Below, piece by piece: positions 1 through 39,962 of a stretch of 39,962 nucleotides of DNA; position 1 is the first letter of the stretch, and the number at the start of each line of letters is the position of its first letter. Location of the stretch: the IMG/VR virus record IMGVR_UViG_3300036760_000952, positions 1 through 39,962 of that record; one strand, written 5' to 3'. Under the pieces are notes generated by a model, which saw only the letters and a program-made list of their open reading frames with translations, did no database searches and was not told the origin of the DNA. This stretch comes from a virus. Both the position numbers and the translations under genes were made by a program.

Positions 1-127
1 ATAAACGACTGGATTGACAGTGAAGGCAAGAAGCCCAAGAAAAACTATGCCGCCACTATTCGTATGTGGATAAAGCGCGATCGGGAGAATTCGAGGGTCG
101 ATACGAAGAAGTATCCTCCGAAAAAAG
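1..127. repeat. terminal direct repeat, left copy (circular closure)
   Basis: This stretch is identical to 39836-39962. An exact 127-base overlap at the two contig ends is what a k-mer assembler leaves when it walks round a circular or circularly permuted molecule, so I read it as closure of a circle of about 39,835 bp rather than a biological terminal repeat. The reading frame of the replication protein continues without interruption across the join, which supports closure. Confidence 0.93.
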
Positions 128-330
128 AAGACTGGCAAAAGGTGAATTACGCTAAGGCACAGGACATTAAGGCTAAAAACCCTATAAAATTAAAACATTT
201 GAATATAGATTGTTACTATGCAGCCAATAGGACGAGCCCAAACCTAGAAATTGACTTTCGAATAATTAATCCTGATGAGCTTTTGCAGCAAATCAGAAGG
301 ATATCTGATGTCCACGACCTCACAGAATGA
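1..330 (+). CDS. phage replication protein, C-terminal part (continues from 39194)
   Basis: This is the 3' part of a gene that starts at 39194 and crosses the contig join; joined, it encodes about 323 residues. The part here starts at the residues INDWID and carries a pattern typical of the C-terminal DnaD-like segment of phage replication proteins (NDWI, a Lys-rich linker, then an aromatic residue and WIKRD). The N-terminal half is a winged-helix domain (see 39194). Such proteins bind the origin and recruit host helicase loader or helicase; that role is inferred from the family pattern. The stop lies inside the next gene, which starts at 308, so the two are translationally coupled. Confidence 0.8.
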   Translation: MNDWIDSEGKKPKKNYAATIRMWIKRDRENSRVDTKKYPPKKEDWQKVNYAKAQDIKAKNPIKLKHLNIDCYYAANRTSPNLEIDFRIINPDELLQQIRRISDVHDLTE

Positions 331-727
331 GTCGCACTACCACCCTGATTTTGAGAGAAATAAAAAAAAGGCAATGGAAGTAGTCGAGCGATATGGAAAC
401 AATAGACCGGAGGGATTAACTATTTACGTGACTAGCCATGGATTTGGCTTAAGTTACAGGAATATTTTGCTAGTAAGGCGCGTGACGGCACAAGTGGTGA
501 AATTTAATCAAGACTACGATAGCTTTTGCGATGAGGCTAACAATGCTTGCGATATCTATCAGAGAATGGCTAAGGCTAAGAATAGATTGGTTCCTGACGC
601 ACAGAAACAGGCCAAGGAAGCTAAATCATCGAAGGGGAGCTATCATGGCATAGCTCGAAGATATTTGGACCGTGACGAGTCGTTACAAGAAGAAATGCCC
701 ACAAACCTCTTTCCTTACGGATATTGA
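308..727 (+). CDS. hypothetical protein coupled to the replication gene
   Basis: A 139-residue protein beginning MSTTSQNESHYHP. I chose the ATG at 308 because AAGG (297-300) stands about 7 nt upstream; an in-frame earlier start at 275 has no such site. It overlaps the end of the replication gene by 23 nt. It is rich in charged residues, has an Arg/Lys-rich C-terminal third and no membrane segment. Position directly after a replication initiator is where helicase loaders or accessory replication factors often sit, but I see no Walker motif and do not assign a function. Confidence 0.75.
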   Translation: MSTTSQNESHYHPDFERNKKKAMEVVERYGNNRPEGLTIYVTSHGFGLSYRNILLVRRVTAQVVKFNQDYDSFCDEANNACDIYQRMAKAKNRLVPDAQKQAKEAKSSKGSYHGIARRYLDRDESLQEEMPTNLFPYGY

Positions 728-743
728 AGCTGTGGGCACAGGG

Positions 744-947
744 TTAGACTTTCCGGGTGAACTGCTGGGCGAGTATCTCTCTTAGGTCAGCCCATGCATG
801 AGCGCATCCTTCGGTTTCGAAATAAAAGGCGCTCTTCTCATTGATAATATATCGTCCAGCATCATATATGCCGTTCTTAATACCTGATGCTTTTGCATCT
901 TCCAATTCTTTCTTATATGTGTCCCAATCTAGCGTTACGTGTTTCAT
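744..947 (-). CDS. hypothetical protein (67 aa)
   Basis: A 67-residue, mostly polar protein (MKHVTLDWDTYKKELEDAK). AAGGAG lies about 7 nt before the ATG. Its ATG overlaps the stop of the preceding gene as ATGA, so it is the last gene of a tightly coupled five-gene minus-strand operon (1941 to 744). It converges with the gene ending at 727. No family recognised. The operon sits beside the replication gene and reads against the structural genes, a typical place for early host-takeover genes, but that is only inference. Confidence 0.7.
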   Translation of the reverse strand: MKHVTLDWDTYKKELEDAKASGIKNGIYDAGRYIINEKSAFYFETEGCAHAWADLREILAQQFTRKV

Positions 948-1201
948 TCATAGCTCCTTTTTACAATTATTTTTCTATTGTCATCAGGGAATCTTGACAA
1001 TTGCAAGTTAATCCCTTCTGCTAATGCTTCTAGTGTTTCGTTAAACCCATCTTCAATATCCTCTTCTCCATGCGCAATCGCTTGCGCGATGATAAAAGTC
1101 AGCAGTGCTTTAAACTTACGGAGATTTTCAAATGAAGTGCCTCGAGTTATCATAAATATCCCTGCCACGACATCATCAAACTCTTTTTCATCTTCATCCA
1201 T
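944..1201 (-). CDS. small acidic helical protein, possible paralogue 3 of 3
   Basis: An 85-residue acidic, predicted all-helical protein (MDEDEKEFDD...). It is the weakest member of a possible tandem family with the two upstream genes (1194-1484, 1471-1752). All have a helical segment of similar spacing, a hydrophobic middle and a C-terminal segment ending in an amphipathic helix, but the residue match here is low. GGTGATTTAG precedes the start. Stop and start overlap with neighbours on both sides (8 nt upstream, ATGA downstream). Confidence 0.7.
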   Translation of the reverse strand: MDEDEKEFDDVVAGIFMITRGTSFENLRKFKALLTFIIAQAIAHGEEDIEDGFNETLEALAEGINLQLSRFPDDNRKIIVKRSYE

Positions 1202-1484
1202 CTAAATCACCTTTTTTGTCGGATGATTTTTCATTGTCAATTAATTTTTTAATTTTTAGACCTCGTAATAATTCTGTATCTAATATTTCTTTCATACGTT
1301 CTATGGTAGTTTTGGGATCTTTTTCAGTATTAAATGCTACTTCTAAAAGAGAAAGTAACGCTACTGTTTCGACCATTCTACTGCTGATAATATGTTGATA
1401 CTTATATAAAATATCCTTAATTTCTTCACGCAATACAGGTGCGATTATTTCCCAATATTTAGAATTATTTTCATTCTCTAGCAT
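1194..1484 (-). CDS. small helical protein, tandem paralogue 2 of 3
   Basis: A 96-residue protein that aligns by eye with its upstream neighbour. EIKDILYKYQ here matches EILDILKKYH there, followed by a similar hydrophobic helix, then (D)PKTTIERMKEILDTEL against NPKRAMELMSDAIKREL. AGAGGAATCAA precedes the ATG. It overlaps the upstream gene by 14 nt and the downstream one by 8 nt. The shared pattern indicates a gene duplication inside the operon. Function unknown; no catalytic motif or membrane segment is visible. Confidence 0.75.
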   Translation of the reverse strand: MLENENNSKYWEIIAPVLREEIKDILYKYQHIISSRMVETVALLSLLEVAFNTEKDPKTTIERMKEILDTELLRGLKIKKLIDNEKSSDKKGDLDG

Positions 1485-1752
1485 TTGATTCCTCTTTTTC
1501 TTCGGCTTGTGCTTTAAATTCAGGTGCTAAAGACAATTCACGCTTTATGGCATCAGACATCAGCTCCATGGCACGTTTAGGATTTGGTGCGCTCATAAAC
1601 GCTAATCTCGCAACCAACGATTGCACAGCACTCAGTATCATATTTGGGTTAAGATGATCGTGATACTTTTTTAGAATATCTAATATTTCTCCACCCATCA
1701 TCTTTGCATAGACATTCGCTAATCGCAATTTTTCGTCAGTATCTACTTCCAT
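1471..1752 (-). CDS. small helical protein, tandem paralogue 1 of 3
   Basis: A 93-residue protein starting MEVDTDEKLRLANVYAKMM, with AAGGAG 7 nt before the ATG. It holds EILDILKKYHDHLNPNMILS and NPKRAMELMSDAIKREL, both mirrored in the next gene, so the two are diverged duplicates. Predicted helical, with an acidic C-terminal tail (AEEKEESNARE). Function unknown. The copy number suggests a protein that works as a hetero-oligomer or that diversified against host targets; that is inference. Confidence 0.75.
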   Translation of the reverse strand: MEVDTDEKLRLANVYAKMMGGEILDILKKYHDHLNPNMILSAVQSLVARLAFMSAPNPKRAMELMSDAIKRELSLAPEFKAQAEEKEESNARE

Positions 1753-1761
1753 AAATTCTCC

Positions 1762-1941
1762 TTAGAATGTGTGTTTAGGGCTGGCATCTTCAATCTCATA
1801 GCCAAGCTTCTTGATGGTATCAATATTGGCTGAGGTGAATGTTTTATGGCCTGTCAAATCGCATAACAGTTGCGATCGCTCGCAAGCTGGGTACATTTTC
1901 TTTGTACCGTAAACTGTGCGTATGTCGATCTTGATCTTCAT
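1762..1941 (-). CDS. hypothetical protein (59 aa), first gene of the minus-strand operon
   Basis: A 59-residue ORF starting MKIKIDIRTVYGTKKMYPAC, with a strong AGGAGG site just upstream of the ATG. It lies directly downstream of a good sigma70-like promoter at 1973-2002 and is followed after 9 nt by the next gene. The N-terminal half looks like a beta-rich fold and the middle ACERSQLLCDLTGHKTFT is cysteine-bearing. No family recognised. Position and ribosome site make it a real gene despite its size. Confidence 0.7.
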   Translation of the reverse strand: MKIKIDIRTVYGTKKMYPACERSQLLCDLTGHKTFTSANIDTIKKLGYEIEDASPKHTF

Positions 1942-1972
1942 TTAGCCTCCTATTGGTATTGCTAATGACACT

Positions 1973-2002
1973 ACTATACATAAGGCCAATGATTATTTGC
2001 AA
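1973..2002 (-). promoter_or_regulatory. sigma70-type promoter of the minus-strand small-gene operon
   Basis: Read on the minus strand, TTGCAA (2002-1997) is followed by an 18-nt spacer and TATAGT (1978-1973), close to the TTGACA and TATAAT consensus. The first gene starts about 32 nt further at 1941. The site is in the divergent region that also serves the plus-strand terminase operon. Inferred from consensus only. Confidence 0.55.
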
Positions 2003-2017
2003 TGGGTAAATAAGAAA

Positions 2018-2026
2018 TCAGTCTGA
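2018..2026 (+). promoter_or_regulatory. repeated palindromic site TCAGTCTGA (copy A), terminase leader
   Basis: An inverted repeat TCAG-T-CTGA in a non-coding gap, followed by TATC on the right. The same 9-mer or a close variant occurs in the leaders of Ro60 (4797), the tail-appendage operon (23954), the nuclease gene (36936) and the 74-residue gene (37596). It is probably an operator for a phage repressor or part of a phage-specific promoter. Confidence 0.6.
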
Positions 2027-2112
2027 TATCTGTTTAGGCATGGGTGTGGGCAAGAAAATAGTTGTGTGAAAAAACGATGGGGGATAACTTGATGGAAATA
2101 AATTGAGGGATT

Positions 2113-2544
2113 ATGGGAGCACCAAAGGGCAGCAAAAATGCTTTAGGACACGGACCACCTCTTGGAAACAAAAATGCTGTGGGTCATGACGGAAGTAATG
2201 CAGGTAGGCCAAGAAAGGTAGTTGATGATGCAGCGATTATGGATCTGGCTAAGATTCATTGTACCAACGAAGAAATATGCCATATGCTAAATATTTCTGA
2301 AGATCTCTTAATTAGAAATTTTGAGGCGATCTTAAAGGAAGGAAGGGCCAACGGTAAGATGTCAGTGCGTCGGCAGCAAGTTAAGCTCCTCATGGAGGGT
2401 AATGCTACGATGGGGGTATGGCTCGGAAAAGTATACCTGAAGCAACGTGACCAAGATCCACCTGGAAGTAACAAAGAAGAATTGCCACCCATAGACGTAC
2501 CAATCGGCTCTGAGTGCCAACGTAAGCCAAAGAACGATGGCTGA
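2113..2544 (+). CDS. terS: terminase small subunit
   Basis: A 143-residue protein of the small-terminase type. The N-terminus has the MGAPKGSKNALG and GNKNA repeats common in this family. A central helix-turn-helix (about residues 48-75, CTNEEICHMLNISEDLL) would contact packaging-site DNA, and the segment GNATMGVWLGKVYLKQRDQ (about 95-113) is the usual C-terminal family signature. GAGGGAT precedes the ATG. It overlaps the large subunit gene by 8 nt, the standard TerS-TerL arrangement. Its job is to recognise phage DNA and bring the large subunit to it. Confidence 0.9.
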   Translation: MGAPKGSKNALGHGPPLGNKNAVGHDGSNAGRPRKVVDDAAIMDLAKIHCTNEEICHMLNISEDLLIRNFEAILKEGRANGKMSVRRQQVKLLMEGNATMGVWLGKVYLKQRDQDPPGSNKEELPPIDVPIGSECQRKPKNDG

Positions 2545-3865
2545 GTCAATACCAATACCCTATAAATTCACTCCACGCTTCTACCAAAAACCGTTCTTCG
2601 ACTATATGTATGCTCCTACACCTGCTAGGAAGCGTGCGATCCTTGTGTGGCATAGGCGTGCGGGCAAAGATAAGTGCGCATTCAACTGGCTAATCTTCTA
2701 TGCCCTTTTGAATAGGGGTGTGTACTACTACCTGTTTCCTAGCTATTCTCAAGGCCGTAAAGTAGTGTGGGATAATATTGATGATCACGGATTCAAGAAC
2801 ATAGATCATATCCCAAAAGTATATGTAGAGTCGATAAACAAAGTCCAGATGCAGATCACTTTAAAGAATGGAAGCATCATCCAGATCGTAGGTACCGATA
2901 ACTATGATGCGATCAGAGGTGTTAACTGTCATGGCATCATCCTATCTGAATATGCTGAGCACGATCCTCGTGCCTACGATGTCATCAGGCCTATAGTCGA
3001 TAACAACGAGAGCCCTGTAGTCTTTGTCTATACGCCTCGTGGCAGCAACCATGGTAAAGACCTCTATGATCGTGAAGTAAACAATAAAGATTGGTTTGTA
3101 TCTAAATTAGCCGTCTCTGATACTGGCGTCAAATCACCAGAAGAAATTGACATAATACGCTCTGAGGGTATGTCGGAGGACATGATTCAACAAGAATGGT
3201 ATGTATCATTCACCCTAGGCATACAAGGTTCCTACTATGCGAAATACCTCGAACAAGCCCGCGAAGACAAAAGAATTGCCAACGTCCCATACGACAGCTC
3301 AAAGCCCGTATACACGAGTTTCGACCGCGGCTTTGCATCAGCGGCGATTATCTTCTTCCAAGTCATTGGACAAGAAGTCCACGTCATCGACTACTACGAA
3401 TCACACAAAGAAGGATTGACTGATCATATCCGTATGATAAAGCAGAAGCCATACATCTATGAGAAGCATTTCGTCCCGCATGATATGGATATACACGAAT
3501 ACAGTCTGGGAATGAGCGCGCGTGAGATCGCTGGTGGATTGGGCGTAACTTTCACTGTCTTGCCTCGAGAGCATCGCATTGCCAAGGAAGAAGGCATCGA
3601 GGCCCTCAGAAGCATGTTTAATCGCCTCTGGATCGATCAAACCAAGTGTGCCTATCTCATTAAGGCTTTGGAGAACTATCGACGCAAATACGATGACAAG
3701 AAGAAGAAATACGATGAGATACCTTTGCACGATTGGTCGTCTCATGCTTCGGATGCCGCACGCTATATGGCTCAAGGAATTAAGTTACACCTCTCAGGCG
3801 ACAAAGGCGTAGACGATATCCAGGCTGAGTCGTGGTGGAAAAAATACAACCCGAGTTTTACATGA
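2537..3865 (+). CDS. terL: terminase large subunit (ATPase and nuclease)
   Basis: A 442-residue packaging motor. The ATPase domain has a variant Walker A, HRRAGKDK (residues 39-46), and a Walker B strand GIILSEYAE with catalytic Glu about 138. The RNase-H-fold nuclease domain starts at TSFDRGF (Asp about 263) and ends with HASDAARY (Asp about 406), both expected metal ligands; HVIDYYESH lies between. Length is at the short end for the family but both domains look intact. The ATG lies inside the small subunit gene. The stop overlaps the next start as ATGA. Confidence 0.95.
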   Translation: MAESIPIPYKFTPRFYQKPFFDYMYAPTPARKRAILVWHRRAGKDKCAFNWLIFYALLNRGVYYYLFPSYSQGRKVVWDNIDDHGFKNIDHIPKVYVESINKVQMQITLKNGSIIQIVGTDNYDAIRGVNCHGIILSEYAEHDPRAYDVIRPIVDNNESPVVFVYTPRGSNHGKDLYDREVNNKDWFVSKLAVSDTGVKSPEEIDIIRSEGMSEDMIQQEWYVSFTLGIQGSYYAKYLEQAREDKRIANVPYDSSKPVYTSFDRGFASAAIIFFQVIGQEVHVIDYYESHKEGLTDHIRMIKQKPYIYEKHFVPHDMDIHEYSLGMSAREIAGGLGVTFTVLPREHRIAKEEGIEALRSMFNRLWIDQTKCAYLIKALENYRRKYDDKKKKYDEIPLHDWSSHASDAARYMAQGIKLHLSGDKGVDDIQAESWWKKYNPSFT

Positions 3866-4056
3866 GAGAGAAAGCTGACAAAGACTTAAATGAATTGAAT
3901 GAGTGTTTCCAAGCTATTTTAGGTATTAAGGAAAAGTCTATAGCAGTTAAAAAAAGACTAAATAAGTTTGAGATATATTTTACCACTATAGACTTTGATA
4001 TGGTTATAGAGAGAATTTATACTGAAATTGGCAGAAACTCTATGAGGATAGACTAA
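3862..4056 (+). CDS. hypothetical protein (64 aa) coupled to terL
   Basis: A 64-residue charged helical protein (MREKADKDLNELNECFQ). I chose the ATG at 3862, which overlaps the terL stop as ATGA; the longer in-frame start at 3832 lies within terL and lacks support. It marks the end of the packaging genes. No motif, membrane segment or family recognised. Confidence 0.6.
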   Translation: MREKADKDLNELNECFQAILGIKEKSIAVKKRLNKFEIYFTTIDFDMVIERIYTEIGRNSMRID

Positions 4057-4214
4057 TGAACGCAGACGACTCAACCTCAAGCATTTTCATCCGCGCCCAT
4101 GCTCTGACACAAATCCTGACATCGTCAAGGCTCAGCTCCGTAATAAAAATAAGTATAACTCGCTTAAGGTTAGTGACATATGCTTACTATGAAGGAAATT
4201 TCGCTGAATATTAG
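4056..4214 (+). CDS. possible small ORF or gene remnant (52 aa)
   Basis: The ATG overlaps the previous stop as TAATG, and the ORF encodes 52 residues (MNADDSTSSIFIRAHAL...). The composition is unconvincing. The same bases in the frame two positions on read more like a real protein (NPDIVKAQLRNKNKYNSLK) but have no start and are closed by stops, so this may be a decayed gene fragment. Confidence 0.3.
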   Translation: MNADDSTSSIFIRAHALTQILTSSRLSSVIKISITRLRLVTYAYYEGNFAEY

Positions 4215-4251
4215 CAGTACATAACTTAGCCAAAAGAGGTCAGGGCAGTTT

Positions 4252-4326
4252 ATGATGGAGTCATACAAAGCAGCAGTAACTAAAGCTGCTGAGGCCAGTT
4301 CAGGAAGGTTTTATAAATATTTATAG
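4252..4326 (+). CDS. possible 24-residue peptide
   Basis: Short ORF MMESYKAAVTKAAEASSGRF plus four residues, with AGAGG about 11 nt upstream. It ends 13 nt before the next gene and could act as a leader peptide. Support is limited to position and a weak ribosome site. Confidence 0.25.
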   Translation: MMESYKAAVTKAAEASSGRFYKYL

Positions 4327-4339
4327 AGGAGAAAGCAAA

Positions 4340-4546
4340 ATGATTGAGAAAAAACTTGAATGGGTACCTTTGACAAAATGGAAAGAGCATTTCCAATATC
4401 CAAGCCAAGGGGCCATGCGCAACATCTGCGCTCGGCGACGCGACAACGGTGCAGAGAGCTTCTTGTCGCTAGTGCATGGTCGATTTTACGTGCACACTGA
4501 AAAATTTAATGAATGGATGGAGAAACAGTCTCACCTTAGGAGGTAA
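4340..4546 (+). CDS. excisionase-like DNA-binding protein (68 aa)
   Basis: A 68-residue protein with a strong GAGGAG site upstream. The layout WVPLTKWKEHFQYPS (helix and turn), then a basic segment CARRRDNG, then GRFYVHTEKFNEWMEKQ, matches small winged-helix excisionase/MerR-type DNA binders, in which the last part is the hydrophobic wing and the C-terminal helix. It could regulate local promoters; without an integrase in the window an excision role is unlikely. Family placement is by pattern only. Confidence 0.65.
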   Translation: MIEKKLEWVPLTKWKEHFQYPSQGAMRNICARRRDNGAESFLSLVHGRFYVHTEKFNEWMEKQSHLRR

Positions 4547-4548
4547 TT

Positions 4549-4644
4549 ATGAGACATTTAAAAGAAAGTAGAGAACGGCAGATCTATGAGCTCTCTAGGT
4601 GCAATAAGCATTACAAAATGGCGCACTTGCTCAGGTATCGTTAG
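4549..4644 (+). CDS. small basic peptide (31 aa)
   Basis: ORF MRHLKESRERQIYELSRCNK plus eleven residues, preceded by a near-ideal TTAGGAGG at the right distance, which is the main reason to call it. It is basic and helical, starts 2 nt after the excisionase-like gene and overlaps the next ORF in another frame. Function unknown. Confidence 0.5.
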   Translation: MRHLKESRERQIYELSRCNKHYKMAHLLRYR

Positions 4645-4765
4645 CGACTTTGTTATGTGCACACACAAGCTCACAGGCATTCCCTGTAAGGAGCTTATGG
4701 ACCAAGTCGTGGAAGATGCCAATGACCTTTTAGCGCAAGGCTGGGATGTCCCACCTGCCGCATAA
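4586..4765 (+). CDS. hypothetical protein (59 aa)
   Basis: ORF of 59 residues (MSSLGAISITKWRTCSGIVS...LLAQGWDVPPAA) overlapping the preceding mini-gene in a different frame. Three cysteines and an amphipathic C-terminal helix are visible. There is no strong ribosome site, so it probably depends on coupling to the upstream ORF. A longer ORF on the opposite strand over the same bases looks like a shadow. Confidence 0.4.
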   Translation: MSSLGAISITKWRTCSGIVSDFVMCTHKLTGIPCKELMDQVVEDANDLLAQGWDVPPAA

Positions 4766-4796
4766 CAAATCTTCTCGTCTACTATCCAAGAATAAA

Positions 4797-4805
4797 TCAA
4801 TCTGA
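4797..4805 (+). promoter_or_regulatory. repeated palindromic site TCAATCTGA (copy B), Ro60 leader
   Basis: Variant of the TCAGTCTGA palindrome with one mismatch in the left half. CATATTAC follows directly and could serve as a -10 region. It lies about 86 nt upstream of the Ro60 start, in a gap with no other gene, and suggests that Ro60, the Y RNA and the tRNA start a separate transcription unit. Confidence 0.5.
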
Positions 4806-4890
4806 CATATTACTGCACTTGGGTCGCTCTATGTGGCTTATATATTGGGTATATAAACTGGCCATATATGTATTTTTATCCAAGGTTTGT

Positions 4891-6456
4891 ATGAAGAATT
4901 ACATAAAATACTTAAATCCACCTCAATCACAGCCTATTCCTGGCGAAAACATGGTCAAGAATAATGCTGGAGGCTATGTCTACGCAATATCTGATCAGGA
5001 AGCCCTCGAGAGATTCCTTCTGCTGGGCTCGGAAGGCGGAACATACTATGTTTCAGAAGAAAAACTCACCCACGACAATGCCACACGAACTATTGAGAAC
5101 ATCAAGAAGGATGGAAGGCGTGTCCTTAACACAATCTTATCATTCTGTAGCGGACACAGAGCTCCCAAACACAACGCCATACTCTTTACCTACGCACTAC
5201 TTCTTACTTTCGCCGATATAGACGCACGGAAGCTTGCCTATTCATACATTTCTGAAATTTGCTACACACCAACACACCTCTTCCAGCTACTCACTTTTCT
5301 TAAGCCACTCAGAGGATGGTCACGCGGTCTTAGGAAGGCCGTTGCAAACTGGTACCTGTGTAAATCTGATGATAAGTTAGCCTATCAAGTCGTAAAATAC
5401 CGTTCGCGATCAGGCTACACACACCGTGACGTACTACGCCTATGCCATCCTAAGACAAGCGATGAAAGAACTAATCAACTCTACCGATATATGGTAGGGA
5501 AAGAATGTATACCTGACCTATTGCCAGAGATCATTAAAGGCTACGAGTATCTAAGGACCGTTGCAGCGATAAAAGACATACCAGAGGTAATCGAGAAATA
5601 CGGTCTCACTTGGGAAATGATCCCTAATGAAATGCTCAATGTGCAAAGTGTGTTAAAGTCGCTCCTGCTCAACATGCCCCTGAATGCCCTGATGCGCAAC
5701 CTCAATCGCTATGCATACATTGGCTTGACAGAAGGTCGCTCGCATGAAACACAGGTAATATGTGAGAAATTGTGCAGCCCTATGTTGGTTCTAAGAGAAA
5801 AAATCCATCCGATCAGTGTCATGCAAACTATTTGTACCTATCGTCAAGGACATGGAGACAAGGGAAATAAGTCTTGGCAGCCAAATCAACACATCCTCGA
5901 TGCCCTGCACGAAATGTACTCGCTAGCTATGCAGACTATTGCGCCCACAAACAAACGCATCCTAATAGGTGTAGACGTGTCAGGCTCTATGTCAGGTACA
6001 GACGTGGCCAATATGAGTATGACATGCTCTCAGATATCACTTATATTAGCGCACACTATGCTAAAGACAGAACCTAACGTAGAGATGATAGGATTCACGA
6101 CACAAGTTATGCTTTTACCTTTTGGCAAGCGCAACTCAATCGATGATTTGCTTCAAGCGCGCTTTCCTTCAGGTGGAACTGACTGCTCCATACCTATCGC
6201 CCATGCATTGATAACAGGCAAAGAATACGATGCTATCATTATTCTGACGGACTCTGAGACATGGGCCGGCAACGTGCATGCTAAAGTCGCGCTTGATCAA
6301 TACCGTAAAAGAATAGGCGTGCAGACAAAAGTCATAGAAATTGCCCTCGCAGCCAATCCATACACAAACTTTCCACCTGATCCCAACATACTTAGGATTG
6401 TAGGATTTGACGCGAGTGTGATAACAGTATTACAAGAATTTTTGGGTCGAAGTTAG
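4891..6456 (+). CDS. rsr: Ro60/Rsr-family TROVE RNA-binding protein
   Basis: A 521-residue protein with the two domains of Ro60 in order. The TROVE domain (about 1-345) is built of helical repeats and begins with the family-typical NNAGGYVYAISDQEALERF and GGTYYV. The vWA domain (about 355-521) has a complete metal site: DVSGS at 362-366, Thr about 430 in SGGTD, Asp about 454 in ILTDSETW. Length equals bacterial and animal Ro60. I chose the ATG at 4891 (AAGG upstream, MKNYIKYLN) over 4819, which would add a spurious hydrophobic leader. In Deinococcus, Ro60 is a ring that binds Y RNA and misfolded RNA, and the Y RNA links it to PNPase. A Y RNA gene follows within about 50 nt. Confidence 0.95.
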   Translation: MKNYIKYLNPPQSQPIPGENMVKNNAGGYVYAISDQEALERFLLLGSEGGTYYVSEEKLTHDNATRTIENIKKDGRRVLNTILSFCSGHRAPKHNAILFTYALLLTFADIDARKLAYSYISEICYTPTHLFQLLTFLKPLRGWSRGLRKAVANWYLCKSDDKLAYQVVKYRSRSGYTHRDVLRLCHPKTSDERTNQLYRYMVGKECIPDLLPEIIKGYEYLRTVAAIKDIPEVIEKYGLTWEMIPNEMLNVQSVLKSLLLNMPLNALMRNLNRYAYIGLTEGRSHETQVICEKLCSPMLVLREKIHPISVMQTICTYRQGHGDKGNKSWQPNQHILDALHEMYSLAMQTIAPTNKRILIGVDVSGSMSGTDVANMSMTCSQISLILAHTMLKTEPNVEMIGFTTQVMLLPFGKRNSIDDLLQARFPSGGTDCSIPIAHALITGKEYDAIIILTDSETWAGNVHAKVALDQYRKRIGVQTKVIEIALAANPYTNFPPDPNILRIVGFDASVITVLQEFLGRS

Positions 6457-6507
6457 AGGGTTATACCATATTTACCCCTCCAACAATTATTTACCTAAAT
6501 TATTTTA

Positions 6508-6626
6508 AGTGGGTCGAAGAGCATTGGTTATCTATTTTAATGTCGTATGTTCAACTCATACACGGCGAAAGCTGTTAGCTCAGTGGTAGAGCGTGAAACC
6601 TTACCAAGCTCATAAAATTACCTACT
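6508..6626 (+). ncRNA. yrlA: YrlA-type Y RNA (permuted tRNA-like)
   Basis: The region folds as a circularly permuted tRNA. Outer helix AGTGGGT (6508-6514) with ACCTACT (6620-6626). Second helix GAGC-A-TTGGT (6519-6528, bulged A6523) with ACCAAGCTC (6603-6611). Anticodon-stem equivalent TTTTA (6535-6539) with TGAAA (6594-6598). Five-base variable region ATGTC. T arm GTATG-TTCAACT-CATAC (6545-6561). Acceptor stem ACGGC-GAAA-GCTGT (6562-6575), closed by a GNRA loop. TA linker. D arm GCTC-AGTGGTA-GAGC (6578-6592). Bacterial YrlA RNAs have this order, with the ends forming the Ro-binding stem. GGGTCGAAGAGC at the 5' side resembles the GGUCCGA-type Ro site of Y RNAs. It sits 51 nt after Ro60. Ends are approximate. 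Confidence 0.9.
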
Positions 6627-6631
6627 ATTTT

Positions 6632-6703
6632 GGCTACGTAGCTAAGTGGTTTAGCATCAACCTGTTAAGTTGAGGTACGTAGGTTCAAATCCTACCGTAG
6701 CCT
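6632..6703 (+). tRNA. tRNA-Asn (GTT)
   Basis: A complete cloverleaf. Acceptor GGCTACG/CGTAGCC, D arm GCTA-AGTGGTT-TAGC, anticodon stem TCAAC/GTTGA with loop CTGTTAA (anticodon GTT, 6664-6666), variable GGTAC, T arm GTAGG-TTCAAAT-CCTAC. All stems pair perfectly; the discriminator is T and no CCA is encoded. It starts 5 nt after the Y RNA. RNase P cleavage at its 5' end would therefore also define the Y RNA 3' end. Confidence 0.95.
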
Positions 6704-6714
6704 ATGGAGGCAAA

Positions 6715-7041
6715 ATGAACATAGGCCATCATCCTCATTGGATTAAGTGCAGCGATCGCCTCCCCTCCAACTCACGCATGTACCTCGTCAAGAACCGCAA
6801 GGGTCAGCTCATGAAGGCCTACTTCCGGCGCAACAAGTTAGGCGGCGTGTGGGATTTCTGTGCGGGCACATCTTTAACACTTGAGGATATGGTACTTGTA
6901 ACAGAATGGCTTTGCGATTTCTCAAAGGCATTGGTATTAAATGAGAATTTGGATAGGTTGAAAGAGTACCTTAAAGAGCTGAAAATATATGTTGAACCTA
7001 ATCGTCCCTGGCCTTTGCCTCCTCATAGTAATCCTGGGTAG
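6715..7041 (+). CDS. DUF551-like protein
   Basis: A 108-residue protein. The opening HHPHWIKCSDRLPSNSRMYL followed by a short beta-strand region and VTEWLC matches the DUF551 pattern (W-I-x-x-x-D-R-L-P ... T-x-W) common in phages and prophages, of unknown function. The start at 6715 follows GGAGG just after the tRNA-Asn; the longer in-frame ORF would begin inside the tRNA. The C-terminal third is Pro-rich and overlaps the next mini-gene in another frame. Confidence 0.7.
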   Translation: MNIGHHPHWIKCSDRLPSNSRMYLVKNRKGQLMKAYFRRNKLGGVWDFCAGTSLTLEDMVLVTEWLCDFSKALVLNENLDRLKEYLKELKIYVEPNRPWPLPPHSNPG

Positions 7042-7081
7042 CATGTGGCTCATATGGTATCTTTTAAGAGGTAAATCATGA
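6989..7081 (+). CDS. 30-residue single-span membrane peptide
   Basis: A 30-residue ORF in a second frame over the end of the DUF551-like gene. It is almost entirely one membrane segment (LIVPGLCLLIVILGSMWLIW) followed by a basic tail (LLRGKS), i.e. N-out/C-in topology by the positive-inside rule. The stop overlaps the next ATG as ATGA. AAAGAG precedes the start by about 10 nt. It could be a holin-like, antiholin or inhibitory micro-protein; the sequence does not decide. Confidence 0.5.
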   Translation: MLNLIVPGLCLLIVILGSMWLIWYLLRGKS

Positions 7082-7404
7082 CAGCACCAATCGTTGAAGG
7101 TATCCATAAAGTCGATGGCCGATCCTCTGTAGAGGTAAATAATTCATGTAATAACTGTTTCCCTTGCTGTTTTGGACGTAAAATCAAGCATCACAAACAC
7201 GGCAAGCAACTCACAGCTGACATTGATAGGGTACTAGAAATAGGTCAACCCATTCCTAGGAGAGAAGGCTCGCTAGCCTTGCATCGCGATATAATCGTAC
7301 AGGATCCTGCTCATATGTCAGCTAGATACAACGACATGCCACCAGTTGCTTTACCCACCGCTGGTATCAACACAGCATTAGGCAACCCTGAAGGTACAAA
7401 ATGA
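7078..7404 (+). CDS. hypothetical protein with Cys cluster (108 aa)
   Basis: A 108-residue protein with AAGAGGT before the ATG. A cysteine cluster, SCNNCFPCCFG (about residues 23-33), is followed by the very basic KIKHHKHGKQ. The C-terminal half has Pro-rich segments (PVALPTAGINTALGNP). The cluster could bind metal. The gene overlaps its neighbours as ATGA on both sides and belongs to a chain of tiny coupled genes leading to the portal. No family recognised. Confidence 0.65.
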   Translation: MTAPIVEGIHKVDGRSSVEVNNSCNNCFPCCFGRKIKHHKHGKQLTADIDRVLEIGQPIPRREGSLALHRDIIVQDPAHMSARYNDMPPVALPTAGINTALGNPEGTK

Positions 7405-7496
7405 GCAAACTGACACGATGGCAATCTCCTAGACCAAGCAAGACAAGTAAACGCCTTAAACCTAAAGCAAAAAGACCTACACGAGTATCGAAATGA
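7401..7496 (+). CDS. very basic peptide (31 aa)
   Basis: ORF MSKLTRWQSPRPSKTSKRLK plus eleven residues, about 40% Lys and Arg with no acidic residue. It overlaps both neighbours as ATGA, which argues that it is translated. The composition suggests nucleic-acid binding, or a role in packaged DNA or capsid, but nothing more specific. Confidence 0.55.
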   Translation: MSKLTRWQSPRPSKTSKRLKPKAKRPTRVSK

Positions 7497-7807
7497 CTGA
7501 ACGACTACCTTACGTCCTCACAGAATCGACCCCGGACATTGGCCCGAGTAAATGGAGAGGATGTTACACGAAATTCATAGGAACGCGCGAAGACTTCGAA
7601 GATGAAATTCCAGATATGGCTAAAAAATGCGTGCAAACACTCATACTTCACCTTCAGAAGGTGCGATCGGAAGACTTTAAATACCTTAGAAGTACTGAGC
7701 TAGTGATAAAATACGCAAATCCAATCATGAGCAATATGAATACTGTTGGTCTCAAGTGGGAAGAAATTTATGAAAAAGATATCGAAGAAGCCAATGAAGA
7801 TACCTAA
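7493..7807 (+). CDS. hypothetical protein (104 aa)
   Basis: A 104-residue acidic protein (MTERLPYVLTESTPDIGP...) coupled by ATGA to the basic peptide upstream. Mixed alpha/beta appearance, no membrane segment, no catalytic motif seen. Its end overlaps the start of the next gene in another frame. Similar small acidic genes precede the portal in other podoviruses, but I cannot assign a function. Confidence 0.65.
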   Translation: MTERLPYVLTESTPDIGPSKWRGCYTKFIGTREDFEDEIPDMAKKCVQTLILHLQKVRSEDFKYLRSTELVIKYANPIMSNMNTVGLKWEEIYEKDIEEANEDT

Positions 7808-8087
7808 GTGCAAAGTATGCAAAAAACCCATGAAAGACGCCAGTTTTCTCGCCATGGGCATTGACAGAAGATGCTTCGACTGCCATAAAATAGAGAAACA
7901 CGTACCTGGCACTCAATGGAATAAGATAATGGGATACTTATGCATCATATTCCTGCTTACCTCTTGTACCTTTTCAATCAGTGTGGTAGATACTCATGGA
8001 CAGGCTGAAGACGTCGTTGACACACAGCAGGAGCCACAAAATGACATTAAACCAACATTAGATTTATCATTAACCCCTGGTGTATAA
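7770..8087 (+). CDS. zinc-ribbon plus lipobox ORF; may be two nested genes
   Basis: From the ATG at 7770 (GGGAAGAA upstream) the ORF encodes 105 residues. First comes a zinc-ribbon-like part with two CxxC pairs (CKVC and CFDC), then in the same frame a hydrophobic stretch ending in a lipobox (LCIIFLLTSC), then an acidic polar tail. A zinc ribbon in front of a lipoprotein signal makes little sense as one protein. An internal ATG at 7929 would start a clean 52-residue lipoprotein, so nested starts giving two products are likely. The stop overlaps the next start as TAATG. A spanin-type role is possible but unproven. Confidence 0.55.
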   Translation: MKKISKKPMKIPKCKVCKKPMKDASFLAMGIDRRCFDCHKIEKHVPGTQWNKIMGYLCIIFLLTSCTFSISVVDTHGQAEDVVDTQQEPQNDIKPTLDLSLTPGV

Positions 8088-8329
8088 TGAAATACATACT
8101 TTTAATCGCTACTTTGCTTTGTGCTTGCTCTGGCCCATTGATGCGTGAGTTAGCCCATGACGCAGCAATAGCCGAGCAAGCTATAGAGCATGAAGCTGAG
8201 TGCCCTGGATGCGCGCATCAAATGAGTATGCCGGAAAAGCCAGCGAACTCAATCAAAAACCAACGTCAATACCCTGATAGGCGACCTAACAGAGTGCCTA
8301 AAAGGGACAGATTTAGCCATGGTATATGA
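8087..8329 (+). CDS. small lipoprotein (80 aa)
   Basis: An 80-residue protein with a lipoprotein signal MKYILLIATLLCACSG (Cys about 14 as the lipidation site). The tail has a CPGC motif and a polar basic C-terminus. It directly follows another ORF with a lipobox, so two outer- or inner-membrane lipoproteins are made together. Outer-membrane spanin subunits are small lipoproteins, but no inner-membrane spanin with the usual TM plus coiled coil is adjacent; the minus-strand gene at 38670 has that form. Function is therefore open. Confidence 0.6.
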   Translation: MKYILLIATLLCACSGPLMRELAHDAAIAEQAIEHEAECPGCAHQMSMPEKPANSIKNQRQYPDRRPNRVPKRDRFSHGI

Positions 8330-8558
8330 TGGAGATATGCGTGCCGCTCATGAGCTTTTGTTAAAACTAGAAAAAAAACAAGTTCCATCTAAATTTACCG
8401 CTAGAGATATCTATCATGGAAAGCATTGGGCATATTTGCAGGATGCATTTAAGGTAAAGTGTGCGATTCGTTTTTTGCTCGATAGAGGACATATTGAAAT
8501 GAATAAAATCAAAACTGGCGGAAGACCTAAGATTTATTATTTATATACAGGAAATTAG
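8319..8558 (+). CDS. small winged-helix protein (79 aa)
   Basis: A 79-residue protein with a winged-helix pattern: helix FTARDIYHGKHWAYL, helix VKCAIRFLLDRGHI, then a beta wing GGRPKIYYLY. The same arrangement forms the C-terminal DNA-binding module of some phage primase/helicase-type proteins. As a stand-alone protein it is probably a small DNA binder or regulator. The ATG at 8319 overlaps the upstream gene by 11 nt; an alternative start at 8337 is possible. Confidence 0.6.
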   Translation: MVYDGDMRAAHELLLKLEKKQVPSKFTARDIYHGKHWAYLQDAFKVKCAIRFLLDRGHIEMNKIKTGGRPKIYYLYTGN

Positions 8559-8559
8559 A

Positions 8560-8688
8560 ATGGACAAAGAAATCAAGAAAGTGAAGAAGCACGTCGACAA
8601 AGACATGAACCAGCTTCTCAAGAAAGACATCAAGCGTGATGCAAAGTGTGAGAAGGCTGAAGAGATGGCAAAGAAGAAGAAAAAATGA
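8560..8688 (+). CDS. Lys-rich helical peptide (42 aa)
   Basis: ORF of 42 residues, MDKEIKKVKKHVDKDMNQLL continuing to a poly-Lys end (AKKKKK). It is predicted to be one long charged helix. AGGAAA precedes the ATG and the stop overlaps the next start as ATGA. Short Lys-rich proteins of this type are frequent just before portal genes in podovirus-like genomes; the function is unknown. Confidence 0.65.
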   Translation: MDKEIKKVKKHVDKDMNQLLKKDIKRDAKCEKAEEMAKKKKK

Positions 8689-8990
8689 CAGAGATACCCA
8701 TCCTCTATGGATATGAAGAATTGAGCGTAGAAATGCTGACAGAGTGCTGCAAAATTCTGTTTGAATTGGCTAACATAAATGGAATAGCTGGTAAGAGACT
8801 CTCTTGCCTTAAATTAAACTTTAAGCCAGCCAATCCCAGCGATCCATTGGACAATCCATACTTTCAATTCAGATGCGAAATCAACGAGTTGGAAGAAGAT
8901 GAAAAAAAGATATGGATAAATCCTATGACAGGACTTCCATTAACGGTGGCACAAGAAAGATTTCCAAAGTTATCTGATGAAGTGGTATGA
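8685..8990 (+). CDS. hypothetical protein (101 aa)
   Basis: A 101-residue protein (MTEIPILYGYEELSVEMLTE) coupled by ATGA to the Lys-rich peptide. It has an acidic middle (EINELEEDEKK) and a conserved-looking end, WINPMTGLPLTVAQERFP. No family recognised. It overlaps the next gene by 14 nt. Confidence 0.6.
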   Translation: MTEIPILYGYEELSVEMLTECCKILFELANINGIAGKRLSCLKLNFKPANPSDPLDNPYFQFRCEINELEEDEKKIWINPMTGLPLTVAQERFPKLSDEVV

Positions 8991-9153
8991 CAAAAACCCG
9001 CCTCTCTATGTCTGGGATGGCGACGAATGGTATAACGAGCGCGATGAGTTGACTTACCAAGCCGACATTAGATGGCGTCTCTGGCAATGTGAAGATAAGA
9101 TTATAAACTTCCCACCAAAAACCAAGGTCATGACGAAAAATGAAGCAACATGA
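8977..9153 (+). CDS. Trp-rich small protein (58 aa)
   Basis: A 58-residue ORF starting MKWYDKNPPLYVWDGDEWYN, with five tryptophans. The opening resembles the short beta-hairpin of carbohydrate- or virion-associated domains with a W-D-G-x-x-W pattern. It overlaps the gene before it by 14 nt and ends 55 nt before the portal. Probably a real gene because the neighbouring genes all overlap in the same way. Confidence 0.55.
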   Translation: MKWYDKNPPLYVWDGDEWYNERDELTYQADIRWRLWQCEDKIINFPPKTKVMTKNEAT

Positions 9154-9208
9154 CTATTGTATCTAAAAACAATGTTGGCTAATATCCCATCTTTACCCAA
9201 GAGTATTG

Positions 9209-11281
9209 ATGGGAAATCCCGTAGCCGCTTACCAAGATGATGCAGCAGACTTTCTCCGCGATTACAGAAAAAAGATAGTAGACCCCGCCCTCGAAGACTA
9301 CCAAAAGATCGTAAACGACTTCTCAGAGCGCTACGACCGTGCGTATCAAATGATTAATCCGTTTTATGCCGAAGCGTATCGTGATCAGTCGTACTACTTA
9401 TCGAACCAGTGGAGCCCTCAGGAAATCCAATTTTTAAACAATCAAGGCCGTTCTAGCTATACCTACAACATGTGCATGCGCATGATAAACCTCATAGAAG
9501 GTATTCAGAGGCAGAATCGCCTAGCTACGAAAGCCTTTCCAATAGAAAACTCCTCTGACAGAACCGCTGAGATCCTTTCTGATGCTATCCAATACACCAT
9601 GACTAAAGGCGGTGGCTATGACATGCTGTCCACAGGCTTCAAGGATGCCATGGTCACAGGTATCTCATGGATAAGCCCTTGGATAGATTATAGAGACGAC
9701 CCGATCAACGGAGAGATAAAATACAACTTATCACATTGGAATGACACCATCTGGGATCCATTCTTCTATAATCAAGATTTGAGCGACTGCTCATTCTTTG
9801 CCAGGCGTAAGTATCTTTCGCGTTCCGCCGTTATATCTCTGCTCCCTGATAAGGAAGAAGAAATCTTACGTCTGTCGTACGGTACACGGGACAATAAGTT
9901 TACGTATATTCCCTACGTTCGTCAAGGCGCGCTAAACAAGCTAATGTCTTACACAGAGTACTGGTGCAAGAAGTGGGCTGTACGCGATGTCATAGTAGAT
10001 ATGACATCTGGTGAAACCATGGAATGGAACGGACCCAAGGATCGTATCAATGCCATACTCTCCATGCATCCAAACCTTCGTAAGATGCGCAAGCCTTGTC
10101 AGCAGGTAGAGTTAGGCATCATAGTCGAAAATCAGCTCCTCTATTACGGTAGAGATCCTTATGGCTTAGATGATTATGGATTCTGCCCTATTTTTGCCGT
10201 CTATGAACCATCATATGATCTATTTCAATGGAAGATGCAGAGTCTCATCCGCTTAATACGAGATCCCCAAACTGAATTAAACAAGCGTCGCTCCAAGATG
10301 GTGGACATCCTCGATAGCTCGCTGAATTCAGGGTGGATTCTCAAGACAAATGCTCTTACCAACAACCAATCTGCCTACAAATCAGGTCAAGGGCAGGTAA
10401 TGTTTGCTAAGCCTGAGACAAATATTGATACTGACATCAAGAGAATAGATCCACCCATCATTCCTGAAGGCCATTTTGCTCTAATGGAACAGTTCATGGA
10501 TGATATCCCTAACATTCTAGGCATTAATCCCGAAATGTTAGGCATGCCAGAAAATGACAAGGTAGAAACTGCCGCAATGCTCGCCAAGATGCGTGTCAAT
10601 GCAGGCCTAATATCTCTTCGCAGGCTATTTGACAACCTATCTATCACCCAAAAGATGCTGGGTGAGAAGACTATGAAGCTGATTCAAAAGAACTACTCTG
10701 CTGAAAAAGTAAAGTTGATCACCAAAAAAGAGCCCACTCCAGAATTCTTTAGCTCATTATTCTCGCGCTACGACATCGTAATCGAAGAAGGTGCGCTAAC
10801 AGATACCCAAAGACAAAATAACTTCCTATCGCTTATGTCTCTGCGTCAGATAGGCATCAACATACCTGATTCCATGCTGATCGAGAATGCAAACGTCCAT
10901 GACAAAGATAAGCTCAATGAAATACTCGATGCTCAAGCCAAACAGCAAGAAGACATGCTAAACAAGCAACAGCAACTTGAGATGGAAAAACTTCGTGTAA
11001 TGACTGATGGAATCGAGTCGAAAGCGCTCTCTGATCAGGCCTTAGCTCAGGAACGTACCAACAAGATAAAATTAGATGCAGCCTTATCCGAAGAGCGCAT
11101 ACAGCGAGCCGAAGAAGATAGAACCGCTGGAGTACTCAACCTCGTGAAGGCTGTGAAAGAGCTCGAAGGAATGGATCTTCAGGCACTTATGAGTAAAGTG
11201 CAGGTTCTCCGTGAATTAGAGGGGCAGCAAGAGGCCTTAGCAAAGATGGGCTCGCAAGAGTCTAAACCTAAGGCTGCATAA
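9209..11281 (+). CDS. portal protein, P22 type
   Basis: A 690-residue portal of the P22-like family. The N-terminal wing and stem contain the typical region MINLIEGIQRQNRLATK (about residues 93-109) and SDRTAEILSDAIQYT. The crown region (NILGINPEMLGMPENDKVET) is near 430-450. The end, from about 560, is a long Gln/Glu-rich helical stretch like the barrel of the P22 portal (725 residues). I use the ATG at 9209; a TTG directly before it is also possible. The dodecameric portal is the DNA channel and the docking site for terminase and tail. Here it is separated from terL by 5.3 kb of accessory genes. Confidence 0.93.
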   Translation: MGNPVAAYQDDAADFLRDYRKKIVDPALEDYQKIVNDFSERYDRAYQMINPFYAEAYRDQSYYLSNQWSPQEIQFLNNQGRSSYTYNMCMRMINLIEGIQRQNRLATKAFPIENSSDRTAEILSDAIQYTMTKGGGYDMLSTGFKDAMVTGISWISPWIDYRDDPINGEIKYNLSHWNDTIWDPFFYNQDLSDCSFFARRKYLSRSAVISLLPDKEEEILRLSYGTRDNKFTYIPYVRQGALNKLMSYTEYWCKKWAVRDVIVDMTSGETMEWNGPKDRINAILSMHPNLRKMRKPCQQVELGIIVENQLLYYGRDPYGLDDYGFCPIFAVYEPSYDLFQWKMQSLIRLIRDPQTELNKRRSKMVDILDSSLNSGWILKTNALTNNQSAYKSGQGQVMFAKPETNIDTDIKRIDPPIIPEGHFALMEQFMDDIPNILGINPEMLGMPENDKVETAAMLAKMRVNAGLISLRRLFDNLSITQKMLGEKTMKLIQKNYSAEKVKLITKKEPTPEFFSSLFSRYDIVIEEGALTDTQRQNNFLSLMSLRQIGINIPDSMLIENANVHDKDKLNEILDAQAKQQEDMLNKQQQLEMEKLRVMTDGIESKALSDQALAQERTNKIKLDAALSEERIQRAEEDRTAGVLNLVKAVKELEGMDLQALMSKVQVLRELEGQQEALAKMGSQESKPKAA

Positions 11282-11332
11282 CAACGTTGCTAGATATTGA
11301 ACACATATATAACCTAAAACTTTGGAGACAAC

Positions 11333-11374
11333 ATGTCACAAAAACCCGGCCAACCAAAACCCCCAAAAAGATAA
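11333..11374 (+). CDS. possible 13-residue Pro/Lys-rich peptide
   Basis: MSQKPGQPKPPKR with a good TTGGAGA site at the right distance. It ends 9 nt before the next gene, with a second ribosome site between. It may be a leader peptide for the next gene, or a chance ORF. Confidence 0.3.
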   Translation: MSQKPGQPKPPKR

Positions 11375-11383
11375 GAGGGTGTT

Positions 11384-11674
11384 ATGAGAGAATCAGTTAA
11401 TGAGCGTAGCCATGGTGTTGAAAACCCACACGACAGAGCGGGTCATAAACAACATACAGCTAAAGAAAAGTATTCACACGGAACAGTAAAACCTATGCAA
11501 GCAAAAGAAGGTTCTACTTCAGGTGAATACCATGCTATGGGCGTTACAGACTTCAAATCAGAGATGATGGAAATTTCTGCTGGAAAGTTTGGTCATGAAG
11601 GACAAAAGCAAGATCATGCTCGCATTGCTCCATACATGATGTACAACGATACCACCGATCAAAACGGGTACTAA
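11384..11674 (+). CDS. hypothetical protein (96 aa), His/Gly/Lys-rich
   Basis: A 96-residue polar protein (MRESVNERSHGVENPHDRAG) that looks largely unstructured, rich in His, Gly, Lys and Met, with AAGAGGG upstream of the ATG. It ends one base before the next start. Placement between portal and scaffold suggests a minor virion or assembly protein, but there is no recognised domain. Confidence 0.65.
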   Translation: MRESVNERSHGVENPHDRAGHKQHTAKEKYSHGTVKPMQAKEGSTSGEYHAMGVTDFKSEMMEISAGKFGHEGQKQDHARIAPYMMYNDTTDQNGY

Positions 11675-12040
11675 ATGACTTTAGAGCTGGGCGAGCTACG
11701 TGAGGCTATGTCTCGCGGATGTATGCAGTATGTGGAAGACTTTGTTTCTAAGATGAAACATGAGAAAACTCCATTTTACGCCGTGTATTGCGCTCGCCCG
11801 AACTATCTCGTACCTAACCAGATCCGACAGACCGTAAAGGCCTATCGTGAAAAGCCTCCATCCTTGATAGGAGTGCTCGTATGGTACGTAGATAACGCTA
11901 AAGGCCTATTTGAGTTCAAACCCGAACTATCCGCTCCGTGGGATGTGCCGTCACATCCTCTACTATTATCTGATAGACCCGAAGATCAGTTTATCAGCGT
12001 TATGGAGCGTGGAAAAGAATTAAACGTATTAGTTTCCTGA
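11675..12040 (+). CDS. hypothetical protein (121 aa) in the head operon
   Basis: A 121-residue mixed alpha/beta protein (MTLELGELREAMSRGCMQYV). A central hydrophobic strand pair (SLIGVLVWYVDN) and a Pro-rich end are visible. The ATG follows the previous stop immediately. Position before the scaffold gene suggests a head assembly role; no family recognised. Confidence 0.65.
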   Translation: MTLELGELREAMSRGCMQYVEDFVSKMKHEKTPFYAVYCARPNYLVPNQIRQTVKAYREKPPSLIGVLVWYVDNAKGLFEFKPELSAPWDVPSHPLLLSDRPEDQFISVMERGKELNVLVS

Positions 12041-12055
12041 TAAAAGTAAGGCACT

Positions 12056-12859
12056 ATGACTTCAGAAATGGGCGTAAATAACTCTGGCGCCGAGAGTAAA
12101 AATTCTTACAACTCCTACCTTCAATCACCTGAAGACGCTCAGACAATGGAAGCTATGTATGGAAAACCACCAGCTCCCGAGCCAGTGGTCGCGGTCGCTC
12201 CGCCTCCAGTACAAGTTTCTGAAACTGATCGTAATTTCGCCGCGATGAGAGATGAGATGTCAAGACAGCGTAGAGAAAACGAAGAGCTGAGATACAACTT
12301 GGAGCTTTGGAAATCGCAACTTACAAAACAAAACCAACCAGTCCCTGAGATTGAAAGTATCGATCGTAGCGAACCTCTCACGAGAGGAGCTTACGAAGAA
12401 GATATGACGGGTAAATTCCGTCAGATGCAACAGCAAATTGCAGATCTTCAATTTAAGGTTACTGAGAACACGGTTGCTAGCAAGTACAGCGATTATGACG
12501 AAGTGGTAGAGAAGTATACGGTTCCTCTTGTTAAAGAAAAACCACATCTCGCGGACGGTATTAGATCAGCTGAGAACAAGCCCCTCTTTGCCTATGAGTT
12601 AGGAAAGATGCAACGTGAGCTTGAACAGTCTCGCCAAGAGTTACAAAGAGCCAAATCACAATACTCATATCAGCAGGCACCTACTGCATCTCAACCTGTG
12701 TCATCACCACAGTTGCGTATGCTGGAGAACGCCATGAAACCTGGGTCATTGTCTATGACTGGCGGCCAAGGCACCTTTGTGCCTCAAACCGTTAACTATG
12801 CAACGATGAGCGATGCTGAATTCGATGCTTTTTACAAGGCCAATACGCGAGATCATTGA
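12056..12859 (+). CDS. probable scaffolding protein
   Basis: A 267-residue protein directly before the major capsid gene. The sequence is highly charged and helical: long coiled-coil segments (about 60-90, FAAMRDEMSRQRRENEELRY; about 110-135; about 175-200, LEQSRQELQRAKSQ), a Pro-rich linker near 40-50 and a Ser/Gln-rich region before the C-terminus. This is the usual make-up and place of a scaffold that directs capsid assembly and then leaves. AAAGTAAGG precedes the start. No protease gene is seen nearby. Confidence 0.8.
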   Translation: MTSEMGVNNSGAESKNSYNSYLQSPEDAQTMEAMYGKPPAPEPVVAVAPPPVQVSETDRNFAAMRDEMSRQRRENEELRYNLELWKSQLTKQNQPVPEIESIDRSEPLTRGAYEEDMTGKFRQMQQQIADLQFKVTENTVASKYSDYDEVVEKYTVPLVKEKPHLADGIRSAENKPLFAYELGKMQRELEQSRQELQRAKSQYSYQQAPTASQPVSSPQLRMLENAMKPGSLSMTGGQGTFVPQTVNYATMSDAEFDAFYKANTRDH

Positions 12860-12873
12860 CATGGGAAATGTAA

Positions 12874-13821
12874 ATGACCTCAAATACAACAAACAACATT
12901 CCTCCAGAAGTCAGGGTATATTATGACCGTCTTCTTCTAAAGATTGCGACTCCAGCGCTTATTTACGACAAATTTGCGGTACGACGAACAATCCCTATGA
13001 ATTCAGGCGATTCCCTGGTCTTCAGACGCTTCGGTACATTAAATGCCGCAGCAACTCCTATCGTCGAAGCTGTTAGCCCTCCAGGTACTGCGGCTAGCGT
13101 TATCGACTTTAGCACACAGGTTTCGTGGTATGCCTCTTACATGATTGTAAGCGACATCATCCAATATACTGTTCAAGATCGCGTATTAAATGAGCTTACA
13201 AAAGTATTATCACTTCAATTAGGTTTGACATTAGACACACTAATTAGAGACATGATGATTGGAACTAGCTCAACTATTGCGTGTTCTAAAGGTGTTAATG
13301 GTAACACTCCTACAGAAATTAATGATAGTGATTTTCAATTAGTAACCCGAGCACTCCGTCAAGGAAATGCTGAGTTCCTAACTCCGATCATCGAAGGCGA
13401 AAATCGTTTCGGAACTGCACCGTCCAGAGCATCTTTCTGGGGATTCATGTCCATAGATTTGGAAAAAGATCTTGACGCCGTGTCATCATTCCAAAGCGTT
13501 GCCAACTATGCCAATCAAACCACTACTTTGATGGCTGAATGGGGCCAGACCAAAAATATTCGCTGGTTAACGTCAACAAACGGTTTTAATGATGGTGCCG
13601 CAACTCCAGTTTACTCGAGTTTCGTCATGGGTCGTGAGGCTTATGGTGTCGTTAAACTTGGTGCGATGCAGGCTCAACTTATCGTTAAGCCACTTGGTTC
13701 TGCTGGTACTGCCGACCCTGTCGATCAAAGATCGTCAGTAGGCTGGAAAGTACCATTTGCTACACGTCTCCTTAACGATAATTGGCTCGCAAGGGTCACT
13801 TCAACATTAGCAACTACTTAA
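12874..13821 (+). CDS. major capsid protein, N4-gp56 family
   Basis: A 315-residue HK97-fold capsid protein of the N4-gp56 family. Characteristic stretches are FRRFGTLNAAATPIVEAV (about 50-67), where family members have FRRxxxLPAATTPLTEG, then YMIVSDIIQYTVQDRVLNE, LGLTLDTLIRDMM and the later RGEYGVVKL-like REAYGVVKLGAMQ. It forms the icosahedral shell. It follows the scaffold gene after 14 nt and precedes decoration-like genes, and was probably expressed highly. Confidence 0.93.
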   Translation: MTSNTTNNIPPEVRVYYDRLLLKIATPALIYDKFAVRRTIPMNSGDSLVFRRFGTLNAAATPIVEAVSPPGTAASVIDFSTQVSWYASYMIVSDIIQYTVQDRVLNELTKVLSLQLGLTLDTLIRDMMIGTSSTIACSKGVNGNTPTEINDSDFQLVTRALRQGNAEFLTPIIEGENRFGTAPSRASFWGFMSIDLEKDLDAVSSFQSVANYANQTTTLMAEWGQTKNIRWLTSTNGFNDGAATPVYSSFVMGREAYGVVKLGAMQAQLIVKPLGSAGTADPVDQRSSVGWKVPFATRLLNDNWLARVTSTLATT

Positions 13822-13830
13822 GGGGGCTAT

Positions 13831-14592
13831 ATGGCAGAAATTAAAAACGTCTATCAGACAAATTTTAGCGGTCCACTTTTAACCAGTTTTACCACTGTGT
13901 TAGGTGGGGCGGCTCAAAATTTAGCATTGGGTGGAACACCTGATGAATTTGAGGCATGGAACCTGACCCAAATGGGCACTCCTGTTGATGATAAAGTGTA
14001 TTATTTCAGATGGCAAAGTACTATGCCTTCTGGATCGGCTTTTGTAGCTACAATGAACTCAATTTTAGCTAGAGAAGACACCTATATCACTAGCAATGGT
14101 GTGACGCCATTTAAAACTGGTGACAGAAATCTATGGGTCCCTAACCAGACACCATATACTGTCGCAACAGCAGTGGGTCCCAGCACATCAATCCCAATTC
14201 TTACAACCATTAGCCAAGCATCGCAAGCGATAGTCACAACGACTCATAGCTTCACTGCAGCTGATGTAGGTGTAACTTGGGGTACATTCAGTAACGTTGC
14301 AGGCATGACGCAGATCAATGGCCTTCGTGGCTTGATCACAGCTGTAACAGGTACCACAGCGTTCACTGTAAATATTGATACAACTGGTATGAGTGCCTTT
14401 TCGTTAACTGGTAACCCACAGTTTAACGTAATCACTGGCGCACCTGCCACTACACAGTTTGGCTCACAAGTGATTCAAACACCACAACGTAACCTCGGAT
14501 TAGCTGGGCTTACTTTTGGTACGACACTTATGCAGACCACATCTGATGTATGGCACTTTGTCGCTACATTTAATGGGCCTGTATTAGGCTAA
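13831..14592 (+). CDS. virion protein with beta-module, decoration-like
   Basis: A 253-residue beta-rich, Thr/Gly-rich protein (MAEIKNVYQTNFSGPLLTSF). The middle (about 135-190) is a module HSFTAADVGVTWGTFSNVAG continuing to GMTQINGLRG and AFTVNIDTTGMSAF. The next gene carries a similar module (GMDQINSK ... FTVGLDTTLF). It sits right after the capsid gene with TAAGGGGGC upstream, so a capsid decoration or head-associated protein is likely. This is inference from place and composition. Confidence 0.7.
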   Translation: MAEIKNVYQTNFSGPLLTSFTTVLGGAAQNLALGGTPDEFEAWNLTQMGTPVDDKVYYFRWQSTMPSGSAFVATMNSILAREDTYITSNGVTPFKTGDRNLWVPNQTPYTVATAVGPSTSIPILTTISQASQAIVTTTHSFTAADVGVTWGTFSNVAGMTQINGLRGLITAVTGTTAFTVNIDTTGMSAFSLTGNPQFNVITGAPATTQFGSQVIQTPQRNLGLAGLTFGTTLMQTTSDVWHFVATFNGPVLG

Positions 14593-14596
14593 AACC

Positions 14597-14645
14597 CGGA
14601 GGGTAGGTTATGACAGTAAAAAATCCTAAAGTATCCTACCCTCCG
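14597..14645 (+). promoter_or_regulatory. hairpin sequestering a ribosome binding site
   Basis: CGGAGGGTAGG (14597-14607) and CCTACCCTCCG (14635-14645) form a perfect 11-bp inverted repeat. The left arm is the Shine-Dalgarno sequence of the gene starting at 14610; the ATG lies in the 27-nt loop and the right arm is coding sequence. In RNA the hairpin would hide the ribosome site, so translation may need the upstream ribosome or another opener. Confidence 0.6.
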
Positions 14646-14987
14646 TCCGTTGTTTATCCATCGCCAAACGAATGGCCAGTAACGATCTTTCCCGTAACCA
14701 ATATAACCAACGCCATCCAGGCACAAGTTACCTGTCCTAATCACCCTTTTACGCAAAGTGCCGACGCGACAATTACGACTGTGGACTTCTTGCAGGTAAA
14801 GGGTATGGATCAAATAAATTCTAAAAACGCATTCATTATCGACGTAATAGACACTAATAATTTTACCGTAGGTCTTGACACAACACTCTTCTATACATAT
14901 GTTAGTGGAGGAGTAATCTCCATCGTTGGAGGTCATACGCCATATAGTCCATTCTCAAACATATTACAAAGGCCCCCACCAACATGA
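14610..14987 (+). CDS. small virion protein with shared beta-module
   Basis: A 125-residue protein. After a short Pro-rich start (PKVSYPPSVVYPSPNEWP) nearly the whole length is one module: HPFTQSADATITTVDFLQVK, GMDQINSKNAFI, NFTVGLDTTLF, ending in a GG turn. It resembles the middle of the preceding virion protein, suggesting exchange of a domain between neighbours. Its ribosome site is buried in the hairpin 14597-14645. It overlaps the next gene as ATGA. Probably a head or neck accessory protein. Confidence 0.65.
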   Translation: MTVKNPKVSYPPSVVYPSPNEWPVTIFPVTNITNAIQAQVTCPNHPFTQSADATITTVDFLQVKGMDQINSKNAFIIDVIDTNNFTVGLDTTLFYTYVSGGVISIVGGHTPYSPFSNILQRPPPT

Positions 14988-15361
14988 GCAAAAAAGAATC
15001 ATCAGCAGTGATCGAAAGAGAAGAAGAAGTCTCCTACCCAAACAAAGAAGTGGTAGTCGCTCGCAAAATGCCAGAAATGGTTCGCATACGCTTCTACAAT
15101 CTTCGCGATCCAGGTCGTGAACTTAAGTTCTTCCTATCCACTGAAACCCATCCTTTGCATCACTACACTCTCATGCATGACAAAGAGTATGATCTCCCTC
15201 TCGAAGTCGTCCATCATCTTGAAGGAATGAACGAACATATGCCAAATTCCTGCATGATTCCACTCCGCAAAGACAGACTCGCGCAAAATGGTATTACGTC
15301 TGAGAGCTTTATTTCTGGATGGAAGCCTAACTTTCAATGCAAATTCATAAAAACACTCTAA
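14984..15361 (+). CDS. hypothetical protein (125 aa) in the head-tail region
   Basis: A 125-residue protein (MSKKESSAVIEREEEVSYPN) with a charged start followed by a compact beta-rich part, RIRFYNLRDPGRELKFFL, and HDKEYDLPLEVVHHLEGM. The second part reads like the small conserved neck-adjacent proteins in phages with this capsid type, which keep a Y-D-L-P-x-x-V-x-x-H-L pattern. ATGA overlap with the gene upstream; 6 nt to the gene downstream. Function unknown. Confidence 0.65.
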   Translation: MSKKESSAVIEREEEVSYPNKEVVVARKMPEMVRIRFYNLRDPGRELKFFLSTETHPLHHYTLMHDKEYDLPLEVVHHLEGMNEHMPNSCMIPLRKDRLAQNGITSESFISGWKPNFQCKFIKTL

Positions 15362-15367
15362 GGTCAT

Positions 15368-16252
15368 ATGGCAGCTGGTTGGTCTCTCTCAAACATACGT
15401 AACAAGGTAAGGAATCTTACAGGCACAGACCCTGATTCACTTACCGATGCTCAGTTGAACGATTACATCAATAATTACGTTCAATATACGATGCCTTTTG
15501 AGTTAAAAAACCAAATCCAGATCAAATGGATCGACTTTGAGACCAAAAATGGCATAGATACCTACCCGTTTCCCGTGCAAGGACCGTTTCTAACCAACAG
15601 TCCTGATGCCTATTCTGACGGGCTCAAGATGGCCTATTACCAAGATCCCAATGTATTCCTGCAGGATTGGCCAGCTATCTATAATACCGACACACCTTTC
15701 ATTGGCAATGGCATTTTAAGCGGCTTCACAGCCACTACAACAGCCAATCCAATCGTGGTCGGTAGCCTTATAGTGGCTGACACAAACGGAACGCAAATTG
15801 CGACTGACACAGGTCTAGGTACATTCACAGGAAATATCTCCGCTGCAGGAAGCATTGATTACGTAACAGGTCTTTACACGGTTGCCTTTGCAATGCCTGT
15901 CGCTGCAGGCATACAAGTCATCGCTAAGTACCAAAGCTATACCCCTACAAGACCTCAAGCGATCCTATTCTTCGAGCAAATGTTTACTCTTCGTCCCATA
16001 CCAGACACAGTCTATGCGATTAGACTTGAAGGCTTCATAAATCCATCAGGACTTACTTTAGACACTGATAATCCTACTCAAATGGAATGGGGACAATGCA
16101 TAGCCTACGGTGCGGCTTTTGATGTCTTCATGGATCGAGGGGATAAATTGGCAGCGCAGACAATGTGGGAGGGGCTTAAACGCTTCGAGACTGTAGCGCT
16201 CGCAAGAACGAATCAACAATATGAAGCTGAACGATCAAGGCCGAGGTTTTAA
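15368..16252 (+). CDS. head-tail connector/adaptor protein (gp4/gp11-like)
   Basis: A 294-residue protein. The first ~60 residues (WSLSNIRNKVRNLTG, LTDAQLNDYINNYVQY) have the helical pattern of neck adaptor proteins that dock on the portal. Residues about 115-200 look like an inserted beta domain (SGFTATTTANPIVVGSLIVA), and the last third returns to the adaptor part (FTLRPIPDTVYAIRLEGF, MEWGQCIAYGAAFDVFMDRG). Position between capsid and nozzle genes supports the call. The stop overlaps the next start as TAATG. Confidence 0.7.
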   Translation: MAAGWSLSNIRNKVRNLTGTDPDSLTDAQLNDYINNYVQYTMPFELKNQIQIKWIDFETKNGIDTYPFPVQGPFLTNSPDAYSDGLKMAYYQDPNVFLQDWPAIYNTDTPFIGNGILSGFTATTTANPIVVGSLIVADTNGTQIATDTGLGTFTGNISAAGSIDYVTGLYTVAFAMPVAAGIQVIAKYQSYTPTRPQAILFFEQMFTLRPIPDTVYAIRLEGFINPSGLTLDTDNPTQMEWGQCIAYGAAFDVFMDRGDKLAAQTMWEGLKRFETVALARTNQQYEAERSRPRF

Positions 16253-16875
16253 TGACATACAATCCAAGCATTCCACAGGCTAGTGACAAACTTGTAAATA
16301 GCCAAGTCGATCTTTTGACAAACTTCACACAGCTAAATACTGTATTCAATAACGATCACTACAAATTCAATAACGGCGCCGGTCAAGGCCAGCATCGACA
16401 GATAAATTTCCCACTAATCCCTGCTGTCCCTGTAGTTGCAGGCGCTGCGTCTGCAATATATCCTAAGCTAGACTTGCAGGATGCAGCAGCGAATCCCGCT
16501 CTATTTTTCACCAATCAATCGACTACATTTCAAATCACCAATGCGATTCAATCGATTATAGCATCAGATTATTCAAAGGGATATTACATGTTTCCTGGAC
16601 CAGGAGGACTAATTCTTCAATGGGGTACAGCTGATATTTCCAGTGCTGGTCAGTATTTTATTTTTTTTAATACGATGCTGGCTCTAGCAGGATCACCTGC
16701 AGGATTTCCAAATAAAATATTAAGTGTAAATTACACGGTACAATGTGACACTTCAGTCGGCCAGCCCAAGACTTGTATAGATGAAACATCTCCACCACAA
16801 AAAACTAAATTTAAGATACGAGTTTCTCCCGCTGTACCTAATTCATCAATCTTTTGGATAGCACTAGGAGTTTAA
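16252..16875 (+). CDS. tail-fibre-like protein with gp53-type C-terminal domain
   Basis: A 207-residue protein. The start YNPSIPQASDKLVNSQVDLL followed by FNNDHYKFN is a common phage pattern that precedes structural appendage domains. The middle PGPGGLILQWGTADI is the signature of the C-terminal domain of gp53-like tail fibres (P-x-G-x-I-x-Q-W-G). A receptor-type beta domain in a neck gene suggests a collar or tail-side appendage. Both neighbours overlap as TAATG. Confidence 0.65.
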   Translation: MTYNPSIPQASDKLVNSQVDLLTNFTQLNTVFNNDHYKFNNGAGQGQHRQINFPLIPAVPVVAGAASAIYPKLDLQDAAANPALFFTNQSTTFQITNAIQSIIASDYSKGYYMFPGPGGLILQWGTADISSAGQYFIFFNTMLALAGSPAGFPNKILSVNYTVQCDTSVGQPKTCIDETSPPQKTKFKIRVSPAVPNSSIFWIALGV

Positions 16876-19253
16876 TGACTACTGAAAGCTCATACACTCC
16901 ATTTCTCATCGGAACAGGTACATCCAAGACAGGTCTTTTCGGATATTTAGATAGCTGGGTGAAACCTGAAGATGCTTTTGATACCCTCGTGAATGCCTAT
17001 GTCTATCGCGGTTCACTCTACCAGCGCATGGGTATGATACCATTTCCGTCTATCCCAGGAAATGGAGCGCTAGTCTATCAGAATAATGATATAGCCAGGT
17101 TAGGTGATGGAAGTAATAGCTATTTTGGGACAGTAGGAAGATATCCCATCATAGGCACTGTTACAATCACAGCCTTAACAGTTGCAGGGATAAGAAGTTC
17201 CACTGCAACTTTCGGGGTAGGTACTAGACCATGGAGTACTGGAGGCGCTGCTTTAGCTACTGCAGGAGGCATCAACTTCGCGGGAGGTAATTGGACTATC
17301 ACCACAAGTTCTAACATTGCTGCAGACGTTCCTATAGTCATCCAATATAATTTTGTACCAACAAGTGCCTTTCTCAATATTAACAATCCTATCATGGGTA
17401 TCAAAACATTCATAAACGAGACTACAAATGAGCAAATCCTCGTAGTCGCGGACACACGACGCGCGAGTTGGTACAATGAGTCAACACTGCAGTTCGTACC
17501 TATAGAGGCCTTCAGACAAACAATATGGACCTTTACTGGGACTACCGCAACAACAGGCTCCATAACCACTCAATGGATTAACTTAGCCCCTTATTCCTTG
17601 ACTGTGAACGTTTACAAAGATGATGGTTCATTATACGTAAGCACTACTGATGTGGCAGAAACTAGCACTCTAGGGCACTGGACTGCTACTGCTGTAGGGC
17701 CACCTGACATCCAAAATACCGCCAGCACAATTAATTACGCGACTAGCGTAATTATTGTGCCATTCAACGCAAATGTGCCCAAAAACTACACTGTAGAGAT
17801 CATTGCAAGCCTTCAAGGAGATTACTTCACCGGCAATAACACCAACTTCTTTAATTCGACGAATTGGAGGCCAAATGACCAACAAAAAGCGTTTCTCTAC
17901 CTCACAAATAATAAAGATTTCGTTACTCTCTTTGATGGAACTTATCTTGCTCGGCCTCCTTTTGGCATCACATTGGATAATGTTAACAAGTACGTAAACG
18001 ACATAGCCACAACTCTAGATGTCAAAGTCTTCCAAGAACAGCTTCTTTTCCTAAGACCGACTCTATTAGTGTCTGGAGTACCTTTATCTAATCCAGAAGC
18101 CCAGTGGATCTATTTCTCTAGGCCGATGAATCCTCCAGACTTTGCGCAAGACATCACGGGCCATGGTGGTTCAATATCAGCACCTACAGGCGACTGGATA
18201 CAGAGCGCTCAGTTCTTGAGGAATGACATTGTAGTCTTCTTCACAAATTCAACTTGGTTATTTAGGTTTACAGGAAATGCTTTTGACCCGTATCGCTTCA
18301 TACAAATTAGCAATTCACGTAGCACTAATGCCCCTTACGGATCGGTTTCTTACGATCAGTACTGCACTTCAATGGGTAATAAAGGCCTTATTTCATGCGA
18401 CGGCATAAACGTAGATCGCTACGACATCAATATCATTGACCAATTTCTAGACATCAACTTCTTGAAATTCGCTCAATGCTTTGCGCAGAAATTCGACAGT
18501 CTAAATCAGACCTGGATGCTCTATCCTTCTGAAGAACAGGACAGCCAAACATCCGACTCAGTCATAGTCTACAACTATCTGGAAAATACCTGGGCAATAT
18601 TCAGGCCCAACTTAGGCTTACTTACACAAGACTTACTGAAGAAAAATACCCTATCCTGTCTAGGCATAGGCGCGACCACACGCGAGCTTACATGGGCAGA
18701 CTTTGGCCCTAATGGCATCTTCCCAAACTACACATGGAGCCAGGTAGACTGGGCATGGAATAACAACGCTAACCAATCAGGAAGCCCTCTCCTGCTTGCT
18801 GGTGATCAAAACGGCTTCGTCTATCAGCTCAATATAGGCCCAGTAGACTTAACAGCTCCTAACGTGTCAAACGCTATTCCTACGAGCGCACTTACCAAGC
18901 AGTTCAGCCCCTATGTCGCTCAAGGCCAGAAATCGAGATTTGGCTACCTCGATGTCTATTACGAAATAAATTCCTCGGTACAAATCAATTTCAACTTTTA
19001 TATAAATAACTCTGTAACAATATCAAAATCAGCCACACTCACCCTAAATTCCCCTAATCCTGAGATGCAAACAGGGTGGAAGCGAATCTACCTCAATCTT
19101 GTAGGCCAGTTCATACAGTGGGAGATATCCACCCTGCTCGGATTTGACGTAAATGACAATCCCATATATACAACAGCCGGAACCTTTAAGATCCTTGGAC
19201 AAATCTTGCATGCGATGCCAGCTGGCCGACTAACACCAGGGACATTTACATGA
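16875..19253 (+). CDS. tail nozzle / packaged-DNA stabilisation-like protein
   Basis: A 792-residue protein. I use the ATG at 16875 (TAATG overlap) instead of an earlier in-frame codon inside the previous gene. From about 330 on it has repeated blades such as KAFLYLTNNKDFVTLFDG, QLLFLRPTLLVSG, QSAQFLRNDIVVFFTNSTWL and DSVIVYNYLENTWAIF, i.e. a beta-propeller as in P22 gp10 and in the nozzle proteins of short tails (T7 gp12 is 794 residues). An inserted beta domain lies at about 100-310. It likely closes the portal and forms the tail tip tube. Confidence 0.75.
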   Translation: MTTESSYTPFLIGTGTSKTGLFGYLDSWVKPEDAFDTLVNAYVYRGSLYQRMGMIPFPSIPGNGALVYQNNDIARLGDGSNSYFGTVGRYPIIGTVTITALTVAGIRSSTATFGVGTRPWSTGGAALATAGGINFAGGNWTITTSSNIAADVPIVIQYNFVPTSAFLNINNPIMGIKTFINETTNEQILVVADTRRASWYNESTLQFVPIEAFRQTIWTFTGTTATTGSITTQWINLAPYSLTVNVYKDDGSLYVSTTDVAETSTLGHWTATAVGPPDIQNTASTINYATSVIIVPFNANVPKNYTVEIIASLQGDYFTGNNTNFFNSTNWRPNDQQKAFLYLTNNKDFVTLFDGTYLARPPFGITLDNVNKYVNDIATTLDVKVFQEQLLFLRPTLLVSGVPLSNPEAQWIYFSRPMNPPDFAQDITGHGGSISAPTGDWIQSAQFLRNDIVVFFTNSTWLFRFTGNAFDPYRFIQISNSRSTNAPYGSVSYDQYCTSMGNKGLISCDGINVDRYDINIIDQFLDINFLKFAQCFAQKFDSLNQTWMLYPSEEQDSQTSDSVIVYNYLENTWAIFRPNLGLLTQDLLKKNTLSCLGIGATTRELTWADFGPNGIFPNYTWSQVDWAWNNNANQSGSPLLLAGDQNGFVYQLNIGPVDLTAPNVSNAIPTSALTKQFSPYVAQGQKSRFGYLDVYYEINSSVQINFNFYINNSVTISKSATLTLNSPNPEMQTGWKRIYLNLVGQFIQWEISTLLGFDVNDNPIYTTAGTFKILGQILHAMPAGRLTPGTFT

Positions 19254-19714
19254 GTGTGCCACTTGTTCAGCGTCCTTTTCTACCTCAGTCAACAATCGTA
19301 CCCGATACCGACGACCTTCAAACCTTTATGCAATACCTTACGCGGCTGTATGAAGACATTGCTTTTGCTGTCAATAATAGGGACTTTATCTTTTTTACCA
19401 TGGCCATTACGAACAAACCGACGACCATACCGAATCTACCGCTCTTCGGCTCGTTCCTCATTCTCATATCTGGCCAAACACCTGGACTGCCATGCGTGTC
19501 GACAATTATCAATAAAGCCGACATATTTCAAAAAGGCTTAACATATGAGCTTAGCCAGCAAGATGGAAATGTGGCTCCCTGGTCTACGATAGGTCTTATG
19601 ATTGTGAATAATGTCAGCCCTCCATCCACGGGAGAAATAACGATACAAGTCCTTCATGATGGTCCAAGCACGCTCATAGGCAATTTTAACGTAAGAATTA
19701 TGGGAACACAATGA
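19250..19714 (+). CDS. small tail-associated protein (154 aa)
   Basis: A 154-residue protein (MSVPLVQRPFLPQSTIVPDT). A helical start (DLQTFMQYLTRLYEDIAFAV) is followed by a beta-rich domain ending in NFNVRIMGTQ. The start resembles short proteins that trimerise on the tail tip in P22-like phages. It overlaps the nozzle gene and the next gene as ATGA, placing it in the tail assembly. Function not assigned. Confidence 0.6.
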   Translation: MSVPLVQRPFLPQSTIVPDTDDLQTFMQYLTRLYEDIAFAVNNRDFIFFTMAITNKPTTIPNLPLFGSFLILISGQTPGLPCVSTIINKADIFQKGLTYELSQQDGNVAPWSTIGLMIVNNVSPPSTGEITIQVLHDGPSTLIGNFNVRIMGTQ

Positions 19715-20184
19715 CGGTAGAGATGAAAAATACCTACGAACTAAAAGACCTTCGCATGGTGCGCCTCTTGGTCCCGAGACTTATCCCAGAAGAGCTTATA
19801 GAGCATGTCAAAGGCCGAACATTCAGCCCAGAAGAGTTTTACCTATTCCAAGAAGATCGCGCGAGCATTGATAACGATGACAACCTTCTCTATGCCATTT
19901 ATGATCCTGAAAAATGCATCGTTGGCTATCTATGGGCGGAAGTAAATCAGCTGGATAAAACTCTCTTCGTCAATACCTTTTCTATAGATAAGAAGTATTG
20001 GAAAAATGGAGAGGCAATAAGTCTCGCGATGCAATTGATAGGCAAGATCATAGCACGACTTAAGTGTCCACGAACGTTCTGGATGACACGCAACCCTAAA
20101 TACTATGAGAAGCGAGGGTTCAAGCTATCCAAAAACGTTTGTATGGAATATGTTAGTCAAGAGCGTCCTGACGAAGAAAATTAA
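19711..20184 (+). CDS. GNAT-fold acetyltransferase-like protein
   Basis: A 157-residue protein with GNAT-type layout: a central strand (CIVGYLWAEVNQLDKTLFVN), a motif-A-like helix region (SLAMQLIGKIIARLKCPRTF) and the late YYEKRGFKLSK, which matches the conserved Y-x-x-x-G-F before the last strands. The acetyl-CoA pyrophosphate loop (Q/R-x-x-G-x-G/A) is degenerate, so activity is uncertain. Genes of this kind occur among the internal virion proteins of several podovirus groups. Coupled by ATGA to the tail gene upstream. Confidence 0.6.
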   Translation: MTVEMKNTYELKDLRMVRLLVPRLIPEELIEHVKGRTFSPEEFYLFQEDRASIDNDDNLLYAIYDPEKCIVGYLWAEVNQLDKTLFVNTFSIDKKYWKNGEAISLAMQLIGKIIARLKCPRTFWMTRNPKYYEKRGFKLSKNVCMEYVSQERPDEEN

Positions 20185-20193
20185 CGAGGTACT

Positions 20194-20973
20194 ATGGGTT
20201 CAAGCGGTGGTCATACAAAGAAGACAGCGATAACAGGCACACAGAAGAAGACTATTCGCGAAGGCTACAAAATGCTTCGTAAGGGTGAGCCTTATCGAGA
20301 AAAGGCAATGGATAAATTCTCCAAAATGCTCGATGAGAATGGCCTCAAATACATCAAACGATACATAAGCGAAAGCAAAGACCCATACAAAGACATCCAG
20401 AAAATGTTCGGTCCTAAAGGCACCGCCTATGAAAAGCCAGATTATGCAAAAGATCTCCAGAAAGGTCAGAAAATAGCAGAAGGGGTCATGGCACCTGAGC
20501 GCGCGAAAGCAATGCAGGCGTTTGAACAGCAAGGAGTGCCACAAATCTATGAGACTTTTGGTCGTGGCACTCGTGGCAGCTCTGCTCTTAATCAAGCCTT
20601 AACTCAAGCCAGAACAAGCCTAGAAGGCGATCTTTACAACAGATCCCAGCAACTTGGCCTTGATATAGGACAAAATATTGCTGGTATGAATAGTACAGAG
20701 CGCGCACGCCAACAAGGTCTTCAATATGGCGCACTTAGTGACATTCTTGGACAACAAAGAGGCGCTGCATCGGAACTTTATGGACAAAGACAAAATGCCG
20801 CATCGCAACTTTTCAGTGCAGGAATACCAGGCGCTCAGATCAATCTAGCAAAAGATCAATACGCATTCGCACCAAAGAGCACACCATTCATTCAATCACT
20901 TGCTCTTGCAGGTATTGAAGCAGCTGGTAATTCTGCTGGTAAAAGTGCTGGTGGAGCAGGTAAAGCAGGTTAA
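20194..20973 (+). CDS. internal virion / DNA ejection protein 1
   Basis: A 259-residue basic protein, Ala/Gly/Gln-rich and helical. The second half contains a run of repeats such as RARQQGLQYGALSDILGQQR and GAASELYGQRQNAASQLFSA, and the end is a Gly/Ala tail. P22-like and N4-like ejection proteins look like this and are released into the host envelope ahead of DNA. GAGGT precedes the start. It is the first of three genes of this type. Confidence 0.7.
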   Translation: MGSSGGHTKKTAITGTQKKTIREGYKMLRKGEPYREKAMDKFSKMLDENGLKYIKRYISESKDPYKDIQKMFGPKGTAYEKPDYAKDLQKGQKIAEGVMAPERAKAMQAFEQQGVPQIYETFGRGTRGSSALNQALTQARTSLEGDLYNRSQQLGLDIGQNIAGMNSTERARQQGLQYGALSDILGQQRGAASELYGQRQNAASQLFSAGIPGAQINLAKDQYAFAPKSTPFIQSLALAGIEAAGNSAGKSAGGAGKAG

Positions 20974-20975
20974 TT

Positions 20976-22295
20976 ATGGTACAAGTACTTCCCTACATCC
21001 CAAGTTTTGGTGATAAGTTTCTAGAAAGCTTTCGCCAAGGAATGAAAAACTATGAATCCAGCTATGAGAAAGCAAAAAAAAGCTCTCTCTTGGATGTCAT
21101 AAATGATCCTAAAGCAACAGAAGTTCAAAAGGCTTCTGCTGAAGATCAATACGTGCGCAAGTATGGCAAACCTGCTGATCTCATTAAATTAAAAGAAGTT
21201 CGTGAGACAAGTCAACTTTTACAGAAATACAATACTTTGCAAGAAGGCGGACAAGGACAAGCAGGAGAACAGGGACAAGAATCTCCCTTGCAGAATGTTC
21301 TCAAAGGTCCTATGTATGGTCCTCAAGAAGCTCAGATGACTGATCAAGGACAGGTTAATAATCAAGGCCAGATGACTGAACAGCCTCCTGCAGGACAGAT
21401 TGATCAATCTGCTCCAAATGCTCAGACTCTCGAGCGTCCTGAATTAAATAAAGCGATTGCTCAGATATCTCTAAAAAAACCTGCACTTGGTACTGTTCTC
21501 CAGAAACAAGAAAACCAACGCCAGAAAAATGTACTTGAATCCGAAAAGCAGCTAGGAAAATCCTATGAAATGTCTGCTGATTATAGATCAAGTGTCATTC
21601 AAGGCGACAAAGCTTATCAAAGACAGAGTATGATCCTGGATAGGATTTTGGAAATTGCTGAGGACCCTGATATTGCCGAATCTCAACCTGCTTTTGTCAC
21701 TGCTATGGAAAGATTAGGCATACCTGTATCAATTTGGGGAAATCCTAAACAAGAAGAGCTTCAAAAGCTTTCCAGCGAGCTATCAAAGGAATTGCCTCCC
21801 TCCTGGACTGGACGCATCCTTGAAAAAGAATTCACTCAACTTCTTGCAACACTTCCTCAACTGAAAAACTCTGTTGAAGGCCGCAAACTCATCGCTAGAA
21901 ATATGAAGCTTTTATTGGCTCCAGGTCGGCTCGAGTATGAAGAAGCTGAAAAACTTAAAGGTGAATATCAGAAAGCAGGCAAAAAGCTTCCATATGACTT
22001 TCAAGATCAAGTTTATGCTAGAATGAAACCTAAGATGGATGAGCTACATAAGGAGTTCGTCAAAGGAAGTGATGAAGCTATCGGTCTTGCAGCGAGAATG
22101 AGTCAAGGCGGTACTACTCAAGAAGCCAAAACAAAATCTACTGAAAAGAAAATCCAGCAAGAATCTGCGAAACTCAAGCCAGTAGCTGAAGGAAAGATTA
22201 GACTTACTGACGGACAAGGAGGATTTTTTGATCTTCCAGAGAGCGCAGTACCGGCAGCTATTTCCGCCAATCAACACTTGAAAAGGGTTCCATGA
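20976..22295 (+). CDS. internal virion / DNA ejection protein 2
   Basis: A 439-residue protein, mostly helical, with a Gln/Gly-rich low-complexity segment at about 85-150 (QGQAGEQGQESPLQNVLKGP, then repeated DQGQVNNQGQM). The later part has amphipathic helices and a Lys-rich stretch near 385-400. The start is 2 nt after the previous stop and the end overlaps the next gene as ATGA. It resembles the middle ejection protein of P22-like phages in place and composition, not in a defined motif. Confidence 0.65.
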   Translation: MVQVLPYIPSFGDKFLESFRQGMKNYESSYEKAKKSSLLDVINDPKATEVQKASAEDQYVRKYGKPADLIKLKEVRETSQLLQKYNTLQEGGQGQAGEQGQESPLQNVLKGPMYGPQEAQMTDQGQVNNQGQMTEQPPAGQIDQSAPNAQTLERPELNKAIAQISLKKPALGTVLQKQENQRQKNVLESEKQLGKSYEMSADYRSSVIQGDKAYQRQSMILDRILEIAEDPDIAESQPAFVTAMERLGIPVSIWGNPKQEELQKLSSELSKELPPSWTGRILEKEFTQLLATLPQLKNSVEGRKLIARNMKLLLAPGRLEYEEAEKLKGEYQKAGKKLPYDFQDQVYARMKPKMDELHKEFVKGSDEAIGLAARMSQGGTTQEAKTKSTEKKIQQESAKLKPVAEGKIRLTDGQGGFFDLPESAVPAAISANQHLKRVP

Positions 22296-23611
22296 ATACG
22301 GGATTTGATCTAGAGCAATATCGAGTTAAGCCTGAAGTTTCTCCTCCACCTGAAACTGCTGAACAAGCTCCTTCTATTGATCTAGAGCAATATCGAGTCC
22401 ATCCTGAAGATACCTTAAAATCTGGCATTCGACAAACTGCTCAAGCCAGTCTCTCTCTCTTAGAAAATATTATTGGTGCTCCAGCATCTCTAAACAATCT
22501 CATTATGACAGGTATTGAAAAAGTCTCTGAAGCAGTTGCAGGTCAAGAATTACCAGCTATGCGTAAATTTGCAGATAAATTTCGAGAGACTGGCAAAACT
22601 CCAGAGTATTTCAGAGAAAAAGAAAAAGAACTCACCGGTGGCGAATTTGAGCCTCGCAATAAAAGAGAAGAGGCCCAGCGTGAAATTGCAGGTGATGTAG
22701 GCGCATTTCTCAATCCTTTGCCTGGAGCGAAAGGAACCAACGTATTTAAAGCTCTTGGCTTAGCTCTCACAGGACAAGGCGCTAAACAAGGCACAAAACT
22801 TCTGACGAAAGATGAAGGTACGCAAGATCTCGTAAAAAATGGTGCGATGTTCTTCACCGACCTTATCCTGAGAAAAGTTGGCAAAAACAGTACAAACAAA
22901 TTCATAGACAATCTTTACAAGCAAGAAGAAAGTCTCATTCCCAAAGGCGCTAAAACTAGCGGCTCGACCCTCCAAACAGGCATTGATGACGTTCTAGGTG
23001 ATATCCAAAAGAGCAACGTACGTACCCCTAGCTCCTCTTTAGTCGAACGAACAGCAGAGCAGATGGCTAAGGATGTCCAAAATGGTGAAGTCGGCGTAGA
23101 AGCCTTAATCAAGCAAAAAAGGCGCCTAAATGAGATACGAGGCGATCCAACGCTACATAAGAATGAAAAGCCAGCCTTGAATAAACTTTCAAAAGCTATA
23201 GACGACCAGATCGAGCATTATGGAAATAGTCTACAAGCTGATCCTGCATTTCTAAAAGCGCATAAGTCAGCTAACGAATCCTATGCTGCCTTAGCTCAAA
23301 GCAGAAAATTGACTAATTTCATTCATAAAAATATTCCAAAAAGTGCTTCTCACTTTGTTTTGACGCTTTTTGGCGAAGCAGCTCTTGGATATGGTGCCGC
23401 GATACCTGGTACGATTGCTGCCACAGCTGGATTGTATGGAGCCGCTAAGACAGGTGAATTTATCTATCGAGTCATGAAGAGCCCTACACTTCGAAATCAT
23501 TACCTTGATGTGTTAAAGCAAGCAGCCACGGCAAACGCTGGTGCAGTGACCAAATCTATAAGAAATCTTGATGAAGCCATCAAAAAAGAAGGCGTTGATC
23601 AAGAAGAGTAA
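22292..23611 (+). CDS. internal virion / DNA ejection protein 3, membrane-active
   Basis: A 439-residue protein. The N-terminus has a duplicated element, DLEQYRVKPE and DLEQYRVHPE (residues 5-14 and 30-39). The C-terminal part has a Gly/Ala-rich hydrophobic stretch, FGEAALGYGAAIPGTIAATA (about 365-384), with Gly-zipper spacing suited to membrane insertion. These features fit the last ejection protein, which would help build a channel across the cell envelope. Its stop directly abuts the stop of a minus-strand mini-gene. Confidence 0.7.
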   Translation: MNTGFDLEQYRVKPEVSPPPETAEQAPSIDLEQYRVHPEDTLKSGIRQTAQASLSLLENIIGAPASLNNLIMTGIEKVSEAVAGQELPAMRKFADKFRETGKTPEYFREKEKELTGGEFEPRNKREEAQREIAGDVGAFLNPLPGAKGTNVFKALGLALTGQGAKQGTKLLTKDEGTQDLVKNGAMFFTDLILRKVGKNSTNKFIDNLYKQEESLIPKGAKTSGSTLQTGIDDVLGDIQKSNVRTPSSSLVERTAEQMAKDVQNGEVGVEALIKQKRRLNEIRGDPTLHKNEKPALNKLSKAIDDQIEHYGNSLQADPAFLKAHKSANESYAALAQSRKLTNFIHKNIPKSASHFVLTLFGEAALGYGAAIPGTIAATAGLYGAAKTGEFIYRVMKSPTLRNHYLDVLKQAATANAGAVTKSIRNLDEAIKKEGVDQEE

Positions 23612-23698
23612 TCATTCTTTATTTCCATAGCGCAATTGTATTACTCCTGCACATAAAAATGACAAAAATAAAAATGTCCCAAAAAAACCTAAAATCAT
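23612..23698 (-). CDS. membrane micro-protein, third of an overlapping trio
   Basis: A 28-residue ORF, MILGFFGTFLFLSFLCAGVI followed by QLRYGNKE: one membrane span then a polar basic tail. It overlaps the gene before it as ATGA and ends immediately beside the plus-strand ejection gene. The compact coupling with two other spans on the strand opposite to all surrounding genes argues for a real micro-operon. Confidence 0.5.
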   Translation of the reverse strand: MILGFFGTFLFLSFLCAGVIQLRYGNKE

Positions 23699-23781
23699 TC
23701 TGCCTCAAAAATTGAACATATTCCTAAAAACACAACAAACATAACACTTATTAAACACAGACAAAATAATAAGAATATCAT
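23695..23781 (-). CDS. membrane micro-protein, second of an overlapping trio
   Basis: A 28-residue ORF, MIFLLFCLCLISVMFVVFLG then ICSIFEAE: a single hydrophobic span with an acidic end. ATGA overlaps on both sides couple its translation to the neighbours. No family recognised. Confidence 0.5.
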   Translation of the reverse strand: MIFLLFCLCLISVMFVVFLGICSIFEAE

Positions 23782-23933
23782 TTTATACCGCATATGAATT
23801 TAATTAAGAAGAATATTGTAAAAACAAATCCTATCAAAGCAAATATTACCCCGATCGTTTCTCCTAAAGCGCTGTATCCTTCAGAACGCATCGGACAACA
23901 ATTCGAACAGTGAAACTCTGTCAAGAAATCCAT
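23778..23933 (-). CDS. membrane micro-protein, first of an overlapping trio
   Basis: A 51-residue ORF with an excellent AGGAGGGG ribosome site. A short cytosolic or periplasmic part with a cysteine cluster (FHCSNCCPMR) precedes a 20-residue span (TIGVIFALIGFVFTIFFLIK). It heads a three-gene minus-strand cassette lying between the ejection genes and the tail-appendage operon, just downstream (minus sense) of palindrome copy C. Holin/pinholin, antiholin or superinfection exclusion are all possible roles; none is shown. Confidence 0.6.
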   Translation of the reverse strand: MDFLTEFHCSNCCPMRSEGYSALGETIGVIFALIGFVFTIFFLIKFICGIK

Positions 23934-23953
23934 ACACCCCTCCTAATTTGATA

Positions 23954-24034
23954 TCAGTCTGACATTAATAGTCATTGTGCGCAAGATTTTCCATATGTAT
24001 CCCATAAAGATTGTAGTAATCTACAACAATTGTT
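23954..24034. promoter_or_regulatory. divergent control region: palindrome copy C and two further inverted repeats
   Basis: TCAGTCTGA at 23954-23962 is preceded by TTGATA (23948-23953) and followed by ATTAATA. Further on, TTGTAG-TAAT-CTACAA (24011-24026) is a 6-bp inverted repeat and AACAATTGTT (24025-24034) a 10-base palindrome. The region lies between the minus-strand membrane trio and the plus-strand tail-appendage operon starting at 24073 and probably controls both. Confidence 0.5.
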
Positions 24035-24072
24035 ATTGTGGGTTTTCACTTAATCTCTAAGGAGAAAATCCT

Positions 24073-26226
24073 ATGCCAAATCCGAATCCACTAGCCTACC
24101 TAGGTGCACCAGATGCTACAGAAGCAGTTGTAGGGGTCACTAGACTAGCCACTGCTGCAGAAACTACTACTGGAACAAGTCGTATAATCGCATGTACACC
24201 ATTTGGTGTAGCAGGTTTGATTGCTGCGGGTGCTCCTGATGCTACCACAACGACAAAAGGTATAATCGAGATCGCAACTAATGGCGAAGCTGCTTCACAG
24301 GTGGATTCCACGCGTGCATTAGTCTCCACAAATATCGCATCTATCCTAGCAGCTCCTGGTCCTATTGGTGGAACGACACCTGATGCTGGTACATTCACTA
24401 CTCTTACTGCAACCACCTTCGTTCTAACGAATGCCATTACTGTTTCTGAAGGCGGTACAGGACTTACAACGATCACCGATCATGGCGTTATGTTAGGTTC
24501 TGGTACAGGAGCAGTAACGCCTATCACAGGTACTACAGGGCAACTGTTAGCAGGCATTACTGGTGCTGATCCAGCTTTTACAAGCTCTCCTGATATTCCA
24601 GGAACTCTAGATGTAACAGGAGTTGTGACTTTTGATGATGCGTTTAATGTAACAGGTGCAACAACTACTACTGGTCTTGTGACCATGAATGGTTCGGCCA
24701 ATATCAAATCTGGTGGAACTACTTTAGGCTTAGGTTCTGACAATGATGCTGCTGCAGTTAACCTAGCTATAGGCACAACTGCCCGTGTAATCACTGTAGG
24801 CGGTTCGGGAGCTAATACTATCGTCATAGGAAATACTCAGACTGCTGGTTCGATTACACTAGGTAATGCAATGACCACAGGTACTATCACTCTTGGTGGT
24901 ACTGTTGGAGCTGGTATTATCACTCTTGGTCGAAGCACATCAGCTTCAGGACAAACAATAAATATTGGAAGTGGCATAAACGCTGGTGCTCATATCGTAA
25001 ATATCGCAGCAGGTGCATCAGCTGCTGATTCCACTGTAAATATCCTTTCTGGCAATGCTACAGCAGGCACAATTACACTTAATGCGGCTACTGGTAATGG
25101 TGCTAAGGCAATCAACATCGGTAACGGTGTAGACGGCAATACAATCACTATCGGAAATGGCATCAACACCACTGCTCAGACAATCAGCATTGCTAACGGT
25201 GCTTCAGGTGCGGCTACTACTGTCAATATCATGTCTGGAACAGGTACTGCGTCTACCGGTACTCTCGCAATAGGCAATAACCCACGAGTCATCACGATTG
25301 GACTAGGTAACGTTGCTCCTTCTGCAAACCGCACTACAACAATTGCTGGTGGCACAGTAGTCGTAGCTACAACAACTGACACTCTTAACCTTGGAACAGG
25401 TGGTGCTACAACTAATGCAGACAGCATCAAGACCGTCAACCTCAACTCTGGTGGTGTAACTCTAGGTCAAGTCCTAACAAACATCGCTACAGGCGCTGTA
25501 ACAAGCGGAACACATACCACAGCAATCGCTACAGGCAATAGAGCTGCTGGTACCATGGCAGTCAACCTCTTGACCGGTACTGGAACCAAGACCCTTAACG
25601 TTGGCAACGCTGATGGACTAACCACAAGTAATGTTCTCGGCCCAACAAACGTCAACGTATCACAAAACAACAACACAGCGATTAACTCTGGCACCTCAAC
25701 AGGCACTATCACTATCGGAAACACTTTATCTGGCGTGATTGCTATATCTGGTGGTGCTGCCTTAACAGTTGATGCTGTAGGCGCTCTAAGCCTTAACTCC
25801 TCTGCAGCTGCTATCAACATAGGTAATGCTGCTAATGCATTTGGAATCAACATTGGTACAGGTGGTGCAGCTCGCACAATCACTATCGGTAACGTAACTG
25901 GTGCAACTGCTGTCGTGGTCAATTCTGGTTCTGGCGCTGTAACATGTAACACAAACTTTATCCTAGGATCTGTAGCAACGCAGTTTCAGATGAATGGTGG
26001 AGCAATTACTGACTTCATTGGTACTTTTGTGCTTGCTGGTGGAACTAAGACACAAGCCAACACAAACATTGCGACAGCAGATAGGATCTTCCTATCACGC
26101 GTCACTCAAGGTACTGGACCCGGTCACTTAAGCTATGTGATTAATAACGGATCTGACTACGTAGTGACTTCAAGTAATGTTCTTGACGATGCAACAATCG
26201 CATACTTCATCGTAAGACAAAATTAA
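24073..26226 (+). CDS. long tail-appendage protein with Gly/Thr beta repeats
   Basis: A 717-residue protein, first of the appendage array, with AAGGAG upstream. The N-terminal part (1-180) has fibre-type motifs TEAVVGVTRLAT and TTTTKGIIEIAT, then GPIGGTTPDAGTFTTLTAT. Residues about 180-630 are short degenerate repeats of the form TITIGN / TVNIxSG / ITLG, expected to stack as a beta-helix. The end (FILGS onward; RIFLSRVTQGTGPGHLSYVI) is a compact beta domain. It is probably the shaft of a side fibre or tailspike. Confidence 0.75.
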   Translation: MPNPNPLAYLGAPDATEAVVGVTRLATAAETTTGTSRIIACTPFGVAGLIAAGAPDATTTTKGIIEIATNGEAASQVDSTRALVSTNIASILAAPGPIGGTTPDAGTFTTLTATTFVLTNAITVSEGGTGLTTITDHGVMLGSGTGAVTPITGTTGQLLAGITGADPAFTSSPDIPGTLDVTGVVTFDDAFNVTGATTTTGLVTMNGSANIKSGGTTLGLGSDNDAAAVNLAIGTTARVITVGGSGANTIVIGNTQTAGSITLGNAMTTGTITLGGTVGAGIITLGRSTSASGQTINIGSGINAGAHIVNIAAGASAADSTVNILSGNATAGTITLNAATGNGAKAINIGNGVDGNTITIGNGINTTAQTISIANGASGAATTVNIMSGTGTASTGTLAIGNNPRVITIGLGNVAPSANRTTTIAGGTVVVATTTDTLNLGTGGATTNADSIKTVNLNSGGVTLGQVLTNIATGAVTSGTHTTAIATGNRAAGTMAVNLLTGTGTKTLNVGNADGLTTSNVLGPTNVNVSQNNNTAINSGTSTGTITIGNTLSGVIAISGGAALTVDAVGALSLNSSAAAINIGNAANAFGINIGTGGAARTITIGNVTGATAVVVNSGSGAVTCNTNFILGSVATQFQMNGGAITDFIGTFVLAGGTKTQANTNIATADRIFLSRVTQGTGPGHLSYVINNGSDYVVTSSNVLDDATIAYFIVRQN

Positions 26227-26235
26227 GGGTAAAAT

Positions 26236-26568
26236 ATGCCTGCTGTACAAAGTAGACTTTCTGTCGAACCGCTAAGATCAAGACTAGGAGCGTCCTTTGA
26301 CGGAACATATCAGACGCTTGGATCTCCATTAGATAATCCGATACGTATGTTCAAAATTACCAACAATACGGCATCCGATGTAATTATTTCTTATGATGGT
26401 GTGACAGATGGTGATTTTATTCCTGCTATGACATTTATGCTCATAGATATCACAGCCAATAAGGTGTGGGACTGCCAATTTTGTCTACCAAGAAATACTC
26501 AAGTCTATGTGAAAGCTGCTGCGGCGCTTACAGGAAGTATCTATTTAAGCACTTACTATGCAACGTGA
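26236..26568 (+). CDS. small appendage protein (110 aa)
   Basis: A 110-residue beta-rich protein (MPAVQSRLSVEPLRSRLGAS) with a strand pattern MFKITNNTASDVIISYDGV and ending in GSIYLSTYYAT. It reads like a small trimeric cap or chaperone-like piece of a fibre. AAGGGTAAAAT precedes the ATG; 9 nt separate it from the large fibre gene. Function inferred from context only. Confidence 0.6.
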   Translation: MPAVQSRLSVEPLRSRLGASFDGTYQTLGSPLDNPIRMFKITNNTASDVIISYDGVTDGDFIPAMTFMLIDITANKVWDCQFCLPRNTQVYVKAAAALTGSIYLSTYYAT

Positions 26569-26574
26569 GGAACG

Positions 26575-27069
26575 ATGTCACAAGCTGGAATTATAGCTCT
26601 AGTAGGGGCAAGCGTACCTAGTAATGTACCGATAAATTTTGTTACGAATGCAGGCACTGCGACTAGCGTTGCCAACGTCATAAATATCGTTGGAGCAGGT
26701 GGAACTACTACATCTGGCGTTGGAAATACTGTAACAATCATGACAGTTGCTAGCAATTTTCCTTGGACTGATGAGGCTATAGGATTTGCAGCAGCATCTA
26801 ATAATGGCTACTTTGTCACAGCCGCTGCAACCGCAACTTTACCAGCTCTTCCGTCACAGGGCAATGTAGTGATCATAGAAGCTGATACTGCAGGAGCTGT
26901 TGTTGTACAAGCCAATGCTGGTCAAACTATACGCCTCGGCACAGGAACTTCTTCTGTAGCTGGATCCGCAACCAGCTCAAAGATAGGCGATTCGCTTTAC
27001 CTCGTTTACAGAAGTGCATCATCAACCTGGAACTCAATATCGACAGAAGGTACTTGGGGTCTATCTTAA
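26575..27069 (+). CDS. tail-appendage protein, type A tip domain
   Basis: A 164-residue protein. After a linker (TNAGTATSVANVINIVGAGG) comes a tip domain GYFVTAAATATLPALPSQGN then VVIIEADTAGAVVVQANAGQ and GDSLYLVYRSASSTWNSIST. The same domain type (here called type A) forms the C-terminus of the genes at 29032, 29602 and 30710, recognisable by the pattern GY-C/V-TLP, QxI-LG-S-V-AGGS, GD-x-W. GTGAGGAACG precedes the start. Confidence 0.65.
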   Translation: MSQAGIIALVGASVPSNVPINFVTNAGTATSVANVINIVGAGGTTTSGVGNTVTIMTVASNFPWTDEAIGFAAASNNGYFVTAAATATLPALPSQGNVVIIEADTAGAVVVQANAGQTIRLGTGTSSVAGSATSSKIGDSLYLVYRSASSTWNSISTEGTWGLS

Positions 27070-27078
27070 AGGACATAT

Positions 27079-29028
27079 ATGCCAACTCCCGCCAACTCAC
27101 TCGACATAACAGCAGCAGGACTGGTTAAATTTGATGGCACTTCCAATTTTACAGGCGTCACCGTTACCAACCATGCCACTTTAGTAGGCGCTGCCTCGAA
27201 TGGCATTACTTCAGTTGTAGGCACAACAAATACCGTCCTACTAGGCAATACAGGCGCTGATCCATCATTCGGAACTGTACCTGCTGGTGCTCTTCCTGGA
27301 AGTGGTGCTGTAACTCTGTCTAATGGCGCAAACATCACAGTAACAGGTTCTCCATTAGCTTTAGGTGGAACTGCTACAATAGCAGTAACAGGACCTCCAT
27401 CACCCACAACCTACACATCTAATGGTATTCTTTATGGAAATGGAACAGGAGCCATTCTTGTCACAGCACAAGGCGCAGCTAATACGGTGCTCCTCGGAAA
27501 TGGTGGCATACCCTCATTCGGGGCCGTTCCAAATGCTGCTCTCTCCGGAAGCGGTGCCATTACAATTTCGAGTGGGACAAACATCAATATCACTGGAAGC
27601 CCAGTTTCCCTTGGTGGAACTGCAACAGTAAACGTTGCTGGTCCGATCACACCAACGACTTACACAATTCATGGTGTCCTTGTTGGTAACAGTACAAGTG
27701 CAATAAATGCCACAGCAGCTGGAAGCACAGGTCAAGTTCTTCAAGGAAATACTGGAGCTGATCCTACATATAGTACCGCAACTTATCCTTCTACTAGCAC
27801 AATAAATCAGATTCTTTATTCTTCATCAAATAATGTCATTGCAGGCTTAAGCACTGCTAACAATGGCGTCCTAATCACAAGTGCTGCAGGTGTTCCTTCC
27901 TATCTTGCTAACGGCACAACTGGACAAGTTCTTACTGCCACAACAGGATCTCCACCTACATGGACATCAACTGGTGCAGGAACAGTAACCAGCGTATCAG
28001 GAACACCTAATCGCATTACCTCTACAGGTGGTGCAACTCCAGTTATTGATATTGCTGCAAATTATGTAGGACAGACTTCACTTACGACGCTAGGTACTGT
28101 CACCACAGGAACTTGGAATGGTACTACCATAACTGTTCCCAATGGAGGAACAGGAGTAACAAGCTTAACTGCCAATGGAGTAGTTATCGGTCAAGGCACC
28201 GGAAACGTGACAGTTACAGCAGTAGGAACAGCAGGACAAGTCTTAACCAGTAATGGTGCAGGCAATGACCCTACCTTTCAAGCGATTACAGCTCCATCAA
28301 TTATTTCTTCTGCATCTACAAGTTTTACTTATGTTGATGACATGATCTGGGGTGGAAGAGGGGCGGTTTCCAATGGAACTTTATTTGGTCCATGGCAACT
28401 TAGTATATCTGGTGGATCAGCAGTTATTCAGCCTCAAGCATCTATTGTTACTTTCGCCAATCATCCTGGACAAATTCAACTAAACACAGGTGCTTCTGGA
28501 TCTGGTTATGCCGACTTAAACATGTTTGGTACATCAGGTTTCGGAAATTCTAGTCCATTTTATATTGGCGCTGGAATTCTAACTTTTACCTATTACTTTT
28601 ACCTTCCATTTCTCTCTAATGCTCCTGGAAGATTCATAGTCAGATGCGGAATGTATGATGCAACACCTGGAGCTGATCCTGCGAACGGAATCTGGGTAAA
28701 ATATAGTGATAATTTAAATTCTGGCAATTGGACTTATAATTGTTCAAAGAGTAGCACTGCAACAAACGTAAACTCCTCGACAGCAGTAGCTGTTGGATGG
28801 CAAGTCATACGAATTGTTGTTAATGCTAATGCAACTTCTGTCAGTTTTGAAGCTGGAAATAAAACCTCTACGCTTGTGACTTTGGGATCAGCTATAACGA
28901 CAAATATTCCAACGAATAATAATGATCTCTCACCATTCTTTAGCATAATTGCTACAGCAGGAAGTGGAACAGCCAACATATTCCCAGATCTCTTTACTGG
29001 TTCCATAGCCTATACAAATGCGAGGTAA
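27079..29028 (+). CDS. large tail-appendage protein with lectin-like C-terminus
   Basis: A 649-residue protein. Residues 1-400 hold several copies of a fibre module around VLLGNTGADPSFGTVP and VPNGGTGVTSLTANGVVIGQ plus TAGQVLTSNGAGNDPTFQ. The last ~230 residues (from FTYVDDMIWGGRGAVSNGTL) form a distinct beta-sandwich-like domain with aromatic strands (FTYYFYLPFL, GIWVKYSDN, VGWQVIRIVVN), plausible as a lectin-like receptor-binding domain. AAAGGA precedes the ATG. Likely a receptor-binding protein; the target sugar is unknown. Confidence 0.7.
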   Translation: MPTPANSLDITAAGLVKFDGTSNFTGVTVTNHATLVGAASNGITSVVGTTNTVLLGNTGADPSFGTVPAGALPGSGAVTLSNGANITVTGSPLALGGTATIAVTGPPSPTTYTSNGILYGNGTGAILVTAQGAANTVLLGNGGIPSFGAVPNAALSGSGAITISSGTNINITGSPVSLGGTATVNVAGPITPTTYTIHGVLVGNSTSAINATAAGSTGQVLQGNTGADPTYSTATYPSTSTINQILYSSSNNVIAGLSTANNGVLITSAAGVPSYLANGTTGQVLTATTGSPPTWTSTGAGTVTSVSGTPNRITSTGGATPVIDIAANYVGQTSLTTLGTVTTGTWNGTTITVPNGGTGVTSLTANGVVIGQGTGNVTVTAVGTAGQVLTSNGAGNDPTFQAITAPSIISSASTSFTYVDDMIWGGRGAVSNGTLFGPWQLSISGGSAVIQPQASIVTFANHPGQIQLNTGASGSGYADLNMFGTSGFGNSSPFYIGAGILTFTYYFYLPFLSNAPGRFIVRCGMYDATPGADPANGIWVKYSDNLNSGNWTYNCSKSSTATNVNSSTAVAVGWQVIRIVVNANATSVSFEAGNKTSTLVTLGSAITTNIPTNNNDLSPFFSIIATAGSGTANIFPDLFTGSIAYTNAR

Positions 29029-29031
29029 CTC

Positions 29032-29592
29032 GTGCCTGGATTTGATGTACAGACAATGTGGGCAGCAAATCTAAACTTCTCTGATCCTACAGGCGCTCTT
29101 TTCGATCACAATGGGGAATTCGTAAGTCTTGGCGATCTTGCCATAGGTACGGGTAACGCTCACCCATCACAACAAATTAAGATTGGCCACATCACAGGTT
29201 CTGGTGGAGTAGTTATCTCTTATCCTGCAGGCAACATCAATATAGATGGATCAGGCGCAGGAGCGGGGATTGTTTGGGAAGTTATAGGCGCCAACCAGAC
29301 TTTAGCTGTACAGCATGGATACTTTTGTACTGCTGGCGGTGTGTTAGCTCTTCTGCTGCCTCCTGTGTCAGTGCTTGGCGATACTATAGAAATAAGCATT
29401 GAAGGTTCTGCTGGCTTTCAAGTGACTCAAGGTGCAGGCCAAAGCATAAAATACGGCAATCAGATCAGTACAGTTGGTGCAGGTGGCAGTATTTCATCTT
29501 TAAGCCAGGGCGATTCCATTAGGATGGTGTGCCGTGTGGCCAATTTATCCTGGGTGATACTTTCATCAATGGGAAATTTAACTTTTGTTTAA
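29032..29592 (+). CDS. tail-appendage protein, type A tip (GTG start)
   Basis: A 186-residue protein starting with GTG, with GAGGT just upstream. The first part differs from its neighbours (FDVQTMWAANLNFSDPTGAL); the end is the type A tip: HGYFCTAGGVLALLLPPVSV, QVTQGAGQSIKYGNQ, STVGAGGSISSLSQGDSIRM and a final VILSSMGNLTFV. It probably uses the shared tip to sit in the same assembly as its paralogues. Confidence 0.65.
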   Translation: MPGFDVQTMWAANLNFSDPTGALFDHNGEFVSLGDLAIGTGNAHPSQQIKIGHITGSGGVVISYPAGNINIDGSGAGAGIVWEVIGANQTLAVQHGYFCTAGGVLALLLPPVSVLGDTIEISIEGSAGFQVTQGAGQSIKYGNQISTVGAGGSISSLSQGDSIRMVCRVANLSWVILSSMGNLTFV

Positions 29593-29601
29593 AGGAATTA
29601 T

Positions 29602-30198
29602 ATGGCAACAAACAACGCAATCAATCTTACGGGAAATGGTGTTGTCGGCTACGACGGAGCTGGAACGTTCATCACAAATGCTTCTACACAATATGCAGTC
29701 CACACTGGAGGGGCTACAGCCAGTTCTATTACACAATTAGCTGTAGGTACAAATGGTCAAGTTTTATTAGGCGCTACAGGTGCTGCACCAGCATTTGCTA
29801 CACTCACAGGAACTGGCGGCATAACATTCACATTAGGAGCGAATGCTCTAGCCATAAATAGTACTGCTGGCGGTGTTAACTGGGTTATCATAACAGCTGA
29901 TCAAACAGCTGCTATCAACACATCCTACATATGTAACAAAGCCGGCTTGCTAACGCTTACCATGCCAGGAACTGCAGCTGTAGGTAGTGTAATCGGCATC
30001 ATGAATATGAATACTGCGGTAGGAGCCAAGTTTTTGAGTGCGAATCCAGGTCAACTTTATTTGGGCACTTCGGCAGCAACAGCAAATACAGGCAGCCTGA
30101 CATCAATAAATCTTGGTGATGCAATGTTCTTGGTTTGTATTGTCGCAGACACCACGTGGCGTGCGTATGCGGCTCAAGGTAACTGGACAGTGGCTTGA
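29602..30198 (+). CDS. tail-appendage protein, type A tip
   Basis: A 198-residue protein starting MATNNAINLTGNGVVGYDGA, the N-terminal anchor shared with four later genes. The middle carries QVLLGATGAAPAFATLTGTG and the end is a type A tip: SYICNKAGLLTLTMPGTAAV, NPGQLYLGTS, INLGDAMFLVCI, WRAYAAQGNWTVA. AAAGGAATT precedes the ATG. The HNH gene that follows separates it from the next paralogue. Confidence 0.65.
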   Translation: MATNNAINLTGNGVVGYDGAGTFITNASTQYAVHTGGATASSITQLAVGTNGQVLLGATGAAPAFATLTGTGGITFTLGANALAINSTAGGVNWVIITADQTAAINTSYICNKAGLLTLTMPGTAAVGSVIGIMNMNTAVGAKFLSANPGQLYLGTSAATANTGSLTSINLGDAMFLVCIVADTTWRAYAAQGNWTVA

Positions 30199-30263
30199 GA
30201 GGGCATATTTTGCGTTGCATTGTTTCTGACAAAAGTACATAATGATCCTAAAACAGGAGTCAT

Positions 30264-30710
30264 ATGCAAAGATATAATTGTGCGAAACAGAAAAAGTGGT
30301 CACACGAGGTGCGAGAAAGAGATGGTCATAAATGTAAAAATTGTGGAACTTCAGAAAATTTAGAAGCCCATCATTTGATACCTTGGAAAATGAATGAGCA
30401 ACTTCGATATGAAATTTCTAATGGAATGACTGTATGTGGATCATGTCATGCGAAACTTGAAGGGCGTGGATATCATAATAGAGGAAAAAAATTTACGGCA
30501 GAACATCGTAAAAAATTGTCAGAAGCCAAAATAGGCTATACTCCTTGGAATAAGGATAAACGAGCACCTTTACCAAAAGAGAAAATTTGTAAGGATTGTA
30601 ATATCATGAAGACAATAGAAGAATTCACCCCTACAGAAGGTGGAAAATGGCGCACAAACCGCTGCAAATCCTGCCGCAATAAAATGCTAACTGAAAAAAG
30701 GAATTCATAA
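30264..30710 (+). CDS. HNH homing endonuclease with NUMOD3-like segment
   Basis: A 148-residue protein. The HNH core has a zinc pair CKNC (24-27), EAHHLIP (His 36-37), N53 in ISNGMTVC and CGSCH (58-62). Next comes a NUMOD3-type DNA-binding stretch GKKFTAEHRKKLSEAKIG (about 74-91) and a final zinc ribbon (CKDC at 109, CKSC at 134). These are signs of a free-standing homing endonuclease. It sits between two fibre paralogues with its own AGGAG, and its stop overlaps the next start as TAATG. It may drive spread of this cassette between related phages. Confidence 0.85.
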   Translation: MQRYNCAKQKKWSHEVRERDGHKCKNCGTSENLEAHHLIPWKMNEQLRYEISNGMTVCGSCHAKLEGRGYHNRGKKFTAEHRKKLSEAKIGYTPWNKDKRAPLPKEKICKDCNIMKTIEEFTPTEGGKWRTNRCKSCRNKMLTEKRNS

Positions 30711-31429
30711 TGGCAACCAACAACGCCATCAACCTTAAGACAGCAGGCATAGTTGTATATGATGCAGCAGGAACATTTACAGCAGATACTACAACTACCA
30801 ATTATGTGCTCGTTGGCGCTGCCAGTAATGGCATAACAAACGTAGCACCATCAGCTGCTACTGGTATACCATTAGTAAGCAATGGCGCAGGTGTTGATCC
30901 CTCATTCACAAATGCCGTTGTTGCTGGTGGCGGCACTGGGGCTGTTACTTTCACTGCATACTCTGTCATCTGCGCAGGGACTACAGCTACTGGAGCTTTT
31001 CAGAATGTCTCAGGTGTTGGTACGGCAGCACAAGTGCTTACCAGTAATGGTGCAGCTGCATTGCCCACTTGGCAAGCAGCTACTGGTGGAGGAGGACTTA
31101 CATGGACAGTCATTACGGCAGATCAGTCAGGAGTTGCCGGGAATGGATACATATGTAATAAGGCTGGTACTTTGACTATAACTCTTCCGGCTAGTGGGGC
31201 AATTGGTGACATCATAGAGATCACCGGTATAAATACTGCCACAGGGTGGGCTATTGCACAGAACGCGAACCAACAAATCTTCCTTGGAACGAGTTCAACG
31301 ACTGTTGGTGCGGGTGGTTCGATAACAAGTATCAATATCAGGGACTGGATTAAAATATTATGTGTAGTAGCTGGTGCTTCCACAGTGTGGAATGCTACAG
31401 CTTTAGAAGGGAACTTTACCATTGTCTAA
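30710..31429 (+). CDS. tail-appendage protein, shared anchor plus type A tip
   Basis: A 239-residue protein. The anchor MATNNAINLKTAGIVVYDAA is followed by the shared module VAGGGTGAVTFTAYSVICAG ... TAAQVLTSNGAAALPTWQ (about 70-125). The tip is type A: GYICNKAGTLTITLPASGAI, NANQQIFLGTSS, TVGAGGSITSINIRDWIKIL, ending EGNFTIV. The ATG overlaps the HNH stop. Confidence 0.7.
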   Translation: MATNNAINLKTAGIVVYDAAGTFTADTTTTNYVLVGAASNGITNVAPSAATGIPLVSNGAGVDPSFTNAVVAGGGTGAVTFTAYSVICAGTTATGAFQNVSGVGTAAQVLTSNGAAALPTWQAATGGGGLTWTVITADQSGVAGNGYICNKAGTLTITLPASGAIGDIIEITGINTATGWAIAQNANQQIFLGTSSTTVGAGGSITSINIRDWIKILCVVAGASTVWNATALEGNFTIV

Positions 31430-31438
31430 TGGAATTTA

Positions 31439-32110
31439 ATGGCTACAATTAATCGCATTAACTTAACGAGCTCAGGAATAGCTTCCTACGATGGCGCTGG
31501 TACCTTCTCAGCATTGGCCAATCCATTGACAGTCGCTAATGGTGGCACTGGTGACGCTACTTTAACCGCATATGCCGTTCTTTGCGGCGGAACGACCACA
31601 ACAGCAGCCATACAATCTATAGCAAGCGTAGGAACTGCCAATCAAATCCTCACTAGCAATGGAGCTGGCACATTGCCCACTTTTCAGACTGCCCCTACTG
31701 TTGCCCTAGGTTTTGCGGTTTTTATCCAAACAGGTGTATCTTCTGGTCCAGTCGATGGAACGACTTATTATTTTGCAAGTGGCAGTGATTGGTCAGCTAC
31801 CACGACTTCTACTTCGCGCACAAGAATTTACATGACATCTACCTGTACAGTAAATTCTTGCTATGGAAATTTCCATGTAGCAAATCCTGGTTCTGCTGAG
31901 AATTGTACCGTGGCAATCCGTAAAAATGATACGACCAACACAAATGTAAAAACGACGATTCAACTTACAGCTACCGATGTAGCATTCAATGGAACTAGTC
32001 TTGGTGTGGCGCTTGTGGCAGGTGATTTTATTGATGTAATATTTATTTCTCCTACATGGGCTACGAATCCCTTTAACCTCGGTGTCTCCGTAACCCTTAT
32101 AGCCACATGA
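31439..32110 (+). CDS. tail-appendage protein, shared anchor plus type B tip (copy 1)
   Basis: A 223-residue protein. Anchor and module (NLTSSGIASYDGAGTFSALA, NPLTVANGGTGDATLTAYAV, ILTSNGAGTLPTFQ) occupy about 1-85. The tip is a different, type B domain: RIYMTSTCTVNSCYGNFHVA, NCTVAIRKNDTTNTNVKTTI, VALVAGDFIDVIFISPTWAT. The next two genes carry the same tip. Exact DNA stretches of 41 and 27 bases are shared with the next gene, a sign of recent duplication or gene conversion. Confidence 0.7.
   Translation: MATINRINLTSSGIASYDGAGTFSALANPLTVANGGTGDATLTAYAVLCGGTTTTAAIQSIASVGTANQILTSNGAGTLPTFQTAPTVALGFAVFIQTGVSSGPVDGTTYYFASGSDWSATTTSTSRTRIYMTSTCTVNSCYGNFHVANPGSAENCTVAIRKNDTTNTNVKTTIQLTATDVAFNGTSLGVALVAGDFIDVIFISPTWATNPFNLGVSVTLIAT
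31472..31512 (+). repeat. 41-base exact direct repeat, copy 1 (copy 2 at 32156-32196)
   Basis: The bases from TCAGGAATAGCTTCC to CCTTCTCAGC recur unchanged 684 bases on, at the equivalent place of the next paralogue, although flanking DNA has diverged. A second exact stretch of 27 bases (CAAATCCTCACTAGCAATGG...) is shared further along both genes. Such patches are substrates for the phage annealase. Confidence 0.85.
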
Positions 32111-32122
32111 AAAGAGGTAAAC

Positions 32123-32785
32123 TTGGCCACTAACAATGCATTAAACCTTAAATCTTCAGGAATAGCTTCCTACGATGGCGCTGGTACCTTCTCAGCTCTA
32201 GCGAATCCTCTTACGGTGGCAAACGGTGGTACTGGTGACTCATCTCTTACGGCATATGCGGTTTTATGCGGTGGTACAACAACAACAAATCCTGTGCAAA
32301 GCATCGCTAGCGTAGGATCGTCAACTCAAATCCTCACTAGCAATGGAGCTGGCGCTCTCCCCACTTTTCAATATTCTTCGCTTGGAGGATATTTTATTTA
32401 TCTCCAAACCACAACTGGTAACCCAGCAGATGGATTTAGTGTCATCATGGGGCAAGATACTGCAATAACGACTAATGGCTCTACAAATTATACAAGATAT
32501 TACATACCACGAACAGGAACCATAGTTGCTGCCTACGGAGGGATTACGGTACAGGGCACCTTAGGATCTGCAAATAACACGACTGTCTCAATAAAACTGA
32601 ATGGAACCACTACTACGAATATCAGCACCACAGTAGCTACATCAGCAACATCTAATGCTTTTAACAATACAGCATTAAGTATTGCTGTGACTGCAGGAGA
32701 TTACATTGAATTTACAGTTCTTGGTCCTACTTGGACGACTAATCCGACTACAGTAGCTTTATCAGTAACAGCATTGGTGATTTAA
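32123..32785 (+). CDS. tail-appendage protein, type B tip (copy 2, TTG start)
   Basis: A 220-residue protein with a TTG start supported by AGAGGT upstream and by the match of MATNNALNLKSSGIASYDGA with its paralogues. The module NPLTVANGGTGDSSLTAYAV and ILTSNGAGALPTFQ is nearly the same as copy 1. The tip YYIPRTGTIVAAYGGITVQG ... ITVTAGDYIEFTVLGPTW is type B but diverged. Conserved anchor with variable tip is the pattern expected of interchangeable receptor-binding parts. Confidence 0.7.
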   Translation: MATNNALNLKSSGIASYDGAGTFSALANPLTVANGGTGDSSLTAYAVLCGGTTTTNPVQSIASVGSSTQILTSNGAGALPTFQYSSLGGYFIYLQTTTGNPADGFSVIMGQDTAITTNGSTNYTRYYIPRTGTIVAAYGGITVQGTLGSANNTTVSIKLNGTTTTNISTTVATSATSNAFNNTALSIAVTAGDYIEFTVLGPTWTTNPTTVALSVTALVI

Positions 32786-32786
32786 C

Positions 32787-33470
32787 ATGGCTACAAATAA
32801 TGCGATAAACCTTAAGTCTTCAGGCATAGTAAGTTATGATGGTGCAGGTGCCTTTTCAGCTTTGGCTAATCCTCTCACAGTTGCCAATGGAGGGACAGGC
32901 GATGCTACCTTAACTGCTTATGCTGCTCTCTGCGGTGGTACTACATCCACAGGAGTAATTCAAAGCATCGCAAGCGTCGGAACTACTGGACAATTACTGA
33001 CTAGCAATGGAGCAGCAGCCTTACCTACTTTCCAGACATTGAGTACAACTGGTACAGGAAAGCTAATATTCTTTAATAAAACAGCATCAGGTAATCCAGC
33101 TGACTCACAAACTTATTTTTTAACATTTGGAATAAACACTTCATTTACAGGCATTACCGCTTCTGGGAATGCTGCCACTAGATTTTACATTCCAATAGCA
33201 GGCACTATTACAAAATGCTATGGAAATATAGGCGTTGCAGGTACTTTAGGATCAGCTCAAAACTGTACGGTAGCGATACGACTCAACAACACAACCGACA
33301 CAAATGTTACTACGACTCTGCAACTTACGGCTGTAAGCAATTTATTCAACAACACAGCACTGAGCATAGCAGTTGTTGCAGGAGATTACATTGAGGTGAA
33401 ATTTACGGGCCCAGCATGGACAACCAATCCTACCACCGTTAGAGCAGCAATATCAATTTTAATCACATGA
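32787..33470 (+). CDS. tail-appendage protein, type B tip (copy 3)
   Basis: A 227-residue protein, last of the array, starting one base after the previous stop. Anchor NLKSSGIVSYDGAGAFSALA and module VANGGTGDATLTAYAALCGG as in the other copies; tip RFYIPIAGTITKCYGNIGVA ... VVAGDYIEVKFTGPAWTT of type B. It shares more tip residues with copies 1 and 2 than with the type A genes. Confidence 0.7.
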   Translation: MATNNAINLKSSGIVSYDGAGAFSALANPLTVANGGTGDATLTAYAALCGGTTSTGVIQSIASVGTTGQLLTSNGAAALPTFQTLSTTGTGKLIFFNKTASGNPADSQTYFLTFGINTSFTGITASGNAATRFYIPIAGTITKCYGNIGVAGTLGSAQNCTVAIRLNNTTDTNVTTTLQLTAVSNLFNNTALSIAVVAGDYIEVKFTGPAWTTNPTTVRAAISILIT

Positions 33471-33476
33471 GGAAAC

Positions 33477-33806
33477 ATGACCATTAGCTTACAGCCCATA
33501 TCCGATGCAGCACAGTATATCTGGGCTAATCCAAGAAGTAGCGCAATCAAGGCAGGACAGGGCGTCGCGTCCTTAGCTGTGTCTTATGTAGCCTATACCT
33601 CAGCACGACAAATACATGGCATCCCGTTGTCCTGCAGCTGTTCGTACATTCCGAGCACCTCAAGCAACTATGTCGACATTGGCTTGAAGCTTATCGAAGT
33701 GACAGCGCTCATGATCGCAAGCGTTGCGATTGTGAAGTATGATGCGTTTGCCATGAAGACGATAGTGCCGCCATTGGATTTGGTTAAGTCGCCGCGAGCA
33801 AAGTAA
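33477..33806 (+). CDS. membrane protein, candidate holin (109 aa)
   Basis: A 109-residue protein with two hydrophobic segments (about 29-42, GVASLAVSYVAY; about 66-86, LKLIEVTALMIASVAIVKYD) separated by a Cys-bearing loop (SCSCSYIPS), and a polar C-terminus with PRAK. Size and two-span topology fit class II holins, and the gene follows the tail genes as lysis genes often do. No endolysin lies nearby, so the call is tentative. The stop overlaps the next start as TAATG. Confidence 0.5.
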   Translation: MTISLQPISDAAQYIWANPRSSAIKAGQGVASLAVSYVAYTSARQIHGIPLSCSCSYIPSTSSNYVDIGLKLIEVTALMIASVAIVKYDAFAMKTIVPPLDLVKSPRAK

Positions 33807-33901
33807 TGGAACCTCTTGACGATAGCATACCTACCGCTCTATTCTGGCTAATAATGGGTGTACTTGTAGGAGCTATCATTTTTAGAGGTATCTATGCGTA
33901 A
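33806..33901 (+). CDS. 31-residue membrane peptide
   Basis: A 31-residue ORF: acidic start MEPLDDSIPTA, one span LFWLIMGVLVGAIIF, short basic end RGIYA. TAATG coupling to the two-span membrane gene upstream and overlap with the next mini-gene make translation plausible. Possibly a partner or antagonist of the upstream candidate holin. Confidence 0.5.
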   Translation: MEPLDDSIPTALFWLIMGVLVGAIIFRGIYA

Positions 33902-33998
33902 TCCATATTTTAGCAATATAGCATTCGTTGAAAACACACTCTGGTTTGTGATAGGCTTTAACCTATCCAACCTTTTTTATCTCATTGGAGGCCTATGA
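33894..33998 (+). CDS. 34-residue membrane peptide
   Basis: A 34-residue ORF, MRNPYFSNIAFVENTLWFVI then GFNLSNLFYLIGGL, mostly hydrophobic. TTAGAGGTA lies upstream. It overlaps the previous mini-gene by 8 nt and the next gene by ATGA. Same kind of micro-membrane protein as the preceding one. Confidence 0.45.
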   Translation: MRNPYFSNIAFVENTLWFVIGFNLSNLFYLIGGL

Positions 33999-34222
33999 AA
34001 AAAGAACTGCATGCAACTATTCACAATCGTCCGCCCATCATGGAGACAAGCAATGAGCATAACCTCAATGCCCCTCCTCATGAAACAACCTGTTATACCG
34101 ATGCAGACATCGTGTGGGATAGCAACTTTCCGCGCGGTCTGGAAGTTGTTGAACATGGCCCTTGGTTCTATCAGGAAGACAAACATGCTCTCAATCCAAC
34201 TATGGGTCATGTGAAAGGATGA
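33995..34222 (+). CDS. hypothetical protein (75 aa)
   Basis: A 75-residue soluble protein (MKKELHATIHNRPPIMETSN) with GGAGG upstream. It ends in a conserved-looking stretch VWDSNFPRGLEVVEHGPWFY. Coupled by ATGA to genes on both sides. No family recognised. It marks the end of the membrane cluster. Confidence 0.6.
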   Translation: MKKELHATIHNRPPIMETSNEHNLNAPPHETTCYTDADIVWDSNFPRGLEVVEHGPWFYQEDKHALNPTMGHVKG

Positions 34223-34482
34223 GTTTTGATAGGGAAAAGTTTTTGCTATGGTTTAGTAAATATAGAGATAACACTCCATTTGATTGGTTTGCTGATAAAA
34301 AGCGTCCAAAACAGGATGAAGTCATTTTTAGAAGGTATGGAGACATGGTTAACTACAGAAGCGAAACAAAGCCACACGACAAGCATGTGGCTGAGACTCT
34401 TAAGCCGAAGGTGATTGGGCAGAAACAGCCTTCGAAGGAGAAGGTTTTGAAACAGGTGGAGAAGTCTCGTCACAAGAAGTAA
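34219..34482 (+). CDS. hypothetical protein (87 aa)
   Basis: An 87-residue protein. I choose the ATG at 34219 (MSFDREKFLLWFSKYRDN), which overlaps the previous stop, over a longer in-frame start at 34162. The basic Lys-rich end (QKQPSKEKVLKQVEKSRHKK) overlaps the convergent minus-strand gene by 83 nt. No motif recognised; it may be the last late gene. Confidence 0.55.
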   Translation: MSFDREKFLLWFSKYRDNTPFDWFADKKRPKQDEVIFRRYGDMVNYRSETKPHDKHVAETLKPKVIGQKQPSKEKVLKQVEKSRHKK

Positions 34483-34669
34483 GTCCAAGAACCTCTTCAA
34501 GTTTCTTGTACACATTCTCGTGCCAGAGCACAAATTCGCCTATCTCAATGCGCTCAATCAAATATGTAGGTTGGCCTAGCTTTGAGGCAATCGCCCCTTT
34601 AGGCACCTTCATAGCCTCGCGCGCCTTACGGCATTTAATTCCGTATGACCTGCGTTGTTGTGGTGTCAT
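34400..34669 (-). CDS. small HTH protein, XRE-like (89 aa)
   Basis: An 89-residue protein with an N-terminal helix-turn-helix: QQRRSYGIKCRKAREAMKVP, GAIASKLGQPTYLIERIEIG, then HENVYKKLEEVLGL. This is the XRE layout with LIERIEIGE at the usual place of the recognition-helix end. The C-terminal 25 residues are Ser/Pro-rich and fall in the overlap with the convergent gene. Start taken at 34669 (ATG); a GTG at 34684 is an alternative. It is the last gene of the minus-strand control operon. Confidence 0.65.
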   Translation of the reverse strand: MTPQQRRSYGIKCRKAREAMKVPKGAIASKLGQPTYLIERIEIGEFVLWHENVYKKLEEVLGLTSCDETSPPVSKPSPSKAVSAQSPSA

Positions 34670-34671
34670 CG

Positions 34672-34986
34672 TTAAAATGGGCACTCCTCATCCTGAGCCG
34701 TCGCTGCAGGAGTTTCCTTACCAACGGTGTAGTTCTTCGCATCGAGTAAAACCATGATAGCTTTTTCCATGCGTTCCTTCTTTTCTTTCTCCATGACAAC
34801 ATAGGCATAATACGCAGGCTTCCCATCCGAACCATCAAACTTAAGTGATGGAAAGCTTATCCAGCGCTTATCGCTTTTGGCAAAGAGTGTGATCTTACGA
34901 AAAGTCACGCCCCATTCTTCGATGGTAAGATCGAACGATGCTACCAGCATACCTCGGTCAATTGATTTGTAGTTTTCAATCTTCAT
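34672..34986 (-). CDS. SSB-like / SpoVG-like single-strand DNA-binding protein
   Basis: A 104-residue protein starting MKIENYKSIDRGMLVASFDL. The beta-rich body (WGVTFRKITLFAKSDKRWIS, FPSLKFDGSD, AYYAYVVMEKE) matches a small phage family that resembles SpoVG-type nucleic-acid binders. The last residues, DEECPF, match the acidic-Pro-Phe tip of bacterial SSB (DDDIPF), which binds partner proteins such as RecO, PriA and exonuclease I. Both together point to a phage SSB, beside RusA and upstream of the nuclease/ERF genes. I chose the ATG at 34986; upstream bases belong to the preceding mini-gene. Confidence 0.75.
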   Translation of the reverse strand: MKIENYKSIDRGMLVASFDLTIEEWGVTFRKITLFAKSDKRWISFPSLKFDGSDGKPAYYAYVVMEKEKKERMEKAIMVLLDAKNYTVGKETPAATAQDEECPF

Positions 34987-34987
34987 G

Positions 34988-35122
34988 CTATTTCTTCTTT
35001 TTAGATTTTCCAGCCTTGGACATTGCAATGGCGACCGCCTGCTTCTGTGGCTTACCTGCAGCGACTTCCGTCTTAATATTTGACGAAATTACTTTCTTGC
35101 TCGAACCTTTTTTTAATGGCAT
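34988..35122 (-). CDS. small Lys-rich protein (44 aa), KKGSSKK type
   Basis: A 44-residue protein, [20 protein letters not shown] then [20 protein letters not shown] and a Lys-rich end. This is a widespread small phage protein pattern (P-L-K-x-G-x-S ... P-x-K-Q-A-V-A-I-A) of unknown function, probably nucleic-acid binding. GAGGAAAT precedes the start, which overlaps the RusA end; the stop is 1 nt before the next ATG. Confidence 0.75.
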
Positions 35123-35520
35123 ATTTCCTCTATGGTTAGGATTTTAACAACGATTTTTGGTGTTTCATGGTAGCGCTTATGCATCGCAAGATCAATTATT
35201 TGTGCATCATCTTTGTAATATACCATCTTCATGGCATTGGTAACGACATAAGCGAGATTGTCGACATCAGGTCGGACATGTGGAAAGAGCTGACCGGCTA
35301 GCATGAGCCTAGATTTGACTTTAGACACGCCTTTAGGCACAGGCAAGTAAAACATCAGATCCACACTCAAAGGGCCTTCCAGAAGAGATTTAGGTGCATA
35401 GGACCTCATCTGCCAGATAAGCGCGTCTTTGTATTCGCGTGATGGGTCGTAGAATGTACCTCTTCCGTATTGAGTCTGTTTCTGGCTTTTAGGCAATGTG
35501 TGAAGCTCGAATAAAATCAT
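35113..35520 (-). CDS. rusA: RusA-family Holliday junction resolvase
   Basis: A 135-residue protein with the RusA signature. [15 protein letters not shown] (83-97) carries two catalytic Asp (85, 87) and [11 protein letters not shown] (101-111) carries the third, as D70, D72 and D91 in the E. coli enzyme. It cuts four-way junctions made in recombination or replication before packaging. Its start codon and ribosome site lie in the right arm of a 13-bp inverted repeat (35519-35550), so expression may be held back. Its end overlaps the KKGSSKK gene. Confidence 0.9.
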
Positions 35521-35550
35521 TTGTACACTCTGAATCCAGAGTGTACAAAT
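35519..35550 (-). promoter_or_regulatory. perfect 13-bp inverted repeat at the rusA start
   Basis: On the plus strand ATTTGTACACTCT (35519-35531) and AGAGTGTACAAAT (35538-35550) flank a 6-base loop. In the minus-strand mRNA the second arm contains the weak AGAG ribosome site and the first two bases of the rusA ATG. It could be a translation-blocking hairpin, an attenuator, or an operator for a dimeric regulator. No T run follows, so not a standard terminator. Confidence 0.7.
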
Positions 35551-35556
35551 TACTTG

Positions 35557-36285
35557 CTATTCGTCAATATTTAATTTATAGGAATTTTTGAAGTTGTAGA
35601 CAGCGAGCAAATTTTCTAGCCATCTGTCGCTTGTAGGCTGATGCTTAATCTTGTGCCATTGGATGTTTACTTTTTTCTTAAACAAATCCCACATAGCTCC
35701 GTGATCGTACATTTTGCGAAAGGCCGAGCAAAATTGCGCGTTATTAAACATAGCCTTAGGCTCGATATCGAAAGTCAATAAATGACCTCGCACGTCAAGA
35801 TAGCTCTCAACAACTTTTCTTTCCTGAGGAATGTCTTTAATCTCATAGGTTCCCGCGCGAATTTTCTTAATAGCGATATGTGTAATACCACTCACAAGAT
35901 ACACTGCAGCCTTAAGAGATATGCCACACAAATGCATCACCTCTTGAAGGAACCGATAGCTTGGGGTGTTATTTTTCTTCACATAAAACTCTAACCCTTC
36001 TCGGCTCGTGCATTTTTTCTGCGCCCAATTCGCCTGCAAAATATGTTCGTCCGTACATTCATCAACCACATAATAAATCGGCACCTTGAGTCTCTTTGCC
36101 ACCTCAAATCGATGCTGGCCAGAAATGATCTCAAAATCCTCATTCACAAGTATCGGATGGCAATGCAACTTATTCTCTTTCTTGATGCATTCCATCAAAT
36201 TTATGACATGCTTTTCCTCAATGTCCCTGTTGAGATAGTGTTTCTTAAACTTAATATAATCTGTCGACTCCCTAATAACTCGCAT
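35557..36285 (-). CDS. ParB-like nuclease-domain protein
   Basis: A 242-residue protein. The start at 36285 (MRVIRESTDYIKFK) has a perfect AAGGAGG; longer ORF forms run into the preceding gene. Residues about 15-80 have the ParB/Srx-fold pattern: helix LMECIKKEN, strand CHPILVNEDFEIISGQHRFE (the GQHR motif, at about 58-61, is the nucleotide-binding box), then VAKRLKVPIYYVV. A long helical C-terminus follows. ParB-like proteins bind CTP and DNA; phage versions often regulate transcription or replication. No ParA partner is seen, so partitioning is not implied. Confidence 0.8.
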   Translation of the reverse strand: MRVIRESTDYIKFKKHYLNRDIEEKHVINLMECIKKENKLHCHPILVNEDFEIISGQHRFEVAKRLKVPIYYVVDECTDEHILQANWAQKKCTSREGLEFYVKKNNTPSYRFLQEVMHLCGISLKAAVYLVSGITHIAIKKIRAGTYEIKDIPQERKVVESYLDVRGHLLTFDIEPKAMFNNAQFCSAFRKMYDHGAMWDLFKKKVNIQWHKIKHQPTSDRWLENLLAVYNFKNSYKLNIDE

Positions 36286-36286
36286 C

Positions 36287-36754
36287 TTAAGCCTCCTTAG
36301 CTTGTGCCTGTTGTTCCATGCGCTCTTTAAACTCCATAACATCCTTAATATCAAGTATATAGTAATACCCTTTCTGCACATACTTGATGTGTCCATTATT
36401 CAGGTAATACATAAACTTGTTCTTGGTCCATCCTAAGATCTTGGTCGCTTGCGCGGTGGATATCTCACCCTTCTCTTGGTTATACATAAGCTTTCCATTC
36501 CATCTCTGGAATGTCTTATCATTAAGCTTCGAGCGCCATTCCTCAACCCATTCCCAGGTCGTAAACAACTTGTAGTTACTCTGTGCAGGATGTTTCTTCT
36601 CAACCATCACTTTGGTATGCGCAAGCTTCCCTTCACGGATTGCCTTGTAAATAGCCTGTATGCCAATATTAATCTTTCGGCTTACTTGACTTACACTTAC
36701 GAGCTTGCTTTGCTCTGCAGTACTCAGCCCAATCACTTTCTTTGATGTCTCCAT
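36287..36754 (-). CDS. double HTH DNA-binding protein (155 aa)
   Basis: A 155-residue protein with two excisionase/MerR-like elements: LVSVSQVSRKINIGIQAIYK (about 18-37) plus AIREGKL, and EISTAQATKILGWTKNKFMY (about 97-116) plus a wing (GHIKYVQKGYYYI). Such pairs appear in phage regulators of early genes. GAGG lies 9 nt before the ATG. The start overlaps the end of the XRE gene by 86 nt, a long overlap that ties the two expressions together. One base separates its stop from the ParB-like start. Confidence 0.7.
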   Translation of the reverse strand: METSKKVIGLSTAEQSKLVSVSQVSRKINIGIQAIYKAIREGKLAHTKVMVEKKHPAQSNYKLFTTWEWVEEWRSKLNDKTFQRWNGKLMYNQEKGEISTAQATKILGWTKNKFMYYLNNGHIKYVQKGYYYILDIKDVMEFKERMEQQAQAKEA

Positions 36755-36902
36755 TCGTTATGTCCTCTAAATGTTTTACATATATTCTAGACGGTCTAGC
36801 GCCCGCTTTCCAATTGTGCACGCTGAATACGCTTACGCCTGCAAACGATGCAAACTCCACTGCATTCATCTTGTTTTTTCTCATATACTCATCAAGATTC
36901 AT
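36669..36902 (-). CDS. XRE/Cro-like repressor (77 aa)
   Basis: A 77-residue protein with a single helix-turn-helix: LDEYMRKNKMNAVEFASFAG, VSVFSVHNWKAG (recognition helix), ARPSRIYVKHLEDITNGDI. Layout and size match Cro-like phage repressors. GAGGGAG precedes the ATG. It is the first gene of the minus-strand control operon. Its promoter carries the TCAGTCTGA palindrome in the spacer, and the divergent nuclease gene begins 78 bp away. It is therefore the best candidate for the protein that binds the palindromes across the genome. Confidence 0.75.
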   Translation of the reverse strand: MNLDEYMRKNKMNAVEFASFAGVSVFSVHNWKAGARPSRIYVKHLEDITNGDIKESDWAEYCRAKQARKCKSSKPKD

Positions 36903-36920
36903 ACTCCCTCGCTTGTATTT

Positions 36921-36958
36921 TCAGATTGATATTATTCAGTCTGATATATTATCGTCAA
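36921..36958. promoter_or_regulatory. divergent early promoter with two operator copies (D1, D2)
   Basis: On the minus strand TTGACG (36958-36953), an 18-base spacer and TAATAT (36934-36929) form a good promoter for the XRE gene. Palindrome TCAGTCTGA (36936-36944, D2) lies in the spacer and a variant TCAGATTGA (36921-36929, D1) lies near the start point, 15 bases apart. On the plus strand TTGATA (36926-36931) and TATTAT (36947-36952) could serve the nuclease gene at 36981. Consistent with autoregulation. Confidence 0.6.
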
Positions 36959-36980
36959 GCTGTAAAACAAAGGAACGCAT

Positions 36981-37592
36981 ATGGAACCCGTACGAGTTAG
37001 CACTATTTTATCAAGACTTCAAGACTTCGGTCACATTGACCCAGATGTGCTTAAGAACAAATGTGAGATCGGAACTGATGTCCACACAGCCATCAAGGCA
37101 CATGTAGACAAAGACTACTTTCCGATGGATGAGGATCGCAGAATTTGCTATTTCGAAAGCTATAAACTCTGGGCCAATAAAGCCCTTCCCATGTACGAAA
37201 TAATGGAGACCCGCTTCAAATGTCCTGAGCTAAATTTATCAGGTCAAATTGATGCCGTGCTATTCGAAAGTGTAGCTTTTGGTCTCAAGCTTATTGACTT
37301 CAAAACCTCTGCTAAGGAATCTTTTTCACGTGATGGCATGAGCATATGGAAGATGCAAGCCCATATGTATGGCTATCTACTTAAGCAGAATGGCATTACG
37401 GTCAATTCCCGTATGGAATGGATACAGCTCAGGACCAAGCGTGTCAAGCATGAGTTCCTTGGCTATGACATGATAGTCGGAGCGCCTCCTAAAATCTTTG
37501 TCTATGAATACGATCCAATCGTAATGGAAAGATGCATAGATGAGGTACATAAGTACTGGGATGAGAGAAATAATGCGAAATGCTTTGATTAG
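36981..37592 (+). CDS. PD-(D/E)XK nuclease (RecB/exonuclease-like)
   Basis: A 203-residue nuclease. The core motifs are in order: GTDVHTAI (His 35), an acidic residue in MYEIMETRF (about 73-76), GQIDAVL (Asp 91), LIDFKTS (Asp 106, Lys 108) and the MQAHMYGYLL helix with Gln 126. This is the RecB/Cas4-like arrangement typical of phage exonucleases that make 3' single strands for an annealase; the ERF gene lies downstream. AAAGGAACG precedes the ATG. First gene of the plus-strand early operon, opposite the repressor. Confidence 0.88.
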   Translation: MEPVRVSTILSRLQDFGHIDPDVLKNKCEIGTDVHTAIKAHVDKDYFPMDEDRRICYFESYKLWANKALPMYEIMETRFKCPELNLSGQIDAVLFESVAFGLKLIDFKTSAKESFSRDGMSIWKMQAHMYGYLLKQNGITVNSRMEWIQLRTKRVKHEFLGYDMIVGAPPKIFVYEYDPIVMERCIDEVHKYWDERNNAKCFD

Positions 37593-37613
37593 AATTCAGA
37601 CTGAATATACAAT
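37585..37613 (+). promoter_or_regulatory. promoter with palindrome copy E
   Basis: TTGATT (37585-37590) and TACAAT (37608-37613) are 17 bases apart, and TCAGACTGA (37596-37604) fills the spacer. The gene starts at 37632 with AAGGAG. This is the same placement as at the repressor promoter, so a bound protein would block polymerase. Confidence 0.55.
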
Positions 37614-37631
37614 AACAAGAAAGGAGACACC

Positions 37632-37856
37632 ATGGCAGCTTTTTACAAATGTAAGGGAACGGTAGATCCTAATTTAGCGCACCCTAGTTTGATTTACGTG
37701 AATCTAGAACAAATCGTAAAATTTAGCATATCGAAAGATCTAGAAGCTGAGATAAATCCTTGGCGCATAAAATGCTGGGATGTATGTAATGGACAAACAG
37801 TAATAGATGAAGGATTCGCTTCAGAAGAAGATGCGGTGAAACATTTAATGAGCTGA
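37632..37856 (+). CDS. hypothetical protein (74 aa)
   Basis: A 74-residue protein (MAAFYKCKGTVDPNLAHPSL) with a strong GAAAGGAGA ribosome site. It has an alternating beta-strand pattern ending in DEGFASEEDAVKHLM. It lies between the nuclease and ERF genes and has its own promoter. No family recognised. Confidence 0.65.
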   Translation: MAAFYKCKGTVDPNLAHPSLIYVNLEQIVKFSISKDLEAEINPWRIKCWDVCNGQTVIDEGFASEEDAVKHLMS

Positions 37857-37863
37857 GAAAACT

Positions 37864-37888
37864 CCCCCTGAGTAGGACGCTCAGGGGG
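37864..37888 (+). other. 9-bp GC-rich hairpin
   Basis: CCCCCTGAG and CTCAGGGGG form a perfect 9-bp stem with a 7-base loop just after the 74-residue gene. No T run follows, so it is not a normal terminator; it may stabilise an mRNA end or partly stop transcription. The CCTGAGGGGG motif recurs at 39149-39158 in another hairpin. Confidence 0.55.
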
Positions 37889-37934
37889 CGAACGCTAGAA
37901 ACAAAATTAACACTATTTTAAATAAGGAGTACAG

Positions 37935-38618
37935 ATGTACACGAACGAAGGTAAGGGATGTATGAATGAAATGCAATCAGAAACAATCAACGAATTGGCT
38001 ACTGCCTTAGCCAAAGCTCAGGGTGAAATTGAAGGCGCGATCAAGGACAGCAACAACCCCTACTTCAAAAGCAAATACGCAGATTTTCATGCAGTACGAG
38101 ATTCATGCAGAGATGCCCTCTGTAAGCACGGACTAAGCTTCGTGCAGCCTACACAGGTCATCAATGAAAAACTCTGCCTGATCACGATTCTGATGCATTC
38201 CAGTGGCCAATGGATCAAAGGCATCATGCCAGTTCCTGCAGGTAAGGGTGACGTACAGTCTTTGGGTAGTTCACTAACCTACTGCAGGAGATACTCTTTG
38301 AGTTCGATGGTGGGGGTAAGTACCTTCGATGACGATGGCGAGGATTCTATGAAAGAGCATCGCAAGCCGAAGAAGGAAGAGGAGGATTTTTTGCTGCCTG
38401 AAAATCCTAACCAATTTGACCTGATCAAATCCTTCCAAGAAAAAGGTGTCAAGCTCAAGCAGGTTACTCAGGTATGCCACTTCGTCACTTACAGCGCGGA
38501 TAAATTCAAGAAGACTCAGGAAGAGGTAATGGTCAGTGCGATGCAATCGGAGGCAAATATGAAGCGATTCGTCGAAAGCTACGAGAAATGGCTGACTGAT
38601 AACGGCCTAAACACTTAA
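37935..38618 (+). CDS. erf: ERF-family single-strand annealing protein
   Basis: A 227-residue protein. The ERF core (about 20-140) shows the pattern LATALAKAQGEIEGAIKDSN, NPYFKSKYADFHAVRDSCRD, LCKHGLSFVQPT, then GSSLTYCRRYSLSSMVGVST and the acidic DDDGEDS. The family, known from P22 Erf, anneals complementary strands during genome circularisation and repair. Start at 37935 with AAGGAG; an internal ATG at 37962 is a possible alternative. The C-terminal ~80 residues form a helical partner domain. Works with the nuclease upstream and probably the SSB-like protein. Confidence 0.88.
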   Translation: MYTNEGKGCMNEMQSETINELATALAKAQGEIEGAIKDSNNPYFKSKYADFHAVRDSCRDALCKHGLSFVQPTQVINEKLCLITILMHSSGQWIKGIMPVPAGKGDVQSLGSSLTYCRRYSLSSMVGVSTFDDDGEDSMKEHRKPKKEEEDFLLPENPNQFDLIKSFQEKGVKLKQVTQVCHFVTYSADKFKKTQEEVMVSAMQSEANMKRFVESYEKWLTDNGLNT

Positions 38619-38632
38619 CAACGGGGAAAGAA

Positions 38633-38681
38633 CCAGAGCGTCCCGTTGGCCGATCCGATTACGGTTGATTTAGCGTTCTGG
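38633..38681 (+). ncRNA. structured 3' region, candidate RNA element
   Basis: CCAGAGCG (38633-38640) pairs with CGTTCTGG (38674-38681), with an inner CCGT/ACGG stem (38643-38646, 38661-38664). Directly downstream is a terminator. The element could be a stable 3' UTR or a short RNA released from the ERF transcript. It is inferred from pairing only. Confidence 0.4.
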
Positions 38682-38960
38682 ACGTGCCCCTCTTGATTGG
38701 GGGGCTTTTTTTTTGTCGACTATCTGGTTTTGATTTAGCTTGAGCATGACTTCCGATAGATCTGCGTTCCAGGAATTTGTTTTCCTATCAATATTGAGTA
38801 TGGCAAGACTTATGTGCGCAATATCTGTCGAAATAGACTTCTCTTTTTTCAGGATATCCTCAACATTTGCTCGCAACTCGCTAAGGATTAGGAACTGATA
38901 AAGCGCTATGCCAAAACCACAGACACATACTACGACAAACATGACATCGATTACTTCCAT
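38670..38960 (-). CDS. membrane-anchored coiled-coil protein, spanin-like
   Basis: A 96-residue protein. One N-terminal membrane span (VMFVVVCVCGFGIALYQFLI) is followed by a long helical stretch, LSELRANVEDILKKEKSIST to LSEVMLKLNQNQ. AGGTGAT precedes the ATG. TM plus coiled coil is the form of inner-membrane spanins, but also of small regulatory membrane proteins. The last ~15 residues (KKKAPQSRGARPER) are read through the terminator of the opposite operon, so the tail may be accidental. Confidence 0.55.
   Translation of the reverse strand: MEVIDVMFVVVCVCGFGIALYQFLILSELRANVEDILKKEKSISTDIAHISLAILNIDRKTNSWNADLSEVMLKLNQNQIVDKKKAPQSRGARPER
38686..38714 (+). terminator. Rho-independent terminator of the nuclease-ERF operon
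   Basis: GCCCCT (38686-38691) pairs with GGGGGC (38700-38705) and is followed by nine Ts. This is the clearest intrinsic terminator in the window and ends the plus-strand early operon. It lies inside the 3' end of the convergent membrane gene. Confidence 0.9.
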
Positions 38961-39007
38961 AAATCACCTAGGTTAAAGGCATAAGGTGACTGAGATTTAC
39001 TTTTTGA

Positions 39008-39017
39008 TCAAGTCTGA
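39008..39017 (+). promoter_or_regulatory. degenerate palindrome copy F, replication-gene leader
   Basis: TCAAGTCTGA differs from TCAGTCTGA by one inserted A and is followed by TTTATTTTG. Weak, but it occurs where the plus-strand replication transcript would start, about 180 bases before the replication gene. Confidence 0.3.
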
Positions 39018-39073
39018 AGTTTATTTTGTAGGAAAAATTGTTGCGCCAGGAATACTCTGGCCTTGAAAAACAC

Positions 39074-39159
39074 GAGGCCCGCCAATAGTTCTGCGTAGGA
39101 ACGGCGAGCCTCTCCAATCCTCCTCAGGATTGACCTCAGTAGATCTTACCTGAGGGGGA
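39074..39159 (+). other. two strong hairpins before the replication gene (leader structure or origin candidate)
   Basis: Hairpin 1: GAGGC-C-CGCC (39074-39083) pairs with GGCG-A-GCCTC (39103-39112) with one C/A mismatch, and GTTC/GAAC pair inside. Hairpin 2: TCCTCCTCAGG (39118-39128) pairs with CCTGAGGGGGA (39149-39159) with one wobble; an internal CCTCAG at 39134-39139 can compete. The replication gene starts 35 bases later. The 234-base gap has no ORF, so it holds a regulatory leader or an origin. Confidence 0.5.
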
Positions 39160-39193
39160 AATATTAACTCAAGATCTCTGGAGACAAATCTTC

Positions 39194-39962
39194 ATGTCAA
39201 GTCCAATTAGCCTCTTATCCCTTCTTCGTGGCGACAACTTCTTAGCCATAAACAGATCGCTCGCACACAAAATAGGTCTCCTTGAAAGCATTTGCCTGGG
39301 AGATCTTTGCAGCAAATACGAGTATCACCGAGATAAAGGCGAACTTACTACCATAAACGGTGACCCCACTTATTTCTTCGCTTGCATCGATGACATGCAA
39401 GAAAGAACTACCCTATCCCGATCGACGCAAGCCAAATGTTTGAGGCGTTTGAAATTGCTGGGTTTAGTGACTTATGTCCTAAAAGGCGCACCACCAAAGA
39501 GATACTTTAAACTTAATGTTGATAGAATCTTAGAGGTATTTGGCGTTAAAGATATTTCTACTAATTTGTCGAAAATGGAAATTCGAATTTCCAAAAGTGA
39601 CATTTCGAAATGTAAGAATCTCACAAATCAAAGTGCTGATTTCAGCAAATCCTATAATAAGGATTATGAGATCAGAGATATGAGATCAGATAAGAAAGAG
39701 ATAGGCGCTCCTAAAGTCGCACGACCCAACGAACATCTCATTTCACATGGATCAAACGTCAAGCTTTCTACTGCCGATTACGAAACCCTATGCCAGAAAT
39801 TTACCAAGCAGGTCGTAGATGATTGCATCGAGAAGATAAACGACTGGATTGACAGTGAAGGCAAGAAGCCCAAGAAAAACTATGCCGCCACTATTCGTAT
39901 GTGGATAAAGCGCGATCGGGAGAATTCGAGGGTCGATACGAAGAAGTATCCTCCGAAAAAAG
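39194..39962 (+). CDS. phage replication protein, N-terminal part (continues at 1-330)
   Basis: The ORF opens MSSPISLLSLLRGDNFLAIN and runs off the contig end in frame with base 1; joined length is about 323 residues. Residues about 15-115 form a winged-helix domain typical of phage replication initiators (SLAHKIGLLESICLGDLCSK, TTLSRSTQAKCLRRLKLLGL, KRYFKLNVDRI). A polar linker follows, then the DnaD-like C-terminal part (LSTADYETLCQKFTKQVVDD). GGAG is about 8 nt before the ATG. The only replication gene recognised; host polymerase and helicase are presumably used. Confidence 0.85.
   Translation, partial: MSSPISLLSLLRGDNFLAINRSLAHKIGLLESICLGDLCSKYEYHRDKGELTTINGDPTYFFACIDDMQERTTLSRSTQAKCLRRLKLLGLVTYVLKGAPPKRYFKLNVDRILEVFGVKDISTNLSKMEIRISKSDISKCKNLTNQSADFSKSYNKDYEIRDMRSDKKEIGAPKVARPNEHLISHGSNVKLSTADYETLCQKFTKQVVDDCIEKINDWIDSEGKKPKKNYAATIRMWIKRDRENSRVDTKKYPPKK
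39836..39962. repeat. terminal direct repeat, right copy (circular closure)
   Basis: Exact copy of bases 1-127. It should be counted once; the true genome length is then about 39,835 bp. Confidence 0.93.

What the first reader, a model, noticed from the sequence alone, without database searches (positions are those of the whole stretch)
4891..6626. Phage-encoded Ro60 ring protein with its own Y RNA
A full-length TROVE plus vWA protein (521 residues, intact metal site D362/S364/S366, T430, D454) is followed after 51 nt by an RNA that folds as a YrlA-type Y RNA. Ro60/Y RNA particles bind misfolded RNA and, in Deinococcus, attach to the exonuclease PNPase. Ro60-linked Y RNAs have been reported near Ro genes in bacteria and some phages, but here both parts sit as a compact module in a short-tailed phage between terminase and portal, behind their own control site. 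It could redirect host RNA decay, protect phage RNA, or handle tRNA fragments during infection.
Basis: partly seen in the sequence, partly recalled or inferred. Interest (0 to 1): 0.9.

Follow-up and report, generated by a model that had tools for sequence, protein, structure and literature searches.

The report
Phage Ro60 with three Y RNAs
A small complete phage genome carries a gene for the RNA-quality-control ring protein Ro60, closely flanked by three predicted Y RNAs (one a tRNA mimic, two stripped-down) and a tRNA; phage Ro60 and Y RNA pairs were already known, but arrays this dense look common in viruses and are missed by standard RNA annotation.

Summary
The ORF at 4891-6456 is a full-length Ro60 (TROVE + Ro60 vWA; intact MIDAS site; AlphaFold model TM-score 0.93 to Ro60-RNA complexes). 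The RNA at 6508-6626 is a tRNA-mimic Y RNA (YrlA type), supported by Rfam below its curated cut-off and by strong covariation in relatives. The presumed control site at 4818-4884 and the "51-nt gap" (6441-6499) are two further, minimal Y RNAs without the tRNA-like domain. A model trained without the window finds these three elements and nothing else in the genome at E<1. The module reads Y-Ro60-Y-Y-tRNA(Asn), with 5-8-nt spacers. In 48 of 54 related viral Ro60 loci I predict 135 Y RNAs, up to 11 in one, usually tiled head to tail on the Ro60 strand. The window is a complete circular genome (127-bp end repeat, about 39.8 kb). A phage of the same lineage lacks Ro60 at this spot, so the module is accessory cargo. 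Phage Ro60/Y RNA pairs have been known since 2014: this is a new member of a known kind with an unusually compact, expanded architecture. Function (PNPase tethering, tRNA-nuclease decoy, autoregulation) is inferred.

The parts
4818..4884 (+). Minimal Y RNA 1 (67 nt, no tRNA-like domain): outer stem CTTGGGT/ATCCAAG, GGGUCG motif, inner stem, UUUUUAUCC 3' strand; ends 6 nt before the Ro60 ATG and overlaps its AAGG ribosome-binding site
   Evidence: found by descriptor and fold; leave-one-out model R3 34.3 bits, E 3.2e-5 in the 40-kb window, both strands, filters off; homologous elements directly upstream of Ro60 in L012, L013, L091
4891..6456 (+). Ro60 (TROVE + vWA), 521 aa, intact MIDAS, conserved basic K169/R173/H186
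6441..6499 (+). Minimal Y RNA 2 (59 nt), overlapping the last codons and stop of Ro60
   Evidence: never in any training set; R3 44.4 bits, E 2.7e-7; R1 44.3 bits; L011 has a minimal Y RNA starting at the Ro60 stop (1745-1807)
6508..6626 (+). Long tRNA-mimic Y RNA (YrlA type): Ro-binding stem, T-arm (GTATG-TTCAACT-CATAC), closed acceptor-like hairpin, D-arm (GCTC-AGTGGTA-GAGC)
   Evidence: Rfam YrlA 31.9 bits; R2 83.3 bits; covariation in 20 sequences
6632..6703 (+). tRNA-Asn(GTT), 5 nt after the long Y RNA; last member of the array
   Evidence: Rfam 70.6 bits, ARAGORN

Best explanation
This is a phage-borne Ro60 ribonucleoprotein cassette. Shown by sequence: a complete Ro60 gene with three predicted Y RNAs and a tRNA tiled on the same strand. 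Inferred: the array is co-transcribed and host RNases cut the AU-rich linkers, releasing Y RNAs and tRNA; Ro60 binds the conserved GGGUCG/UUUAUCC stem shared by all three; the tRNA-like module of the long Y RNA tethers host PNPase as in Deinococcus RYPER, so infected cells degrade structured or misfolded RNA in a phage-favourable way; the two minimal Y RNAs, having no effector module, act as occupancy regulators or gates of the ring, the upstream one possibly also coupling Ro60 supply to its own translation because it overlaps the ribosome-binding site. The cassette is accessory cargo in the terminase-portal gap. Confidence that the parts are Ro60 and Y RNAs is about 0.95; the figure given here is for the mechanism.
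For: Ro60 identity: (TM 0.93-0.94 to 9nep/2i91, Ro60-RNA complexes). Three Y RNAs are the top three window hits of a model trained without the window, all sense, nothing else at E<1. Covariation: long-Y helices 82% paired, 24 of 32 pairs with double changes, score 0.55 against 0.21 shuffled and 0.07-0.25 slid; short-Y 0.65 against 0.25. The T-arm, acceptor-like and D-arm helices, which were not used to select sequences by pairing, are 88-100% paired. Strict descriptor near Ro60: 94 sense, 2 antisense, 0.8 in shuffles. 48 of 54 viral Ro60 loci carry Y RNAs, median spacer 18 nt. Accessory status: L172, same lineage by portal (65%) and capsid (79%), has no Ro60 in its record. PNPase tethering by bacterial Y RNA is established for Deinococcus (PMC8394870, PMC4726728, PMC7790460).
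Against: No expression, binding or PNPase data for this phage; host unknown, so the presence of PNPase is assumed. The linkers are only 5-8 nt and no processing site was tested. The RBS overlap of minimal Y RNA 1 is peculiar to the window (relatives have about 18-40 nt between Y RNA and ATG), which weakens a general autoregulation model.
Confidence: 0.45

Rival explanations
1. Counter-defence or tRNA-protection cassette: the tRNA-like Y RNA is a decoy for host tRNA-cleaving nucleases, Ro60 stabilises it, and the adjacent tRNA-Asn replaces a cleaved tRNA.
For: tRNA directly adjoining the Y array in the window and in L011 (tRNA-Met inside the array); the long Y RNA keeps T- and D-loops; Hughes et al. 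suggested YrlA could competitively inhibit an anticodon nuclease (PMC7790460).
Against: The tRNA species varies between relatives, and L172 has tRNA-Asn without Ro60. The Y RNA has no anticodon arm, so it cannot mimic the cleaved site itself. No RNA ligase or RtcB was recognised among the proteins of this genome that were searched.
Confidence: 0.2
2. Y RNA 1 (and possibly Y RNA 2) are not free Y RNAs but cis-acting mRNA elements: Ro60 binds its own leader and trailer to autoregulate translation and message stability.
For: Y RNA 1 ends 6 nt before the ATG and its outer stem includes AAG of the AAGG ribosome-binding site; Y RNA 2 overlaps the Ro60 stop codon.
Against: In relatives the same elements sit about 18-40 nt upstream with the ribosome-binding site free, and many short Y RNAs lie in multi-copy arrays away from the start codon.
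Confidence: 0.2
3. Ro60 assists phage or host rRNA/ncRNA quality control or stress tolerance without PNPase, or inhibits host growth by sequestering RNA.
For: The Ro-like gp53 of mycobacteriophage LeBron is cytotoxic on overexpression (PMC13148394); the Listeria phage CKA15 authors considered rRNA quality control (PMC12282133).
Against: Does not explain why tRNA-mimic Y RNAs are retained and multiplied beside phage Ro60 genes.
Confidence: 0.1

Closest known systems
Phage Ro-like RNA-binding proteins with Y RNAs (mycobacteriophage Bxz1/LinStu group, other actinophages; phrog_850)
   Same: Ro60 gene with YrlA-like RNA beside it; 356 phage records have such a Ro60, and LinStu and Cashline have YrlA-like hits
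   Different: At most 38% identical; mostly large-genome actinophages; in LinStu and Cashline the Y RNAs lie upstream of Ro60, while here Ro60 sits between Y RNAs in a 40-kb genome
Deinococcus Rsr / Y RNA / PNPase (RYPER)
   Same: Ro60 fold and a Y RNA with Ro-binding stem and tRNA-like module
   Different: PNPase partner not shown; two extra minimal Y RNAs; viral context
Salmonella rsr-yrlBA-rtcBA RNA repair operon
   Same: Ro60 followed by more than one Y RNA
   Different: No RtcB/RtcA found beside it; tRNA in the array
Metazoan Y RNAs / nematode sbRNAs
   Same: Minimal stem-loop Y RNAs without tRNA domain; related long Y RNAs in L017 and L003 give weak matches to nematode family RF01656
   Different: Weak similarity below cut-off; descent not shown

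Membership tests
Ro60/Rsr protein family | TROVE domain plus Ro60-type vWA domain, full length | tested here: met
   both above curated cut-off; end-to-end alignment
Ro60/Rsr protein family | Ring-shaped HEAT-repeat + vWA fold | tested here: met
   AlphaFold pLDDT 89.9; Foldseek TM 0.93 to 9nep, 0.94 to 2i91
Ro60/Rsr protein family | MIDAS DxSxS...T...D | tested here: met
   D362, S364, S366, T430, D454, invariant
Ro60/Rsr protein family | Basic residues of the Y RNA-binding surface (K170, R174, H187 of vertebrate Ro60, from memory) | tested here: met
   K169 and R173 invariant, H186 at 90% or more in 38 sequences; aligned
Ro60/Rsr protein family | Binds Y RNA / misfolded RNA | not testable with these tools
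   needs biochemistry
Bacterial Y RNA (YrlA type) | Ro-binding stem + T-arm + acceptor-like hairpin + D-arm | tested here: met
   for the RNA at 6508-6626; the two minimal Y RNAs have the Ro-binding stem only
Rfam RF02553 YrlA as curated | Score at or above gathering cut-off 69 | tested here: not met
   31.9 bits; no Y RNA beside the related Ro60 genes scanned reached 69 either (best 54.9, L017), and that of LinStu scores 36.1, so the cut-off misses this branch
RYPER | Y RNA tethers PNPase | not testable with these tools
   needs pull-down

The most novel reading that the evidence does not exclude
Phages have expanded Y RNAs into processed polycistronic Y RNA-tRNA arrays, with a distinct minimal class lacking the tRNA domain, so that one Ro60 is loaded with a menu of interchangeable RNAs (effector tether, gate, self-regulator) during infection; a viral Y RNA branch invisible to Rfam.
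Probability: 0.35. Interest if true: 0.7.

Novelty: new member of a known kind. Interest (0 to 1): 0.48.

Why it matters
Why phages keep Ro60 is an open question. A 40-kb genome with Ro60, three Y RNAs and a tRNA in under 2 kb is a small, tractable test case, and the minimal versus tRNA-mimic Y RNAs allow the ring-binding and effector functions to be separated. The models show that Y RNA arrays are common beside viral Ro60 genes yet score below the Rfam cut-off.

Tried and rejected
Single-protein search of viral contigs found no relative; an alignment query was needed. Single-sequence MFE was not decisive (z mostly -1.3 to -2 for the window elements). Sigma-70 promoter and terminator scans were no better than shuffles, so no promoter or terminator is claimed. 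A loose descriptor gave 54 sense versus 26 antisense loci and was discarded for a strict one. The idea that the upstream element is only a promoter or operator hairpin was rejected because it matches the Y RNA model. Rfam has no match for the minimal Y RNAs. The main papers on bacterial Y RNAs (Chen 2014, Sim & Wolin 2018, Sim 2020) are not in the held library, so statements about them come from citing papers or memory.

Full report
What was checked. The ORF from ATG 4891 to stop 6456 gives 521 residues. Pfam finds the Ro60 vWA domain (6e-41) and TROVE (1e-33). phmmer aligns it end to end with human Ro60 (3e-96), Deinococcus Rsr (1e-91) and Xenopus Ro60 (4e-89). The MIDAS residues D362, S364, S366, T430 and D454, and the basic residues K169 and R173, are invariant in a 38-sequence alignment. 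An AlphaFold model (pLDDT 89.9) superposes on Ro60-RNA complexes with TM 0.93-0.94. This is a genuine, apparently intact Ro60.

The RNA at 6508-6626 scores 31.9 bits with Rfam YrlA, below the curated 69 but with E 2.7e-5. It has a Ro-type basal stem, a T-arm with TTCAACT loop, a closed acceptor-like hairpin and a D-arm with the GG of the D-loop. An adjoining tRNA-Asn(GTT) lies at 6632-6703.

The module is larger than reported. Related Ro60 loci showed YrlA-like RNAs in the same orientation beside nearly every close relative. Reading these gave a common frame: 5' GGGUCG, an inner stem ending in GUUAU, and a 3' UUUAUCC that pairs with the GGGU. The same frame without the tRNA-like part occurs at window 4818-4884, immediately before Ro60. 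A covariance model of minimal Y RNAs then found another at 6441-6499, exactly in the 51-nt gap and overlapping the last codons of Ro60. A model built without any window sequence, run with filters off over the whole 40 kb on both strands, ranks 6441-6499 (E 2.7e-7), 4818-4884 (E 3e-5) and the 5' part of the long Y RNA (E 0.017) first, and nothing else below E 1. The order is therefore Y, Ro60, Y, Y, tRNA with spacers of 6, (overlap), 8 and 5 nt.

Statistics and covariation. A strict descriptor (7 of 7 outer pairs, at least 8 inner pairs) applied to the flanks of 163 Ro60 loci gives 94 hits on the Ro60 strand, 2 on the other and 0.8 in shuffled sequence. On 28 minimal Y RNAs the covariation score is 0.65 against 0.25 shuffled and 0.09-0.31 slid. 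On 20 long Y RNAs it is 0.55 against 0.21 and 0.07-0.25. Caveat: most sequences were chosen by the basal-stem descriptor, so the outer and inner helices are partly circular; the T-arm, acceptor-like and D-arm helices (98, 88 and 100% paired, 12 of 15 pairs with double changes) are not, and the sense/antisense control is independent. In 54 viral loci the two models give 82 and 108 hits, all but one on the Ro60 strand; some of these loci supplied training sequences. Merged, 48 loci carry 135 Y RNAs, 40 have two or more, 12 have four or more, and the median spacer is 18 nt. L053 has 11, L018 has 8. L011, the nearest relative, has a run of Y RNAs with a tRNA-Met inside it.

Phage context. The window has a 127-bp direct end repeat, so it is most likely a complete circularly assembled genome of about 39.8 kb. 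It has terminase, portal and major head protein, RusA, a PD-(D/E)XK nuclease, Erf and ParB-like proteins. The portal's nearest named relatives are podoviruses at 20-24% identity (that they are podoviruses is partly from memory). L011 shares the portal (60%) and Ro60 (55%); L172 shares portal (65%) and head protein (79%) but has no Ro60 in its 73.5-kb record. The Ro60 tree puts the window in a supported clade made almost wholly of viral contigs (SH-aLRT 95-99), several without this portal. The cassette thus looks like accessory cargo moving between unrelated phages. The one non-viral member, L091, is a 4.8-kb contig binned to a deltaproteobacterial MAG and may itself be phage.

Function. From established work, bacterial Ro60 binds the basal stem of Y RNA and the tRNA-like module tethers PNPase for structured-RNA decay in Deinococcus (PMC8394870, PMC4726728). 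Hughes et al. raise the decoy idea for anticodon nucleases (PMC7790460). For phages, LeBron Ro-like gp53 is toxic when overexpressed (PMC13148394), and Listeria phage CKA15 was proposed to make Y RNAs near an Rsr-like gene (PMC12282133). The most likely reading here is the RYPER-like one, with the minimal Y RNAs as regulators of ring occupancy. Every functional step beyond the sequence anatomy is inference.

Novelty. Phage Ro60 with Y RNA is known (PMC12282133, citing Chen et al. 2014 for mycobacteriophages; phage records annotated 'Ro-like RNA binding protein'). New here are the triple Y RNA, its tight tiling with a tRNA in a small genome, and the quantified abundance of Y RNA arrays in viral Ro60 loci that Rfam's cut-off misses. 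Whether such arrays have been described in papers not held here I cannot tell.

Noticed in passing
window 1-127 and 39836-39962: Exact 127-bp direct repeat at both ends, a typical circular-assembly overlap: the genome is probably complete at about 39.8 kb.
   Followed up: yes
L008 (Rhodococcus phage Trina) 2077-2213, 2292-2422: Two predicted long Y RNAs overlap a stretch annotated as pseudo 'tRNA-OTHER' (2155-2363) just before Ro60; probably a misannotated Y RNA pair.
   Followed up: partly
L053 679-2850: Eleven predicted Y RNAs and a tRNA upstream of one viral Ro60 gene.
   Followed up: partly
L009 (Picosynechococcus plasmid) 2060-2408: Several overlapping tRNA-like/YrlA-like hits upstream of a very divergent Ro60 on a cyanobacterial plasmid.
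   Followed up: no
window 24073-26226: 717-aa protein ending in a K1-lyase-type C-terminal domain, likely a self-processing tailspike.
   Followed up: no
record of L172 (G001:55989-57917): A second, 35%-identical portal homologue in one 73.5-kb viral record; possibly two joined phages.
   Followed up: no
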